Assembly: GCF_945957265.1 (NCBI RefSeq)
Contig: NZ_CAMFKO010000005.1
Span: 62,001 to 126,000 of the forward strand
Reading direction: 5' to 3'
Length of the DNA stretch: 64,000 bases
From: an uncultured Dechloromonas sp.
Lineage (GTDB): Bacteria > Pseudomonadota > Gammaproteobacteria > Burkholderiales > Rhodocyclaceae
The notes under the pieces: model-generated
Database searches by the model: none
What the model saw: only the letters and a program-made list of their open reading frames with translations
What the model was told of the DNA's origin: nothing
Shown: piece after piece, positions 1-64,000 of the stretch
Layout: each line of letters starts with the position of its first letter
How positions within the stretch are numbered: position 1 is the first letter of the stretch
Translations under genes and position numbers: made by a program

Positions 1-112
1 GCATGAAGAAGGGGCCGGACAGCACGCTCTGGTAGATCACCAGGCCGATGGGGAAGAAGACGGACAGGGCGAGCAGGGCCACCACGGCCCGTCGGGGCAG
101 TGTTTGCATCAT
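1..112 (-). CDS. ABC transporter permease, N-terminal fragment (runs off window)
   Basis: This is the first part of an inner-membrane ABC transporter permease; the rest lies outside the window. About 37 residues are visible: a double ATG start, a short basic stretch (LPRR), one hydrophobic segment at about residues 9-27, then YQSVLSGPFF, an opening typical of FbpB/PotB-class permeases. AGGAAA lies just upstream of the start. The gene is 91 bases downstream of a substrate-binding protein gene on the same strand, which fits a binding protein-permease-ATPase operon. The family call rests on this short segment and the context. Confidence 0.7.
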   Translation of the reverse strand, partial: MMQTLPRRAVVALLALSVFFPIGLVIYQSVLSGPFFM

Positions 113-145
113 GGGATTTCCTCGGGAAAGGGGAGGGAGTGGCGA

Positions 146-191
146 CCGGCAGGGAGATTGCCGGCCGCCGGGCGCCAGGGAGGCGGCGCCC
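146..191 (-). promoter_or_regulatory. Paired intercistronic hairpins between binding protein and permease
   Basis: Two hairpins lie in the 91-base gap: CCGGCA/TGCCGG (146-151 with 159-164) and GGGCGCC/GGCGCCC (170-176 with 185-191). Neither is followed by a T-run on the minus strand. They more likely stabilise the upstream binding-protein message, or partly terminate before the permease, than form a full terminator. Intercistronic hairpins of this kind are common after binding-protein genes; the role here is inferred. Confidence 0.4.
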
Positions 192-203
192 CGGATCGGC
201 GGC

Positions 204-1307
204 TTACTTGCCCTTGACCGTGCTATTCCACTGCTTCAGGAATTCGAGGCGCTTGGCCTGGTCGAGATAGGTGAGCAGGCCGGTGTTGATGGCCACCGGG
301 CGCAGCGCGTCGCCGAGCTGCTTCTTCAGGCCGCTGGCCGTGGTGTCGCCCTCGACGTCGGGGCGGATGGCGTAGAGGTCGGCCTTGCTGGCGATGATCT
401 CCTGGCCCTTCTTGGACAGCACGAAATCGAGCCACAGCTTGGCGGCGTTCGGGTTCTTCGCCTTCTTGGCGATGAACATCACGCGGCTGATGACCAGGGT
501 GTAGTCCCTGGGCAGCACGATGCCGATCGACGGGTCCTTCTGGGCGCGGGTCAGCGCGTAGGCGGCGTTGAGGTTATAGCCGATCAGGTTCTCGCCGGAG
601 GCGATGCGCTCCATCATCGTGCCGGTCGACGCCTGCACCTTGGCCTGCACCGCGCCGAGCGCCTTCTGCAATTCGGCGAAGCCGGCGGCGTTGACCTGCT
701 TGTCCTGGGTCACCAGCATGAAGCCGACGCCCGACTTTTCCGGGTCGTAGGTGTTGACCTTGCCCTTGAACTTGTCGGTCTGCGTGTTGAGCAGCTTGAT
801 GAAGTCGGCATGCGTCTGCGGCACGTCGCCGGCCGGGATCAGGCGCTTGTTGTAGACGAAACCGATCGGTTCGTAGGTGGTGCCGAAAGCCTCGTTCTTC
901 CAGTTCGCCCATTCCGGCAGCTTGGCCGTTTCGGGCGATTTGTGCGGCTGGGCGTAGCCGTCGTTGACCAGCTTGATCTGCAGGTCCATCGACGACGACC
1001 AGGTGACGTCGGCCGAGCTGCCGGCGGCAGTTTCGGAAATGAAGCGGTTGTACAGCTCGGTGGTGCTCATGTTGCTGTACTCGACGTTGACCGCCGGGTA
1101 CATGGCGCGGAATTCGCGGATCAGGTGGTTGGCCTGCTCGTTGTCGGTGACGCCGTAGATGACCAGCTTGCCTTCCTTCTGCGCGGCGGCGGCGAGGTCG
1201 GCGGTGGATTGGGCGTGGGCCGGGCCGAGGCCGAAGGCGGCGTGGAGGGCGGCCACGGTCAGGCCGGCAAGCAGGCCGCGCTGGAAGCGGCGACGGGTTG
1301 TATTCAT
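204..1307 (-). CDS. ABC transporter substrate-binding protein (AfuA/FbpA-like, Tat signal)
   Basis: A 367-residue periplasmic solute-binding protein of the Fe3+/2-aminoethylphosphonate/polyamine type (COG1840-like). The N-terminus carries TRRRFQR followed by a hydrophobic stretch and AHAQS, so it looks like a Tat signal cleaved near residue 33. The mature part starts with KEGKLVIYGVTDNEQA, the usual first beta strand of type II binding proteins. It precedes a permease gene and follows a porin gene, and a TctD/TctE-like regulator pair lies beyond that, so the cargo may be a carboxylate or other small anion. The substrate cannot be read from sequence. An operator-like motif and a -10 lie 73-105 bases upstream of the start. 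Confidence 0.85.
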   Translation of the reverse strand: MNTTRRRFQRGLLAGLTVAALHAAFGLGPAHAQSTADLAAAAQKEGKLVIYGVTDNEQANHLIREFRAMYPAVNVEYSNMSTTELYNRFISETAAGSSADVTWSSSMDLQIKLVNDGYAQPHKSPETAKLPEWANWKNEAFGTTYEPIGFVYNKRLIPAGDVPQTHADFIKLLNTQTDKFKGKVNTYDPEKSGVGFMLVTQDKQVNAAGFAELQKALGAVQAKVQASTGTMMERIASGENLIGYNLNAAYALTRAQKDPSIGIVLPRDYTLVISRVMFIAKKAKNPNAAKLWLDFVLSKKGQEIIASKADLYAIRPDVEGDTTASGLKKQLGDALRPVAINTGLLTYLDQAKRLEFLKQWNSTVKGK

Positions 1308-1379
1308 GTTTGTCTCCTTGGTTCGATTCTGGCATCCGGTCCGGGCTTTGTCAGGCGCCGGCCGGATGGCTCAGGGTCC

Positions 1380-1412
1380 AATGTAGGTTTTGCGGCTTTC
1401 GATTCGCTTTCG
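1380..1412 (-). promoter_or_regulatory. Putative TctD-type operator and -10 for the binding-protein gene
   Basis: On the minus strand two CGAAAGC heptamers repeat with an 11-base period (1395-1412), followed after exactly 9 bases by a -10-like TACATT (1380-1385). The same 18-bp motif, with one mismatch and the same 9-base gap to a -10, precedes the porin gene at 2943-2975. Direct repeats with about one helical turn are what OmpR/PhoB-family regulators bind, and such a regulator gene lies next to the porin. The arrangement is seen in sequence; assignment to the TctD-like protein is inference. Confidence 0.55.
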
Positions 1413-1418
1413 TTTTCG

Positions 1419-1457
1419 CGGGGAAAGCGATTATTTGTCCGGCTTTCGCTTTCCCCG
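1419..1457 (-). promoter_or_regulatory. 12-bp inverted repeat downstream of the porin gene
   Basis: CGGGGAAAGCGA (1419-1430) and TCGCTTTCCCCG (1446-1457) are perfect inverted copies around a 15-base loop, 11 bases past the porin stop codon. There is no T-run after it on the minus strand. It could be a transcript-end stabiliser or a weak terminator. It also contains GAAAGCG units like those in the nearby operator. Confidence 0.45.
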
Positions 1458-1467
1458 TGCAGGCCGC

Positions 1468-2880
1468 TTAGAAGCGGTAACGGCCGCCAAGCATCAGCGA
1501 CGACGGCGAGAAGTTCGGCGGCAGGCCGGAATCCTTGTCGTAGCCCTGGCAGGTGCCGCCGGCGCACAGCGAGTTCTGGCCGCCGTTCTTGTTGGTGACC
1601 TTGGCGTAATAGACGTAGAGGTCGGTCTGCTTGTCGAGCGCGAACTCGTAGCCGGCGCCGTAGTGGTCGGAATCCCGGTTGGTCGCGAGTTTGTCGTCGA
1701 GGTGGCCGTAGACGGCGCGCAGCGTGTGGCGGTCCATGAACGGCATGGCGGCGCCCAGCCACCAGATGTCGCGGTCCAGCGTCTTGTAGGTGGCGGCCCC
1801 GGCCTGGGTATCCTCGCCGTGCAGGAACTGGGCGTACAGCTTGGCGAACTTGAGGTCGTAGGTGGCGGCCAGGTTCCACGACTTGCGGTGGGCGTTCTCG
1901 GTGGCCGGGGCGGTGACGGTGCCCATCTTGGCGTAGTCGAGGTAGCCGGCGCCGACGAAGAGCGGGCCGTTGGCGTAGGTCAGGCTGGCGCTGACGCCCT
2001 TGCCTTCGCCCTCGGGGCCGGTATTGCTGTTGCCGGGGGCGCCGCCGGTGACGCCGACCTCGGCCTTGCTGTTGTTCTCCATGCCGGCCGAGTAGGCGAT
2101 CTTGCCCTGGAAGCCGGCCAGGGTCGGGGTGGCGTAGAACACCGCGTTGTCGAAGCGGCTGGCCGCAGCCGACGACCACAGGCGGAAGGCGGTGGCGCCG
2201 CCGATGGTGAACGGGTCGGAGATGCTGGTGATCGAGTAGATCGGCGCATAGTCGCGACCGAAGCGGATGTCGCCGAATTTCTTGCTGTTCAGGCCGAGGA
2301 AGGTGTTGCGCGAGAAGATGGCGACGCCGGTGCTGTTGACCGAGGCCGACGAGGCGTTGCCCTGGCCCGGGTTGCTGACGTTGGACGAGTGGCCGGTGTT
2401 CTGGCCGTTGTCGACGGAAACGCCGGCTTCGAGCTGGAAGTAGGCGGAGAGGTCGTCGCCGAATGCTCTTTCGCCCTTGAAGCCGAGGCGGCTGGCCGAG
2501 CCGAGGCCGCTCTGGATGCGCGCCTTGCTGCCCTGGCCGTAGTTGCCGTATTCGACGCCGGCGTCGATGATGCCGTAGATGCTCAGGCCGGCCGGCATGG
2601 CCAGGCCCTTGCTCTTGGCCGGGGTGGCGGCGGCCTGGACGGCGGTTTCGGCGGACTTGCTCGCCGCGTCGGCCTTCCTGGTCGCTTCTTCGGCTTTCTT
2701 GGTGGCCGCGCTGGTGGTCGCGGCGGTGGCGGTCAGCAGTTCTTCCAGCTTTTCGAGGCGGGCTTTCTGGGCGGCGATTTCGGCGCGCAGGTCGTCGAGC
2801 GGTGCGGCGTGGACGGTGCCGGCCACGGCCAGCGGTGCAAAGCAGGCCAGGACGGCCCGGTACAGGGATTGATGACGCAT
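1468..2880 (-). CDS. Outer-membrane porin with N-terminal coiled coil
   Basis: A general diffusion porin (Gram-negative porin family common in betaproteobacteria) of 470 residues. The start at 2880 is chosen because GGAGGAGA lies 4 bases upstream; an upstream in-frame ATG at 2913 lacks this. The signal peptide ends near VHAAP. Next comes a heptad-rich, Ala/Lys/Glu-rich segment of about 70 residues (DDLRAEIAAQKARLEKLEEL onward) predicted to be a coiled coil, then a beta-barrel beginning LSIYGIIDAGVEYG and ending with the outer-membrane GGRYRF terminus. The barrel part has the usual family length; the coiled-coil head is an addition. The nearby transporter and TctDE genes suggest it admits the same solute. 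Confidence 0.9.
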   Translation of the reverse strand: MRHQSLYRAVLACFAPLAVAGTVHAAPLDDLRAEIAAQKARLEKLEELLTATAATTSAATKKAEEATRKADAASKSAETAVQAAATPAKSKGLAMPAGLSIYGIIDAGVEYGNYGQGSKARIQSGLGSASRLGFKGERAFGDDLSAYFQLEAGVSVDNGQNTGHSSNVSNPGQGNASSASVNSTGVAIFSRNTFLGLNSKKFGDIRFGRDYAPIYSITSISDPFTIGGATAFRLWSSAAASRFDNAVFYATPTLAGFQGKIAYSAGMENNSKAEVGVTGGAPGNSNTGPEGEGKGVSASLTYANGPLFVGAGYLDYAKMGTVTAPATENAHRKSWNLAATYDLKFAKLYAQFLHGEDTQAGAATYKTLDRDIWWLGAAMPFMDRHTLRAVYGHLDDKLATNRDSDHYGAGYEFALDKQTDLYVYYAKVTNKNGGQNSLCAGGTCQGYDKDSGLPPNFSPSSLMLGGRYRF

Positions 2881-2942
2881 TGTCTCCTCCGGGAGGTTGT
2901 TGTCGATGTGCAATCGAACCGGCGGGTGCCGGCTGGGAACGC

Positions 2943-2975
2943 ATTAAAGGCGGGGAAGCTTTCGATTTGCTTTCG
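2943..2975 (-). promoter_or_regulatory. Putative TctD-type operator and -10 for the porin gene
   Basis: The 18-bp motif (2958-2975) reads as two CGAAAGC units 11 bases apart on the minus strand, with TTTAAT as a -10 (2943-2948) exactly 9 bases downstream. It is the twin of the motif at 1395-1412. It sits in the 159-base divergent region between the porin and response-regulator genes, about 78 bases before the porin start. Confidence 0.55.
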
Positions 2976-3039
2976 GTCGTTCGGCGCGGAACAATGCCGT
3001 CAAAGAGTCCGGCCCGAGCCGGCAAAATGGAGACAAGAC

Positions 3040-3717
3040 ATGAAGATCCTGCTGGTCGAAGACCATCCGGAACTGTGCGAGTGGGTGGCCAAATCCCTGC
3101 GCCAGTCCGGCTATGCGGTGGATATCGCCGACTGCGGCGAGCACGCCGAACACTACCTGCTGACCGGGGAGTACGACGGCGTGCTGCTCGACCTGTCGCT
3201 GCCCGGCAAGGATGGCCTGGAGGTGCTGAAAAGCCTGCGCGGCCGCGGCTCGCAGGTGCCGGTGCTGATCTTCACGGCGCGCGGTTCGGTGGATGACCGC
3301 ATCCGCGGCCTCAACCTCGGCGCCGACGACTACCTGCCCAAGCCCTTCGAACTCGGCGAGCTGGAAGCCCGCCTCAAGGCCCTGCTCCGGCGTTCGTCCG
3401 GGCAGACGCCGGTGGTGCGCCTGGGGGCGCTGGCCTTCGACACGGTGAGCCGCCTGCCGACGGTCAATGGCGCGCCGCTGTCGCTGACGCCGCGCGAACT
3501 GGCGGTGCTGGAAGCGCTGCTCGGCCGCATCGGCCGCCCGGTGGCGCGCGACGCGCTGTTCGAAAAGCTGTTCAGCATGGAGCAGGACGCGCGTCCCGAG
3601 GCCATCGAAATCTACGTCTCGCGGCTGCGCAAGAAGCTGGAGGGGAGCGGCGTGGCGGTGACCACGGTGCGCGGCCTCGGCTACCTGATCGCGGCCACCG
3701 GCGAGGCGGCGGCTTGA
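3040..3717 (+). CDS. tctD: TctD-like response regulator, OmpR/PhoB family
   Basis: A 225-residue two-component response regulator. The receiver domain (about 1-120) has the acidic pair in LLVEDHP, the phospho-acceptor Asp in LLDLSLPGKDG, a Thr in FTARG and the Lys in PKPFE. The C-terminal winged helix (about 125-220) ends with VTTVRGLGYLI, typical of OmpR/PhoB proteins. The ATG follows GGAGAC. The gene is transcribed away from the porin gene and overlaps the next kinase gene. In the TctDE family this protein activates tricarboxylate porin and transport genes; here the likely targets are the neighbouring porin and ABC genes. Confidence 0.88.
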   Translation: MKILLVEDHPELCEWVAKSLRQSGYAVDIADCGEHAEHYLLTGEYDGVLLDLSLPGKDGLEVLKSLRGRGSQVPVLIFTARGSVDDRIRGLNLGADDYLPKPFELGELEARLKALLRRSSGQTPVVRLGALAFDTVSRLPTVNGAPLSLTPRELAVLEALLGRIGRPVARDALFEKLFSMEQDARPEAIEIYVSRLRKKLEGSGVAVTTVRGLGYLIAATGEAAA

Positions 3718-5114
3718 TCTCCCGCGTGCGTAGCCGCCTGCCGGCCAAGAGCCTCAAGCGCGGCCTGGCCGTCTGGCTGGTCGGCGTGTTGTCGACCCTG
3801 CTGCTGGTCGATGCCTGGTTCAGCTACCGCGACGCGCTGGGCGCCGCCAACCAGGCCTACGACCGTTCGCTGTCGGCGTCGCTGAAGGGCATCGCCGAAC
3901 GCATCTACGCCACCGACAGCGAGGTGGTGGTCGACATTCCCTATTCGGCGCTCGAACTGTTCGAGGCCGGCAGCTCGGACCGCGTGTTCTACAGCGTCGG
4001 CCATCCCGGCGACGAGGCGATCACCGGCTACGAGGGCCTGCCGCCGCCCGAGGTCCTGACCCCCAATGTCGCGGTGTTCTACGACGGCATCTACAAGGGC
4101 CATGCCCTGCGCCTGGGGGCGATGCTCAAGCCCCTGTACCGCACCGAATTCCCGCGGCCGGTGCTGGTCATCCTCGGCGAAACCACCAATTCCCGGCAGG
4201 AGGTGGTGCAAAGCCTGTTCTTCGGCGAGGTCGGCCGCAAGACGCTGCTCGTGGTCGTCGCCCTGGTTGTCGCGCTGGTCGCCACCCGGCAGGCGGTCAA
4301 GCCGGTGGAGCGGCTGGGCCAGGCCATCCGCAACCGTCCGGACGACGACCTGACGCCGATCCAGCCCGACGACCTGCCGCGCGAGGTGGTGCCGCTGGTC
4401 GATGCCATCAACCTGCACATGGACCGCATCGAACGCATGGTCGAGGCGCGCCGCCGCTTCATCGCCGATGCCGCCCACCAGCTGCGCACGCCGCTGGCGG
4501 TGCTCAACACGCAGGCCGAATACGCCTTGCGGCAAAGCGAGGTCGGCGAAATGCGGCCGGCCGTCGAGGCTTTCCACAACAGCCTGGGCAGCGCCATCCG
4601 CCTGACCAACCAGCTGCTGTCGCTGTCGCGGGCGGAGCCGGTCAACGGCCTGGTGGCGCCGCCGCAAACGGTGGACCTGGCCGTCGTGGCGCGCGACATG
4701 GTGGTCGAGCTGCTGCCCCTGGCCGTGCGCAAGCAGATCGACCTCGGCTACGAGCGGGATGGTGAGCTGCCGGCCATGGTCAGCGGGCAACCGGTGCTGC
4801 TGCGCGAAATGATCGCCAACCTGATCGACAACGCGCTGCGCTATACGCCGGAGGGCGGCTCGGTGACGGTGGCGGTGGGACGGCGGGAGGATGGCGTCCG
4901 CGTCGTGGTGCGCGACAACGGGCCGGGCATCCCCGAGGCGCAGCGGCAGAACGTGTTCCTGCGCTTCTTCCGCCTGGAAACCAGCGATACGCTGGGCAGC
5001 GGGCTGGGTTTGTCGATCGTCCGCGAAATCGTCCTCGCCCATGGCGGCGAGATCGCGCTTGACGATGCGGCGGGCGGCGGCCTGCTGGTGACGGTGCGTC
5101 TGCCGGCGGCCTGA
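3714..5114 (+). CDS. tctE: TctE-like sensor histidine kinase
   Basis: A 466-residue membrane histidine kinase, partner of the upstream regulator. The start is a TTG overlapping the regulator's stop codon (TTGA), with a GTG four codons in as an alternative. A first membrane segment (about 20-38) is followed by a TctE-type periplasmic domain (AYDRSLSASLKGIAERI), a second membrane segment (about 175-195), a HAMP-like linker, the H-box FIADAAHQLRTPLAVL, and an ATPase domain with N (NLIDNALRYTPEGG) and G boxes (DNGPGI, GSGLGLSI). All catalytic motifs look intact. The family senses carboxylates in the periplasm; the ligand here is unknown. Confidence 0.88.
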   Translation: MISRVRSRLPAKSLKRGLAVWLVGVLSTLLLVDAWFSYRDALGAANQAYDRSLSASLKGIAERIYATDSEVVVDIPYSALELFEAGSSDRVFYSVGHPGDEAITGYEGLPPPEVLTPNVAVFYDGIYKGHALRLGAMLKPLYRTEFPRPVLVILGETTNSRQEVVQSLFFGEVGRKTLLVVVALVVALVATRQAVKPVERLGQAIRNRPDDDLTPIQPDDLPREVVPLVDAINLHMDRIERMVEARRRFIADAAHQLRTPLAVLNTQAEYALRQSEVGEMRPAVEAFHNSLGSAIRLTNQLLSLSRAEPVNGLVAPPQTVDLAVVARDMVVELLPLAVRKQIDLGYERDGELPAMVSGQPVLLREMIANLIDNALRYTPEGGSVTVAVGRREDGVRVVVRDNGPGIPEAQRQNVFLRFFRLETSDTLGSGLGLSIVREIVLAHGGEIALDDAAGGGLLVTVRLPAA

Positions 5115-5120
5115 GCCGGC

Positions 5121-5714
5121 TTACTTTTTCTTGCTGCCGATCTTCGTTTCCTGGCCGGCCATCAGCCGCTGGATGTTCTGCCAGTGCTTGCCGATCAGCG
5201 CCATGCCGAGGAGGCCGACGACCAGCGTCTGGTTGGTGACGCCGTGCATCAGCACGGCGATGACCGGCGCGGCGGCGGCGGCGATCAGCGCGGCGAGCGA
5301 GGAGTAGCGCGAGACGTAGGCGACGAGCAGCCAGGTGCCGGCGACGGCCAGGCCGAGGATGGGGTCGAGAGCGAGCAGCACGCCGGCGGCCGTGGCGACG
5401 CCCTTGCCGCCCTTGAATTTGAGGAAGACCGGGTAGAGGTGGCCGATGAAGACGGCCAGCGCGACCAGGGCGATCGCCGTGTCGCCGAAGCCCATCTGCT
5501 GGGCGACGATGACGGCGACGGCGCCCTTCAGCGCATCGCCGATCAGGGTCATCAGCGCGGCCTTCTTGTTGCCGCTGCGCAGCACGTTGGTGGCGCCCGG
5601 GTTGCCCGAGCCGTAGGTGCGCGGATCGGCCAGGCCGAAGACCCTGGACGAGATCATCGCGAAGGGAACGGAACCGAGAAGGTAGGCGGCAAGGATGGCG
5701 AGGGCGGTTGGCAT
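5121..5714 (-). CDS. plsY: Acyl-phosphate:glycerol-3-phosphate acyltransferase PlsY
   Basis: PlsY is an integral membrane enzyme that transfers an acyl group from acyl-phosphate to glycerol 3-phosphate, the first step of phospholipid synthesis. The 197-residue protein starts at MPTALAIL and has about five hydrophobic segments and the family motifs GSVPFAMI, GSGNPGATNVLR and KFKGGKGVAT. Length matches the family. The C-terminus is basic (KIGSKKK). An in-frame ATG nine codons earlier is possible but does not fit the family start. It is divergent from folB, a common betaproteobacterial arrangement. Confidence 0.95.
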   Translation of the reverse strand: MPTALAILAAYLLGSVPFAMISSRVFGLADPRTYGSGNPGATNVLRSGNKKAALMTLIGDALKGAVAVIVAQQMGFGDTAIALVALAVFIGHLYPVFLKFKGGKGVATAAGVLLALDPILGLAVAGTWLLVAYVSRYSSLAALIAAAAAPVIAVLMHGVTNQTLVVGLLGMALIGKHWQNIQRLMAGQETKIGSKKK

Positions 5715-5781
5715 GGGTGAAATGGGTCGCAAGGGGTACAATCGCGGCGAATTTTACACCTGAGCAGCGGTCGACCGTCCC

Positions 5782-6132
5782 ATGGACATCATTTTCATCG
5801 AAGAATTGCGCGCCGAAACGTGGATAGGCATCTATCCGCGCGAAAAGGCCATGGCCCAGACGGTCGAGATTTCGCTACAGATCGGCGTGTCGACGGCATC
5901 GGCCGGGGCCAGCGACGATATCCGCGATACGGTCGATTACGCCGTCGTCGTCGAGCGCCTGCGCAACGACCTGGCCGGCAGCCATTTCAACCTGCTGGAA
6001 AAGCTCACCGAGCACATCGCCACCTACCTGCTGGAAAACTTCGCCGCCCAGTGGGTACGCGTCTCCGTCGCCAAGCTGGGGATGATGCCGGGCGTCAAGC
6101 GCGTCGGCGTCATCATCGAACGCTCGATCTGA
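5782..6132 (+). CDS. folB: Dihydroneopterin aldolase FolB
   Basis: A 116-residue cytoplasmic folate-pathway enzyme that splits 7,8-dihydroneopterin into 6-hydroxymethyl-dihydropterin and glycolaldehyde. The sequence shows the expected start (MDIIFIEELRAETWIGIYPRE), the central DTVDYAVVVERL and the NLLEKLTEHIA segment with the catalytic Glu. A -10-like TACAAT lies upstream at 5737. Length matches the family, and no other folate gene is adjacent. Confidence 0.93.
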   Translation: MDIIFIEELRAETWIGIYPREKAMAQTVEISLQIGVSTASAGASDDIRDTVDYAVVVERLRNDLAGSHFNLLEKLTEHIATYLLENFAAQWVRVSVAKLGMMPGVKRVGVIIERSI

Positions 6133-6174
6133 GCCGGGCTGGCGGCCGCTTGCTGCCGGCCGCCGGAGCACGCT

Positions 6175-6615
6175 TCAGAGTATTTCGGTGAGCACTTCCT
6201 TCTGGTCGAGCTCCTGGTAGAAGCGCGAAGCTTCAAGCCCCAGCGCATCGCGCGACGAGAGCACGCCGATCGGGCGACCATCCGGCAAGATGACCGGCAA
6301 ATGACGGAACCCGCCTTCGTGCATGATGTGCAGCGCATGGCCGAAAGGCTTTTCCGGGTCGGTGGTTTGCGGATTGGCGGTCATGACCGCGCGCACCGGC
6401 GTGCTGTTGGCGTCCAGCCCCGCGGCCAGCACCTTGAAGGTCAGGTCGCGTTCGGTACAGATGCCGAGCAGTTTGCCGTCCTCCGGCGTGACGACCAGTA
6501 CCACGCCGTCACGGTTGTCCCGCATGTGGGCGGCGACGGCATGGACGCTCTTTTCAGGCGTGGTGGTCAGGAAATGACGATTCTGGATGATCTTGATGGC
6601 GGCGCGATTCGGCAT
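6175..6615 (-). CDS. Two-CBS-domain protein
   Basis: A 146-residue stand-alone CBS-pair protein. Two CBS motifs are visible: residues about 10-70 (TTTPEKSVHAVAAHMRDNRDGVVLVV with LLGICTERDLT) and about 78-140 (MTANPQTTDPEKPFGHALHIM with PIGVLSSRDAL). Such proteins bind adenine nucleotides and act as energy or redox sensors for partner enzymes; no partner is evident here. AGGAGACGAACC precedes the ATG. It stands alone, downstream of the ZIP transporter gene on the same strand. Confidence 0.88.
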   Translation of the reverse strand: MPNRAAIKIIQNRHFLTTTPEKSVHAVAAHMRDNRDGVVLVVTPEDGKLLGICTERDLTFKVLAAGLDANSTPVRAVMTANPQTTDPEKPFGHALHIMHEGGFRHLPVILPDGRPIGVLSSRDALGLEASRFYQELDQKEVLTEIL

Positions 6616-6705
6616 GGTTCGTCTCCTCTGTCGGGGTTGGGGGCCTCAGGAGAGACAAACGCCGTTTGAATTGGTTCGCTGCCATAAACGGTCGTTCTAG
6701 CCTCA

Positions 6706-7581
6706 TCAAAAAATACTCGCCAGGCTCGTCATGACCGCGAATCCAGCGGCGAGGCCGGCTGTCCCGGCACCGATGCGGCCCGGCTTGTGCGAGGCCGGGA
6801 TCATCTCGTGGCTGACCACCCAGAGCATGGCGCCGGCCGCGGCGGCGAGGGCGAGCGGCAAGGCGGCGCCGGCGACGGTGCTGGCGATGACGCCGAACAG
6901 GCCGCCGACCGGCTCGACCAAGCCGGTGGCCAGCGCGATGAGGGCTGCGCGGAGCGGTGCTGCGCCAAGGGCGATCATGGCGCTGGCGACGATCCAGCCT
7001 TCCGGAATGTTCTGCATGGCGATGCCGAGGCTCATGCCATGGTCGGCGCCGGCCGCGGCCGCCACCCCGACCGCCAGCCCTTCCGGTACGTTGTGAATGG
7101 CGATGGCGGTGACGACGAGCGCGACCCTGGGTGTCGTGCCGCTGGTCTCGACTTCCTCGACGTGTTCGTGTGGCAAGCGGCGGTCGAGCGTGTGCATCGC
7201 AGCAACCCCGGCAAGCAGGGCGGCGGCCGTGGCGATGCCGAGCGCCCACGGCATGTCGCTGGCCGCTACCGTTTGTACGGCCGGGACGAGCAGCGAAAAG
7301 AGGCTGGCAGCGAGCATCATGCCGCCGGCGAGGCCGAGCATCGGCGCCATCAGGCGTTCGGAGGGGCGGCGCAGCATGAGCACGGGAATGGCGCCGAGTC
7401 CGGTCGCCGCGCCGGCGAGCAGGCTGGCTTCAAGCCCGCGGGCCGCCATCGGGTGGGCGGCCAGCCACTGCATCGCCTGCTCGATGCCGAACGCGGCGCC
7501 GACGACCGCCATGAGCAGCCCGGCCCAGAGATGGCGGCGGGCGGCGGGCTTGTCGTAATGCTGAAGAACGATCTGGGTCAT
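6706..7581 (-). CDS. ZIP-family divalent metal transporter
   Basis: A 291-residue inner-membrane transporter of the ZIP family (GufA/ZupT-like), likely importing Zn2+ or a similar metal. About eight hydrophobic helices are visible. The metal-binding helices carry HNVPEGLAVGVA and QNIPEGWIVASAM, and a short loop has DRRLPHEHVEEVE. The last helix has HEMIPASHK. A promoter region with two perfect 12-bp palindromes lies just upstream (7625-7649), suggesting repression by an unidentified regulator. Confidence 0.88.
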   Translation of the reverse strand: MTQIVLQHYDKPAARRHLWAGLLMAVVGAAFGIEQAMQWLAAHPMAARGLEASLLAGAATGLGAIPVLMLRRPSERLMAPMLGLAGGMMLAASLFSLLVPAVQTVAASDMPWALGIATAAALLAGVAAMHTLDRRLPHEHVEEVETSGTTPRVALVVTAIAIHNVPEGLAVGVAAAAGADHGMSLGIAMQNIPEGWIVASAMIALGAAPLRAALIALATGLVEPVGGLFGVIASTVAGAALPLALAAAAGAMLWVVSHEMIPASHKPGRIGAGTAGLAAGFAVMTSLASIF

Positions 7582-7589
7582 GGCGGCAC

Positions 7590-7665
7590 TCCGGTTGAAC
7601 GCTTGGGTGCCACTTTATTCGCTTGCTATCGATAGCTCCAATCGATTGGTGCAATCGTTGCGATT
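7590..7665 (-). promoter_or_regulatory. ZIP-transporter promoter with two perfect 12-bp palindromes
   Basis: Within the 98 bases before the transporter gene are GCTATCGATAGC (7625-7636) and CCAATCGATTGG (7638-7649), both perfect palindromes with a shared ATCGAT-type core. A third, weaker unit AATCG-TTG-CGATT lies at 7653-7665. On the minus strand a possible -35 TTGGAG and -10 ATAAAG, spaced 17, place the first palindrome between the two hexamers. This is a strong operator candidate; the binding protein is not known. Confidence 0.5.
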
Positions 7666-7679
7666 TGTTCGCTTAATGA

Positions 7680-8168
7680 TCAGGCCAGGGCGACCTCGAC
7701 CACCTTGGGGTGCAGCGCGCGCAGGATGTCGTGCGGGTGGATGCCGACCAGGAAGCCGCGCCGGCCGCCGTTGATGTAGATCAGCGGCAGGTCGAGGATG
7801 CTTTTCTCGATATGCACCGGCATCGCCTTCTTGGTGCCGAAGGGGCTGGTGCCGCCGACCAGGAAGCCGGTGTGGCGATTGGCGACCTCGGGCTTGCAGG
7901 GCTCGATCTTCTTGCAGCCGATCTGGCGGGCGAGTTCCTTGGTCGACACCTTGCGGTCGCCGTGCATCAGCACGATCAGCGGCTTGGCGTTCTCGTCCTC
8001 GAAGATCAGCGTCTTGACCACGGCGTGTTCGTCCACATTCAGCTCGCGGGCCGACACCTTGGTGCCGCCGTGTTCCTCGTAGGCGTAAAGATGCGTGGAA
8101 AAGGGAATCTTGCTGGCCTTGAGGAACTTGGTGGCCTGGGTTTCGGGGGCGTGTTCGGTCTTGCTCAT
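7680..8168 (-). CDS. ybaK: Cys-tRNA(Pro)/Cys-tRNA(Cys) deacylase YbaK
   Basis: A 162-residue YbaK/EbsC-family editing enzyme that hydrolyses mischarged Cys-tRNA(Pro). Characteristic segments are [14 protein letters not shown], the YEEHGG motif, [24 protein letters not shown] with the catalytic Lys region, and [15 protein letters not shown]. Length matches the family. Its ATG overlaps the stop codon of the upstream histidine kinase by 4 bases (ATGA), so the two are translationally coupled, which is an unusual pairing. Confidence 0.92.
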
Positions 8169-10060
8169 GAGTTTTCGTTAACGGGAGTGAGCCACTTGAG
8201 TAGCGTGGCATAGAAATGCCCGGGCTCGAAGGGCTTGGTCATGAAATCGTTCATGCCCGCTTCGAGGCAGCGCAGGCGATCTTCGGCGAAGGCGTTGGCG
8301 GTCATGGCGACGATGGGCACGCCGGCGCCGTTCGGCAGTTGCCGGATGCGGCGCGTCGCTTCCAGGCCATCCATGTTCGGCATCTGCATGTCCATCAGGA
8401 TCAGCGCGTAGTCCCGCTTGGTGGCGAGTTCCAGGGCGGCGGCGCCGTCTTCCGCCGGATCGACCTGCAGGCCGACATCCTGCAGCAGCATTTCGGCGAT
8501 TTCCCGGTTGATCGACTCATCCTCGGCGAGCAGGATGCGCGCCCCGGAAAATGCCCGTCGCAGGCAGGCTTCCGGCGATTCCGGCGGGTTGCCGGGAACG
8601 GGCTGTCCGTCCGCAGCGTCCTTGCCGAGCCGGGCGGTGATCCAGAAGGTGCTGCCAACGCCCGGGCTGCTTTCAACGCCGACGGAGCCGCCCATCAGCT
8701 CGGCCAGCTTGTGGTTGATGGAGAGGCCGAGGCCGGTGCCGCCGTATTTGCGGGTCGTGCTGCTGTCGGCCTGTTCGAAGGCGCGGAACAGCTTGTCCTG
8801 GATGTCGGGCGGGATGCCGATGCCGGTGTCGCGGACCTCCAGGCGCAGCAGCACGGCATCGCCCAGGTCCTGCGCGATGCTGGCGCGCAGGGTGACGCTG
8901 CCGCGCTCGGTGAATTTGATGGCATTGGTGGCGTAGTTGAGCAGCGCCTGCTGCAGGCGGGTCGGGTCGCCGCGCAGCCGCTTCGGCAATTCGTCGTGGC
9001 GGACCAGCAGTTGCAGATTCCGGGCGGCCGCCCGGTCGTGCAGCATGGCGGCCACGTTGTCGAGCAGGGTTTCGACGCAGACCGGTGATTCCTCCAGCGT
9101 CAGGCGGCCGGCCTCGATTTTCGACAGGTCGAGGATGGCGTTGATGACCTCGAGCAGGTGGTAGCCGGCGGCTTCCAGCTTGTCGAGCTGCTCGCGCTGG
9201 GCCGGCGAGAGTTCGCCCCGGCGGATCAGGTGGGCGAGGCCGGTGATGGCGGTCAGCGGGGTGCGAATCTCGTGACTCATGTTGGCCAGGAAGGCGCCCT
9301 TGGCCAGGCTGGCGGTTTCGGCCGCCGCCTTGGCGCGCTCCAGGTCGGCCGTGCGTTCGGCGACCAGGTCTTCGAGGTGTTTGCGGTGGCGCTGCAATTC
9401 GTTCTCGAACAGCATGCGTTCGGTTACGTCGCGGGAAATGCCGAAGGTGCCGATGATCTTGCCGGTACTGTCGTGCAGCGGGCCTTTGGTGACATAGAAG
9501 GTCTTGCGGCCGCCCTGCGTGTCGAGGTGTTCGTAGCGGTTCTCGACGACGCCATTGGCGATGATCCGGCGGTTGGTTTCGAGCAGTTCCTCGGCCTGGT
9601 CCCTGGGGAAGATGGCGAAATCGTCATGCCCGATCACTTCGTCGGCCGGTTTGCCGACGAAGTTGCTGGCGGCGCGGTTGAATACCAGGTAACGCCCCTC
9701 GCTGTCCTTGGCGAAAATGGCGTCGGTCGAACTGTCCGAAACGGTTTCGACCAGTTTCAGCGTATTGAACTGCTCCGCAATCGCCTTGCTGTACCGTCCC
9801 CAGTGGCGGCTGAGCAGGAAATAGAGCAGCAGGGAGGTGACCGCGACGAAGGCCCAGCCCTTGAGCGTGCTGATCCTGAGCATCTCGTCCGGGTCGGTCG
9901 TGAACAGCAGGATGGCCTTGTCGGAAAACAGGATCCAGGCAGCGGCAAAGGCGGCGTAGATCAGCACGATCTTGATCACGCCATGCCATTTGTCCTGCGG
10001 AAGTGAATTCGTGGGCATCGGGCTAGCCGGGTTGGCCGGGAAACGGGCATGCTGCTGCAT
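8165..10060 (-). CDS. Hybrid histidine kinase (2 TM, PAS, HisKA, HATPase, receiver)
   Basis: A 631-residue membrane hybrid sensor kinase. Two hydrophobic segments (about 27-50 and 68-87) are followed by a PAS domain (about 105-225, ending [13 protein letters not shown]), a coiled linker, the H-box [16 protein letters not shown], an ATPase domain ([29 protein letters not shown]) and a receiver domain (ILLAEDES, phospho-Asp in [11 protein letters not shown], Lys in MTKPFE). There is no Hpt domain, so phosphate may go to a separate Hpt protein. No cognate regulator is nearby. A start 14 codons later (10018) is possible; neither has a clear ribosome site. Confidence 0.9.
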
Positions 10061-10090
10061 TCGTCATGACAAGGCTATTGCGGCAAACCC

Positions 10091-10306
10091 TCAGCGCCCC
10101 GGCGGCGGGCTGGCGCGGCCGGTCAGGACCAGCAGCAGGCAGAAGCAGCCGAGCACCATGCCGCCGATGCCGATCTGCAGCAGGGTGACGATTTCGAAAC
10201 CCATCAGCCAGTGCTGTCCGCTGAGCCGGAGGGCGCCGGCGAACAGGCAGAGCAGCAGGCCGGCGATGCCGGCGAGGGTGCCGAGCGAACGTAGCGTGTC
10301 GGGCAT
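10091..10306 (-). CDS. Small two-helix membrane protein, function unknown
   Basis: A 71-residue hydrophobic protein with two predicted membrane helices (about 10-27 and 36-60) and a short polar tail (TGRASPPPGR). GGAGGAAA lies 6 bases before the ATG, which supports real translation. It lies immediately upstream of the hybrid kinase gene on the same strand and could be co-transcribed with it. I do not recognise the family. Confidence 0.65.
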   Translation of the reverse strand: MPDTLRSLGTLAGIAGLLLCLFAGALRLSGQHWLMGFEIVTLLQIGIGGMVLGCFCLLLVLTGRASPPPGR

Positions 10307-10393
10307 GGCAATTTCCTCCGATGGGCGACGATAAGGCGGATGATAGGGGCAAGCCGGGGACGTGGGAAGCGCCGGCCCAAGCCGAACCCGTCC

Positions 10394-11299
10394 TCAGCCG
10401 CGGGGATGGTGTTCCGCATGCAGGGTTTTCAGGCGCTCGCGGGCGACGTGGGTGTAGATCTGGGTGGTCGAAATGTCGGCATGGCCGAGCAGCAGCTGCA
10501 CCACGCGCAGGTCGGCGCCGTGGTTGAGCAGGTGGGTGGCGAAGGCGTGGCGCAGCACGTGCGGCGACAGCTTCGCCGGTTCGATGCCGGCGATCAGGGC
10601 GTAACGCTTGATCAGCTGCCAGAAGGCCTGGCGGGTCATGGCGCCGCCGCGGGCGGTGACGAACAGGGCGTCGCTCTGCTGGCCGCCGAGGATGTCCGGC
10701 CGCGCTTCGGCCAGGTAGCGCTTGATCCAGTCGACGGCCAGCTGGCCGAGCGGCACCAGGCGTTCCTTGCTGCCTTTGCCGAGGGCGCGCAGCACGCCGT
10801 CGGCGAGCGCCACTTCATGCAGTTTCAGGCCGACCAGTTCCGACACGCGCAGGCCGGTGGCGTAGATCGTTTCCAGCATGGCCCGGTCGCGCAGGCCGAG
10901 CGGGGTAGCGAGGTCGGGGGCGTCGAGCAGGGTTTCCACCTGCTTTTCCGACATGATCTTGGGCAGGCGCGACGGCAGCGTGGGGTTGGCCAGCTTCAGC
11001 GTCGGATCGGCGACCAGGCGGCCACGCCCGACCTGCCAGCGGTAGAAGCGGCGCAGCGTCGACAGGTAGCGGGCCTGCGAGCTGGCCTTGGCTTGCTGCG
11101 CCAGGTGGGCGATGAAACCGGTCAGCGTCGCTTCGCGGACATCGAGCAGCGGCTCGTGCGCCTGTTCGGCCAGCCATCCGGCCAGCCGGCCGAGGTCGGA
11201 GCGATAGCTGTCCAGCGTTGCCTTGGCCAGGCCGTCTTCCAGCCACAGGGCATCGCAGAAGTTGTCGATTTCGCCGAGATCAGCCGGCCGGGGAGGCAT
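10394..11299 (-). CDS. xerD: Tyrosine recombinase XerD
   Basis: A 301-residue site-specific recombinase that, with XerC, resolves chromosome dimers at dif. The N-terminal SAM-like domain (about 10-95) is followed by the catalytic domain with Arg in TGLRVSEL, Lys in LGKGSKERLVP, SPHVLRHAFATHLL (His-x-x-Arg), LLGHADISTTQ and the nucleophile Tyr in IYTHV. The set is complete and length is normal. The start overlaps the ogt end by 20 bases. No dif-like site was seen nearby, so this is the housekeeping enzyme rather than a mobile-element integrase. Confidence 0.95.
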   Translation of the reverse strand: MPPRPADLGEIDNFCDALWLEDGLAKATLDSYRSDLGRLAGWLAEQAHEPLLDVREATLTGFIAHLAQQAKASSQARYLSTLRRFYRWQVGRGRLVADPTLKLANPTLPSRLPKIMSEKQVETLLDAPDLATPLGLRDRAMLETIYATGLRVSELVGLKLHEVALADGVLRALGKGSKERLVPLGQLAVDWIKRYLAEARPDILGGQQSDALFVTARGGAMTRQAFWQLIKRYALIAGIEPAKLSPHVLRHAFATHLLNHGADLRVVQLLLGHADISTTQIYTHVARERLKTLHAEHHPRG

Positions 11300-11777
11300 C
11301 GATGCCTTCGTGGCGGAGCAGCCAGCGTTTGACGTCGAGCAGGAAGCCGCCGCGTTCGCGGGCGAAGCCGCCCAGCCCGCCGCCGGTGGCGACGACGCGA
11401 TGGCAGGGCACGACGAGCGGGTAGGGGTTCGATCCGCAGGCCTGGCCGACGGCGCGCGGCGCGTTGTGCAGCTTGCGGGCGACCTCGCCGTAGGTGTGCG
11501 TGTGGCCGGTGGGGATGGCCGAAATCTGCTCCCAGACGCGGCGCTGGAAGGGCGTGCCGGCCGGGCGCAGGGGCAGGCCGAAGGCGAAGTGCGGATCGGC
11601 GATGTAGGCCCGGAGCTGGCGAACCGCCTCGGCGGCCAGCGGCGTCGCCGGGGCGATTTCGGGGCGCGGCTCGAGAAAGTCGATGCCGGTGATCTCGTCG
11701 TCGTCGCATTGCACGCCGAGGCAGAAGCCGGGGGCGGCGACGACGGCCTGGTAGGTCTGGTTGGGGCGGGTCTGCAT
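11280..11777 (-). CDS. ogt: Methylated-DNA--protein-cysteine methyltransferase
   Basis: A 165-residue suicide repair enzyme that takes alkyl groups from O6-alkylguanine. The active-site segment NPYPLVVPCHRVV is intact, preceded by the helix-turn-helix part GTPFQRRVWEQISAIPTGHT and followed by GGLGGFARERGG. The start at 11777 lies 23 bases after the gcdH stop, with GGAG-like sequence before it. Length fits Ogt/MGMT. It forms a tight minus-strand run with gcdH upstream and xerD downstream. Confidence 0.93.
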   Translation of the reverse strand: MQTRPNQTYQAVVAAPGFCLGVQCDDDEITGIDFLEPRPEIAPATPLAAEAVRQLRAYIADPHFAFGLPLRPAGTPFQRRVWEQISAIPTGHTHTYGEVARKLHNAPRAVGQACGSNPYPLVVPCHRVVATGGGLGGFARERGGFLLDVKRWLLRHEGIDASPAG

Positions 11778-11800
11778 GGCGGAAAGCTCCTGGCGGCGGG

Positions 11801-12976
11801 TCAGAAAGCCGAAATCCCCGTCTGCGCCCGGCCGAGGATCAGCGCATGGACGTCGTGCGTGCCTTCGTAGGTATTCACGACTTCGAGGTTCACGACGTGG
11901 CGGATGACGCCGAAATCGTCCGAAATGCCGTTGCCGCCCAGCATGTCGCGCGCCGTGCGGGCGATGTCGAGCGCCTTGCCGCAGCTGTTGCGCTTCATCA
12001 TCGAGACGATTTCCGGCGTCGCGCTGCCGTCGTCCATCATGCGCCCGAGGCGCAGCGCGCCCTGGATGCCGAGGGTGATCTCGGTCTGCATGTCGGCCAG
12101 CTTCTTCTGCACCAGCTGGTTGGCGGCCAGCGGCTTGTCGAACTGCTTGCGCTCCAGCGTGTATTGGCGCGCCGTGTGCCAGCAGGCCTCGGCGGCGCCG
12201 AGGGCGCCCCAGGCGATGCCGTAGCGCGCCGCGTTGAGGCAGGTGAACGGTCCCTTGAGGCCGCTGACGCCGGGCAGCAGGTTCTCTTCCGGGACGAACA
12301 CCTCGTCCATGACGATCTCGCCGGTGACCGCGGTGCGCAGCCCGACCTTGCCGTGGATGACCGGCGCCGACAGCCCGGCCATGCCCTTGTCGAGGATGAA
12401 GCCGCGGATCACGTCGGCGTCGTCCTTGGCCCAGACGACGAAGACATCGGCAATCGGCGCATTGGAAATCCAGTTCTTGCTGCCCGACAGTTTCCAGCCG
12501 CCCGGCACGGCGCGCGCGCGGGTGGCCAGGCTGCCCGGGTCGGAACCGGAGTTCGGCTCGGTCAGGCCGAAGCAGCCGATCCACTCGCCCTTGCCCAGCT
12601 TGGGCAGGTATTTCTGCTTCTGTTCGTCGGAACCAAAGGCAAAGATGGGCAGCATGACCAGCGAGGATTGGACGCTGAGCATGGTGCGGTAGCCGGAGTC
12701 GATGCGCTCGATCTCGCGGGCGATCAGGCCGTAGGAAACGTAGTTCAGGCCGGCGCCGCCGAAGCGTGGCGGCAGCGTCGGGCCGAGCAGGCCCATGTCG
12801 CCCATTTCGCGGAAAATCGCCGGGTCCACCGTCTCGTGGCGGAAGGCGTCGCGCACGCGCGGTTTCAGGGCCTTTTCGGCGAAGCTGCGCGCGGCGTTGC
12901 GCACCTGGCGCTCGTCGGCGGCCAGCTGGCTGTCGAGCAGCAGCGGGTCTTCCCAGTTGAAGGTCGGTTTGCTCAT
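11801..12976 (-). CDS. gcdH: Glutaryl-CoA dehydrogenase
   Basis: A 391-residue acyl-CoA dehydrogenase that oxidises and decarboxylates glutaryl-CoA to crotonyl-CoA (lysine/tryptophan or aromatic degradation), with FAD. The family signatures are [15 protein letters not shown] for substrate and flavin contact, the GcdH-type [14 protein letters not shown], and the terminal [20 protein letters not shown], which holds the catalytic Glu. Length is normal for GcdH. GAGGAGAC precedes the ATG. No other degradation gene is adjacent. Confidence 0.92.
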
Positions 12977-13049
12977 GCGCTGTCTCCTCGCGTTATTCTT
13001 TTCATGCCGCCGGGCGGGGCCGTCCTTCGGACAACCCCGGCTGGCGGGG

Positions 13050-14306
13050 TCAGGCGCGCACGTGCCCGTCGCCGAGCACCACCCACTTCTGGCTGGTCAG
13101 GCCTTCCAGGCCGACCGGGCCGCGGGCGTGGATCTTGTCGGTGGAAATGCCGATCTCGGCGCCCAGGCCGTATTCGAACCCGTCGGCGAAGCGCGTCGAG
13201 GCGTTGATCATCACCGAGCTGGAGTCGACCTCGCGCAGGAAGCGCATGGCCTTCGGATGGTTGTCGGTGACGATGGCTTCGGTGTGCTTGGACGAGTACT
13301 GGTTGATGTGGGCGATCGCCTCGTCGATGCCGGCGACGACCTTGACCGAGATGATCGGCGCCAGGAACTCGGTGTAATAGTCTTCCTCGGTAGCCGGCAC
13401 GGCTTCCTTGACCAGCGCGCAGGTTTCCGGGCAGCCGCGGATCTCGACGCCCTTGCCGGTGAGCATGGCGGCGATGGCCGGCAGCTGGGCGGCGGCGACG
13501 GAACGGGCGACGAGCAGCGACTCGGCGGTGTTGCAGGTGCCGTAGCGCTGGGTCTTGGCGTTCTCGACGATCCTCAGCGCCTTGGCCGGATCGGCCTCGT
13601 CGTCGATATAGACGTGGCAGTTGCCGTCCAGGTGCTGGATCATCGGCACCCGCGATTCGGCGAGCAGGCGGGCGATCAGGCCCTTGCCGCCGCGCGGCAC
13701 GATGACGTCGACGAATTCGCGCATGGTGATCAGCTCGCCGACGGCGGCGCGGTCGGTGGTGTCCACGACCTGCACCGCATCGGCCGGCAGCCCGGCGGCC
13801 TGCAGGGCTTCATGGACCAGGCGGGCGATGGCGCGGTTGCAGTGGATGGCTTCCGAGCCGCCGCGCAGGATGGCGGCGTTGCCGGACTTCAGGCACAGGG
13901 CGGCGGCATCGGCGGTGACGTTCGGGCGGGCTTCGTAGATGATGCCGATGACGCCCAGCGGGACGCGCATCTTGCCGATCTGGATGCCGCTCGGGCGGAA
14001 CTTGAAATCGCTCATTTCGCCGATCGGGTCGGGCAGCGTGGCGACCTGCTCGACGCCTTCGGCCATGTTGTCGACGCCCTTGTCGGTCAGCGTCAGGCGG
14101 TCGACCATCGCCGGCTCCAGGCCGGCGGCGCGGGCCGCGTCGAGATCCTGGGCGTTGGCGGCGAGCAGTGCCGCCTTTTTCCGACGAATGGCCGCCGCCA
14201 GCGCCATCAGCGCGGCATTCTTCTCGGCCGTCGACGCCGAGGCCAGGCGGCGCGAGGCGGCACGGGCCTGGCGGCCGACGGTGTGCATGTATTCCTTGAT
14301 ATCCAT
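13050..14306 (-). CDS. proA: Gamma-glutamyl phosphate reductase ProA
   Basis: An enzyme of about 418 residues that reduces gamma-glutamyl phosphate to glutamate semialdehyde in proline synthesis. The aldehyde-dehydrogenase-like fold is marked by [18 protein letters not shown], the catalytic-Cys segment [15 protein letters not shown], and the C-terminal [28 protein letters not shown] (seen in parts). The family start is MDIKEYM at 14306; an in-frame ATG three codons earlier (14315) is an alternative. In related bacteria it follows holA; here a small plus-strand gene separates them. Confidence 0.95.
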
Positions 14307-14421
14307 CGTAGTCATCGTCGTGCGAGTAAAGGAACATTATAGCCAGACAAATTAGAGGGAACTTCTGTAACCGGGTAAACTCTTATCCCCAACAAATTCA
14401 GGGTTATCCATCGAGGAACAG

Positions 14422-14670
14422 ATGGCAGAAAAATTGATACTGCCGGCCGAGGTCAAGGTCTGTGCAACGTGCAGCTACTGGGATGGCGAACGCCAGGTGG
14501 ATGCGGAAATGAAGCTGGTGGTGGTTTCCGACGAGTGCGAAGGCGAGTGCCTGGTCCAGGAAAAGACCAAGCCGGGTCTGCACGACGTGCGTCAGGAATG
14601 CTCCTGCATCTGGGAAGACATCGAGCCGGATGCGCCGGCCGAACAATCCGCGGCGCAGCCCGGGCAGTAA
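14422..14670 (+). CDS. Small cysteine-rich protein, function unknown
   Basis: An 82-residue soluble protein with six Cys: CATC near residue 14, CEGEC near residues 39-43, and CSC near residues 60-62, plus an acidic tail. The pattern suggests metal binding or a redox role. GAGGAAC lies 4 bases before the ATG. It is the only plus-strand gene in this stretch, divergent from proA and convergent with holA. I do not recognise the family. Its strong ribosome site and conserved-looking Cys pattern argue that it is real. Confidence 0.7.
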   Translation: MAEKLILPAEVKVCATCSYWDGERQVDAEMKLVVVSDECEGECLVQEKTKPGLHDVRQECSCIWEDIEPDAPAEQSAAQPGQ

Positions 14671-14717
14671 GCGGCCGCAACGGGTTTTCCCGGCCGGGCG
14701 GCGCCCGGCCTCCCGGA

Positions 14718-15728
14718 CTAAATCCTCGCCGTCGTCAGCCGCAATCCGAGGCGCAGGAACTCTTCCCACACATTGCCCTGCCCGATGCCCTTGACCAGGC
14801 GGTCGATCTTGCCGGCGTGCTTGAGCGCGGCTTCGAGCGCCGGGCTGTTCAGGCGCTGCAGGGCTTTCTTGACCGGCACGGCGCGCGGTCCCCACACCTT
14901 GGCATCCTTGAGTAGCTGATCGACCGGCCGGCCGGCGTCCATGCCGGCGCGGATGACGGTCAGCGCGCGGATTTCCTCGCTCATCGCCCACAGCACCAGC
15001 GGCGGCGCCTCGCCTTCCTGCATCAGGCCGTCCAGCGTCCGGGTCAGGCGGCCGATGTCGCCGGCGAGCAGCGCCTCGCGCAGGCCTTCGATGTCGTAGC
15101 GGGCGACGTTGAGCACGGCATCGCGAATCTGCGCCATGCTCAGCTGGCCGGCGGGATAGAGCAGGCCGAGCTTCTGGATTTCCTGGTGGGCGGCGAGCAG
15201 GTTGCCCTCGACGCGCTCGGCGACGAACTTCAGGCTGTCCAGGTCGGCGCTCTGCTGCTGGCGGCGCAGGCGGCCGGCGATCCAGCCGGGCAGTTCGGCG
15301 AGCGGCGGGGCGTTGAGCTTGAGCGCGACGCCGGCATTGACCAGCGCCGTGAACCAGGCCGCCTTTTCCTCGCGCCAGTCGAGCTCGGGCAGGGTGACGA
15401 GCAGCATGTTGTCGGGCGACAGGTTCTGGCACCACTGCTGCAGCGCCGCGCTGCCTTCCTTGCCGACCTTGCCGGTCGGGACGCGCAGGTCGATCAGCTT
15501 CTTGTCGCCGAACAGGGACATGTTGCCGCCGGCGGCGAGCAGCTGGCCCCAGTCGAACTGCGGCAGCACGGTCAGCACCTCGCGCTCGCTGTAGCCCTGC
15601 TGGCGGGCCTTGGCGCGGATGGCGTCGGCTGCTTCGAGGACGAGCAGCGGCTCGTCGCCGTACAGCACGTAGAGCGGACGCAGCTCGCGCTCGAGGTGCG
15701 CGGCGAGTTGTTCGCCCTTGAGCAGCAT
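14718..15728 (-). CDS. holA: DNA polymerase III delta subunit HolA
   Basis: A 336-residue clamp-loader subunit that opens the beta clamp. The N-terminal AAA-like domain begins LYVLYGDEPLLVLEAADAIR; LLVTLPELDWRE and the C-terminal collar helices follow. Length is typical. Its first base overlaps the last base of lptE, and the order leuS-lptE-holA is the standard operon in beta- and gammaproteobacteria. Confidence 0.95.
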   Translation of the reverse strand: MLLKGEQLAAHLERELRPLYVLYGDEPLLVLEAADAIRAKARQQGYSEREVLTVLPQFDWGQLLAAGGNMSLFGDKKLIDLRVPTGKVGKEGSAALQQWCQNLSPDNMLLVTLPELDWREEKAAWFTALVNAGVALKLNAPPLAELPGWIAGRLRRQQQSADLDSLKFVAERVEGNLLAAHQEIQKLGLLYPAGQLSMAQIRDAVLNVARYDIEGLREALLAGDIGRLTRTLDGLMQEGEAPPLVLWAMSEEIRALTVIRAGMDAGRPVDQLLKDAKVWGPRAVPVKKALQRLNSPALEAALKHAGKIDRLVKGIGQGNVWEEFLRLGLRLTTARI

Positions 15729-16261
15729 TACTCGTCTTCCGCGGCGTCGGGGTTCTTCGGCTTGATGATGCTCAGCCGGCGCATGATCTGGTTGACCAGG
15801 TCGTTGTTCATGTCGCGCCAGAGCAGGCCTTCTTCCAGGTCCTTGGCGAGCACGTTCGAGTCGTCGAAGGTGATGTCGCGGGTCAGGTTGATTTCATTGG
15901 GCGGCACCAGCACCTGGCCCTTCTGGTTGACCACCCGGAAGCGGTAGTCGAGCTGCAGGCGATATTCGCGCACGCGGCCCTGGGCGTTGACGCTGAGAAT
16001 GGTCTTCTGCCGCGTGTCGCTGAGCTGCTGGAAGATGGCGTCGGCTTCCTTGGCCTCGTCGACGATGGTCGTGCTGCCGCTGGCCTTGATGTAGCGCTGC
16101 AGCCAGATATTCACCTCGGCCGTGTCGGGCAGCGCGATGTGCATCGTGGTGTAAGGCAGGTTGCCGCTGCCCACGCCGCGCAGATGGAAACCGCAGCCGG
16201 CCAGGCCGGCGGCGAGGATCAGGGCGAGCAGGGGGCGCAAGAGCGGGCGCAACAGCGGCAT
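15728..16261 (-). CDS. lptE: LPS-assembly lipoprotein LptE
   Basis: A 177-residue outer-membrane lipoprotein that plugs the LptD barrel during lipopolysaccharide export. The signal peptide ends with the lipobox LAGC (Cys at about residue 22) followed by GFHLRGV, the hallmark start of mature LptE. The rest (DYRFRVVNQKGQVLVPP, DITFDDSNVLAKDLEEGLLW) matches the family, and length is normal. It sits 9 bases after leuS and overlaps holA by one base. Confidence 0.94.
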   Translation of the reverse strand: MPLLRPLLRPLLALILAAGLAGCGFHLRGVGSGNLPYTTMHIALPDTAEVNIWLQRYIKASGSTTIVDEAKEADAIFQQLSDTRQKTILSVNAQGRVREYRLQLDYRFRVVNQKGQVLVPPNEINLTRDITFDDSNVLAKDLEEGLLWRDMNNDLVNQIMRRLSIIKPKNPDAAEDE

Positions 16262-16270
16262 GGGGCTTCC

Positions 16271-19117
<2,847 letters not shown>

Positions 19118-19131
19118 TCAGCGTCGCCCGG

Positions 19132-19482
19132 TCACGCCACTTTTTTTTGCGGGTACATGTTGTCCCAGGTGTTCTGCCAGTAGCGATAGGCGTTCTGCGC
19201 CGCCACGATCGACAACATGGACATGCGGGTCTGGTGGCGCCACATCCAGGACATTTGCGGGGCCGGGGTCAGGTTGTAGGCCGGCGCGTTGCCGACTTCG
19301 TCCTCGACGATGGACAGAAAGCGTTCGACGCTCAGGCCCCAGAATTCGGAGCCTTCGGCCTTGCCGGTGAGGTATTCTGCCTCGCTGGCCGCACGGCGCC
19401 ACAGTTTCAGGGCGAGTTCGTCGGAAATGCCCGCCTTCCGGGCGACCCAGGGCAGGATCATGGGGGCGTTCATGCTGTTCAT
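19132..19482 (-). CDS. Conserved-looking small soluble protein, possible PHA link
   Basis: A 116-residue protein with an Ala/Trp-rich helical core (PWVARKAGISDELALKLWRR, EAEYLTGKAEGSEFWGLSVE, MSWMWRHQTRMSMLSIVAAQ). There is no signal peptide or obvious membrane helix. AAGGAGAG lies 6 bases before the ATG, which fixes the start. Its upstream region is unusually AT-rich and has a TATACT -10 at 19582-19587, followed by TGCACTGCA, a palindrome of the form TGC-N3-GCA like those described for the polyhydroxyalkanoate regulator PhaR. That would fit a granule-associated role, but this is inference and I do not recognise the protein family. Confidence 0.75.
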   Translation of the reverse strand: MNSMNAPMILPWVARKAGISDELALKLWRRAASEAEYLTGKAEGSEFWGLSVERFLSIVEDEVGNAPAYNLTPAPQMSWMWRHQTRMSMLSIVAAQNAYRYWQNTWDNMYPQKKVA

Positions 19483-19553
19483 TACTACTCTCCTTTTACG
19501 TTGCGGCGGTAACCGCTTATTAGGTAAGACTGCCTTGTGGGCGAAAGGTTTTG

Positions 19554-19587
19554 TGCACTGCAATATTTTTTTGTTGATGGAAGTATA
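19554..19587 (-). promoter_or_regulatory. Promoter of the small protein gene with TGC-N3-GCA palindrome
   Basis: A -10-like TATACT (19582-19587, minus strand) is followed about 20 bases downstream by TGCACTGCA (19554-19562), so a protein bound there would block transcription start or early elongation. The 238-base divergent region to uvrD is AT-rich compared with its surroundings and holds no other gene. Confidence 0.4.
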
Positions 19588-19720
19588 CGGGTGCGGCGAA
19601 GCGCTGTCTGTGAAAAAATGCATGGATTTTGCGAGTGGCGTTGCGCGAATGCAACGGCTGGGCAAGTGCATTTGCCAATGGCATGCATGTTTATGATTCC
19701 ATTTGGGATTTTGGTATTTT

Positions 19721-21868
19721 ATGTCTGATTTGCTGGCTTGCCTGAACTCGCCTCAATTGCAGGCGGTCACCCTGCCGTCCGTCCATGCGCTGATCCTCGC
19801 CGGGGCCGGGAGTGGCAAGACGCGGGTGCTGACGACGCGCATCGCCTGGCTGATCTCGACCGGCCAGGTCGGGCCGCACGGCATTCTGGCCGTCACCTTC
19901 ACCAACAAGGCGGCCAAGGAGATGACGGCGCGCCTGTCGTCGCTGGTGCCGATCAACGTGCGCGGCATGTGGATCGGGACTTTCCACGGCCTGTGCAATC
20001 GCCTGCTGCGCGCGCATTTCCGCGAGGCCGGGCTGCCCCAGACCTTCCAGATCCTCGATTCGGCCGACCAGCTGGCGATGGTCAAGCGCCTGCTCAAGAA
20101 CCTCAATATCGACGACGAAAAATACCCGCCGCGCGAGCTGTGCCATTTCATCAACGCCCACAAGGAGCAGGGCATCCGCGCCGGGCAGGCCGAGGTGTAC
20201 GACAACTACACGCAAAAGCGCGTCGAAATCTACGCCGAGTACGAGGCCCAATGCAATCGCGAGGGGGTGGTGGACTTCGCCGAACTGCTGCTGCGCTGTT
20301 ATGAATTGCTGCAGCGCAACGAACCTTTGCGCGCGCATTACCAGCAGCGCTTCCGGCACATCCTGGTCGACGAGTTCCAGGACACCAACGTGTTGCAGTA
20401 CGCCTGGCTGAAGCTGCTGGCCGGCGGCGGGGCGAACGTCTTCGCGGTGGGCGACGACGACCAGTCGATCTACCGCTTCCGCGGCGCCGAGGTCGGCAAC
20501 ATGCGCGACTTCGAGCGCGACTACGCCGGGCCGAACATCATCCGCCTGGAACAGAACTACCGTTCGCACGGCAACATCCTGGCCGCCGCCAACGCCATCA
20601 TCAAGAACAACCGCGAGCGCCTGGGCAAGAACCTGTGGACCGATGCCGGCGAAGGCGAGCCGATCCGCGCCTTCGAGGCCTATTCCGACCTCGACGAGGC
20701 GCGCTTCGTGGTCGAGGAAATCCGCGAGCTGGTGCGCGACGGCGTGTCGCCGACCCAGATCGCGCTGCTCTACCGTTCCAACGCCCAGTCGCGGGTGCTG
20801 GAGAACGAGCTGTTCACGAAGGGCGTGCCGTACAAGGTCTATGGCGGCCTGCGCTTCTTCGAGCGCCAGGAAATCAAGCATGCGCTGGCCTACCTGCGCC
20901 TGCTGGGCAATCCGGACGACGACACGGCCTTCCTGCGCGTCGTCAATTTCCCGACCCGCGGCATCGGCGCCCGCTCGCTGGAAAACCTGCAGGCCGCGGC
21001 CCACCAGACCAATTCCAGCTTGTACAACGCCGCCGCCTCGCTGAGCGGCAAGGCCGGGCAGACGGTCGGCGCCTTCATCCGGCTGGTCGAAAGCCTGCGC
21101 CAGGAGACCGAGGGCCTGCCGTTGCCGGAAATGGTCGAGCATGTCATCGAGAAGAGTGGGCTGGCCCAGCATTACCGCACCGAGAAGGAAGGCCAGGACC
21201 GGCTGGAGAACCTCGACGAACTGATCAACGCCGCCGCCACCTTCGTCGATGACGAAGGCGCCATCGGCGAAGGCGGCGCGCTGGTTTCCTTTCTGACGCT
21301 GGCCTCGCTGGAGGCCGGCGAGCACCAGGCCGGCGAGGGCCAGGAGGCGGTGCAATTGATGTCGGTGCATGCCGCCAAGGGCCTGGAGTTCGACGTGGTC
21401 TTCATTACCGGTCTCGAGCAGGGGCTATTCCCGCACGAGAACTCGGTGAACGAAGGCAAGGACGGCCTGGAGGAGGAGCGCCGGCTGATGTATGTGGCGG
21501 TGACCCGGGCGCGTCAGCGGCTCTACGTGTCCTGCGCGCAGACCCGGATGCTGCACGGCCAGACGCGCTATTGCATGCCGTCGAGCTTCCTCGACGAAAT
21601 CCCGGAAGGCCTGCTGCGCAAGCTGAACAAGAAGGCCGAAACGGCTTCGTCGGTGCCGGCCTACGGTGCGTTCGGCGGCGGCTATGCCGAGCCGGCGGCC
21701 GCGTCCGGCCTGCGTATCGGGCAGACGGTCGAGCACGCCAAGTTCGGCGTCGGGGTCATCGTATCGACCGAGGGGCGCGGCGCCGATGCGCGCGTGCAGG
21801 TCAATTTCGGCGGCGCGGCCGGCATGAAGTGGCTGTCGCTCGAATACGCCAAGCTGACGCCGGTGTGA
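19721..21868 (+). CDS. uvrD: DNA helicase II, UvrD
   Basis: A 715-residue superfamily 1 3'-5' helicase used in nucleotide excision and mismatch repair. Walker A is LAGAGSGKTRVL, followed by TFTNKAAKEM, Walker B DEFQDTN, GDDDQSIYRFRGAE, and the C-terminal motifs VHAAKGLEFDVVF and VAVTRARQRL. The last 60 residues (GQTVEHAKFGVGVIV) form the Tudor-like tail of UvrD/PcrA, which separates it from Rep. The start MSDLLACLN at 19721 fits the family; a start six codons earlier is less likely. Confidence 0.95.
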   Translation: MSDLLACLNSPQLQAVTLPSVHALILAGAGSGKTRVLTTRIAWLISTGQVGPHGILAVTFTNKAAKEMTARLSSLVPINVRGMWIGTFHGLCNRLLRAHFREAGLPQTFQILDSADQLAMVKRLLKNLNIDDEKYPPRELCHFINAHKEQGIRAGQAEVYDNYTQKRVEIYAEYEAQCNREGVVDFAELLLRCYELLQRNEPLRAHYQQRFRHILVDEFQDTNVLQYAWLKLLAGGGANVFAVGDDDQSIYRFRGAEVGNMRDFERDYAGPNIIRLEQNYRSHGNILAAANAIIKNNRERLGKNLWTDAGEGEPIRAFEAYSDLDEARFVVEEIRELVRDGVSPTQIALLYRSNAQSRVLENELFTKGVPYKVYGGLRFFERQEIKHALAYLRLLGNPDDDTAFLRVVNFPTRGIGARSLENLQAAAHQTNSSLYNAAASLSGKAGQTVGAFIRLVESLRQETEGLPLPEMVEHVIEKSGLAQHYRTEKEGQDRLENLDELINAAATFVDDEGAIGEGGALVSFLTLASLEAGEHQAGEGQEAVQLMSVHAAKGLEFDVVFITGLEQGLFPHENSVNEGKDGLEEERRLMYVAVTRARQRLYVSCAQTRMLHGQTRYCMPSSFLDEIPEGLLRKLNKKAETASSVPAYGAFGGGYAEPAAASGLRIGQTVEHAKFGVGVIVSTEGRGADARVQVNFGGAAGMKWLSLEYAKLTPV

Positions 21869-21904
21869 GGCGGACGTGACGCCATTTCCGGGGCGGGGCA
21901 GGCG

Positions 21905-22663
21905 ATGACTTTCGCCGGCTTCCTGAAAATGCTGCTCTCCAGCCTGCTGCTGCCGCCGGGCAACGGCCTGGCCTTGCTGGCGCTGGCCTTCTTCGGGCGC
22001 CGCCGACGCTGGGCGCTCGCGCTGGCCGTGTTCGGCGGCCTCCTGCTCCTGCTGCAATCCCTGCCGCTGGTGGGGACGGCCCTGATGGGCACGCTGGAGG
22101 ACCGCGCCGGCGCCTGGTCGCCGGATATCTCGGGGGCGCAGGCGATTGTCGTGCTCGGTAGCGGTCTGATCCGGCCCAGCGCCGAATTCGGCGGCGAAAC
22201 GGCCAGCGAGCGCACGCTGGTCCGCGTCCGGCGCGGCGCGCAGTTGGCCCGAGAAACGCAGTTGCCGGTTCTCGTCAGCGGCGGGCGTCCGCTGCAGGCG
22301 GAGTCCTCCGAGGCGGCCGTGATGGCCGCCATCCTCGAGGACGAATTCGGCGTCCCGGTGCGCTGGCGGGAAGAGGACAGCCTCGATACGGCGGGCAACG
22401 CCTCGTTTTCTGCCCGGATGCTCGCGCCGGCCGGCGTCAAGCGCATCGTGCTGGTGACCCAGGCCTTCCACATGCCGCGCGCCCGCCTGCTGTTCGCGGC
22501 GCAGGGCTTCGAGGTGATCCCGGCGCCGACCCATTTCGTGGCCATGAACGGCCGCGCTTTCGAGGCGGGCAGCCTGTTCCCCGCCGCCTCGGCGCTGCAT
22601 CATTCGTATTACGCCCTGCACGAGTGGCTGGGCATCGCCTGGCTGCGGCTTTCCGGCGGCTGA
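21905..22663 (+). CDS. YdcF/ElyC-family (DUF218) membrane protein
   Basis: A 252-residue inner-membrane protein with two N-terminal hydrophobic segments (about 5-27 and 35-58) and a DUF218 domain. Family signatures are AIVVLGSGL, SERTLVRVRRGAQLA, VLVSGGRPLQ, EEDSLDTAGNASFSAR and LVTQAFHMPRARLLF. ElyC of E. coli affects cell-envelope (lipid carrier) homeostasis; the reaction is not established. It lies 36 bases after uvrD on the same strand. Confidence 0.88.
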   Translation: MTFAGFLKMLLSSLLLPPGNGLALLALAFFGRRRRWALALAVFGGLLLLLQSLPLVGTALMGTLEDRAGAWSPDISGAQAIVVLGSGLIRPSAEFGGETASERTLVRVRRGAQLARETQLPVLVSGGRPLQAESSEAAVMAAILEDEFGVPVRWREEDSLDTAGNASFSARMLAPAGVKRIVLVTQAFHMPRARLLFAAQGFEVIPAPTHFVAMNGRAFEAGSLFPAASALHHSYYALHEWLGIAWLRLSGG

Positions 22664-22748
22664 CACCGACTGCCGCGCGCGGCGTTGACGGTAGATGGAT
22701 GGGCAGCGCGGTGATAACCTCGCACTCTCGACTTCAGCGGAGATGCCC

Positions 22749-23723
22749 ATGCCCCACGCCATACGTATCCACCAGACCGGCGGCCCCGAGGTGCTGGTTT
22801 GGGAAACGGTCGATCTCGCCGCGCCGGCCCCCGGCGAGGCGCGCGTCCGCCACCATGCGGTCGGCCTGAATTACATCGACGTTTATCACCGCACCGGGCT
22901 CTACCCCGTTCCGCTGCCTTCCGGCATCGGCCTCGAGGGCGCGGGTGTCGTCGAGGCGGTGGGCGAGGGTGTGGACGAAGTCCGCGTCGGCGACCGGGTC
23001 GCCTATGCCGGCGGGCCGATCGGCGCCTATGCCGAGGTCCGCAACATTCCGGCGCACCGCCTGCTGCGGCTGCCCGACGGCATCGCCTTCGAAACCGGCG
23101 CGGCCATGATGCTGCAGGGGCTGACGGCGGCCTACCTGCTGCGCCGTACCTTTCGCGTCCAGGCCGGCGACGCGGTGCTCATCCATGCCGCGGCCGGCGG
23201 CGTCGGCCTGTTGGCCACCCAGTGGGCCAAGGCGCTCGGCGCGCTGGTCATCGGCACCGTCGGCTCGCCGGCCAAGGCCGAGCTGGCCAGGGCGCACGGT
23301 TGCGATCACGTGATCAACTACAGCACCGAGAACTTCACCGGGCGGGTGCGCGAGATCACCGGTGGCGAGGGCGTGGCGGTCGTGTATGACGGCGTCGGCA
23401 AGGATACTTTCGCCGGTTCGCTGGACAGCCTGCGGCCGATGGGCATGATGGTTTCCTACGGCAACGCCTCCGGGCCGGTGCCGCCGCTCGACCTGATCCA
23501 GCTGTCGCAGAAGGGCTCGCTGTTCGTCACCCGGCCGACGCTGATGAACTACACGGCCAAGCGCGCCGACCTGGTGGCCCTGGGCGACGAGCTGTTCGGC
23601 GTGGTCGGATCGGGCCAGGTCCGGGTCGAAGTGCATCAGTCCTATGCCCTGCAGGATGCCGCCCAGGCGCACCGCGATCTCGAGGCGCGCAAGACGACCG
23701 GCTCGACCCTGCTGCTTCCATGA
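22749..23723 (+). CDS. NADPH:quinone oxidoreductase (zinc-less MDR family)
   Basis: A 324-residue Qor-like enzyme that reduces quinones with NADPH. GGAG (22739-22742) is 6 bases before the ATG at 22749, so this start is preferred over the ATG at 22743. The fold is shown by HHAVGLNYIDVYHRTGLYP, the nucleotide-binding HAAAGGVGLLATQWAKALG, and DGVGKDTF. The zinc ligands of alcohol dehydrogenases are absent, as in quinone reductases. It heads an overlapping three-gene operon with the TAXI protein and ParA-like ATPase. Confidence 0.9.
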   Translation: MPHAIRIHQTGGPEVLVWETVDLAAPAPGEARVRHHAVGLNYIDVYHRTGLYPVPLPSGIGLEGAGVVEAVGEGVDEVRVGDRVAYAGGPIGAYAEVRNIPAHRLLRLPDGIAFETGAAMMLQGLTAAYLLRRTFRVQAGDAVLIHAAAGGVGLLATQWAKALGALVIGTVGSPAKAELARAHGCDHVINYSTENFTGRVREITGGEGVAVVYDGVGKDTFAGSLDSLRPMGMMVSYGNASGPVPPLDLIQLSQKGSLFVTRPTLMNYTAKRADLVALGDELFGVVGSGQVRVEVHQSYALQDAAQAHRDLEARKTTGSTLLLP

Positions 23724-25045
23724 TGGCGAAGATCAAGGCCGGATTGCTGTCGCTACGCGACCTCTTCGCCACGGCGTGGTGGATCATTCTTGTCGTCGGC
23801 ATCGGCTTCGTCGTCGCCTTCCAGTTCGTCGAGCCGGCGCCGCCGAAGCGCATCGTCATCACGACCGGCGGCCAGGCCGGCGCCTACTACCAGTTCGCCC
23901 AGCGTTACGCGGCGATCCTGGCCAAGAACGGCATCGCGCTGGAGGTCAAGGCCTCGGCCGGATCGCTGGAGAACCTGGAGCGCCTGAAGAAGGACGAGGC
24001 GCAGATCGGCTTCGTCCAGGGCGGCGTCATCGAGCCCAAGGCCGACCCGGACGCCGAGGACGATTCCGGGCTGCTTTCCCTGGGCAGCGTGTTCTACGAG
24101 CCGGTATGGGTTTTCTACCGGGGCGACAAGGAAGCCACGCGCCTGACCGACCTGCACGGCAAGCGTATCGCCATCGGCCAGGAGGGCTCGGGCGTCCGCC
24201 AGCTGGCGCAGCAGTTGCTGCAGGCCAACGACATTCCGGCCGGCGATCACCTGGTGCCGCTGTCCGGCCTCAAGGCGGCCGAGGAATTGCAGCAGGGGCG
24301 CATCGACGCAGCCTTCATCATCGCCGCCGAGCATGCGCCGGTGGTTCAGGTGCTGCTGCGCTCGCCGGGCGTCAAGCTGATGAGCTTTTCCCAGTCCGGC
24401 GCCTATCAGCGGCGCTTCCCCTTCCTGACCAAGCTGACTTTCCCGCATGGCGTGGCCGACCTGGTGCGCGACTTCCCGCCGCAGGACATCAAGGTGCTGG
24501 CCCCGACGGCCAACCTGATCGTCCGCGACGACCTGCATCCGGCGCTGCAGACGCTGCTCCTGCAGGCGGCCAGCGAGGTGCATGGCAAGAACGGCTTTTT
24601 CCAGGATGCGGGCGAGTTCCCCGCCTACAAGGACCAGATGCTGCCGCTGTCCCCGGACGCGGCGCGCTACTACAAGTCGGGTCCGCCCTTCCTGCAGCGC
24701 TACCTGCCGTTCTGGCTGGCGGTCCTGGCCGATCGCCTGATCGTTCTGCTGGTGCCCATCTTCGCCCTGCTCATCCCGCTGCTCAAGGTGGCGCCGGCGA
24801 TCTACACCTGGCGCGTGCGCTCCAAGGTCTTCCGCTGCTACGGCGAGCTGAAGTTCCTCGAGGACAGCCTGAAGAACCACTACGATCCGGCCCGGCTGGA
24901 CGACTACCGCCGCCGCCTCGACGCACTCGACGAAGAGGCTGCCGAACTGCACGTGCCGCTGGGCTTCACCGACCTGGTCTATACCTTGCGCGAGCACGTC
25001 AACCTGGTGCGCGGCATCCTGCAGAAAAGGGAAGCGCAGGCATGA
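23720..25045 (+). CDS. TAXI-family solute-binding protein anchored at both ends
   Basis: A 441-residue protein with the TAXI (TRAP-associated extracytoplasmic immunogenic) binding fold: VITTGGQAGAYYQFAQRYA, LEVKASAGSLENLERL, GKRIAIGQEGSGVRQLA. Unlike soluble TAXI proteins it has an uncleaved-looking N-terminal helix (about 16-36) and a strong hydrophobic helix near the C-terminus (about 335-360, LADRLIVLLVPIFALLIPLL), followed by a charged, likely cytoplasmic tail of about 80 residues. No TRAP permease is nearby. The start overlaps the oxidoreductase stop, and its own stop overlaps the ParA-like start (ATGA). A sensory rather than transport role is possible. Confidence 0.88.
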   Translation: MMAKIKAGLLSLRDLFATAWWIILVVGIGFVVAFQFVEPAPPKRIVITTGGQAGAYYQFAQRYAAILAKNGIALEVKASAGSLENLERLKKDEAQIGFVQGGVIEPKADPDAEDDSGLLSLGSVFYEPVWVFYRGDKEATRLTDLHGKRIAIGQEGSGVRQLAQQLLQANDIPAGDHLVPLSGLKAAEELQQGRIDAAFIIAAEHAPVVQVLLRSPGVKLMSFSQSGAYQRRFPFLTKLTFPHGVADLVRDFPPQDIKVLAPTANLIVRDDLHPALQTLLLQAASEVHGKNGFFQDAGEFPAYKDQMLPLSPDAARYYKSGPPFLQRYLPFWLAVLADRLIVLLVPIFALLIPLLKVAPAIYTWRVRSKVFRCYGELKFLEDSLKNHYDPARLDDYRRRLDALDEEAAELHVPLGFTDLVYTLREHVNLVRGILQKREAQA

Positions 25046-25668
25046 AAGCCTTTCTCGTCGCCAACCCCAAGGGGGGCTCCGGCAAGAGCACGCTGGCCAC
25101 CAACCTGGCCGGCTATTTCGCCAACCGCGGCAACGAGGTGATGCTCGGCGACATCGACCGTCAGCAGTCGTCGCGCGAATGGCTGGGTATCCGGCCTTTC
25201 GCGCTGCCCACCATCGACACCTGGGCGGTCGGCCACGACAACGTGTCGCGCCCGCCCAAGGGGACAACCCATGTCGTCCTCGACACCCCGGCCGGGCTGC
25301 ACGGCAAGATGCTCGAGCGCGTGCTCAAGCTGTCGACGCGGGTCATCGTGCCGGTGCAGCCGTCCATGTTCGACATGCTGGCGACCCGCCATTTCCTCAC
25401 CGAACTGCTGTCCGAAAAGGCCGTGCGCAAGGGCAAGGCCGACGTCGCGGTGATCGGCATGCGGGTCGACGCCCGGACGCGCGCCGCCGGCGAGCTGGAG
25501 CGCTTCTTCGCGACCTTCGAGCTGCCGGTGCTGGCCTATCTGCGCGATACGCAGACCTACGTCCAGGCGACCGCCGCCGGCATGACGCTGTTCGACCTGC
25601 CCCGCTCGCGCGCCGAACGCGACATCGAGCAATGGCGGGCGATCATCGATTGGGCCGAGGCGGGGTAG
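25042..25668 (+). CDS. ParA/MinD-type ATPase, orphan
   Basis: A 208-residue deviant Walker ATPase. The N-terminus has NPKGGSGKSTLATNLAGYFA with the signature Lys, then GDIDRQQSSREWL and VVLDTPAG (Walker B region), VPVQPSMFD, and AVIGMRVDART. No parB gene or centromere-like repeats are nearby, so this is not a plasmid partition locus. It overlaps the TAXI gene by 4 bases (ATGA). Small ParA-like proteins of this type often position a protein or membrane complex; the cargo here is unknown. Confidence 0.9.
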   Translation: MKAFLVANPKGGSGKSTLATNLAGYFANRGNEVMLGDIDRQQSSREWLGIRPFALPTIDTWAVGHDNVSRPPKGTTHVVLDTPAGLHGKMLERVLKLSTRVIVPVQPSMFDMLATRHFLTELLSEKAVRKGKADVAVIGMRVDARTRAAGELERFFATFELPVLAYLRDTQTYVQATAAGMTLFDLPRSRAERDIEQWRAIIDWAEAG

Positions 25669-25686
25669 CCGGGCCCGGCCGGGCGC

Positions 25687-26598
25687 CTACAGCCCGTGCG
25701 TCAGGTCTTGTACGGTCGCTGTCTCAGCCAGCTTTTCCAGGAACCAGCGCAGCGCCAGCCCCTCCTGGCGATTGCGCCAGGCGATGTTGATCGGCAGTTC
25801 GTGGCGCGGATCGGCCAGCGTCTTTTCGACCAGCCGGCCCGCCGCGATCTCCGGCGCCGCCAGCCAGCGCGGCAGGTGGCCGATGCCCAGGCCGGCGATC
25901 TGGGCGCTGGCCTTGGCACGGATGTCTGGGACGCGCAGCGTGTCCTGTCCCTCGATCAGCCCGACGGTGCGGGCATCCAGCTCGCGCGAGGTGTCGGCGA
26001 TGACGACCGCGCGATGGCGCAGCAGCTCCTCGCGGGGGATGGCGCCCTCCCAGGCGGCCAGCGGATGCCCCGGCGCGATGGCGAAGACGAACTCGGTGCG
26101 GCGGACCAGCGGGCGGCTCGATATGCCGCTGAACGCCGGCTGGTCGCCGGGGGCGCCGATGGCCAGGTCGGCCCGCCCGGTGAGCAGGGCGTCCCAGGTG
26201 CCGGCGAGCACCTCGGCGTTGATCCGGATCTGCGTCGGGTGGCCTGCCGCATAGAATTCCTCCAGTAACGGAAACAGGCGCTCGACCGGGATGATCGCAT
26301 CGAGCGCGATGCGCAGTTCCGCCTCCCAGCCGTCGGCGATGCGCTGGATGCGGCGTTCGAGATCGCTGGCGGCGCGCAGCAGGTGGCGGCCGTCTTCGAG
26401 CAGGGTGCGGCCGGCCGGGTTGAGCGTGGCGCGCCGGCCCTGGCGCAGGAACAGCGTGACGCCCAGTTCGTCTTCCAGCTTGGCAACGGCGTGCGACAGC
26501 GCCGACGGTACGCGATGCAGCGCGGCGGCCGCCGCCGTGAAGCTGCCGTGCCGTTCGATGGCGTCGAGGATGTGCAGGAGTTCGAAGGAAATCTTCAT
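25687..26598 (-). CDS. LysR-family transcriptional regulator
   Basis: A 303-residue LysR regulator. The N-terminal winged helix-turn-helix is LLHILDAIERHGSFTAAAAALHRVPSALSHAVAKLEDELGV (seen in parts, residues 6-50), followed by an inducer-binding domain (about 90-295). It is divergent from the pirin and flavodoxin genes across 105 bases, the usual layout for a LysR protein controlling its neighbours. The inducer is unknown. Confidence 0.92.
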   Translation of the reverse strand: MKISFELLHILDAIERHGSFTAAAAALHRVPSALSHAVAKLEDELGVTLFLRQGRRATLNPAGRTLLEDGRHLLRAASDLERRIQRIADGWEAELRIALDAIIPVERLFPLLEEFYAAGHPTQIRINAEVLAGTWDALLTGRADLAIGAPGDQPAFSGISSRPLVRRTEFVFAIAPGHPLAAWEGAIPREELLRHRAVVIADTSRELDARTVGLIEGQDTLRVPDIRAKASAQIAGLGIGHLPRWLAAPEIAAGRLVEKTLADPRHELPINIAWRNRQEGLALRWFLEKLAETATVQDLTHGL

Positions 26599-26703
26599 GT
26601 GAATCTTATTGAACGATAGTGCCGAAATAATTCGCCGATGTGAATCGAACTCTAGGCCTATTATGGAAACAAAGCTATACGATCAATTCACAAAGGAATT
26701 TCC

Positions 26704-27411
26704 ATGATCCGCGTGCGACCCTCCGGCGAGCGCGGCCAGGCCGACCATGGCTGGCTGCGGGCCAGGCACAGTTTCTCCTTCGCCGACTATTACGACCCGG
26801 CCGAAATGGGCTGGGGCGCGCTGCGCGTGATCAACGAGGACCGCGTCGCGCCGGGCACCGGCTTCGGGCGCCACGGCCATCGCGACATGGAAATCGTCAC
26901 CTATATCCTCGCCGGTTCGCTGGAGCACCGGGACAGCCTGGGCAACGGCGGCATTATCCGGCGCGGCGAGGTGCAGCGCATGAGCGCCGGCACCGGCATT
27001 CTGCACAGCGAATTCAACCCCTCGGCGGACGAGGAAACCCACCTGCTGCAGATCTGGATCGAACCGGCGCTGCGCGGCACGGCGGCGAGCTACGAGCAGC
27101 AGGTGCTGGCGGTCGATGCCATGCGCGGCAGCTGGCGGCTGGTCGCCTCGCCGGATGGCGCCGACGGCAGTACCACCATCGGCCAGGATGCCCGCCTGTG
27201 GGCCAGCCTGCTGCCGCCCGGGCAAACCCTAGCCTACGCGCTCGGCGAGCGTCGTCTGGCCTACGTGCACGTGGTCCGCGGCAGCCTCGCGCTGAACGGC
27301 GTGGCCCTGTCCGGCGGCGACGGCGCCAAAGTCGCAGAAGAAACCGATTTGCGCTTCGTCGCCGACGAAGAAGCGGAAATCCTGTTGTTCGACCTTCCTC
27401 CCAACGATTGA
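26704..27411 (+). CDS. Pirin-family protein (quercetinase-like)
   Basis: A 235-residue bicupin of the pirin family, YhhW-like. The metal-binding first cupin shows GRHGHRDMEIVTYILAG, HRDSLGNGG and GTGILHSEFNPS, with the three His and one Glu expected for Fe binding. YhhW of E. coli has quercetin 2,3-dioxygenase activity in vitro; the natural substrate is unclear. GGAATTTCC precedes the ATG. It is followed by a flavodoxin-type reductase, a pair often induced by quinone or electrophile stress and here probably controlled by the divergent LysR protein. Confidence 0.92.
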   Translation: MIRVRPSGERGQADHGWLRARHSFSFADYYDPAEMGWGALRVINEDRVAPGTGFGRHGHRDMEIVTYILAGSLEHRDSLGNGGIIRRGEVQRMSAGTGILHSEFNPSADEETHLLQIWIEPALRGTAASYEQQVLAVDAMRGSWRLVASPDGADGSTTIGQDARLWASLLPPGQTLAYALGERRLAYVHVVRGSLALNGVALSGGDGAKVAEETDLRFVADEEAEILLFDLPPND

Positions 27412-27442
27412 ACCCTCCCATTTTTCCCCGAAAGGAATCGCC

Positions 27443-27997
27443 ATGAGCAAAACTGTCGTCGTCTATCACTCCGGCTACGGTCACACCGAACGCGTCGCCC
27501 GCTTCGTCGCCGAAGGAGCCGCCGCCGAGCTGCTCGCCATCGACGCCGAAGGCAACCTGCCGGAAGGCGGCTGGGACCAGCTGAACGCCGCGGACGCCAT
27601 CATCTTCGGCACGCCGACCTACATGGGCGGCCCGAGCTGGCAGTTCAAGAAGTTCGCCGACGCCTCGTCCAAGAACTGGTACGTCCGCGCCTGGCAGGAC
27701 AAGGTCTTCGGCGGCTTCACCAACAGCGCCAGTCCGGTCGGCGACAAGGGCGCGACGATGATCCAGCTGCAGACCCTGGCCTCGCAGCACGGCGGCCTGT
27801 GGGTCAGCCTCGGCATGCTGCCGTCCAACACCAAGGCGGCGACCCCCAATGACAGCAACCATCTGGGCGGCTCGGTCGGCCTGCTCGTGCGCTCGCCGTC
27901 CGATGCCGGCGTCGAGGAAGTGCCGCAGGGCGATCTCGATACCGCCAAGGCCTACGGCCAGCGCGTCGCCGCCGTCGCCGCCCGCCTGCGCGCCTGA
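27443..27997 (+). CDS. Flavodoxin-fold NAD(P)H:quinone oxidoreductase (WrbA-like)
   Basis: A 184-residue FMN protein. The phosphate-binding loop is VVYHSGYGHTERVA, and the isoalloxazine-contact part is IFGTPTYMGGPSWQFKKFAD; KVFGGFTNSAS and HLGGSVGLLVRSPS follow. It is somewhat shorter than WrbA (about 198 residues) and so is called WrbA-like. GAAAGGAATCGCC precedes the ATG. It lies 31 bases after the pirin gene and is likely co-transcribed. Confidence 0.88.
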   Translation: MSKTVVVYHSGYGHTERVARFVAEGAAAELLAIDAEGNLPEGGWDQLNAADAIIFGTPTYMGGPSWQFKKFADASSKNWYVRAWQDKVFGGFTNSASPVGDKGATMIQLQTLASQHGGLWVSLGMLPSNTKAATPNDSNHLGGSVGLLVRSPSDAGVEEVPQGDLDTAKAYGQRVAAVAARLRA

Positions 27998-28076
27998 TCC
28001 CTCCTCGCCCCGGGGTGAAAAAAGCCGCGGGGCGCTGCTATAGTGGGACCATTCCCCTTTGCGTCGGAGTGGTCGC

Positions 28077-28877
28077 ATGGCAATGATTACGTCACTGACC
28101 GAGTTGTCGGTCCTGCTCGTCGAGCCATCGTCCATGCAGGCCAACCTGATCGGTCGCATGCTGGCGCACCAGGGCACCCGGCAGGTCCGGGTGGTCGACA
28201 CGGCCAGCGCCGCGCTGGCGGCATTGCGCACCGAACACGACAATACCGTGGTGATCAGCAGCCTCTATCTGCCCGATCTGGCGGGAACGGAGCTGGTCAT
28301 GGCGATGCGTGCCGAGGTCGCGCTGGAGTCCGTGCCCTTCATCCTCGTTTCCAGCGAAACCCGGCCGCAGGTGCTGGAGCCGGTTCGCCAGTCTGGCGCC
28401 TGCAGCATCGTCGCCAAGCCCTTCAACGAGCAGCAGTTGTCCCGTGCCCTCTATGCAGCGGCCGACTACCTGAGCCCGCCCGAGGATATCGACACCACGG
28501 AAATCGAGAGCCTGCGCGTCTTGCTGGTCGATGACAGCCTGGCCTCGCGCCGCCACCTGCACCGCCTGCTCGCGGAACTGGGCATCGAGCGCATCAACGA
28601 GGCGGTGAATGGCAAGGAGGCCGTGGAATTGCTGCAGACGACCATGGTCGACCTGGTGATCACCGACTACAACATGCCGGAAATGGATGGCCGCGAGCTG
28701 ACCGAATACATTCGCACGCAGAGCTGGCAGGCCGCGGTGCCCATCCTGATGGTGACCAGCGAGCAGAACATGGGGCGGCTGGCGGCCGTCGAGCGGGCCG
28801 GCGTTTCCGCCATCTGCGACAAGCCCTTCGAGGCCGGCAGCATCCGCCGCCTGATCAGCGAGGCGCTGACGCGCTGA
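28077..28877 (+). CDS. Double receiver-domain response regulator
   Basis: A 266-residue protein made of two CheY-like receivers and no output domain. The C-terminal receiver (about 145-265) is complete: LLVDDS, phospho-Asp in VITDYNMPEMDG, Thr in LMVTSE, Lys in CDKPFE. In the N-terminal one (about 10-130) the phospho-acceptor is replaced by Ser (VISSLYLPDLAG) and the first acidic pair is LLVEPS, so it is probably a pseudo-receiver. GGAG lies 7 bases before the ATG at 28077. No kinase is adjacent. Role unknown, perhaps a phosphorelay or chemotaxis adaptor. Confidence 0.87.
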   Translation: MAMITSLTELSVLLVEPSSMQANLIGRMLAHQGTRQVRVVDTASAALAALRTEHDNTVVISSLYLPDLAGTELVMAMRAEVALESVPFILVSSETRPQVLEPVRQSGACSIVAKPFNEQQLSRALYAAADYLSPPEDIDTTEIESLRVLLVDDSLASRRHLHRLLAELGIERINEAVNGKEAVELLQTTMVDLVITDYNMPEMDGRELTEYIRTQSWQAAVPILMVTSEQNMGRLAAVERAGVSAICDKPFEAGSIRRLISEALTR

Positions 28878-28910
28878 GCCGGGCTTGCCGCCAGCACCCC
28901 TTCTTTCGTT

Positions 28911-29450
28911 TTACCGCCGCAACTCGAAGACCAGGCAGGTCGTGCTGGCGTGGGCGTACAGCGTGCCGTCCGGCCCGACCAGGCGGGCCTGCGCGGTCGC
29001 CAGCTGGCGGCCGCAATGGACGATCTCGCCGACGGCGCGCACGCGCGTCACCTTTCCGGGCTGGATGGCCTTGACCAGGTTGATCCCGAGTTCGGCCGTG
29101 GTGTAGGCGCGCCCGGCGGGCAGCGAACTGTGCACCGCGCAGCCGAGCGCCGAATCGAGCAGGGTCGCGTACCACCCGCCATGCACCGTGCCCATCGGGT
29201 TCAGGTGGTCCATGCCCGGCGTGCCCTGGAACACGGCGCGGCCGGCGCCCACTTCCAGCAGAATGAAGTCGAGGGTGCGGGCGATGCTGGCGTAGGGGAT
29301 GTCGCCATTGAGCATCGCCTGCATCAGCTGCAGCCCGCTCCAGTCGGCGACCATTTGCGGGTCGGCCTGGCCCGGCCCGGGGCCGGCGTCGACGCGCTGG
29401 CGGACCAGGGTTTCTTCGGCCAGCCAGTTTTCCAGGGTGTTCGTCTGCAT
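28911..29450 (-). CDS. PaaI-family hotdog thioesterase
   Basis: A 179-residue hotdog-fold acyl-CoA thioesterase. The family core is GMDHLNPMGTVHGGWYATLLDSALGCA, seen in parts, with the catalytic loop GTVHGGW, and the C-terminal VGPDGTLYAHASTTCLVF. AAGGAGAC precedes the ATG. It is divergent from a MarR-type regulator with two inverted repeats between them, implying regulation by that protein. Substrate unknown, probably aromatic or medium-chain acyl-CoA. Confidence 0.88.
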   Translation of the reverse strand: MQTNTLENWLAEETLVRQRVDAGPGPGQADPQMVADWSGLQLMQAMLNGDIPYASIARTLDFILLEVGAGRAVFQGTPGMDHLNPMGTVHGGWYATLLDSALGCAVHSSLPAGRAYTTAELGINLVKAIQPGKVTRVRAVGEIVHCGRQLATAQARLVGPDGTLYAHASTTCLVFELRR

Positions 29451-29471
29451 GATGTCTCCTTGAGGTTGATT

Positions 29472-29500
29472 GTTGTATATGCAACTATTGCGGATGCAAT
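29472..29500. promoter_or_regulatory. Two inverted repeats in the thioesterase/MarR divergent region
   Basis: GTTGTATATGCAAC (29472-29485) is a near-perfect palindrome and ATTGC-GGAT-GCAAT (29487-29500) has perfect 5-bp arms. They are 15 bases apart centre to centre in a 63-base intergenic region. This fits two operator sites for the MarR protein controlling both genes. Confidence 0.55.
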
Positions 29501-29513
29501 CATAATCTCATCC

Positions 29514-29987
29514 ATGTCGCTTGCAAACCCCCTTCCCGAACGCCCGCAGGGCTGCACGAACCTCAAGCTGCGTCAGCTGATGCGCCGCGTGGGGGCGGTC
29601 TTCGACCAGGAAATGGCGCGCAGCGGCCTGCGCGGCACGCAGTATTCCTTGCTCTCGCATGTGATCAAGCTGGGGCCGCTGCGCGCGGTCGACCTGGCGC
29701 GCGCCATGAAGCTCAGCACCTCGACGCTGTCGCGCAACCTGCAGCCGCTGGTCGCCGCCGGCTGGGTACAGGTGCGGCCGGGAACGGATGCGCGCAGCCG
29801 CCTGATCGTCGCCAGCGAGGCCGGCCGGGAAAAGCGCAAGGAGGCGCAGGCGATGTGGCGGGTGGCGCAGGAGCGGGTCAATGCCATGCTCGGGCCGGAG
29901 CGGGTGATCGCCCTGCATGTCTTGCTCGACGATTCCCTGTTGCGCCTCGAGGAGGCCGGCGCGCCGGAGGGCGGCGACGAGGAGTGA
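29514..29987 (+). CDS. MarR-family transcriptional regulator
   Basis: A 157-residue winged-helix regulator. The DNA-binding part is QYSLLSHVIKLGPLRAVDLA, MKLSTSTLSRNLQPL and VRPGTDARSRLIVASEAG (wing), flanked by dimerisation helices. Length is normal. The ATG at 29514 has no strong ribosome site, but it places the family N-terminus correctly. It is divergent from the thioesterase gene and probably represses it and itself through the intervening inverted repeats. The ligand may be an acyl-CoA or aromatic acid. Confidence 0.88.
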   Translation: MSLANPLPERPQGCTNLKLRQLMRRVGAVFDQEMARSGLRGTQYSLLSHVIKLGPLRAVDLARAMKLSTSTLSRNLQPLVAAGWVQVRPGTDARSRLIVASEAGREKRKEAQAMWRVAQERVNAMLGPERVIALHVLLDDSLLRLEEAGAPEGGDEE

Positions 29988-30009
29988 GCCGCGGTGGCCC
30001 GGGGGCGTT

Positions 30010-30558
30010 CTAGCGCCGCCGGGAAGCCAGGAGGCGCACCATCCACTGCCGCGCGACAACCGCCGTTGCCAGCAGGATCAGCAGCGGGTCGAGCAGGGCA
30101 TCCCACAGGTTGGCGAAGACGCCGCCGGCGTAGGCCAGCAGATCGAGCGCCAGGATGATCAGCCAGGCGTCGAGGCGCTTCCACCACAAGACCAGGCCGA
30201 GCGGCAGTAGCGCCGCGACCGCGGGCCAGGGCCGGTAGCCGAGGGCATGGAGATCGAGCGGACCCCAGCCGAGCGCGGTCAGCAGCAGGGGAATGGCGCA
30301 GGCCAGCAGGCACAGGGCGGCGCGGTACGACAAGGGCGAGGGCGTGCGCTGGGCCAGTTGGAGCAGGGCGAGCAGCAGCAGCGTCAGCGACGGCGGGCCG
30401 AAGACGGCGAGCATGAAGGGCGCGATGCCGACCAGCAGCGCGACGGCGGTGGCCGCCAGGGCGGCGCGCGGGCGCAGCGTGCCGAGCGGCAGCAGGGCGG
30501 CCAGGGCGCCGAACACCAGGGCATGGGCGAGCAGGCCGTAGGCGGCGCTCAGGTTCAT
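30010..30558 (-). CDS. Polytopic membrane protein paired with sialidase-like protein
   Basis: A 182-residue, very hydrophobic protein with about five or six predicted membrane helices and a basic end (LLASRRR). Its ATG overlaps the stop of the upstream sialidase-like gene (ATGA at 30555-30558), so the two are coupled and probably act together. I do not recognise a family signature. It may be a small membrane platform or transporter-like subunit. Confidence 0.75.
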   Translation of the reverse strand: MNLSAAYGLLAHALVFGALAALLPLGTLRPRAALAATAVALLVGIAPFMLAVFGPPSLTLLLLALLQLAQRTPSPLSYRAALCLLACAIPLLLTALGWGPLDLHALGYRPWPAVAALLPLGLVLWWKRLDAWLIILALDLLAYAGGVFANLWDALLDPLLILLATAVVARQWMVRLLASRRR

Positions 30559-31685
30559 GGCCGGCTCCCGTGCAGCCAGGCTTCGTTGAAGGTGGCGTGG
30601 CGGATGCCCTGCCGCCGCCAGGTGTAGCTCAGGTGGATGCGACCGTCGCGCGTTTGCAGCAGGGCCGGAAAGGCGAATTCGGCGCCGCCGTCGGCCGCCG
30701 CTTCGACCGTCCCGGCGTGCCGCCAGGTATTCCCGTCGTTGTCCGATGTCCAGAGATGCAGGGCCTCGCGGCCTTCCGGCGCATTGCCGGCGAGCAGCAG
30801 GCTTCCCCCGGCCAGGCGCAGCAGGGCGACCGGCGCGTCCGGGTTGGGCAGTTCGGCGCGTCGCCCGGCCTGCCAGGTTGCGCCGCCGTTGTCGGTGCGC
30901 AGCGTGGCGCGCCCGGCCTGGCCGCCGCCTTCGCGAACGACGGCCAGGGCCCGGCGCTCGTCGAGGGCGGCGATGGCGGGTTGCCGATTGGCCTCTTCGT
31001 GCGCCAGGCGGACCTTGCCGACGATGGCGCCGGTCGCCGACAGGCGGAGCCAGGTGCTGACGCCGCCGGCCAGGCGAAGGTCGCCGGGCAGGCCGATGCC
31101 GCCGTCGGCCAGGGCCACGGGCGAGCCGCCCAGGCCGCTGCCCAGGCCGCCGAGCGGCGAGGTGGCGAGGCGCTCGAGGCGTCCCCAGCTGCGGCCGCCA
31201 TCGGTCGATGTGGCGTGCACGATGCTGCCGCCCGCCCACTGGCCCAAGGGGAGTGCCTCGACCCACAGGTGCAGCCAGCCGCCCTCGGCGTGGAGCAGCG
31301 GGCGGCCCAGCCGGTTCAGGTGCATGAAGGTGGCGGCGGCGATGTGTTCCCGGCTGAGCGCCCGGGTCGGCGTGCTCCAGCCGTCGCGTCCGAGCGTCGA
31401 CAGCCAGATCGCCGCCACCGACGCGTCGTCGTCCGGGCCGCTCAGCCAGGCGACGGCGACTCGTCCGTCGGCCAACTGGGTCAGGGACGATGCGCCGGCC
31501 ATCGGCGCGGCGACCGGCAGCGCGACGGGTGACGGGGCCTGCGGCGCTCCGCCGCCGGCCTTGTGTTCCGGCACGACGAAAGCGGCGGGCGGCAGGTCGG
31601 ACGAGGGCCAGAGCACGGCCAGGAGGGCCAGCAGGAAGAGCCCGGCCGCCGCCCAATGCAAGTGCTGGTCGGAAATCCGGGTCAT
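30555..31685 (-). CDS. Membrane-anchored sialidase-like (BNR/Asp-box) protein
   Basis: A 376-residue protein with an N-terminal membrane anchor (about 10-26, WAAAGLFLLALLAVLW), a Pro/Ala-rich linker and a six-bladed-propeller-like domain. Three Asp-box-type motifs are visible: STDGGRSWG, TDNGGATWQ and SDNDGNTW. The C-terminal DGRIHLSYTWRRQGIRHATF resembles exo-sialidase-family proteins of the COG4409 type. A FRIP motif is not evident, so sialidase activity is not assured; carbohydrate or exopolysaccharide binding is an alternative. It overlaps the following membrane-protein gene by 4 bases. Confidence 0.82.
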   Translation of the reverse strand: MTRISDQHLHWAAAGLFLLALLAVLWPSSDLPPAAFVVPEHKAGGGAPQAPSPVALPVAAPMAGASSLTQLADGRVAVAWLSGPDDDASVAAIWLSTLGRDGWSTPTRALSREHIAAATFMHLNRLGRPLLHAEGGWLHLWVEALPLGQWAGGSIVHATSTDGGRSWGRLERLATSPLGGLGSGLGGSPVALADGGIGLPGDLRLAGGVSTWLRLSATGAIVGKVRLAHEEANRQPAIAALDERRALAVVREGGGQAGRATLRTDNGGATWQAGRRAELPNPDAPVALLRLAGGSLLLAGNAPEGREALHLWTSDNDGNTWRHAGTVEAAADGGAEFAFPALLQTRDGRIHLSYTWRRQGIRHATFNEAWLHGSRP

Positions 31686-31739
31686 GCGGCGTGGCGTCTC
31701 GGCAAGGAAGGGACTTTTCTCGGGTGGCGGGGGCGCAAC

Positions 31740-31764
31740 AAAAAGGCCGCATGCAGCGGCCTTT
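31740..31764 (-). terminator. Rho-independent terminator after fba
   Basis: On the minus strand AAAGGCCGC-TGCAT-GCGGCCTTT is followed by further Ts, 22 bases past the fba stop. It is the clearest end of the carbon-metabolism cluster. Confidence 0.85.
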
Positions 31765-31785
31765 CCGTGGCTGGTGCGCGCTGGC

Positions 31786-32850
31786 TCAGCGGACGATCTG
31801 GTTCAGCTCGCCCTTGGCGTAGCGCTCGGCCATCTTGTCGAGGCCGACGGCCTTGATCTTGCTGGCGTTGCCGGCGGTGCCGAAGGCTTCGAAGCGCGCA
31901 ATGCAGATCTTTTTGGCGGCTTCGCGGGCCGGCTTGAGGTAGTCGCGCGGGTCGAACTTGTCCGGGTGCTCGGCCAGGTAGCGGCGGATGGCGCCGGTCA
32001 TCGCCAGACGGATGTCGGTGTCGATATTGACCTTGCGCACGCCGTGCTGGATGCCCTTGACGATCTCCTCGACCGGCACGCCGTAGGTTTCCTTCATGTC
32101 GCCGCCGAATTCGCGGATCTCGGCGAGCAGTTCCTGCGGCACGCTGGAGGAGCCGTGCATCACCAGGTGGGTGTTCGGGATGCGGGCGTGAATTTCGGCG
32201 ATGCGGTCGATGGCCAGGATGTCGCCGGTCGGCTTCTTGGTGAACTTGTAGGCGCCGTGGCTGGTGCCGATGGCGATGGCCAGCGCGTCGCAGTTGGTCT
32301 GCTTGACGAAGTCGGCGGCCTGCTCGACGTCGGTGAGCAGGTCTTCGCGGGTCATGTGGCCCTCGGCGCCGTGGCCGTCTTCCTTGTCGGCCTTCATGGT
32401 TTCCAGGCTGCCCAGCACGCCCAGCTCGCCTTCGACGGAAACGCCGATGCTGTGGGCGAATTCGACGACCTTGCGGGTGACTTCGACGTTGTATTCGTAG
32501 CTGGCGACGCTCTTGCCGTCGGCCTGCAGCGAGCCGTCCATCATCACCGACGAGAAGCCGGACTTGATCGCGGCCATGCACACGGCCGGCGACTGGCCGT
32601 GGTCCTGGTGCATGACGATGGGGATGTGCGGGTAGGCTTCGAGGGCAGCCAGGATCTGGTGGCGCAGGAAGGGCTCGCCGGCGTATTTGCGGGCGCCGGC
32701 CGAGGCCTGCATGATCACCGGAGCGTCGACCTGGTTGGCGGCTTCCATGATGGCCCAGACCTGTTCCATGTTGTTGACGTTGAAAGCGGGCAGGCCATAG
32801 CCGTTTTCGGCGGCATGGTCGAGCAGTTGGCGCATGGAAACGATCGGCAT
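31786..32850 (-). CDS. fba: Fructose-bisphosphate aldolase, class II, Calvin-cycle subtype
   Basis: A 354-residue zinc aldolase that interconverts fructose 1,6-bisphosphate with glyceraldehyde 3-phosphate and dihydroxyacetone phosphate. Active-site segments are [27 protein letters not shown] (metal His), [16 protein letters not shown] and [10 protein letters not shown], and [11 protein letters not shown] follows. The length and these motifs fit the CbbA subtype common in beta- and gammaproteobacteria. It is the last gene of the cluster and ends at a strong terminator. Confidence 0.95.
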
Positions 32851-32893
32851 GGGAACTCCTGTTCAGTAATTTGTAGCTGGTGAATTATGTATT

Positions 32894-34327
32894 TTAGTTG
32901 ATTTGATGCTCGCCGACGCGGACGATCTTCAGCGTGTTGGTGCCGCCGGCGCTGCCGATCGGCTCGCCGATGGTGAGCACGATCAGGTCGCCCTTCTCGA
33001 CGACGCCGCGGTCGATCAGCAGTTGCTCGGCCTCGGCCAGCAGGCGGTCGCGGTCGCTGTGGTGCTGCGCCATGAGCAGCGGGTAAACCTCGCGGTAGAG
33101 CGCCATCCGGGCGACGGCCCCGGCGTCCGGGGTCAGCGCGTAGATCGGCACGCCGCAGTTGATGCGGCTCATCCACAGCGCGGTCGATCCGGACTGGGTG
33201 AGGGCGGCGATGGCCTTGACCTTGAGGTGGTGCGCCGTCCAGATCGCGGCCATGGCGATCGACTGGTCGATGCGGGTGAACACGCGGTCGAGGAATTCGC
33301 GGTCGAGGGTGACCTCGCTCGAGCGTTCGGCCTCGACGCAGATGCGCGCCATCGACTCGACGGTCTCGACCGGGTATTTGCCGGCAGCGGTTTCGGCCGA
33401 CAGCATCACCGCATCGGTGCCGTCGAGCACGGCATTGGCCACGTCGGAGACTTCGGCGCGGGTCGGCACCGGCGAGTGGATCATCGATTCCATCATCTGC
33501 GTCGCGGTGATGGTCAGCTTGTTCATGTCGCGCGCCATGCGGATCATCTTCTTCTGCAGCGCCGGCACGGCGGCGTCGCCGACCTCGACCGCGAGGTCGC
33601 CCCGGGCGACCATGACGCCGTCCGAGGCATCGAGGATCTCGGCCATGTTGCTGACCGCCTCGACGCGCTCGATCTTGGCGATCAGCACGGCATCGCTGCC
33701 GGCGGCGCGCAGCAGCTGGCGGGCCATGTACATGTCGGCGGCGCTCTTGGGGAAGGAGACGGCGACGAAATCGACGCCGATCTGCGCCGCCGTCTTGATG
33801 TCGTCCATGTCCTTGGCGGTCAGCGCCGGGGCGGTCAGGCCGCCGCCCTGGCGGTTGATGCCCTTGTTGTTGGAGAGGTCGCCGCCGACCAGCACGCGGG
33901 TGTGGATCTCGGTGCCGCGGACGAGCAGCACCTCGAGCTTGAGGCGGCCGTCGTCGAGCAACAGGATGTCGCCGCCGACCACGTCCTTGGGCAGGTCCTT
34001 GTAATCGAGGCCGACGCGCTCCTGGTTGCCGAGCGGGCAGCCCGCGTCGAGGATGAAGGAATCGCCGATGCCGAGCGTGATCTTGCCGTTCTCGAACTTG
34101 CCGACCCGGATCTTCGGGCCTTGCAGGTCGCCGAGGATGCCGACGCTGCGGCCGTACTTGGCGGCGGCGGCGCGAATGCCGTCAGCGCGCGCCTTGTGAT
34201 CCTCGGCGGTGCCATGCGAAAAATTCATGCGGACGACGTCGATGCCGGCCTGGACCAGGCGTTCGAGAACTTCCTGGGAGGATGAGGCGGGGCCGAGCGT
34301 GGCAACAATTTTTGTGTGGCGGGACAT
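32894..34327 (-). CDS. pyk: Pyruvate kinase
   Basis: A 477-residue glycolytic enzyme making pyruvate and ATP from phosphoenolpyruvate. The N-terminal KIVATLGPASSS, the active-site IAKIERVEAV, MVARGDLAVEV and ITATQMMESM, and the C-terminal regulatory lobe (QSGSTALWMSR) are all present. Length is normal for the type II form. It lies 43 bases upstream of fba and 71 after pgk, with a hairpin between pgk and pyk. Confidence 0.95.
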   Translation of the reverse strand: MSRHTKIVATLGPASSSQEVLERLVQAGIDVVRMNFSHGTAEDHKARADGIRAAAAKYGRSVGILGDLQGPKIRVGKFENGKITLGIGDSFILDAGCPLGNQERVGLDYKDLPKDVVGGDILLLDDGRLKLEVLLVRGTEIHTRVLVGGDLSNNKGINRQGGGLTAPALTAKDMDDIKTAAQIGVDFVAVSFPKSAADMYMARQLLRAAGSDAVLIAKIERVEAVSNMAEILDASDGVMVARGDLAVEVGDAAVPALQKKMIRMARDMNKLTITATQMMESMIHSPVPTRAEVSDVANAVLDGTDAVMLSAETAAGKYPVETVESMARICVEAERSSEVTLDREFLDRVFTRIDQSIAMAAIWTAHHLKVKAIAALTQSGSTALWMSRINCGVPIYALTPDAGAVARMALYREVYPLLMAQHHSDRDRLLAEAEQLLIDRGVVEKGDLIVLTIGEPIGSAGGTNTLKIVRVGEHQIN

Positions 34328-34361
34328 GTCTCTTCCTAATTTGGTTCTTTTAGGTACAACC

Positions 34362-34388
34362 CCGTCGGCCTCGTGTCGAGGCCGACGG
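34362..34388 (-). terminator. Strong intercistronic hairpin between pgk and pyk
   Basis: CCGTCGGCCTCG and CGAGGCCGACGG form perfect 12-bp arms around a 3-base loop (34374-34376). The minus-strand sequence after it is GGTTGTACC rather than a T-run, so it is better seen as an attenuator or mRNA-stabilising hairpin than as a full terminator. Confidence 0.6.
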
Positions 34389-34398
34389 TTCGCGAGGG

Positions 34399-35583
34399 CT
34401 ACTTTGCAGCGCGTTCTTCAAGAATCGCAATCGCCGGCAGCGTCTTGCCTTCGAGGAATTCCAGGAAGGCGCCGCCGCCGGTGGAGATGTAGCCGACGTC
34501 GTCGTGGATGTGGAACTTGGCGATGGCGGCCAGGGTGTCGCCGCCGCCGGCGATGGAGAAGGCCTCGGAGTGGGCGATGGCGGAGGCCATCATCTTGGTG
34601 CCGCCGGCGAACTGCGGCAGCTCGAAGACGCCGACCGGGCCGTTCCACACGATGGTGCCGGCGTTGGCGATGATTTCGGCGAGCTTGGCGGCGGTCTTCG
34701 GGCCGACGTCGAGGATGCGGTCGTTGGCATGCACGTCGTCGACCGAGATCTTGTTGGCGCGGGCCAGGGCGGAGACTTCGTCGGCGACGACGACATCGGT
34801 CGGCAACGGCACTTCGGCGCCGCGCTCCTTCATGATGTCCATGATGGCGTGGGCTTCCTTGACCAGGTCGGGTTCGGCCAGCGACTGGCCGATGCGCTTG
34901 CCGTCGGCGAGCAGGAAGGTGTTGGCGATGCCGCCGCCGACGATGAGCTGGTCGACCTTGTCGGCCAGCGACTTGAGGATGGTCAGCTTGGACGACACCT
35001 TGGAGCCGCCGACGATGGCGACCAGCGGGCGCTTCGGATTGTGCAGGGCCTTGCCCAGGGCGTCGATCTCGGCGCCCATCAGGATGCCGGCGCAGGCCAC
35101 CGGGGCGTACTTGGCGATGCCATGGGTGGTGGCTTCGGCGCGGTGGGCAGTGCCGAAGGCGTCATTGACGTAGATGTCGCACAGCCTGGCCATCTTCTGC
35201 GCCAGTTCGTCGTTGTTCTTCTTCTCGCCCTTGTTGACGCGGCAGTTCTCGAGCAGAACGACTTCGCCCGGCTTGACCTCGAAGCCGCCATCGACCCAGT
35301 CGGTGATCAGGCGCACCGAGGTGTGCAGCATCTGGCCGAGGCGCACGGCGACCGGCATCAGGCTGTCCTCGTGGGTCAGCTCGCCTTCGGTCGGGCGGCC
35401 GAGGTGGGAGGTGACCATGACCGCCGCGCCCTTTTCCAGGCAGTACTTGATCGACGGCAGCGAGGCGCGGATGCGGGTGTCCTCGGTGATGTTGCCGGCT
35501 TCGTCCTGGGGCACGTTCAGGTCGGCGCGGATGAAGACGCGCTTGCCGGAAACATCGAGGTCGGTCAGCTTGATGACGTTCAT
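34399..35583 (-). CDS. pgk: Phosphoglycerate kinase
   Basis: A 394-residue enzyme that transfers phosphate from 1,3-bisphosphoglycerate to ADP. Signatures are [14 protein letters not shown] near the N-terminus, [40 protein letters not shown] and GGGDTLAAI. Length is normal. The gene follows epd by 21 bases on the same strand, recalling the epd-pgk-fba order of enterobacteria, with pyk inserted here. Confidence 0.96.
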
Positions 35584-35604
35584 GGTTTATCTCCTGAGTT
35601 TTGG

Positions 35605-36642
35605 TTAGGTTGGATTCTGTGGCCAGTGGCGCGACCAGTGGTCGGCCACTTCGAGCATGCGGTTGGCGAAGCCCCATTCGTTGTCGAACCAGACGAAGAG
35701 GTTGACCAGGTGGGTGCCGGCGGTGCGCGTCTGACTGCCGTCGACGATGGCCGAATGCGGGTCGTGGTTGAAGTCAATCGAGGCGTGCGCCGCCTCGGAG
35801 TAGGCGACCAGTCGCTTGAGCGGGCCGCGCGCCGCGTTGGCGAGCAGGGCGTTGATGCTGTGCGCCGAGACCGGGCGCTGGGTGCTGATGGTCAGGTCGA
35901 TGGCCGAGACGTTGGTGGTCGGCACGCGGATGGCCTTGGCCTGGACGCGGCCGGCCAGCTGCGGGAGCAGGCGCTCGACGCCGCGCGCCAGCCCGGTCGA
36001 CACCGGGATGATGGACTGCATCGCGGAGCGGGTGCGCCGGAGGTCGTCGTGGTGATAGCCGTCGATCAGCGGCTGGTCGTTCATCACCGAATGCAGGGTG
36101 CTGAGCAGGGCCTGTTCGATGCCGACCTCGCGGTCGAGCAGGTCGAGCAGCGGGACGATGGCGTTGGTCGTGCACGAGGCGGCCGAGACCAGCTTTTCCT
36201 CGCCGCTCAGGCTTGCCTGGTTGATGCCGGCGATGATCGTCGCATCCACGTCGTCGGCGCTGGCGCCCGGGTGCGACAGCAGCAGGCGGGGCGCGCCGGC
36301 ATCGAGGAAGCGGGTCAGTTCGCCGCGCCGGGCGTAGGCGCCGGAACATTCGACGACGAGGTCGATGTCGCGCCAATCGACCTCTTCCGGCGTGCTGGCG
36401 TGACTGACCCGGATGCCGCGGTTGTCGATCAGCAGCTTGCCGTCAACGGCCTCGACGAGGCCGGGAAAGCGGCCGTGCGTCGAGTCGTAGCGGGTCAGGT
36501 AGGCCATGCTTTCCAGGTTGGCCGGTTCGTTGATGGCGACGACCTGCAGCGGGTGCGCGACCGGGGACTCCAGCAGCGCGCGCAGGAAGCAACGGCCGAT
36601 GCGGCCGTATCCGTTGATGGCAAGTCGTTTCGGTTTCAGCAA
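35605..36642 (-). CDS. epd: D-erythrose-4-phosphate dehydrogenase (GapA paralogue)
   Basis: A 345-residue GAPDH-family enzyme that fits Epd, which oxidises erythrose 4-phosphate for pyridoxal-phosphate synthesis. It has AINGYGRIGRCFLRAL, the catalytic Cys in SAASCTTNAIVPL, LHSVMNDQPLID, DLRRTRSAMQSIIPV, FNHDPHSAIVDGSQTR and VWFDNEWGFANRML; the HDPHSAIVDG segment separates it from GapA. The best start is TTG at 36642, immediately after the upstream stop codon, since no ATG fits the family start. Translation is probably coupled. A second catabolic or anabolic GAPDH is the alternative. Confidence 0.87.
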   Translation of the reverse strand: MLKPKRLAINGYGRIGRCFLRALLESPVAHPLQVVAINEPANLESMAYLTRYDSTHGRFPGLVEAVDGKLLIDNRGIRVSHASTPEEVDWRDIDLVVECSGAYARRGELTRFLDAGAPRLLLSHPGASADDVDATIIAGINQASLSGEEKLVSAASCTTNAIVPLLDLLDREVGIEQALLSTLHSVMNDQPLIDGYHHDDLRRTRSAMQSIIPVSTGLARGVERLLPQLAGRVQAKAIRVPTTNVSAIDLTISTQRPVSAHSINALLANAARGPLKRLVAYSEAAHASIDFNHDPHSAIVDGSQTRTAGTHLVNLFVWFDNEWGFANRMLEVADHWSRHWPQNPT

Positions 36643-36643
36643 C

Positions 36644-37102
36644 TTACTTGGCGGCCTGGGCCGGCTCCTTCTTGGTTTCATCGCCCTCGGCGACGCCGGT
36701 TTCATTGGCGTCGTAATGCACTTCGGCGACCTCGAGCGGTTCCTTGGCCGAACAGCTCTTGTAGCGGCCGAAACCGAAGGAGCTGAAGTCGGAGTAGAAA
36801 ATAACCACGCCCTGGCCCTTGAAGTGCTGGTTGGTGCGTGCCTTGTCGATGCCGAAGTAGAACGGGATGGCGTGCTTGCCGGTGCAGTAGGCGGTTTCGG
36901 AGCTTGGTTTGCCGAGGATGGCAGCGGCTTCCGCGTACTTCATGCCCGGTTTGATCCTGGCGAACGGGCTATCGGTCGGCGGGTTGCCGGTGACGATGGC
37001 TTGCTCGCCTTCGGCGGGTTTCTTTTCATCTGCCGCCAGGGCGGGCAGGGTCAGGGAAAGGCAAAGAGCTGCGGCGGTGAGGCGGGCGAAACTGAGGTTC
37101 AT
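36644..37102 (-). CDS. Exported protein with BamE/SmpA-like segment
   Basis: A 152-residue protein with a cleavable signal peptide (LPALAAD, near residue 23) and no lipobox. The core reads RIKPGMKYAEAAAILGKPSS, a BamE/SmpA-like GMxxxEvxxiLG pattern, then HAIPFYFGIDKA and GQGVVIFYS. The same IPFYFG and GQG pattern is in the lipoprotein at 40374-41024, so the two are paralogues. It sits between gap and epd and its stop is one base before the epd TTG start, an odd place for an envelope protein. Function unknown. Confidence 0.8.
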   Translation of the reverse strand: MNLSFARLTAAALCLSLTLPALAADEKKPAEGEQAIVTGNPPTDSPFARIKPGMKYAEAAAILGKPSSETAYCTGKHAIPFYFGIDKARTNQHFKGQGVVIFYSDFSSFGFGRYKSCSAKEPLEVAEVHYDANETGVAEGDETKKEPAQAAK

Positions 37103-37155
37103 CTCGATCTCCTGTTGGGCAGTGGGGTACTTCGGCTCTCTCCGGCTTGAAACGA

Positions 37156-37179
37156 CTCGCCCCGCGAGTGCGGGGCGAG
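37156..37179 (-). terminator. Hairpin downstream of gap
   Basis: CTCGCCCCGC and GCGGGGCGAG form perfect 10-bp arms with a GAGT loop, 20 bases past the gap stop codon. The minus-strand run after it is TCGTTTC, so termination is probably partial, allowing some read-through into the downstream genes. Confidence 0.6.
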
Positions 37180-37198
37180 GGGAACAGCTTATTTTTAT

Positions 37199-38227
<1,029 letters not shown>

Positions 38228-38260
38228 GGATTTATTTCCTCTCTGCGTTTGAATATTGAA

Positions 38261-40264
38261 TCAGGACAGCAGCGCCTTGGTCGTGGACACGACGTTGGCG
38301 ACAGTGAAACCGAACAGGTCGAAGAGCTGGCCGGCCGGGGCGGATTCGCCGAAGCGGTCGATGCCGACCACGGCGCCGTGCAGGCCGACGTACTTGCGCC
38401 AGAAGTCGGAGTGCGCCGCTTCGATGGCGACGCGCGGGACGTGGCTGCCCAGCACCGCAACGCGGTATTCCTTGTCCTGGCGGTCGAAAACGTTGGTGCA
38501 GGGCATCGACACCACGCGCACGGCGATGCCTTCGGCGGCCAGCGCGGCCTGGGCGTCGAGCGCCAGCTTGATCTCGGAACCGGTGGCGATCAGCACGGCC
38601 TTCGGTTCGGCGACATCGGAGAGGATGTAGCCGCCCTTGGCGATGTCGGCATCGGCAACCTTCTGGGTCACGGTCGGCAGGTTCTGGCGCGACAGGGCGA
38701 GCACGCTCGGGCCGTCGGCGCGTTCCACGGCGGCGGTCCAGGCGATGGCCGTCTCGGTGGCGTCGGCCGGGCGCCAGACATCGAGGTTGGGGATGATGCG
38801 CATCGACGGGATGTGCTCGACCGGCTGGTGCGTCGGGCCGTCTTCGCCGAGGCCGATGGAGTCATGGGTGTAGACCATGATCTGGCGCTGCTTCATCAGC
38901 GCCGCCATGCGGATGCCGTTGCGGGCGTAGTCGGAGAAGACCAGGAAGGTCGCGGTGTAGGGCAGCAGGCCGCCGTGCAGCGCGATGCCGTTGGCGATGG
39001 CGGTCATGCCGAACTCGCGGACGCCGTAGTAGCAGTAGTTGCCGCCTTCGGTGCGGGTGACGCCCTTGCTGCCCTTGACGAAGGTCAGGTTGGAGCCGGC
39101 CAGGTCGGCCGAGCCGCCGAAGATTTCCGGCACGGCCGGGACCAGCGCGGCGATGGCGTTCTGCGAGGCCTTGCGGGTGGCGATGTTCTCGGCCTTGTCG
39201 CGGCAGGCGGCGATGTAGGCGGTCTTGGTGGCTTCCCAGGTGGCCGGCAGTTCGTTCTTGACGACGCGGCGCTCGAATTCGGCGGCTGCGGCCGGGAAGG
39301 CCTCGCGGTAGGCGGCGAAGCGCTGGTCCCAGTTTTCCTGGAAGACGGCGCCGGCCGGCTTGCGGTTCCAGGCGGCGTAGACGTCGTCGGGAATCTCGAA
39401 CGGGGCGTGCGGCCAGCCGATGAACTCGCGGGCGGCGGCGATCTCGTCCTTGCCGAGCGGCGCGCCGTGGCAGTCGTGCGAACCCTGCTTGTTGGGCGAG
39501 CCCATGCCGATGGTCGTCTTGCAGCAGATCAGGGTCGGCTTGTCGGTCACCGCCTTGGCGGCGAGCAGGGCCTTTTCGACGGCGTCGGCGTCATGGCCGT
39601 CGACGGCGGGGATGACATGCCAGCCGTAGGCTTCGAAACGCTTCGGGGTGTCGTCGGTGAACCAGCCCTCGACGTGGCCGTCGATGGAAATGCCGTTGTC
39701 GTCCCAGAAGGCGATCAGCTTGCCCAGGCCGAGCGTGCCGGCCAGCGAGCAGGCCTCGTGCGACACGCCTTCCATCAGGCAGCCGTCGCCGAGGAAGACG
39801 AAGGTGTGGTGATTGACGATCTCGTGGCCCGGCTTGTTGAACTCGGCGGCCAGCACCTTCTCGGCCAGCGCGAAGCCGACGGCGTTGGTGATGCCCTGGC
39901 CGAGCGGGCCGGTGGTCGTTTCGACGCCCGGGGTGTAGCCGTATTCCGGGTGGCCCGGGGTGCGGGCATGCAGCTGGCGGAAATTCCTGATGTCGTCGAT
40001 CGACACGTCGTAGCCGCTAAGGTGCAGCAGGGCGTAGATCAGCATCGAGCCGTGGCCGTTCGACAGCACGAAGCGGTCGCGGTCGGCCCACTGCGGGTTG
40101 GCCGGGTTGTGGCGCAGGTGGCGGCGCCACAGCACTTCGGCGATTTCGGCCATGCCCATCGGGGCGCCGGGGTGCCCGGAATTGGCCTGCTGGACGGCGT
40201 CCATGGCGAGGGCGCGGATGGCGCCGGTCAGGGGGGAAAACTTGGGGGTGTTGCTGACGCTCAT
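38261..40264 (-). CDS. tkt: Transketolase
   Basis: A 667-residue thiamine-diphosphate enzyme that moves two-carbon units in the pentose phosphate and Calvin pathways. Signatures are [52 protein letters not shown] with the TPP-binding motif, [20 protein letters not shown] and [12 protein letters not shown]. Length is normal. It is the first gene of the metabolic cluster (tkt-gap-hypothetical-epd-pgk-pyk-fba). A -10-like GATAAT is at 40296-40301 on the minus strand, without a good -35. Confidence 0.96.
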
Positions 40265-40340
40265 GTCCGGAAATCCAGCCTGCTGAAAAGCCTAAATTAT
40301 CCGGGAAAACCCTCTTTTTGGGTAGGGCGGGAGGCCAATA

Positions 40341-40363
40341 AGGCAGGCTTTTGGGGCCTGCCT
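40341..40363 (-). terminator. Terminator-like hairpin after the BamE-like lipoprotein gene
   Basis: AGGCAGGC and GCCTGCCT are perfect 8-bp arms with a 7-base loop, 10 bases past the stop codon at 40374. On the minus strand TTATTGG follows, a weak T-run. Confidence 0.65.
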
Positions 40364-40373
40364 TCGATCAGTT

Positions 40374-41024
40374 TTACTGAATCTTGGGATCAAAATTAAT
40401 CATCATCAGGATGCCCTGGCCGCCGCCGAAGCTGCCTCCCGTGTAGGCGACGCTGCCCTGGCCGGCATAGACCGCTTCGTAGCGGTGGCTGTCGCCGCCG
40501 AAGTAGAACGGAATCCAGGCCTTGGCGGTGACGTAGGCACGGATGTTCGAGGTCACGCCGAGGATGCGCTCGACTTCGGACTGGTGCATGCCGATCTGCA
40601 GCCTGGCCCATTTGCTGCCGGCCGGGATGGTGCCGTACACCTCGCCCTCGAAGGTGCCGTCCTTCGACTTCATGGCGCAGGGGTTGCAGGTCTTGCCGAC
40701 GGTGCTGCCGGCGACGGTCGCGGCGGCGGGGGCCGGCGCCGGCTTGGCCGGTTCGGCCGCCTTGGCGGTGGCGGCGCTCTTCGGTTTGGCCGGTTCGCAA
40801 TCTTCCGGCGGGGGGTCGCTCTTCTTGGCCGTCTTTGACTTGCTGGTCGTCTTCTTCTTCGTTTCCGGTGGCGGACACTCCGGCTTGGCCGGCGCCGGGG
40901 CTGGCGCCTGCTGGGCGGCCGGTGCCGGTTCGGCGGCCTTTTCCTCCGGCTTGGCTTCGTTGCTCTTGCAGCCGGCGATCAGTGCGCCGGCGGCGAACAG
41001 GAGCGCGAGGGTGGTCTTGTTCAT
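40374..41024 (-). CDS. Lipoprotein with Lys/Pro/Ala-rich linker and BamE-like domain
   Basis: A 216-residue lipoprotein with lipobox LIAGC (Cys at about residue 19). A low-complexity Pro/Ala/Lys-rich linker (about 20-115) includes CPPPE and CNPC segments, and the C-terminal domain reads ARLQIGMHQSEVERILGVTS, WIPFYFGGDS and GQGSVAYTGG. It shares the GMxxSEvxxiLG, IPFYFG and GQG pattern with the exported protein at 36644-37102. The linker could span the periplasm to peptidoglycan or a partner. Function unknown. It lies between tkt and fbp. Confidence 0.82.
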   Translation of the reverse strand: MNKTTLALLFAAGALIAGCKSNEAKPEEKAAEPAPAAQQAPAPAPAKPECPPPETKKKTTSKSKTAKKSDPPPEDCEPAKPKSAATAKAAEPAKPAPAPAAATVAGSTVGKTCNPCAMKSKDGTFEGEVYGTIPAGSKWARLQIGMHQSEVERILGVTSNIRAYVTAKAWIPFYFGGDSHRYEAVYAGQGSVAYTGGSFGGGQGILMMINFDPKIQ

Positions 41025-41067
41025 CGCGTTCGTCCTATGACGTTGGGGAAGGCGTGAATGTAGCAGT

Positions 41068-42084
<1,017 letters not shown>

Positions 42085-42117
42085 GAGAACTCCTGCGTTC
42101 GTGACAAAGGCGCGATT

Positions 42118-44610
42118 TTACTCCGGGTCGTGGCTGGCGTGCAGGAAGGCGAACGCCGCGGCGGCGTTGAGCGGCCGGCTGAGCAGGTAGCCCTGGACTT
42201 CGTCGCAGCCGTTGGTGCGCAGCAGGTCGAGCTGGTCCTCGGTTTCGACGCCTTCGGCGATGACCTTGAGGCCGAGCGAGTGGGCCAGCGCAATGGTGCC
42301 GAAGGCGATGGCGCGGTCGTTGAGGTCGTGTTCGATGTCGGCAACGAAGGAGCGGTCGATTTTCAGGTGGTCGATCGGGAACAGCTTGAGGTAGGCGAGC
42401 GACGAGTAGCCGGTGCCGAAGTCGTCGATGGCCAGCGTGACGCCCATGCGGCCGAGGCGTTCGAGAATCTGGGTGGCTTCCTGCGGGTTTTCCATCACCG
42501 AGCTTTCGGTGATTTCCAGCTCGAGCAGTTCCGGCGGCAGTTGCGAGGTGGTCAATGCGTTGGCCACCGTCTCGCAGAAGTCGCGGCGCCGCAGCTGGCG
42601 GGCCGAGACGTTGACCGCGACGCGCATGGGGCGCAGCCCGGCGCCGATCCAGCGGGCCATTTCCCGGCACGCGGTGTTGAGCACCCAGTCGCCGATGTCG
42701 TTGATCAGGCCGGTTTCCTCGGCCACCGGAATGAAACGGGCTGGCGAGATCAGGCCTTCGCTGGGGTGGTGCCAGCGCACCAGCGCCTCGACGCCGATCG
42801 GCGTCCGGTCGCTGGCGTTGAACTGCGGCTGGTAGTCCAGGTTCAGTTCGTTGCGGGCGATGGCGTGGCGCAACTTGCGCTCGATATGCAGGCGTTCCGC
42901 TGCCGAGTGGTTCATCTCCGCCGCGAAGAACTGGTAGTTGTTCCGCCCGGCCGCCTTGGCGTGGTACATCGCGGTGTCGGCGTTTTTCAGGATGATGTCG
43001 GCGTCGGGGCCGTCGTCGGGGAAGATGCTGATGCCGATCGACGGGCTGGTGTGCAGTTCGTGGTCGTCCGTCTCGATGGGAATGGACAGCGCGGCGGTGA
43101 CCTTGCTGGCGATGCTGGCGGCATCGGCCGGCGAGCTGATGGCGGGCAGGATGATGACGAATTCGTCGCCGCCGATGCGGGCGACGAAGTCGGTTTCGCG
43201 GACCAGCTTGGACAGGCGGCAGGCCACCTCGCGCAGCAGCTCGTCGCCGACCTGGTGGCCCAGGGTATCGTTGATGATCTTGAAGCGATCCAGATCGAGG
43301 AACATCATCGCCACCTTCCACTGGTGGCGGCGGGCGTCGGGCAGGATCTGGGCGAGCCGCATGAGCAGGGCCAGCCGGTTGGGCAGTCCGGTCAGGGCGT
43401 CGGTCTGGGCGATGTGGCGCATGCGGTCTTCGGCCTGCTTGCGCTCGGTGATGTCGGCCAGGATCCAGACGTAATGCGCCGGCATGCCGCTTTGCGGGTC
43501 GTCGACCCGGTTGACGCGGGTGCCTACCGGCAGCGACGAACCGTTCTTTTGATTGACCGTGAGTTCCCCGCTCCACGAGCCGCGTTGCGCCAGTTGCACC
43601 TGCAGTTCGTCGGCATTCTGGCCGGGCTCGAGGTTGAGCAGGCCGAACACGGTCTGGCCGATCAGCTCGAAGGTTTCGTAGTCGGTCATCTGCGTGGTCG
43701 CCGGATTGATCGACAGGATACGGTGGGCATCATCGGTGAAGATGATGCCGGCGGGGGTGTGGCTGTAGACCTTCTGGGCCAGTTGCTCCCGTTCGGCGCT
43801 ATGGCGGCGCTCGGTGATATCGGTATAGACCGTCACGAAGCCGCCTTCGGGCAGCGGTACGCCGCGCACCTCGAGGATTTTCCCGTTCGGCCGGGTGCGC
43901 TCGAAATGATGGGAGGCCGGCTTCCGGGCTCGCTTCAGCAGGGACTGGACGATTGCATCCTCGTCGCCCGGGCCGTACTCGCCGCGCCGGGTATTGAAGC
44001 GGAACAGCTCTTCGATCGGCGTTCCCGGCTGGGTCAGCGCCGGCGGAAAGTCGAGGAGGCGCTGGAATTCGGTGTTGCACAGCTCGAGGTGGGTATCGGC
44101 GCTGAACAGGCTGACGGCGCTGGGAATGCTCTCGATGATCGTGTGCAGTTGGGAGTGCTGCTTGCGCAGCGCGGTTTCGGCGGCCTTGCGCTCGGTGATG
44201 TCGGTGTAGGTGGTGATGAAGCCGACCAGCTGGTCGCCCATGTAGAGCGGCTCGCCCTGCACCAGGTGGGTGGTGCCGTTGGGGCGGGTGCGTTCGAAGC
44301 AGTGCGCCTCGAACTTCATGGCCAGCGCGGTAATCCGTTCGACGTGCGCTTCGACATCGCCGGGGCCGTATTCGCCGCGGCTGGCGGGAATGCGGATCAG
44401 GTCGGAAAACAGGGCGCCTTCGAATACCGTCTCGGCGGGCAGGCCCAGCACCTTGAGCAGCCCGTCGTTCCAGATGCGCAGGCGCAGGCTTTCGTCGAAC
44501 ACGCTGATGCCTTGCGGCATGTTCGACACGACGGCCTGCAGGTAGGCCAGTTGGCGCTGAATATCGCCGGCGGGAAGCGGCGGGGCGTCCGGAGAAATCA
44601 ATGGAATCAT
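42118..44610 (-). CDS. PAS-PAS-PAS-GGDEF-EAL cyclic-di-GMP enzyme
   Basis: An 830-residue cytosolic protein with three PAS domains (about 20-150, 150-270, 275-395), a diguanylate cyclase (about 395-560) and a phosphodiesterase domain (about 570-825). The first two PAS units are similar to each other (both contain SRGEYGPGD- or TRRGEYGPGD-type and FERTRPNG segments), a tandem duplication. Cyclase motif RIGGDEFVIILP is intact. The EAL part has GVEALVRW, IDDFGTGYSSL, KIDRSFV and EGVETEDQ, all expected for activity. The net direction of activity cannot be told. No membrane segments. Confidence 0.93.
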   Translation of the reverse strand: MIPLISPDAPPLPAGDIQRQLAYLQAVVSNMPQGISVFDESLRLRIWNDGLLKVLGLPAETVFEGALFSDLIRIPASRGEYGPGDVEAHVERITALAMKFEAHCFERTRPNGTTHLVQGEPLYMGDQLVGFITTYTDITERKAAETALRKQHSQLHTIIESIPSAVSLFSADTHLELCNTEFQRLLDFPPALTQPGTPIEELFRFNTRRGEYGPGDEDAIVQSLLKRARKPASHHFERTRPNGKILEVRGVPLPEGGFVTVYTDITERRHSAEREQLAQKVYSHTPAGIIFTDDAHRILSINPATTQMTDYETFELIGQTVFGLLNLEPGQNADELQVQLAQRGSWSGELTVNQKNGSSLPVGTRVNRVDDPQSGMPAHYVWILADITERKQAEDRMRHIAQTDALTGLPNRLALLMRLAQILPDARRHQWKVAMMFLDLDRFKIINDTLGHQVGDELLREVACRLSKLVRETDFVARIGGDEFVIILPAISSPADAASIASKVTAALSIPIETDDHELHTSPSIGISIFPDDGPDADIILKNADTAMYHAKAAGRNNYQFFAAEMNHSAAERLHIERKLRHAIARNELNLDYQPQFNASDRTPIGVEALVRWHHPSEGLISPARFIPVAEETGLINDIGDWVLNTACREMARWIGAGLRPMRVAVNVSARQLRRRDFCETVANALTTSQLPPELLELEITESSVMENPQEATQILERLGRMGVTLAIDDFGTGYSSLAYLKLFPIDHLKIDRSFVADIEHDLNDRAIAFGTIALAHSLGLKVIAEGVETEDQLDLLRTNGCDEVQGYLLSRPLNAAAAFAFLHASHDPE

Positions 44611-44693
44611 TCAGTCGGTGGATTCATGCCAAATGATAGCGCAGTGCCAAGAGGGTGTAGCAAAAATGCCGATTTTTTTAATTGCGGCAGATG

Positions 44694-45251
44694 CTATTGC
44701 TCGCGCCATTTGATCGAGCAGCCGATGGAGGCTGTCTGTTCTTCCGGCCCCCGCCCGCCGCGGGCAATCCCGGCCATCGCCGCAAACAGCTCGCGGGGCG
44801 CGTCGGGGGCTGCGGGGCTGCGTCCCGAGGCGTCGAGCCGGCCGCGGTATTGCAGCGTCAGGCCGGCGTCGTAGCCGAAGAAGTCGGGCGTGCATACGGC
44901 GCCAAAGGCGCGGGCGACCGCCTGGCTTTCGTCGTAGAGGTAGGGGAAGGGAAAGGCCAGCTGGTCCGACCACTGGCGCATCCTGTCCGGCGCGTCGTCC
45001 GGGTAGGCCGCGACATCGTTGCTCATGACGGCGACGCAGCCGATGCCGTGCCCGGCCAGCTCGCGGCAGTCGCGGATCAGGCGGTCGATGATCGCCTTGA
45101 CGTACGGGCAGTGATTGCAGATGAACATCACCAGCAGGCCGTTGGGGCCGCGGCAACTGGCCAGCGTATGACGTTTGCCATCGATGCCGGGCAGGTCGAA
45201 GTCGGGGGCGGCTTGGCCGAAATCGCACACCGGCGGGTTCAGGGCGACCAT
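44694..45251 (-). CDS. Thioredoxin-fold (AhpC/TSA-like) protein
   Basis: A 185-residue cytosolic protein with a thioredoxin fold. PDFDLPGIDGKRHTLAS and GLLVMFICNHCPYVKAIIDR are typical of the AhpC/TSA-related family in which CxxC-type CNHC is the redox centre. AVCTPDFFGYDAG carries the conserved cis-Pro region. GGAGTGGAGA precedes the ATG at 45251. It is divergent from rsmE across 42 bases. The partner is unknown; a thiol peroxidase or reductase role is inferred. Confidence 0.85.
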   Translation of the reverse strand: MVALNPPVCDFGQAAPDFDLPGIDGKRHTLASCRGPNGLLVMFICNHCPYVKAIIDRLIRDCRELAGHGIGCVAVMSNDVAAYPDDAPDRMRQWSDQLAFPFPYLYDESQAVARAFGAVCTPDFFGYDAGLTLQYRGRLDASGRSPAAPDAPRELFAAMAGIARGGRGPEEQTASIGCSIKWREQ

Positions 45252-45293
45252 GGATTCTCCACTCCAAAAGGCATTTCGCCCATAATAGCACCG

Positions 45294-46043
45294 ATGAATT
45301 TGCCGCGTTTTTACTGCCGAGAAGCCCTCTCTCCGGGGGCGCATGTCGAACTGCCCGAGCCGGTGGCGCGCCACGCCGTGCGTGTGCTGCGCCTGCCGCC
45401 GGGCGCCCCGATGATCCTTTTCGATGGCCGGGGCGGCCAGTACCCGGCGCGCATCGAGCGCATCGAGCGCGATCGCGTCTATGCCGAGCTGTCGGCCTGG
45501 GAGGACGTGGAGTGCGAGTCGCCGCTCGCCATCACCCTGGTGCAGGCCCTGCAGGCCGGCGACAAGATGGATTTCACCATCCAGAAGGCGGTCGAGCTGG
45601 GGGTGCGCGACATCGTTCCGGTGGAGAGCAGGCGCAGCGTGCTGCGCCTGGCCGGGGAGCGGGCGGCCAAGCGCGTGGCGCACTGGCAGGGCGTGGTGGC
45701 CTCGGCCTGCGAACAGTGCGGGCGCAACCAGGTGCCGCTGGTGGCGCCGGTGGAAAAGCTGGAGAGCTGGCTGTCCCGGCCGGCGAACGGCGTCTTGCGC
45801 CTGATGCTCGATCCCGAGGCGGAAACCAGCTTCGCCTCGATGCGCCCGGAGGGGGCGGTGCAACTGCTGATCGGCGCCGAAGGTGGCCTCGATCCGCAGG
45901 AAATGATCGCCGCCCGGCAGGCCGGCTTCGTCGCCGTGCGCATGGGGCCGCGCGTGCTGCGCACGGAAACGGCGGGCTTGGCCGCCTTGGCGGTGATGCA
46001 GGCTTTGTGGGGTGATTTCAGGGGGGGCGGTGTCTCCCCTTAG
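45294..46043 (+). CDS. rsmE: 16S rRNA m3U1498 methyltransferase RsmE
   Basis: A 249-residue SPOUT-class methyltransferase that methylates U1498 of 16S rRNA. Core segments are ARHAVRVLRLPPGAP, DKMDFTIQKAVELGV, ACEQCGRNQVP and the SAM knot LLIGAEGGLDPQEM with RMGPRVLRTETA. The normal end is near LWGDF; here seven more residues (RGGGVSP) follow and the stop codon (46041-46043) lies inside the left arm of a palindromic element. The extra tail looks like a product of that insertion. Confidence 0.93.
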   Translation: MNLPRFYCREALSPGAHVELPEPVARHAVRVLRLPPGAPMILFDGRGGQYPARIERIERDRVYAELSAWEDVECESPLAITLVQALQAGDKMDFTIQKAVELGVRDIVPVESRRSVLRLAGERAAKRVAHWQGVVASACEQCGRNQVPLVAPVEKLESWLSRPANGVLRLMLDPEAETSFASMRPEGAVQLLIGAEGGLDPQEMIAARQAGFVAVRMGPRVLRTETAGLAALAVMQALWGDFRGGGVSP

Positions 46044-46296
46044 TGGCTTTTCAGCCCGCGACCGGGAGGCCTTGCGATGCAGTGCAAGGAAAGAGGAGTG
46101 CAGTTTGGTTGATCCAAATAAACGACGATTGACGCAGCAATGCGCGCAAGGCCTCCCGGTCCCTTCGGGTTGCTACTGGCGGGCCGCGTCTGCGTCGTTG
46201 CACGGCTTGCGAATGGGTGGCCATTCGCTGTGCCGCGCGCCTAGCATCCATCGGCCCGCCAGTAGCAACGCGGGCTGAAAAGCCACTAAGGGGAGA
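46033..46296. repeat. Palindromic MITE-like element with perfect 28-bp terminal inverted repeats
   Basis: The outer arms (46033-46060 and 46269-46296) are perfect 28-bp inverted copies ending in CCCGCG/CGCGGG. Directly inside, ACCGGGAGGCCTTGCG (46061-46076) pairs perfectly with 46145-46160, and TTGCTACTGGCGGGCC (46170-46185) pairs perfectly with 46253-46268, which abuts the right outer arm. A further GCGAATGG/CCATTCGC stem (46209-46216 with 46221-46228) sits in the second loop. The result would be a three-way junction. No gene is supported inside. The left arm holds the rsmE stop codon and the right arm the ppk2 ribosome site. Confidence 0.85.
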
Positions 46297-46300
46297 GACT

Positions 46301-47809
46301 ATGTTTGAATCGGCAGAACTGGGGCATAAGGTCGACAAGAAAACCTTCAAGACCGAAGTCCCGAAGCTGCGCGCCGAGTTGCTCGACGTGCAGTACGACA
46401 TGCTGCAGAAGAAGGAATTTCCGGTCGTCATCCTGATTTCCGGGGTCGACGGCAGCGGCAAGGGCGAAACCATCAACCTGCTATATTCGTGGATGGACCC
46501 GCGCCACATCTCGACGCTGGCGTTTTCGGCGCCGAGCGACGAGGAATCGTCGCGGCCTTACATGTGGCGTTACTGGCGCGCCCTGCCGCCCAAGGGCAAG
46601 GTCGGCATCTTCGCCGGCTCCTGGTATTCGCAGCCGATCACCGACCGCATCAACGGCGACATGCGCCGCTCGGAGCTCGACGGGCGCCTGGACGACATCA
46701 ACCGCTTCGAGACCATGCTGGTCAACGAAGGGGCGCTGGTCCTCAAGTTCTGGTTCCACCTTTCCAAGGACGGCCAGAAAACCCGCCTGAAAGCGCTGGA
46801 GAAAGACCCGCGCACGGCCTGGCGGGTGACCAAGGAGAGTTACGAGCGCCTGAAGACCTACAACCAGCTGCAGCAGGTGGCCGGGCATGTGCTGCGCGTG
46901 ACCAACACGGCGCATGCGCCGTGGATCATCGTCGAGGGAACCGACGACGAATACCGCTCGCTGACGGTCGGGCGCATCGTGCTCGAGGCCATGAAGCGCC
47001 GGGTGAACCAGGAAGGCCTGCAGCGCGTCCCGGTCGCCCCGCCCATCGTGCATCCGATTGACGAGAAGAACGTGCTCAGCGAACTTGATCTGACGCAGAA
47101 GCTCGCCAAGCAAACCTACGAGACGCAGCTCGCCAAGTACCAGGCGCGGCTGTCGGAACTGGTGCGCGACCCGCGTTTCGTCGGCAAGCGTTCGCTGGTG
47201 CTGGTCTTCGAAGGCTCGGATGCGGCCGGCAAGGGCGGCAGCATCCGCCGCGTCGCCGCGTCCATGGATGCCCGGCAGTACCAGATCGTGCCGATTGCCG
47301 CGCCGACCGAGGAAGAGCGGGCGCAGCCCTACCTCTGGCGCTTCTGGCGCCACCTGCCGCGCACCGGCCGGGCGGCGATCTTCGATCGCTCGTGGTACGG
47401 CCGCGTGCTCGTCGAGCGGGTCGAGGGCTTCTGCGCCGAGGCCGACTGGCTGCGCGCCTACGCCGAGATCAACGATTTCGAGCACCAGTTGTCCGACGCC
47501 GGCGCGGTGGTCGTCAAGTTCTGGCTGCAGATCAGCGCCGACGAGCAGTTGCGCCGTTTCAAGGAGCGCCAGGACACCGAGTTCAAGCGCTTCAAGATCA
47601 CCGACGAGGACTGGCGCAACCGCGACAAGTGGGACGACTACGTGGCCGCCGTGTGCGACATGGTCGACCGCACGTCAACCGGGCTGGCGCCCTGGACGTT
47701 GGTTGAGGCCAACGACAAGAACTTCGCCCGGGTTAAAGTGCTGAAAACCATTTGCGAGCGCCTGGAAGCGGCGCTCAAGGACGACGACGGGAAAACCACC
47801 GAAAAATGA
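46301..47809 (+). CDS. ppk2: Polyphosphate:AMP phosphotransferase, two-domain PPK2
   Basis: A 502-residue protein of two fused PPK2 domains (about 1-250 and 260-500). Walker A motifs are SGVDGSGKGETI in the first and EGSDAAGKGGSI in the second; lid and Walker B segments are PYMWRYWRALPPKGK and PYLWRFWRHLPRTGR with FDRSWYGRVLVERV. Class II (PAP-type) PPK2 enzymes with two domains phosphorylate AMP to ADP using polyphosphate; the N-terminal copy is usually the degenerate half, as suggested here by IFAGSWYSQPI. The start ATG at 46301 has its ribosome site (GGGGAGA) in the palindromic element. Its stop overlaps the argA start. Confidence 0.92.
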   Translation: MFESAELGHKVDKKTFKTEVPKLRAELLDVQYDMLQKKEFPVVILISGVDGSGKGETINLLYSWMDPRHISTLAFSAPSDEESSRPYMWRYWRALPPKGKVGIFAGSWYSQPITDRINGDMRRSELDGRLDDINRFETMLVNEGALVLKFWFHLSKDGQKTRLKALEKDPRTAWRVTKESYERLKTYNQLQQVAGHVLRVTNTAHAPWIIVEGTDDEYRSLTVGRIVLEAMKRRVNQEGLQRVPVAPPIVHPIDEKNVLSELDLTQKLAKQTYETQLAKYQARLSELVRDPRFVGKRSLVLVFEGSDAAGKGGSIRRVAASMDARQYQIVPIAAPTEEERAQPYLWRFWRHLPRTGRAAIFDRSWYGRVLVERVEGFCAEADWLRAYAEINDFEHQLSDAGAVVVKFWLQISADEQLRRFKERQDTEFKRFKITDEDWRNRDKWDDYVAAVCDMVDRTSTGLAPWTLVEANDKNFARVKVLKTICERLEAALKDDDGKTTEK

Positions 47810-49125
47810 GCGATACCCCTTACGACGAGCATTTCGTCTCCTGGTTCCGGGCGGTCACGCCCTACATCAATGCCTTTCGCGGCAAGACCTTCGTCATCGC
47901 CTTCGGCGGCAAGGCGGTCGAGAGCGAGTTCGCCAAGACCCTGGCCTACGACGTCAACCTGCTGGTCAGCCTGGGCATCCGCCTGGTGCTGGTGCATGGC
48001 GCGCGACCGCAGATCGAGGAAGAACTGCGCGAGAAAAACCTGGAGTCGATCTACCACCGCGGCTACCGGGTGACCGACGCGGCGGCGCTGGATTGCGTGC
48101 TCGACGCGGTGGGCAGCGTCTACCTGGAAATCGAGGCCATGCTGTCGCAGGGCCTGCCCAATACGCCGATGGCCAACAGCCGCATCCGCGTCATCGGCGG
48201 CAACTTCATCACCGGCCAGCCCATAGGCGTGCTCGACGGCATCGACATGCAATACGCCGGCAAGGTGCGCAAGGTCGATAGCGAAGGCATCAACGCCCAG
48301 CTCGGCCTGGGCAACATCGTGCTGCTCAACTGCGAGGGCCCGTCGCCGACCGGGGAAATCTTCAACCTGCAGATGGAAGAGGCCGCCGAGGCCGTGGCGA
48401 CGGCGATCAAGGCCGACAAGCTGGTCTATCTGACCGATAGCAACGGGGTCACCGACAAGTCCGGCGAGCTGCTCGACGCGATGACCGCCGACGAAGCCTC
48501 GCAGCTGCTGCGCGATGCCGAATGGCTGAGCGCCGACATCAAGCGCTACCTGCCCTGTGCCGTGCGCGCCAGCCGGGCCGGCGTCGGCCGGGTGCACCTG
48601 ATCAGCTTCGAGCAGGACGGCGCCTTGCTGCGCGAACTGTTCACCCACGACGGCGTCGGCACCGTGGTCACCCGCGAGTCGCTGGAAAACATCCGCGAAG
48701 CCAAGCCGGACGACATCGCCGCGCTGATCGCGCTGATCGAGCCGATGGAGGAGGAAGGCATCCTCGTGCATCGGCCGCGCGAGCTGCTCGAACGCGAACT
48801 CGACCATTTCTCGATCATGCTGCACGACGGCATCATCGTCGGCTGTGCCGCGCTCTATTCGCATTCCGAGGAAGAGGCGGAACTGGCCTGCCTGGCCGTC
48901 AGCCACGAGCATCGCGAATGGGGCTACGGCGAGCAGCTGATGAAGCGCATCGAAAAACGCGCCCGCAAGGCCGGCGTCAAGCGCTTGTTCGTGCTGACCA
49001 CGCGCACCGAGCACTGGTTCGTCGAACGCGGCTTCAAGCTCGGCACGGTCGACGACCTGCCCGCCGCCAAGCGGGATATGTACAACTATCAGCGGCGATC
49101 CAAGGTCCTGTTCAAGACCTTATAA
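47806..49125 (+). CDS. argA: Amino-acid N-acetyltransferase ArgA
   Basis: A 439-residue bifunctional-fold enzyme for the first step of arginine synthesis (N-acetylglutamate). An amino-acid-kinase-like domain (about 20-290: [27 protein letters not shown]) binds the arginine regulator, and the C-terminal GNAT domain (about 300-435: [35 protein letters not shown]) acetylates glutamate. Length is normal. Its ATG overlaps the ppk2 stop (ATGA). The pairing with ppk2 has no obvious metabolic link. Confidence 0.95.
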
Positions 49126-49154
49126 TTGGGCCCATCAACACCACGGAGTTTCAC

Positions 49155-49427
49155 ATGGCACGTACCGTCAATTGCATCAAGCTCGGCCGCGAGGCCGATG
49201 GTCTCGATTTCCCGCCCTATCCCGGCGCGCTGGGTCAGCGCATCTTCGAGAACGTCTCGAAGGAAGCCTGGCAGCAGTGGATCAAGATGCAGACCATGAT
49301 CATCAACGAAAACCGCCTCAACCTGGTCGATGCCAAGCATCGCAAGTACCTGGCCGAGCAGGTCGAGAAGCACTTCTTCGGCGAAGGCGCCGACCAGATC
49401 CAGGGCTACGTTCCGCCCAAGGCCTGA
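49155..49427 (+). CDS. yggX: Fe(2+)-trafficking protein YggX
   Basis: A 90-residue cytosolic protein linked to iron handling and protection of Fe-S clusters. The N-terminus [20 protein letters not shown] has the conserved Cys, and [36 protein letters not shown] and [16 protein letters not shown] complete the family pattern. Length is typical. It follows argA by 29 bases and ends at a strong terminator. Confidence 0.96.
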
Positions 49428-49444
49428 TCCCGGTTTCCTGCCAG

Positions 49445-49468
49445 AAAAACCCGCTGCGGCGGGTTTTT
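49445..49468 (+). terminator. Rho-independent terminator after yggX
   Basis: AAAAACCCGC and GCGGGTTTTT are perfect inverted arms around a TGCG loop, with the T-run at the end of the stem, 17 bases past the yggX stop. Confidence 0.9.
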
Positions 49469-49521
49469 GTCTTTGTGGCGCGGCGCTTGGCAAGTGGTCG
49501 GGCAAGGCCAATAATCCGGGC

Positions 49522-50097
49522 ATGACCGGAAAGACGACGCCTCACGAAATCTATGTCAGCACCGATGTCGAAACCGACGGCCCGGTGGCCGGGCGGCATT
49601 CGCTGCTGAGTATCGGCTCGGCGGCCTATGCCCCGGACAAGACGCTGCTCGGGACGTTCTCCGCCAACCTGGAGACGGTGCCCGGCCTGCTGGCCGACGA
49701 GCACACCGCCAAGTGGTGGGCGACGCAGCCGGCGGCGTGGGCGGCCTGCCGGCAGAACCCGGAGCCGCCGGCCGCGGCGATGCGGCGTTATGTGGCCTGG
49801 CTGAAGGCCTTGCCGGGGCGGCCGGTGTTCGTGGCCTACCCGGCGGCCTTCGATTTCCCTTTCGTCCAGTGGTATCTCGAGCGCTATGCCGATGAAAATC
49901 CGTTCGGCTATGCGGTCATCGATATCAAGACCTACGCCATGGCCGTGCTGCGCCAGCCGTACCGGGCCTGCGGCAAGCAGGCGATGCCGGCCGCCTGGTT
50001 CGACCCGGCGCCGCATACCCATGTCGCGCTGGACGATGCGCTGGAGCAGGGGGCGCTGTTCTGCAACATGCTGGCGGCCAACCTGGCGCGGCGCTGA
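49522..50097 (+). CDS. DEDD-type 3'-5' exonuclease-like protein
   Basis: A 191-residue RNase H-fold exonuclease. The first acidic pair is in STDVETDGP, a middle Asp in [20 protein letters not shown], and the last acidic pair in [12 protein letters not shown], in the order expected for DEDD nucleases. It could act on RNA or DNA; the substrate is not clear. It stands alone after the yggX terminator with no strong ribosome site. The closest described group is Rv2179c-like exoribonucleases, which is a guess. Confidence 0.82.
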
Positions 50098-50104
50098 ACG
50101 GCCG

Positions 50105-50272
50105 TCAGAACAGCCGGTGCAGCGTGTAGAGGATGAACAGCGTGGTCGGCACGGCGAGGGCCAGGGCGAGAATGGCGCTGGTCCGCTTGAGGCCGGCGGC
50201 CTGTTCCTCGATGAATTCCTCCATGCCGTCGAACAGTTCGGGAAAGGCGGCGATGTCGTTGCGCTTTTCCAT
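50105..50272 (-). CDS. Small single-helix membrane protein
   Basis: A 55-residue protein: an acidic soluble part (MEKRNDIAAFPELFDGMEEFIEEQ), cut here at residue 24, and a C-terminal membrane helix (about 32-50, AILALALAVPTTLFILYTL). AGGAGAC lies just upstream of the ATG at 50272. It is convergent with the exonuclease gene, and a decayed foldback element lies between it and phoX. The family is not recognised. Confidence 0.7.
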   Translation of the reverse strand: MEKRNDIAAFPELFDGMEEFIEEQAAGLKRTSAILALALAVPTTLFILYTLHRLF

Positions 50273-50283
50273 GGAGTCTCCTA

Positions 50284-50444
50284 GTGGTCTGCCCCGCAGA
50301 TGGCGGAACAAAATGAAAGCGAGGGATTTGCTTCGCTGGCTAGGCGCGAACCACAGCAATAGCCGCTGCTATTGCGAGGATGAGCAACAACGCCAGCGGG
50401 GCAAAGACGAGTTTTCATGTTTCGTTATCTGTGGGGCAGATCAC
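50284..50444. repeat. Decayed foldback (imperfect inverted repeat) beside phoX
   Basis: GTGGTCTGCCCCGCAGAT (50284-50301) pairs with 50427-50444 with 2 mismatches, TTTGCTTCGCTGGC (50327-50340) pairs with 50392-50405 with 2 mismatches, and a perfect GCAATAGC/GCTATTGC stem (50356-50363 with 50368-50375) sits in the centre. The whole 161 bp reads as one long imperfect hairpin. It starts six bases past the phoX stop and covers the region where the small protein gene needs its promoter. It may be an old relative of the element at 46033, although the arm sequences differ. Confidence 0.65.
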
Positions 50445-50449
50445 GCGTT

Positions 50450-52384
50450 TCAGCCGGTGACGGGCTTGCCGTCGAGGCGGGTGATGACGACGGTGGCGGA
50501 GCGCGGGCGGCCGCCGGTGGCCGTCGGGAATTGATTGGCCGGCCAGGCGGAGACTGCGGTCGGCGCCGCGGGATTGGAGCGCTCGCTGGCCGTTTCGCCG
50601 GGGTGCTGGATATTGACGAACAGCGTCCGGCCATCCGGGGTCGCCGTGATGCCGGTCAGTTCGCAGCCTTTGGGGCCGGTCAGGAAGCGCCGGGTCTGGC
50701 CGCTCTTGACGTCGGCGACCAGCATCTGGTTGTTGCCGAGCCGGGCGTAGTCGCCCTGGTTGAGCACGCTGGTCGACACGTCGGTCTGTATCCACAGGCC
50801 GCCGTTCGGATCGAACCACAGGCCGTCCGGGCTGCCGTAGGCATCGCCCTTGACGGTGCCGCGCTTGCTGTCGTCGGCAGCCTGCGGGTCGCCGGCGAGG
50901 GCGAAAATGTCCCAGGCGAAACCTTCGGCGGCGGCGTCGCGGCCGCTCTCACGCCACCGGACGATATGGCCGAAGACGTTGGCGCCGCGGGGATTGGCGG
51001 CATCGGTGCCGGGCGCGCCGTCGGTGCCGCGCTTGACGTTGTTGGTCAGCGTGACATAGACCTCGCCGCTCTTGGGATGCACGGCGATCCACTCCGGGCG
51101 GTCCATTTTCGTCGCCCCGGCGATGTCGGCCGCCTGCCGGCAGCGGATGGCGATGTCGCCCTGGCCGGCGAAGCCGTTCGCGGCATCGAGCGTGCCTCCG
51201 GGGTAGGACTCACCGTGGCGCAGCGGCAGCCAGCGGCCGGCGCCGTCGTCGGCAAAATGGGCGACGTACAGCGTGCCGTGGTCGAGCAGCGTGGCGGTGT
51301 CGCTCTTGCCCGCCACATAGCGGTCGCGGGAAACGAACTTGTAGATGTATTCGAAACGCTCGTCGTCGCCCATGTAGACCACGACGCGGCCATCCCGCGC
51401 CAGGGTGACGGTGGCGCCTTCGTGCTTGAAGCGGCCGAGGGCGGTGCGCTTGACCGGGGCGCGTTCCGGGTGCCGGGGGTCGATCTCGACGACCCAGCCG
51501 AAGCGGTTGCCTTCGTTGGGATGCTGCGTCAGGTCGAAACGTTCGTCGTGCTCATGCCAGCGGAAGCCGAAGCCGCTCTCGGTGAAGCCGTAGCGTTTCT
51601 GGTCGGCGCTGAGGTTTTTCGGGGCCTTGAAATAGCCGTTGAAATTCTCTTCGCAGGTGAGATAGGTGCCCCACGGCGTATGGCCCATGGCGCAATTGTT
51701 CAAGGTGCCGAGAATGATTTCGCCGCGCCGGTCGAGGGCGGTGCGCATGGCCGGGTTGCCGGCGGCGGGGCCGGTCACGCGGCACGGCGTGTTCGCCGTG
51801 ATGCGGCGCGCCCAGCGCGAGGGGCGGACGACCTGCCAGCGGCCCCGCTCCTGCTTCACCTCGATCACCGAAACGCCGTGCGCGGCCTGCGACTTGGCGA
51901 CCTTGGCGGCGCTCCAGTCCTGCATGCCGCCGGCGTGGAGCAGGCCGTCGTCGGTGTATTCGTGGTTGATGCACATCAGGCCATGCGTCGAGGAGGGCTT
52001 GCCGTGCTCGACGAAGGGGAAGAAGTGCATGCCGTCGTGATGCATGCCGGCCTGTTGCTGTTGCGCCGCGGCATCGTCGCCGGCATCGGCGCGCGCGACC
52101 GGGCCGGCGGAGACCGGGTCGCCCCAGGCGTAGAGCAGGCTGGCGGCGTGCCCGGGGGCGACGCGCACCTCGTCGGCGGTGGACACGGCCAGCGCGACGA
52201 AGTCGGTCAGTGCACCCGAGGCGCGCCCGGTGCTGGCGGCCAGCGCGGGCAGGGGCAGGCCGGCGGCGGCGAGGGCGCCGCCGGCGGTGCTCAGGATGGC
52301 GGCGGATAGCAGGCGGCGGCGGAAAGGATCGGCCGGCGCATCCGGCGCATGGTCGTCGGTCGGGTCGTAGCAGGCGTTGGGCAT
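50450..52384 (-). CDS. phoX: PhoX-family alkaline phosphatase (Tat-exported)
   Basis: A 644-residue DUF839/PhoX phosphatase, a Ca2+/Fe3+ enzyme that releases phosphate from organic esters. The Tat motif is FRRRLLSAA with a hydrophobic stretch and ALAAS cleavage site at about residue 50. Family segments include WGTYLTCEENFNGYF, FKHEGATVTLARDGRVVVYM, EYIYKFVSRDRYV and GLWFDPNGGLWIQTD. Length matches. It lies in a minus-strand stretch leading away from the pho/pst block. A weak Pho box (52413-52430) precedes it. Confidence 0.93.
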   Translation of the reverse strand: MPNACYDPTDDHAPDAPADPFRRRLLSAAILSTAGGALAAAGLPLPALAASTGRASGALTDFVALAVSTADEVRVAPGHAASLLYAWGDPVSAGPVARADAGDDAAAQQQQAGMHHDGMHFFPFVEHGKPSSTHGLMCINHEYTDDGLLHAGGMQDWSAAKVAKSQAAHGVSVIEVKQERGRWQVVRPSRWARRITANTPCRVTGPAAGNPAMRTALDRRGEIILGTLNNCAMGHTPWGTYLTCEENFNGYFKAPKNLSADQKRYGFTESGFGFRWHEHDERFDLTQHPNEGNRFGWVVEIDPRHPERAPVKRTALGRFKHEGATVTLARDGRVVVYMGDDERFEYIYKFVSRDRYVAGKSDTATLLDHGTLYVAHFADDGAGRWLPLRHGESYPGGTLDAANGFAGQGDIAIRCRQAADIAGATKMDRPEWIAVHPKSGEVYVTLTNNVKRGTDGAPGTDAANPRGANVFGHIVRWRESGRDAAAEGFAWDIFALAGDPQAADDSKRGTVKGDAYGSPDGLWFDPNGGLWIQTDVSTSVLNQGDYARLGNNQMLVADVKSGQTRRFLTGPKGCELTGITATPDGRTLFVNIQHPGETASERSNPAAPTAVSAWPANQFPTATGGRPRSATVVITRLDGKPVTG

Positions 52385-52412
52385 GGTGTTCCGGGTGGTG
52401 GCGTCGTAACGA

Positions 52413-52430
52413 TGGACAGACTATCGCCAG
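52413..52430 (-). promoter_or_regulatory. Weak candidate Pho box upstream of phoX
   Basis: On the minus strand CTGGCG-ATAGT-CTGTCC gives two CTG-starting half-sites with the 11-base spacing of PhoB sites, 29 bases before the phoX start. The first half-site is poor and no clear -10 follows, so this is tentative. Confidence 0.35.
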
Positions 52431-52469
52431 TCAATGTTGCAGGGGCGTGACGATTTTCCGGGGCGTCCG

Positions 52470-52919
52470 CTAGAAGCGGCTCAGCATCAGGTGCTTGCCG
52501 TCGATGTGGCCGTTGCGCAGTTCGCGGAAGCCGAGGTCGCGGAAGCGCCGGGTCTTGGTCGCCGAAACGAGGATGCGCCCCGACTTGAAGGTCGCCTTCA
52601 GCCAGTCGAGACGGGCCTTGATCAGCGCCCGGCCGATGCCGCGGCCGCGCTTTTCGGGGGCCACCGCCGACAGGTAGAGGATGTGCGTCCGCGATGCCCA
52701 GTCGGCGGCCTTGACGCCGCCGAGGGCGATGATCTGGCCGTTTTCGACGGCGATGAAGAAGCGCCGGTAGTGCACCGGGTCGTCGCAACGCAGCTCGCGG
52801 CGGATGCGCTCGAGGTTGTAGCGCTCGGGGTCGGCGAAGGCGTTGGCGATCAGCGTGGCGCAGGCGTCGAGCAGGAGCTCGCTGGTGGTGTCCAGCGTGT
52901 CGATACGAAACTTGGACAT
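52470..52919 (-). CDS. GNAT-family acetyltransferase
   Basis: A 149-residue GNAT enzyme. The acetyl-CoA-binding motif is VAPEKRGRGIGRALIKARL, and ALGGVKAADWASRTHILYLS gives the strands before it. The start MSKFRIDTLD at 52919 directly follows a small Cys-rich gene with 4 bases between. Substrate unknown. Confidence 0.87.
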   Translation of the reverse strand: MSKFRIDTLDTTSELLLDACATLIANAFADPERYNLERIRRELRCDDPVHYRRFFIAVENGQIIALGGVKAADWASRTHILYLSAVAPEKRGRGIGRALIKARLDWLKATFKSGRILVSATKTRRFRDLGFRELRNGHIDGKHLMLSRF

Positions 52920-52923
52920 GGCG

Positions 52924-53163
52924 TCAGCCGCTGGCCTGCGCGTGTTGCCGCAGGCGTCGCGCGAAGTCGGCCGTCCGGCTCGCCGCTTGGTGGTTGATGC
53001 GGGTCTGCTCCTCGCCGAAGGCATCGCGTTCGTGCCGGCTGCGCACGGCCGCCTCGATGCTGCGCACGCAGCGCCAGCGCTGCCCCTGGCGGGTCGGGCA
53101 GAGGCGCATCTGCTCGATCGGATGGTGGGCGCGGCAGCAATAGCAGAACTTCATTTCCGGCAT
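52924..53163 (-). CDS. Small cysteine-rich protein, possible zinc finger
   Basis: A 79-residue protein with CYCC near residue 6, a Cys in MRLCPTRQG and another in RWRC, a pattern that could bind zinc. GGAG lies 7 bases before the ATG at 53163 (MPEMKFCYCC). The C-terminal half is Arg/His/Ala-rich. It lies 4 bases upstream of the GNAT gene and is probably co-transcribed. I do not recognise the family. Confidence 0.65.
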   Translation of the reverse strand: MPEMKFCYCCRAHHPIEQMRLCPTRQGQRWRCVRSIEAAVRSRHERDAFGEEQTRINHQAASRTADFARRLRQHAQASG

Positions 53164-53307
53164 TGCAAGCTCCTTGGCGAACGGTTCACAGGACGCGATC
53201 GAGGATGCAGGCGCATTGTTACGGCAGGATGACGTCGCCGGAATCCCTGTCATGGCGCTGAAATCAAGTCTGCCTAAACTGGATGATCAGTTTTTTCGGG
53301 ATGCGTT

Positions 53308-55143
53308 ATGAGCGGTGTCATGGATGATGAGCGGGCCGAGCTGGAGCGACTGCTCGACGAAGAGCTTCTCAAGCCGGTGTTTCAGCCGATTCTGGACTTC
53401 CGGGTGCGTGCCGTGCTCGGCTATGAAGCCTTGATCCGCGGCCCGGAGGGCGGTTTGCTTTCCCGTCCGGACCAGCTGTTCGGCGCCGCCGCCCGCTGCG
53501 GCCTCTCGCTCAGGCTGGAACACGCCTGTCGCGAAGCCAGCCTGCGCGCCTTCGCCCGCCAGCGGCTGGCCGGCAAGCTGTTTCTCAACGTCACGCCGGA
53601 CTGCCTGCTCGATCCCCGGCTGATGAACGGCCGTACCCGCGATCTGCTGAACGAACTGGGGATCGCCCCGAACCGGGTGGTCCTCGAACTGACGGAAAAC
53701 CAGCAGATCACCGACATGCCGGGCATCCTGGAAGCCTTGCTCCACTACCGGGGGCGGGGCTTCCAGATCGCCATCGACGATCTGGGCGAGGGCTTTGCCA
53801 ACCTGCGCATGTGGTCGGAACTGCGGCCCGAGTTTGTGAAGATCGACAAGCATTTCGTCCATGGCATTGCTGACGACCGGATCAAGTTCCACTTCGTGCG
53901 CGCCATGCAGGATCTCGCCGAAATCGGCAATGCCTCGCTGGTCGCCGAAGGCATCGAGCGCGAGGAGGATTTCGTCTGCATCCGCGACATGGGCATCGCC
54001 TGCGGCCAGGGCTATTTCATCGCCCATCCGGAATCGAGCCCGGTGCGCCAGTTGCCGCGCCGCACCTTGTCCGCGCTGGACCAGCAGTCGCTGGCGCTGT
54101 CGCCGATGACCGGCGGCCCCGGGCGCCTGCCGACGGCCCGCAGCCTGCTCAAGGCGATCGCTCCGGTGCCCATGCATGCCAGCAACGCGACCGTGATCGA
54201 GCGCTTCGAGGCCGATCCGTCGCTCGATGTCCTGCCCGTCGTGCAAGGCAGCCAGCCGGTGGGCATGATCAACCGCCACAGCATGGTCGACCGTTTCGCC
54301 CGCCCGTTTCGCCGTGAGCTGTTCGGCCGCAAGAGCTGCGACCTGTTCATGGATCACGCCCCGCTGATCGTCGACCAGCACGCCACCATCCAGGAGCTGG
54401 CGATGATGCTGTCGCTGGCGCCCCGGCACTACCTGCTCGACGGCTTCATCGTCACCGGCGATGGCGAATACCTGGGCGTCGGCAGCAGCCACGACCTGAT
54501 GGGCATGATCACCGAAATGCAGATCAGCGCCGCGCGCTACGCCAACCCGCTGACCCAGCTGCCCGGCAACGTGCCGATCAACGAGCATGTCGACCGCATG
54601 CTTGCCGCCGGCAGCCCGTTCGTCGCGGTCTATGTCGATATCGACAATTTCAAGCCCTTCAACGACACCTACGGTTACCGGCGCGGCGACGACGTGATCC
54701 AGACCCTGGCCCGCCTGCTCTGCGAACAGGTCGACGAGCGCCTGGATTTCGTCGGGCATATCGGCGGCGACGACTTTTTCGTGGTCTTTCGCAGTGTGGA
54801 CTGGGAAATCCGTTGCTGGGAGATCATTTCCCGCTTTGCCGAGGCGATCGCCAATCTGCTCGGTATCGACGAGCGCCTGCGCGGCGGCTACATGGCCGAG
54901 AACCGGCGCGGCGAACTCAGCTTCCAGGCGTCGCCGACGCTGTCGCTGGGTGCGGTCCGGGTCGCCGCCGGCGAGTGCGAATCGCACCGCGAGGTGGCCG
55001 CCGCGGCGTCGGCAGCCAAGAAGCAGGCCAAAAAACGCGCCCGGACAGCCGATGTCGAACCCTCGGGCGGCAGCCTCTTCATCGAGCGGCGGCGTCTGGG
55101 CGAAGGCATGGGCGCCGGGCTGCCCCGGCCGCTGGTCAACTGA
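53308..55143 (+). CDS. EAL-CBS-GGDEF cyclic-di-GMP protein
   Basis: A 611-residue protein with EAL first (about 12-250), a CBS-like pair (about 270-400) and a C-terminal GGDEF-type domain (about 415-560). EAL motifs are present: YEALIRG, FLNVTPDCLL, IDDLGEGFANL, FVKIDKHFV, VAEGIEREED and GQGYF. The cyclase signature is GGDDF instead of GGDEF (HIGGDDFFVVF), so its activity is uncertain. The order EAL-CBS-GGDEF is less common than GGDEF-EAL and suggests ligand-gated control. It is divergent from the Cys-rich gene. Confidence 0.9.
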   Translation: MSGVMDDERAELERLLDEELLKPVFQPILDFRVRAVLGYEALIRGPEGGLLSRPDQLFGAAARCGLSLRLEHACREASLRAFARQRLAGKLFLNVTPDCLLDPRLMNGRTRDLLNELGIAPNRVVLELTENQQITDMPGILEALLHYRGRGFQIAIDDLGEGFANLRMWSELRPEFVKIDKHFVHGIADDRIKFHFVRAMQDLAEIGNASLVAEGIEREEDFVCIRDMGIACGQGYFIAHPESSPVRQLPRRTLSALDQQSLALSPMTGGPGRLPTARSLLKAIAPVPMHASNATVIERFEADPSLDVLPVVQGSQPVGMINRHSMVDRFARPFRRELFGRKSCDLFMDHAPLIVDQHATIQELAMMLSLAPRHYLLDGFIVTGDGEYLGVGSSHDLMGMITEMQISAARYANPLTQLPGNVPINEHVDRMLAAGSPFVAVYVDIDNFKPFNDTYGYRRGDDVIQTLARLLCEQVDERLDFVGHIGGDDFFVVFRSVDWEIRCWEIISRFAEAIANLLGIDERLRGGYMAENRRGELSFQASPTLSLGAVRVAAGECESHREVAAAASAAKKQAKKRARTADVEPSGGSLFIERRRLGEGMGAGLPRPLVN

Positions 55144-55165
55144 AACGGCGGCGCCCATCGGCGCC

Positions 55166-55185
55166 GGGCGAGGACGCACTCGCCC
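55166..55185. terminator. Small hairpin between the EAL/GGDEF gene and phoR
   Basis: GGGCGAG (55166-55172) and CTCGCCC (55179-55185) are perfect arms with a 6-base loop in the convergent gap. It may terminate either gene; the T-run is weak. Confidence 0.4.
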
Positions 55186-55204
55186 TTGCCCGCTCGGCTA
55201 TCGC

Positions 55205-56497
55205 TTATTGATTGGCTACCCGGCTGGCCGGGAATCTGGCGGCGAAGCGGCTGCCGACGCCGACTTCGCTCTTGATGTCGAGCTGGGCCTGGTGGCGGTT
55301 CAGCGAATGCTTGACGATGGCCAGGCCGAGGCCGGTGCCGCCCGAGTCGCGCGAACGGCCGCGGTCGACGCGATAAAAACGTTCGGTGAGGCGGGGGATG
55401 TGCTTGGCGTCGATGCCGGGGCCGGTATCCTGGACGGCGAACTCGGCGCCTTGCGGCGAGGTCTTCCAGATCAGCGTGATCTTGCCGCCGGGCGGGGTAT
55501 AGCGCACGGCATTGGTCACCAGATTGGCCAGCGCGCTGACCAGTTCGGGCTCCGAGCCGCGCAGGTCGCCGCTGCCGTCGGCGTCGACGACGATGGTGTG
55601 GCGGCCGGCAGAGAGCGCTTCGGCATCGCGGCGCAGCTTGTCGATCAGGTTGGCCATGTCGACCGCATCGTTGTCCGGCGGCGGCGCCGATTCGATCGAC
55701 GACAGGGTCAGCAGGTCCTGCACGATGGACTGCATCCGGTCCGACTGGTCGGCCATCATCGCCAGGTAGCGCCGGCGCTCGGTGTCGTCCAGCTCGATTT
55801 CCTGCATCGTTTCGAGGAAGCCGGCGAGCACCGTCAGGGGGGTGCGCAGCTCGTGCGAGACGTTGGCGACGAAGTCGCGGCGCGTCTGGTCGAGGCGGTC
55901 GGCCTGCGTGATGTCCTTGATCTGCATGAGCCGGCGGCTGCCGGCGTAGGGAATGACGTGGATGGCATAGACGCGATCCTTGTAGCGTTCCGGGCGCAGG
56001 GTCAGCGGGCGGCTGAAGTCGAGGGCTTCGAGATAGACGACGAATTCGGGCTGGCGCACCAGGTTGAGGATGGACTGCCCCTGGTCGGTGTCCAGCTTGA
56101 GGCCGAGCTGGGTTTCAGCCGTGGTGTTGCAGAACATGATGTTGTTCTGGAGGTCGAGCATCACCACGCCGTCGGTCAGGGCCTGGGCGGCGGCGCGCAG
56201 CAGGCTGATGGTCTGGTCGCGCTGCTCGATCTGGGCGCGCAGTTCCTTCTCGTGGCGGTAGAGGCGGCCGAAGATGTCGTCCCAGGCGCCTTCGCCTTCC
56301 AGGCTGGCATCGACCACCGGGTTGCGCGTCCAACGGTCGAGCCGGGAAAAATGACGGAAGTGGATCAGTTGCTGTAAAACGAGGCCGACGCAGAAGACGG
56401 CCCAGCCATGCCAGGGGCGGGAAAAGATGCCGACCGGGATGGCGATGGCCGCCGCGATGACGGCCAGGATCACGGCGCGAATGACGAGTGAGGTCAA
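55205..56497 (-). CDS. phoR: Phosphate-regulon sensor kinase PhoR
   Basis: A 430-residue histidine kinase of the phosphate regulon. One or two N-terminal membrane helices, a PAS domain (about 110-210), H-box FVANVSHELRTPLTVL, N box NLVTNAVRYTPPGG, DTGPGID and GGTGLGLAIV are visible. The start is TTG, 6 bases past the phoB stop, with no close ribosome site; a GTG eight codons on is an alternative. It phosphorylates PhoB when phosphate is low and is held in check by PhoU and the Pst transporter. Confidence 0.93.
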   Translation of the reverse strand: MTSLVIRAVILAVIAAAIAIPVGIFSRPWHGWAVFCVGLVLQQLIHFRHFSRLDRWTRNPVVDASLEGEGAWDDIFGRLYRHEKELRAQIEQRDQTISLLRAAAQALTDGVVMLDLQNNIMFCNTTAETQLGLKLDTDQGQSILNLVRQPEFVVYLEALDFSRPLTLRPERYKDRVYAIHVIPYAGSRRLMQIKDITQADRLDQTRRDFVANVSHELRTPLTVLAGFLETMQEIELDDTERRRYLAMMADQSDRMQSIVQDLLTLSSIESAPPPDNDAVDMANLIDKLRRDAEALSAGRHTIVVDADGSGDLRGSEPELVSALANLVTNAVRYTPPGGKITLIWKTSPQGAEFAVQDTGPGIDAKHIPRLTERFYRVDRGRSRDSGGTGLGLAIVKHSLNRHQAQLDIKSEVGVGSRFAARFPASRVANQ

Positions 56498-56503
56498 GAG
56501 GGG

Positions 56504-57190
56504 TCAGGCTCCCCGGAAGCGGTAGCCGGTGCCGCGCACGGTTTCCACCCTTTCGTGATGGCCGGTGGTTTCCAGGGCGGCGCGCAGGCGGCGGATATGC
56601 ACATCCACCGTCCGTTCCTCGATGAAGACATGGTCTCCCCATACCTCGTCGAGCAGCTGGGCACGGGTGTAGACCCGCTCGGCGTGGGTCATGAAGAAGA
56701 ACAGCAGGCGGAACTCGGTCGGCCCCAGCTCGATCGGCTGGCTGCCGGCGAGCACGCGGTGGGTGGCCGGGTTGAGCGACAGGCTGCCGACCTCGACCGC
56801 CTCGCCGGCCAGGTGCGGGGCGCGGCGGCGCAGCACGGCGCGGACGCGGGCGACCATTTCCTTGGGCGAGAAGGGCTTGGTGATGTAGTCGTCGGCCCCG
56901 GCCTCCAGGCCCTGCACCTTGTCCTCTTCATGGACGCGGGCGGTGAGCATGATGATCGGCAGCTCGCGCGTGCGTTCGTCGGCGCGCAGCTTCTTGGCCA
57001 GGGCGACGCCGGACTGGCCGGGCAGCATCCAGTCGAGGATGACCAGGTCGGGCAGCGCGGCGCGGATGGCGGATTCGCCTTCCTCGGCGCTGCCGGCGCG
57101 GACGACCAGGAAGCCGGCGTGCTTGAGGTTGATCGCCACCAGTTCCTGGATCGCCGGTTCGTCCTCGACGACGAGAATCGTCGGTGTCAC
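56504..57190 (-). CDS. phoB: Phosphate-regulon response regulator PhoB
   Basis: A 228-residue OmpR/PhoB-family regulator. Receiver: VVEDEPAIQ, phospho-Asp in VILDWMLPGQSG, Thr in MLTARV, Lys in ITKPFS. Winged helix: LGPTEFRLLFFFMTH, RTVDVHIRRLRAAL and ETVRGTGYRF. The start is GTG at 57190, overlapping the phoU stop (GTGA). It should bind the Pho box before pstS. Gene order phoU-phoB-phoR is common in betaproteobacteria. Confidence 0.95.
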   Translation of the reverse strand: MTPTILVVEDEPAIQELVAINLKHAGFLVVRAGSAEEGESAIRAALPDLVILDWMLPGQSGVALAKKLRADERTRELPIIMLTARVHEEDKVQGLEAGADDYITKPFSPKEMVARVRAVLRRRAPHLAGEAVEVGSLSLNPATHRVLAGSQPIELGPTEFRLLFFFMTHAERVYTRAQLLDEVWGDHVFIEERTVDVHIRRLRAALETTGHHERVETVRGTGYRFRGA

Positions 57191-57876
57191 TTGGCTTGCC
57201 CCTTGACGTGGCGGATGTCGCGGCCTTCGACGACGAACACCACCTGCTCGGCGACGTTCTTGGCGTGGTCGCCGATGCGCTCGATGGCGCGGGCGATGGA
57301 GATGATCTCGATCGACGTGGTGATGGTGCGCGGGTCTTCCATCATGTGCGTGATCAGCTGGCGGATGATGGACTTGAATTCGGTATCGACGTCGCTGTCG
57401 GCGCGGATGACTTCCTGGGCCTGGGCGGTGTCGAGGCGGGCGAAGGCGTCGAGCGCCTGGCGCACCAGGTTGAGCGCGGCTTCGGCCAGGTGGCGGATGC
57501 CGATGCCGTACTGGCTGGGTAGGTGGCCGGCTTCGTAGATGCGGCGCACGCCCTTGGCGATCTTCTTGGCTTCGTCGCCGGCGCGTTCGAGGTCGGTGAC
57601 GATCTTGCTGATGCCGAGCACCAGGCGCAGGTCGGAGGCCGTCGGCTGGCGCTTGGCGATGACGTGGGCGCAATCGTCGTCGATGGCCTTTTCGAGGTCG
57701 TTGATCTTGCGGTCGGCTTCGACGATGGATTTGACGCTGGCCACTTCGCCCGAGCTGTAGGCGTCGATGGCCGACGAGACCTGGGTTTCGACCATGCCGC
57801 CCATCTGCAGGACGTGGGTGCGCAGGCGGCCCAGTTCTTCGTCGAACTGGCTGGAGAGGTGTTGGCTTTCGTTCAT
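57187..57876 (-). CDS. phoU: Phosphate signalling protein PhoU
   Basis: A 229-residue PhoU with two three-helix PhoU repeats: AVDAYSSGE-type and DLRLVLGISKIVTDLERAGDEA in the first, DVDTEFKSIIRQLITHMM and ARAIERIGDHAKNVAEQV in the second. The E/D-xxx-D metal-site motifs (DLERAGD, IERIGDH) are kept. It links Pst transport state to PhoR and turns the regulon off at high phosphate. AGGGAG precedes the ATG. It lies 13 bases after pstB. Confidence 0.95.
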   Translation of the reverse strand: MNESQHLSSQFDEELGRLRTHVLQMGGMVETQVSSAIDAYSSGEVASVKSIVEADRKINDLEKAIDDDCAHVIAKRQPTASDLRLVLGISKIVTDLERAGDEAKKIAKGVRRIYEAGHLPSQYGIGIRHLAEAALNLVRQALDAFARLDTAQAQEVIRADSDVDTEFKSIIRQLITHMMEDPRTITTSIEIISIARAIERIGDHAKNVAEQVVFVVEGRDIRHVKGQAK

Positions 57877-57889
57877 GTCGTGTGCTCCC

Positions 57890-58669
<780 letters not shown>

Positions 58670-58710
58670 GGAAAACTCCGTTCGATATTCGGGTGGGGCA
58701 GCGTGTTCGC

Positions 58711-59649
58711 TTACCACTTGATGTTCTTGCGCATCTTGTAGCGCAGCCAGATGGCGATGGCGTTCATCGACAGCACCATGACCATCAGCACGAAGCCGGC
58801 GGCGGCGGCGTTGATTTCGAAGGCCGGGTCGGGGCGCGAGGTCCAGTTGAAGATCTGGATCGGCATCACCGTGAAGGGCGACATCAGCCAGTCGAACAGG
58901 CCCGCATTGACGCCGGCGCTGACCTCGGTGAAGGGAGCCGGCGGCAGGAAGGCGATGAAGGTCAGGGCGCCGATGGTGATGATCGGGGCCGTTTCGCCGA
59001 TGGCGCGGGCCAGGCCGATGATCACCCCGGTCAGGATACCGGGCATGGCATACGGAATGATGTGGTAGCGGCAGGTCTGCCAGCGCGTCGCACCGACCGC
59101 CATCGAGCCTTCGCGGATCATCGCCGGGATGGCGCGGATCGCTTCGCGGGTGGACACGATGACGATGGGCAGGATGAGCAGCGCCAGGGTCAGGCCGGCG
59201 GTCAGGATGCTCTGGCCGAAACCGAAGGCATAGACGAAGATGCCGAGCGACAGCAGGCCATAGACGATGGACGGCACGGCGGCCAGGTTGGTGATGTTGA
59301 TCTCGATGATCTCGGTCACCCAGTTGCGCTTGGCGTATTCCTCGAGATAGACGCCGGCGGCGACGCCGAGCGGCACGGCGGCGAAGGCGGTGACCGTCAT
59401 CACCAGCAGCGAGCCGACCCAGGCCGACAGGATGCCGGCATTGGCGGCGCGCCGCGAGGCGAAGTTCATGAAGAAGTCGAGGTTGAGCCGTTCGGCGCCG
59501 CGCATCACCATGTCGCCGACGAGCAGGAAGATGACGATCAGGCCGATGCCGAGGAAGAAGATGCCGAGCGCCTGGAAGAGGGTGTCCTTGAGCTTGCCCT
59601 TGGCGATCAGCGCGCGGACCTGCTCGGCAGTCAGAGTCGAATGTTGCAT
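58711..59649 (-). CDS. pstA: Phosphate ABC transporter permease PstA
   Basis: A 312-residue inner-membrane permease with about six helices. The EAA-type loop is seen around [20 protein letters not shown], and [16 protein letters not shown] is typical of PstA. It sits one base after pstC on the same strand and pairs with it to form the channel. Confidence 0.95.
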
Positions 59650-59650
59650 G

Positions 59651-60586
59651 TCAGTAGTTCTCCCGGAACTTGCGGCGCAGCCACTGGCCGAGGATGTTGA
59701 AGCAGAGGGTGATGAGGATCAGGGTCAGGCCGGCGGCGAAGATGGTCTGGTAGCCGATCGAGCCGTGCGGCAAATCGCCCAGGGCGACCTGCACGATGTA
59801 CGAGGTGATGGTGGCGGCCGGTTCGGCCGGGTTCCAGGTCAGGTTCGGCTGCATGCCGGCGGCGACGGCGAGGATCATCGTTTCGCCGACGGCGCGCGAG
59901 ATGGCCAGAATGTAGGAGGCGGCCAGGCCGGAGAAGGCGGCCGGCACGACGACGTGGATGGCGGTGTACAGCTTGGTCGCGCCCATGGCGTAGGAGCCTT
60001 CGCGCAGCGACATCGGCACGGCGCGCATGGCGTCCTCGGACAGCGAGGCGATGTAGGGGACGATCATGATGCCCATCACCAGGCCGGCGGAAAGCAGCGA
60101 GAAGCCCGGCAGTTCCGGGAAGATCTTCTGCAGCAGCGGGGTGACCATGAGCAGGGCGAAGTAGCCGAAGACGATGGTCGGGATGCCGCCGAGCAGTTCG
60201 AGCACCGGCTTGGCGACTTCGCGCAGCTTCGGCTTGGCGAATTCGGAGAGGTAGATGGCGATCACGGTGCCCATCGGGATGGCGACGGCCAGGGCGACGG
60301 CGGACGACACGACGGTGCCGGAAACGAGGACCATGATGCCGAAATGGGCATCGTCGAAGAGCGGGGTCCATTGGGTATCGGTCAGAAAGTCGACGATGCT
60401 GACGTTCTGGAAGAAATTGATCGACTCGGAGACGAGCACGTAGACGATGCCGACTGTGGTCAGCACGGAGACGGCGGCAGCAGCGAAAAGCAGCATCTCG
60501 ATGATGCGTTCGCTGGTGTGGCGCATGGCGTTCTTGGCCAGGCGGTCGCTGACCGTGGGCAGGTCGGAAGCGTTGTTTGCGGACAT
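59651..60586 (-). CDS. pstC: Phosphate ABC transporter permease PstC
   Basis: A 311-residue permease with six membrane helices. The coupling loop is seen as VPMSLREGSYAMGATKLYTA, and AISRAVGETMILAVAAG is typical. MSANNASDL at 60586 is the most likely start; a GTG at 60601 is an alternative and neither has a strong ribosome site. A hairpin terminator lies between it and pstS, so it is probably made at lower levels than the binding protein. Confidence 0.94.
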   Translation of the reverse strand: MSANNASDLPTVSDRLAKNAMRHTSERIIEMLLFAAAAVSVLTTVGIVYVLVSESINFFQNVSIVDFLTDTQWTPLFDDAHFGIMVLVSGTVVSSAVALAVAIPMGTVIAIYLSEFAKPKLREVAKPVLELLGGIPTIVFGYFALLMVTPLLQKIFPELPGFSLLSAGLVMGIMIVPYIASLSEDAMRAVPMSLREGSYAMGATKLYTAIHVVVPAAFSGLAASYILAISRAVGETMILAVAAGMQPNLTWNPAEPAATITSYIVQVALGDLPHGSIGYQTIFAAGLTLILITLCFNILGQWLRRKFRENY

Positions 60587-60620
60587 GGCGTGTGAATTCA
60601 CGGACGGAATTCCCTATGAT

Positions 60621-60651
60621 AAAAGCCCGACCCGGTTCGGGGCGGGCTTTT
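60621..60651 (-). terminator. Terminator/attenuator between pstS and pstC
   Basis: On the minus strand AAAAGCCCG...CGGGCTTTT forms a perfect 9-bp outer stem with an inner CCCG/CGGG stem, followed by TTTTATCAT. Its place after pstS fits partial termination that gives more binding protein than permease. Confidence 0.8.
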
Positions 60652-60669
60652 GTGTGACGGAAACAAAAA

Positions 60670-61668
60670 TCAGAGCTTGGCTTCGCGCTTCATCAGTTCT
60701 TCGATGGTGATGCCGACTTCGTTCTTGCCGCCGAACACGGAGCCGTACTTCTTCTTGGCGACGTGCTCGAGGTTGCCGGTGTAGGCGGCGGCCGGCAGCG
60801 GAACGTACTTCACTTCCTTGGTCAGCTTGGCGGCGTTCTTCATGTAGAACTCGACGAATTCCTTCACTTCCGGCTTGTCCAGCGACTTGACCTTGATATA
60901 GACGAAAATCGGACGCGACAGCGGCTGGTAGGTCGACTTGATCACCGATTCCTCGGACGGCTCAATGGCGGCGTTGGTCTTCGGATTGACGATGGGCAGG
61001 GCCTTCAGGCGGGCCTTGTTCTCGGCGTAGTAGGCGTAGCCGAAGTAGCCGATGGCATTGACGTCGCGCGAGACGCCCTGGACCAGCACGTTGTCATCTT
61101 CGGAGGCGGTGTAGTCGCCGCGCGAGGACTTGGCCTTGCCGACGACGGCTTCGGTGAAGTATTCGAAGGTGCCGGAGTCGGCGCCGGCGCCGAACAGCTT
61201 GATCGGCGCATCGGGCCAGGCCGGGTTGATCTGGTTCCACTTGGTGACCTTGCCCTGGGCGGCCGGTTCCCACATGGTCTTCAGCTCGGCGACGGTGGCC
61301 TGCTTGAGGAAGGCGTTCTTCGGGTTGATGACGACGGTCAGCGCATCGAAGGCGACCGGCATTTCGACGTACTGCACGCCGGCGGCCTTGCAGTCTTCCA
61401 TTTCCTTGGCCGTGATCGGGCGCGAGGCGTTGGAGATGTCGGTCTCGTCGCGGCAGAATTTCTTGAAGCCGCCGCCGGTGCCCGAGATGCCCACGGTGAC
61501 CTTGATGACGTTCTTCTTGGCCTTCTGGAATTCCTCGGCCACGGCCTCGGTGATCGGATAGACCGTCGAGGAGCCGTCGATCTTGATGACCTGGGCGTGG
61601 GCGGCCTGGGCGCCGAGCATGGCGACACCGGCAACGGCAAGGGCGGAAACGAGCTTGGAATACTGCAT
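60670..61668 (-). CDS. pstS: Phosphate-binding protein PstS
   Basis: A 332-residue periplasmic phosphate-binding protein. Signal peptide ends AQAAHAQ. Phosphate-binding motifs are IDGSSTVYPITEAVAEEF and GISGTGGGFKKFCRDETDIS, with ASRPITAKE and FGAGADSGTFEYF (second binding loop). Length is normal. AGGAG lies 7 bases before the ATG. A Pho box at 61724-61741 lies 56 bases upstream, so it should be PhoB-induced. Confidence 0.96.
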   Translation of the reverse strand: MQYSKLVSALAVAGVAMLGAQAAHAQVIKIDGSSTVYPITEAVAEEFQKAKKNVIKVTVGISGTGGGFKKFCRDETDISNASRPITAKEMEDCKAAGVQYVEMPVAFDALTVVINPKNAFLKQATVAELKTMWEPAAQGKVTKWNQINPAWPDAPIKLFGAGADSGTFEYFTEAVVGKAKSSRGDYTASEDDNVLVQGVSRDVNAIGYFGYAYYAENKARLKALPIVNPKTNAAIEPSEESVIKSTYQPLSRPIFVYIKVKSLDKPEVKEFVEFYMKNAAKLTKEVKYVPLPAAAYTGNLEHVAKKKYGSVFGGKNEVGITIEELMKREAKL

Positions 61669-61717
61669 GGGGTAACTCCTGCACGGGTTGGGTTTTGTGA
61701 TGCGTGCAGGTTACCGG

Positions 61718-61755
61718 CCGATTATTACAGCCACGTGACAGGCTGTAATAATCGG
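61718..61755 (-). promoter_or_regulatory. Pho box within a 15-bp palindrome upstream of pstS
   Basis: On the minus strand CTGTCA-CGTGG-CTGTAA (box 61724-61741) has two half-sites 11 bases apart, close to the CTGTCAT-type PhoB consensus. A weak -10 (TAACCT) is 11 bases past the box. The box is overlapped by a large palindrome: CCGATTATTACAGCC (61718-61732) is perfectly complementary to 61741-61755, with an 8-base spacer. The palindrome lies 20 bases past the stop of the upstream gene and may also act as its terminator. Confidence 0.75.
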
Positions 61756-61774
61756 GATTGCTATGCCGTTCGGC

Positions 61775-62365
61775 CTATTTGCTCGGGCGTCCCGTCTTGA
61801 TGCGCTCGATGCGGCCCATCACGGCTTTCAGTTCGGCATCGTTGAGCGCCGCGAGGAGGGCGATGCCGCCGCGCAGCAACTCGCTCTTCTTGACCTCGCT
61901 GCCCAGCGCGGCCAGGCGCTTCTTCAGCTCGCCGATGCGGGCATATTCGGTTTCCGGCATGGCGTAGCTGTCGCGCACCAGCTTGATCTTCTTCGCCTTG
62001 GGCGCTTTGTCGGCCTTGGTGGCCTTGGCGGTTTTCGGCGCTTCCTGCTTCATCAGCTTCGGCTGGTCGTACTTGATCGCCTGCGCCTTGGTCAGCGCGT
62101 CGGCCAGGACCTTCTGGTGCTTGGCGACGGTTTCGCCGACGACGCTCGGCTTGCGCGGCGCGCGGGGTTTTTTGGTTGCGGCGGCGGCCGGTGCGGCGAC
62201 AGCCTGGGCGGTCGCCGGGGTCTCACTGGCGACTGCCGGAGCGGCCTTGGCCTGGGGTGCCGCGGCCGGAGGGGCGGCCTTGGGCGCCGTGCGCGGCACC
62301 AGTTTTTTCGGTGTTTTGGTGCTGTTTTCCGGCTTGGCGGGTGTCTTTTTGACGGGTTCGTTCAT
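61775..62365 (-). CDS. Histone-H1-like Ala/Lys/Pro-rich protein with conserved C-terminal domain
   Basis: A 196-residue protein. The first half (about 1-125) is Ala/Lys/Pro-rich and low-complexity (KPRAPRKPS, APKTAKATKADKAPKAKK), like histone H1 tails. The C-terminal 70 residues (KIKLVRDSYAMPETEYARIG, KKSELLRGGIALLAAL, ERIKTGRPSK) look folded and conserved among betaproteobacteria, to my recollection. A DNA-binding or nucleoid-associated role is plausible but not shown. It is divergent from rpiA and upstream of the pstS Pho box on the same strand. Confidence 0.78.
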   Translation of the reverse strand: MNEPVKKTPAKPENSTKTPKKLVPRTAPKAAPPAAAPQAKAAPAVASETPATAQAVAAPAAAATKKPRAPRKPSVVGETVAKHQKVLADALTKAQAIKYDQPKLMKQEAPKTAKATKADKAPKAKKIKLVRDSYAMPETEYARIGELKKRLAALGSEVKKSELLRGGIALLAALNDAELKAVMGRIERIKTGRPSK

Positions 62366-62495
62366 CGTGTGTTCTCCCTGAAAAACGGTATGGCTAGTTT
62401 AGCGATTCGGGTTGTCCGCAAAGTTAAACTTTTGTGACCATTTCGCATGCCGGCGGCGGGGTAAAATGCGCTCCAAAATCATCAGGAGCGACAGC

Positions 62496-63164
62496 ATGAC
62501 CCAGGACGAACTCAAGCAGGCAGTGGCCCAGGCCGCCGCCGATTACGTGGCGCAGAGCGCACCGGCCGGCAGCATCATCGGCGTCGGCACCGGCTCGACC
62601 GCCAACTTCTTCATCGACGCGCTGGCCGCCATCAAGGATAAATACCAGGGCGCCGTGGCCAGCTCGGAAGCCACCCGCAAGCGTCTCGAAGGGCATGGCA
62701 TCAAGGTCTTCGACCTCAACGACGTGAGCGACATTCCGGTCTATGTCGACGGCGCCGACGAGATCGACGGCGGCCTGAACATGATCAAGGGCGGCGGCGG
62801 CGCGCTGACGCGCGAGAAGATCGTCGCCGCCGTGGCGCGCGAATTCGTCTGCATCTGCGATGCGACCAAGCTGGTCGAGGTGATGGGCAAGTTCCCGCTG
62901 CCGGTCGAGGTCATCCCGATGGCCCGCGAACATGTGGCGCGCGAACTGGCCAGGCTGGGCGGCACGCCGGTCCTGCGCGAGGGATTCGTCACCGACAACG
63001 GCAACGTCATCCTCGACGTGAAGGGCCTGGCCATCACCGACCCGAAGGGGCTGGAAGCGCAGATCAACCAGATCACCGGCGTGGTGACCAACGGCCTGTT
63101 CGCCGTGCGCCCGGCCAACCTGTTGCTGCTCGGCACGGCCGACGGCGTGCGCTCGATCCGCTAG
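62496..63164 (+). CDS. rpiA: Ribose-5-phosphate isomerase A
   Basis: A 222-residue enzyme that interconverts ribose 5-phosphate and ribulose 5-phosphate. The family motifs [39 protein letters not shown] and [20 protein letters not shown] are present. AGGAG lies 8 bases before the ATG. Length is normal. It ends at a strong terminator and is separate from the tkt cluster. Confidence 0.96.
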
Positions 63165-63204
63165 GCCTCGCTGGCCCGGGCAGCCCATCGCCCCGCATGA
63201 TCGG

Positions 63205-63230
63205 AACCCGGCGCGAGCCGGGTTTTGTTT
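63205..63230 (+). terminator. Rho-independent terminator after rpiA
   Basis: AACCCGGC-GCGA-GCCGGGTT followed by TTGTTT, 41 bases past the rpiA stop. Clear stem, moderate T-run. Confidence 0.85.
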
Positions 63231-63232
63231 GC

Positions 63233-63265
63233 CTGTCAAATCGCCGTAACACGCCGCTTTTAATC
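63233..63265 (+). promoter_or_regulatory. Candidate Pho box and -10 before the phytase-like gene
   Basis: CTGTCA-AATCG-CCGTAA (box 63233-63250) has a perfect first half-site and a 4/6 second one at 11-base spacing, and TTTAAT/TAATCT (63258-63265) serves as -10. The gene start is at 63327. PhoB control would fit a phosphate-scavenging product. The match is moderate. Confidence 0.45.
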
Positions 63266-63326
63266 TCGGACCCCGCAAGTGCCTCGCCAGGCGGCTTGCT
63301 CCAAAAAATACGACGGGGGTTCGATC

Positions 63327-64000
63327 ATGTTGTACAAGTTTTCGCTGGCCGCGTTCCTGCTGGCCCTATCCGCTTCCGGCCAGGCGGCGCCGCTGTTGAT
63401 TGCGACCGGTTCTCTCGGCGGCACGACCGACAAGTCCGGCCTGGGCGCCTTGCTGGAAAACGGCGTCGATGCCAACAACGTGCTCGGCGGCACCGGCTCC
63501 GGGCTGGCCTGGGCCGGCGGCAATACCTTTCTCGCCCTGCCCGACCGCGGGCCGAATGCCGCCGCGTGGAATACCGGCCTGGACAACACGACCTCGTACA
63601 TCGCGCGCTTCCAGACCATGACGCTGGGGCTCAGCCAGAGCGTCAGCGGGAGCAATTACAGCTACACCCTGACCCCGACCCTGAACGCGACGACCTTGCT
63701 CTACAGCGCGTCGCCGCTGAACTACGGGGCCGCGACGCCGGCCATCAACACGGCCGACCGCTTCTATTTCTCGGGCCGCTCCGACAATTTCTCGGGTAGC
63801 GGCTCGACCAACCCGGTCAACGCCCGTCTCGACCCGGAAGGCATCCGGGTTGCCAACGACGGCAAGAGCGTCTTCATCTCCGACGAATACGGCCCCTACG
63901 TTTACCAGTTCAATCGCGCCACCGGCGAGCGGATGGCCACCTTCAACCTGCCTTCGGCGCTGACGGCGAACAACCTGGCGGCCACGGGGGCGGCCGAGAT
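63327..64000 (+). CDS. Esterase-like/phytase-type secreted protein, N-terminal part (runs off window)
   Basis: At least 224 residues are visible and the frame is open to the window end. A signal peptide (residues 1 to about 20, ending SGQAAP) precedes a predicted beta-propeller: GTGSGLAWAGGNTFLALPDR, RFYFSGRSD, DPEGIRVANDGKSVFISDEY and GPYVYQFNRATGERMATFNL. The DEYGPYVY-type segment is characteristic of the esterase-like activity of phytase family. GGGGG precedes the ATG. It may hydrolyse phosphate esters, which fits the candidate Pho box. The C-terminus and any anchor are outside the window. Confidence 0.78.
   Translation, partial: MLYKFSLAAFLLALSASGQAAPLLIATGSLGGTTDKSGLGALLENGVDANNVLGGTGSGLAWAGGNTFLALPDRGPNAAAWNTGLDNTTSYIARFQTMTLGLSQSVSGSNYSYTLTPTLNATTLLYSASPLNYGAATPAINTADRFYFSGRSDNFSGSGSTNPVNARLDPEGIRVANDGKSVFISDEYGPYVYQFNRATGERMATFNLPSALTANNLAATGAAE

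Follow-up and report, generated by a model that had tools for sequence, protein, structure and literature searches.

A two-hairpin foldback element between rsmE and ppk2 in an uncultured Dechloromonas: probably an old copy of a MITE-like family with a shared structured core and changing ends

We describe a 264-bp palindromic element located between rsmE and ppk2, at positions 46033-46296 of a 64,000-nucleotide stretch of an uncultured Dechloromonas sp. genome (hereafter the window). The element is very probably an old member of a MITE-like family built around a core of two inverted hairpins. In active relatives, an IS5-family transposase would act in trans on the outer arms, using them as terminal inverted repeats. 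What appears to be new, judged from the sequences compared, is that the structured core is common to many genomes while the ends change. Searches of open PMC papers yielded no earlier account of the family.

The perfectly paired part of this foldback, as defined by arm comparison and folding (no strand assigned), has the borders proposed in an earlier note on this DNA, which had described perfect 28-bp outer inverted arms. The left arm (46033-46060, + strand) and the right arm (46269-46296, + strand) are indeed complementary at 28 of 28 positions, and they can be stretched to 46030 and 46299 to give 31 nt with one mismatch. Between the arms are two hairpins of approximately 101 nt each, which we propose constitute the conserved structured core. 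Hairpin H1 (46060-46161, + strand) has a 17-bp stem (46060-46076/46145-46161) and a conserved internal loop. H2 (46169-46269, - strand) is an inverted copy of the same module type, with an 18-bp stem inside a 21-nt pair that matches at 95% (46166-46186/46252-46272). H1 and H2 score 78.8 bits (E 2.3e-15) and 73.1 bits (E 5e-14), respectively, against R1, a covariance model of the single module, both being among the 20 modules used to build it. The two nested pairs of perfect 16-bp arms claimed earlier therefore exist but are slightly longer, at 17 bp and 18 bp. The hairpins are joined by the linker CCTTCGG (46162-46168, + strand), which, from sequence reading, is recurrent in the family. Integron attC sites were considered and rejected as a match, with the second stem (GTTGC..GCAAC) the wrong way round and the stems variable.

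The predicted minimum free energy of the element is -183.5 kcal/mol, compared with -106.5 +/- 5.4 kcal/mol in 200 shuffled sequences (z -14.2; 0/200 as good), and the large fold suggested earlier is thus far beyond chance. The element was also correctly described as carrying no credible gene: the 88-aa and 152-aa reading frames of its interior in the ORF list are mechanical, and it has no transposase gene of its own, as is expected of a MITE. A search of Rfam with positions 45900-46450 gave no match at E up to 1. An alternative boundary for the window copy, running from GTGG to CCAC with TA on both sides (approximately 244 bp), could be drawn; the longer one is preferred because arms in the family are approximately 30 nt long and congeners lack the 18-bp palindrome that the shorter one requires. 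Amplification can produce perfect inverted repeats, which is the one point in favour of an assembly or foldback artefact. The element is however found inside a 141-kb contig, the same plan occurs in many independent assemblies, several of them single-contig, and nested, non-identical hairpins with a common loop would not be expected of an artefact, an explanation that we consider vanishingly improbable.

The gene upstream, rsmE (45294-46043, + strand), encodes a 16S rRNA (uracil1498-N3)-methyltransferase (NF008692, 323 bits), and its reading frame stops at a TAG (46041-46043) within the left arm. Downstream is a gene for a polyphosphate:AMP phosphotransferase with two PPK2 stretches (46301-47809, + strand; TIGR03708, 789 bits), here called ppk2. 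The right arm contains the candidate ribosome site AGGGGAG, which precedes the ppk2 ATG at 46301 and, by eye, is the sole good candidate, in agreement with the proposal that the element supplies it. The element was also said to add the tail RGGGVSP to RsmE. Its left border reads AGGGGGGGCGGTGTCTCC, and the stop codon is inside the arm, but since the congener proteins end in GDFREG, GDFRGG and similar sequences, the element probably contributed no more than the last residues, GVSP, and the stop codon.

We searched 21 congeners for the same junction and left out one (G007), from which a paralogue alone was obtained. The element is missing in all 20 readable congeners, in which rsmE and ppk2 are adjacent, either a few nucleotides apart or overlapping. 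In the closest of them (G009; ppk2 identity 97%), the junction reads GATTTCAGGGAGGGGTAGATCATG. Since the element is missing from all 20, the window copy is taken to have entered the rsmE-ppk2 junction. As had been noted earlier, there is no obvious target duplication at the window copy, the flanks of which do not match on sequence reading, although many relatives do have one. Its outermost ends look eroded and its stems are still perfect. Insertion probably occurred at the TA of the rsmE TAG stop codon, after which each border would have shed a few bases, presumably including the target duplication. The window copy is thus a worn member of the family by descent, with no target duplication visible and no insertion sequence (IS) partner found in its own genome, which is 91% complete in 71 contigs.

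Using an ORF heuristic, we found a stop codon at the element border at 14 of 54 3' ends that face family copies. The genes flanking 59 copies are in tandem in 30 cases, divergent in 17 and convergent in 12 by the same heuristic, with no preference for convergent sites. Copies at stop codons may remodel operon junctions, as at rsmE-ppk2.

The own genome carries one further two-module copy (L002). The window also contains a second, single-hairpin relative (50284-50444, no strand assigned; module 50315-50416; R1 33.2 bits, E 1.1e-4), whose ends, read by eye, are TA-GTGGTCTGCCCC and GGGGCAGATCAC. Together with further single-hairpin places found by eye, these are dispersed copies within one genome, and more were found in relatives. 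Single-hairpin elements with TA-GTGGTCTGCTTCG ends were seen by eye to recur in the own genome and in congeners.

With BLAST, the element matched 7 of 60 genomes, including its own, and the other six matches were partial. R1 detected modules in 31 of the 60 at E 1e-3. With a cut-off of E 1e-5, the order yielded 80 carriers among 200 genomes and the phylum 78 among 299 (own genome included in each case), E-values of this model being rough. Of the 78 carriers, eight belong to the order, 16 others to the same class and the remaining 54 to other parts of the phylum; this count leans on a single family, which contributes 43 of the 54. An element family as wide as these counts suggest would rank with the more widespread MITE groups of bacteria. 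Carriers found by a pattern scan (20 stretches) include Sulfuricella, Thiobacillus, Parasulfuritortus, Sulfuriferula and Gallionellaceae. Phage records gave no match for the element, and viral contigs gave none for one exact pattern that represents one module subtype only. Rfam searches of loci from six relatives returned one match, at E 0.92 and outside the element.

The family plan consists of an arm of approximately 30 nt, a hairpin of approximately 101 nt, a linker of approximately 7 nt (e.g., CCCTTCGGG), an inverted hairpin of approximately 101 nt and a second arm. Most of the places matched by BLAST follow this plan when read out in full, although in L013 and L016 one hairpin is largely gone. 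The second hairpin repeats the first module in inverted orientation, and the two align after one of them is reverse-complemented. Of 60 loci retrieved, 34 have two modules, always + then -, and 26 have one. In a later sample of 20 places, 12 were listed as inverted pairs, all with arms (score 21-31.5), and the other eight had been entered with one module; five of these fit a two-module span better and three are single, one of which (L305) has no convincing arms. For the analysis of ends, 65 two-module elements were reduced to 62 by leaving out L118, which has a damaged arm, together with L099 and L116, which duplicate L014 and L007, and then to 59 by dropping those without a G-purine-purine start, namely the window copy (L001), L150 and L151. 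The core is 263-269 bp long in 48 of the 59. L006, L012, L017 and L101 form a subfamily with cores of 294-300 bp and linkers of 37-39 nt.

The stems are free in their letters and bound in their pairing, and the loop is fixed in its letters. In an alignment of 148 distinct modules, 87.8% of cells pair, compared with 53.9% with shuffled partners; two-sided changes are seen in 1762 cells, versus 519 after shuffling, and the covariation score reaches 0.769, compared with 0.179 +/- 0.006 for shuffled and 0.108-0.133 for slid partners, all of this in an alignment fitted to the structure, which favours pairing, and with R1 built from 20 of those modules. Changes on both sides are seen in 37 of 38 pairs, a measure that says little by itself, as shuffles give 35.7 on average. 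Pairing is weaker in the middle helix (73.8%). Neither the stems of individual sequences nor the perfect arms found in many copies depend on the structure-fitted alignment. The internal loop CAAGGC/AACGC, in contrast to the stems, is nearly invariant: in the best 150 of 154 matches, G33 and A94 are kept in 150, C30 in 149, C95 in 148, A32 in 144, and C35 and A93 in 143. The loop may have been kept because the folded hairpin is read by something that aids spread or host tolerance. Since stems drift yet remain paired, such a family would escape sequence searches.

Across all columns, G-T mismatches outnumber A-C mismatches by 318 to 194, which we considered as an RNA-strand signature. We dropped it when the exclusion of columns with at least 10 cells of one mismatch type and of the badly aligned middle helix left 64 to 53. 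RNA tolerates G-U, and because the two classes are about equal after filtering, there is no support for selection of the stems as RNA pairing.

The earlier note took the perfection of the arms to imply recent arrival or active maintenance. Recency is not required, and the eroded ends and perfect stems of the window copy, together with the arms of one genome (G059), lean towards maintenance. In G059, the one genome measured, the segment that follows GAGCCTGTT varies between copies and is mostly equal within a copy. Across 26 arm pairs (52 of 61 arm matches, the other nine being partnerless), the mean number of mismatches in 23 positions is 0.81 within a copy and 3.79 between copies; 13 of the 26 pairs are perfect, and none of 20,000 shuffles reached the within-copy figure. 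Independent decay of the arms does not give this likeness, and we lean to maintenance because the arms match within a copy far better than between copies. In foldbacks, template switching can make the arms alike and yield compensatory changes (PMC8794818), and selection for the fold is another possibility; either or both may keep the two arms of a copy alike.

The element ends point to the type of enzyme involved. The 59 elements, in which the core starts with G-purine-purine, have TA on both sides in 21 cases and a 3-bp repeat (TTA or TAA) in 13, so that a target duplication is seen in 34 and neither repeat in 25. These repeats suggest a DDE enzyme. A short end pattern, TAGKGGTCTGCCCC, did no better than its reversed control and served for finding candidates only. 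The common end of the genus was sought with a pattern across 60 genomes of the genus. In one of these genomes (G073), two such ends 822 bp apart enclose DUF4096 and DDE_Tnp_1 in two frames and are flanked by TA. This IS (L239) is 818 bp long, with ends GGGCCTGTTCACAGTAAC and TA. Its ends match those of two-hairpin copies of other genus members, the IS and the copies being in different genomes, and the same IS ends were found at contig ends in G034 and G082. At L239:1370-1382, where the two transposase frames meet, there is a run CCCAAAAAAACGG, presumably as in IS elements that use frameshifting.

Within genome G236, IS5-family elements (NF033580) and the local two-hairpin element have common ends GAAYYCATTTCATAAATAG. 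Nine equal-scoring places were listed for this element and five were retrieved, of which four are identical and one has a single difference; the five copies are at five sites, each with TA at both borders. In the same genome (L342, C1:2571200-2575000), two opposite IS5 copies approximately 0.4 kb apart can be seen beside a two-hairpin element. In G049, the IS ends GAAGCTGTTTTAA and the element ends GAAGCTGTCTTAA match over GAAGCTGTYTTAA, and both have 3-base repeats; the G049 transposase match falls under the PF13586 cut-off. Ends in common between IS5-family elements and family members were therefore found within G236, within G049 and across genomes of the own genus, and different end types carry the same core. 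PF13586 matches were found in 7 of 16 genomes searched; the own genome had none, likewise eight others of the 16, and for most carriers no IS partner was found. The genus end pattern was not found in the own genome, and no IS sharing the ends of the window copy was found.

Among 72,556 plasmid records, one matched, an element from Azotobacter with a damaged left arm that matches 46% of the query. On this Azotobacter chroococcum plasmid (L118:2508-3923), an IS630-family IS is located at the TA of the two-hairpin element. IS630 was considered as the mobilising family and dropped, as that IS630 has its own, different ends.

The earlier note favoured a MITE or REPIN-like palindromic element moved by an enzyme encoded elsewhere. 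Dispersal, empty sites, repeats and IS5-type ends uphold a palindromic, non-autonomous element moved by a foreign enzyme, but not a REPIN proper, in which a RAYT (Y1) transposase mobilises two REP hairpins of opposite orientation in single-stranded form. The window family resembles REPINs in having an inverted pair of hairpin units at a defined spacing, compensatory changes and a clover-like fold (PMC3116915). A Y1_Tnp domain, which is common to RAYTs and IS200/IS605 transposases, was found in 13 of the 16 carriers searched. The domain is however missing from three of the 16, the own genome, G085 and G235, the latter two carrying 15 and at least 20 modules, respectively. Modules of approximately 101 nt are also much longer than REP units, given as 20-40 bp (PMC3733652), and REPINs are RAYT-associated, whereas TA or 3-bp repeats and end identity with IS5-family elements fit a DDE enzyme. 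We accordingly regard a REPIN as most unlikely and, as far as sequence can tell, the element as something else.

A close parallel among MITEs of IS5-family insertion sequences comes from Acinetobacter, where ISAba12 belongs to the IS5 family. MITEAba12 has no transposase gene, shares terminal inverted repeats with a coresident IS, is moved in trans and has duplications in part of its copies (40%) (PMC6382973). It differs from the window family in size (approximately 113 bp with 9-bp duplications, versus approximately 266 bp), and no structured core is described for it in the text consulted (PMC6382973), whereas the window family has two inverted modules with a near-invariant loop. The window family also occurs in many taxa, and its ends differ between genomes. 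Correia/NEMIS, ERIC and RUP elements are likewise small, with TA ends and foldback RNA, and the ends of RUP match IS630-Spn1; as far as the cited text goes, they are single stem-loops of 107-155 bp from other taxa (PMC2229807). The CIR repeats of Caulobacter and Brucella have two long arms and a linker, but the same text gives them a GANTC motif, no terminal inverted repeat and other hosts (PMC2229807).

It had also been suggested that the element, as a folded leader, might control polyphosphate metabolism. Fold computations predict that the AGGGGAG preceding ppk2 is base-paired once the transcript has folded (unpaired probability <=0.004), and that with a ribosome over the rsmE stop its unpaired probability is 0.09-0.96, depending on position and on three assumed footprints. 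For G009, the corresponding stretch is predicted to be partly open unaided. The stable fold and buried ribosome site could be those of a fixed riboregulator acting in cis on ppk2 or on polyphosphate metabolism, found only at this locus. This reading is contradicted by the 20 empty junctions and by the location of relatives elsewhere, and the mismatch counts carry no sign of RNA pairing; it is very improbable, and we take the element not to be such a regulator. A less strained suggestion, which we hold only tentatively, is an acquired regulator: in this species, the inserted mobile element would have come to link the translation of ppk2 to that of rsmE. The left arm holds the rsmE stop and the right arm the ribosome site, and the two genes are neighbours in congeners; against this, the case is one of thermodynamic prediction and the position is not conserved. 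Under this suggestion, the stem would hide the ppk2 ribosome site until a ribosome finishing rsmE opens the left arm, and ppk2 translation is predicted to depend on rsmE translation at long range.

Returning to the MITE-like reading, a broader and more speculative version of it, which we consider somewhat doubtful, is that a portable two-hairpin core has persisted across Proteobacteria by changing its arms to suit the resident IS5-type transposase. In this scheme, the CAAGGC/AACGC loop would be read as structured DNA or RNA, template switching inside the foldback would transfer a new end from one side to the other, and the opposite orientation of the two modules would ensure that one of them is in working orientation whichever strand is presented. 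The family could offer a natural test of whether palindrome perfection comes from selection or from replication template switching, of how a MITE changes transposase, and of what reads a conserved loop.

Two reduced forms were observed. Near C11:822400 in G059, L250 is an arms-only derivative in which the outer arms are nearly back to back and the hairpins are gone. In G024, a lone module (L177:974-1073) with tRNA-Ala (905-980) on one side and tRNA-Ile (1076-1152) on the other appears to sit in the spacer of an rRNA operon, and the same genome has an equal-scoring second place.
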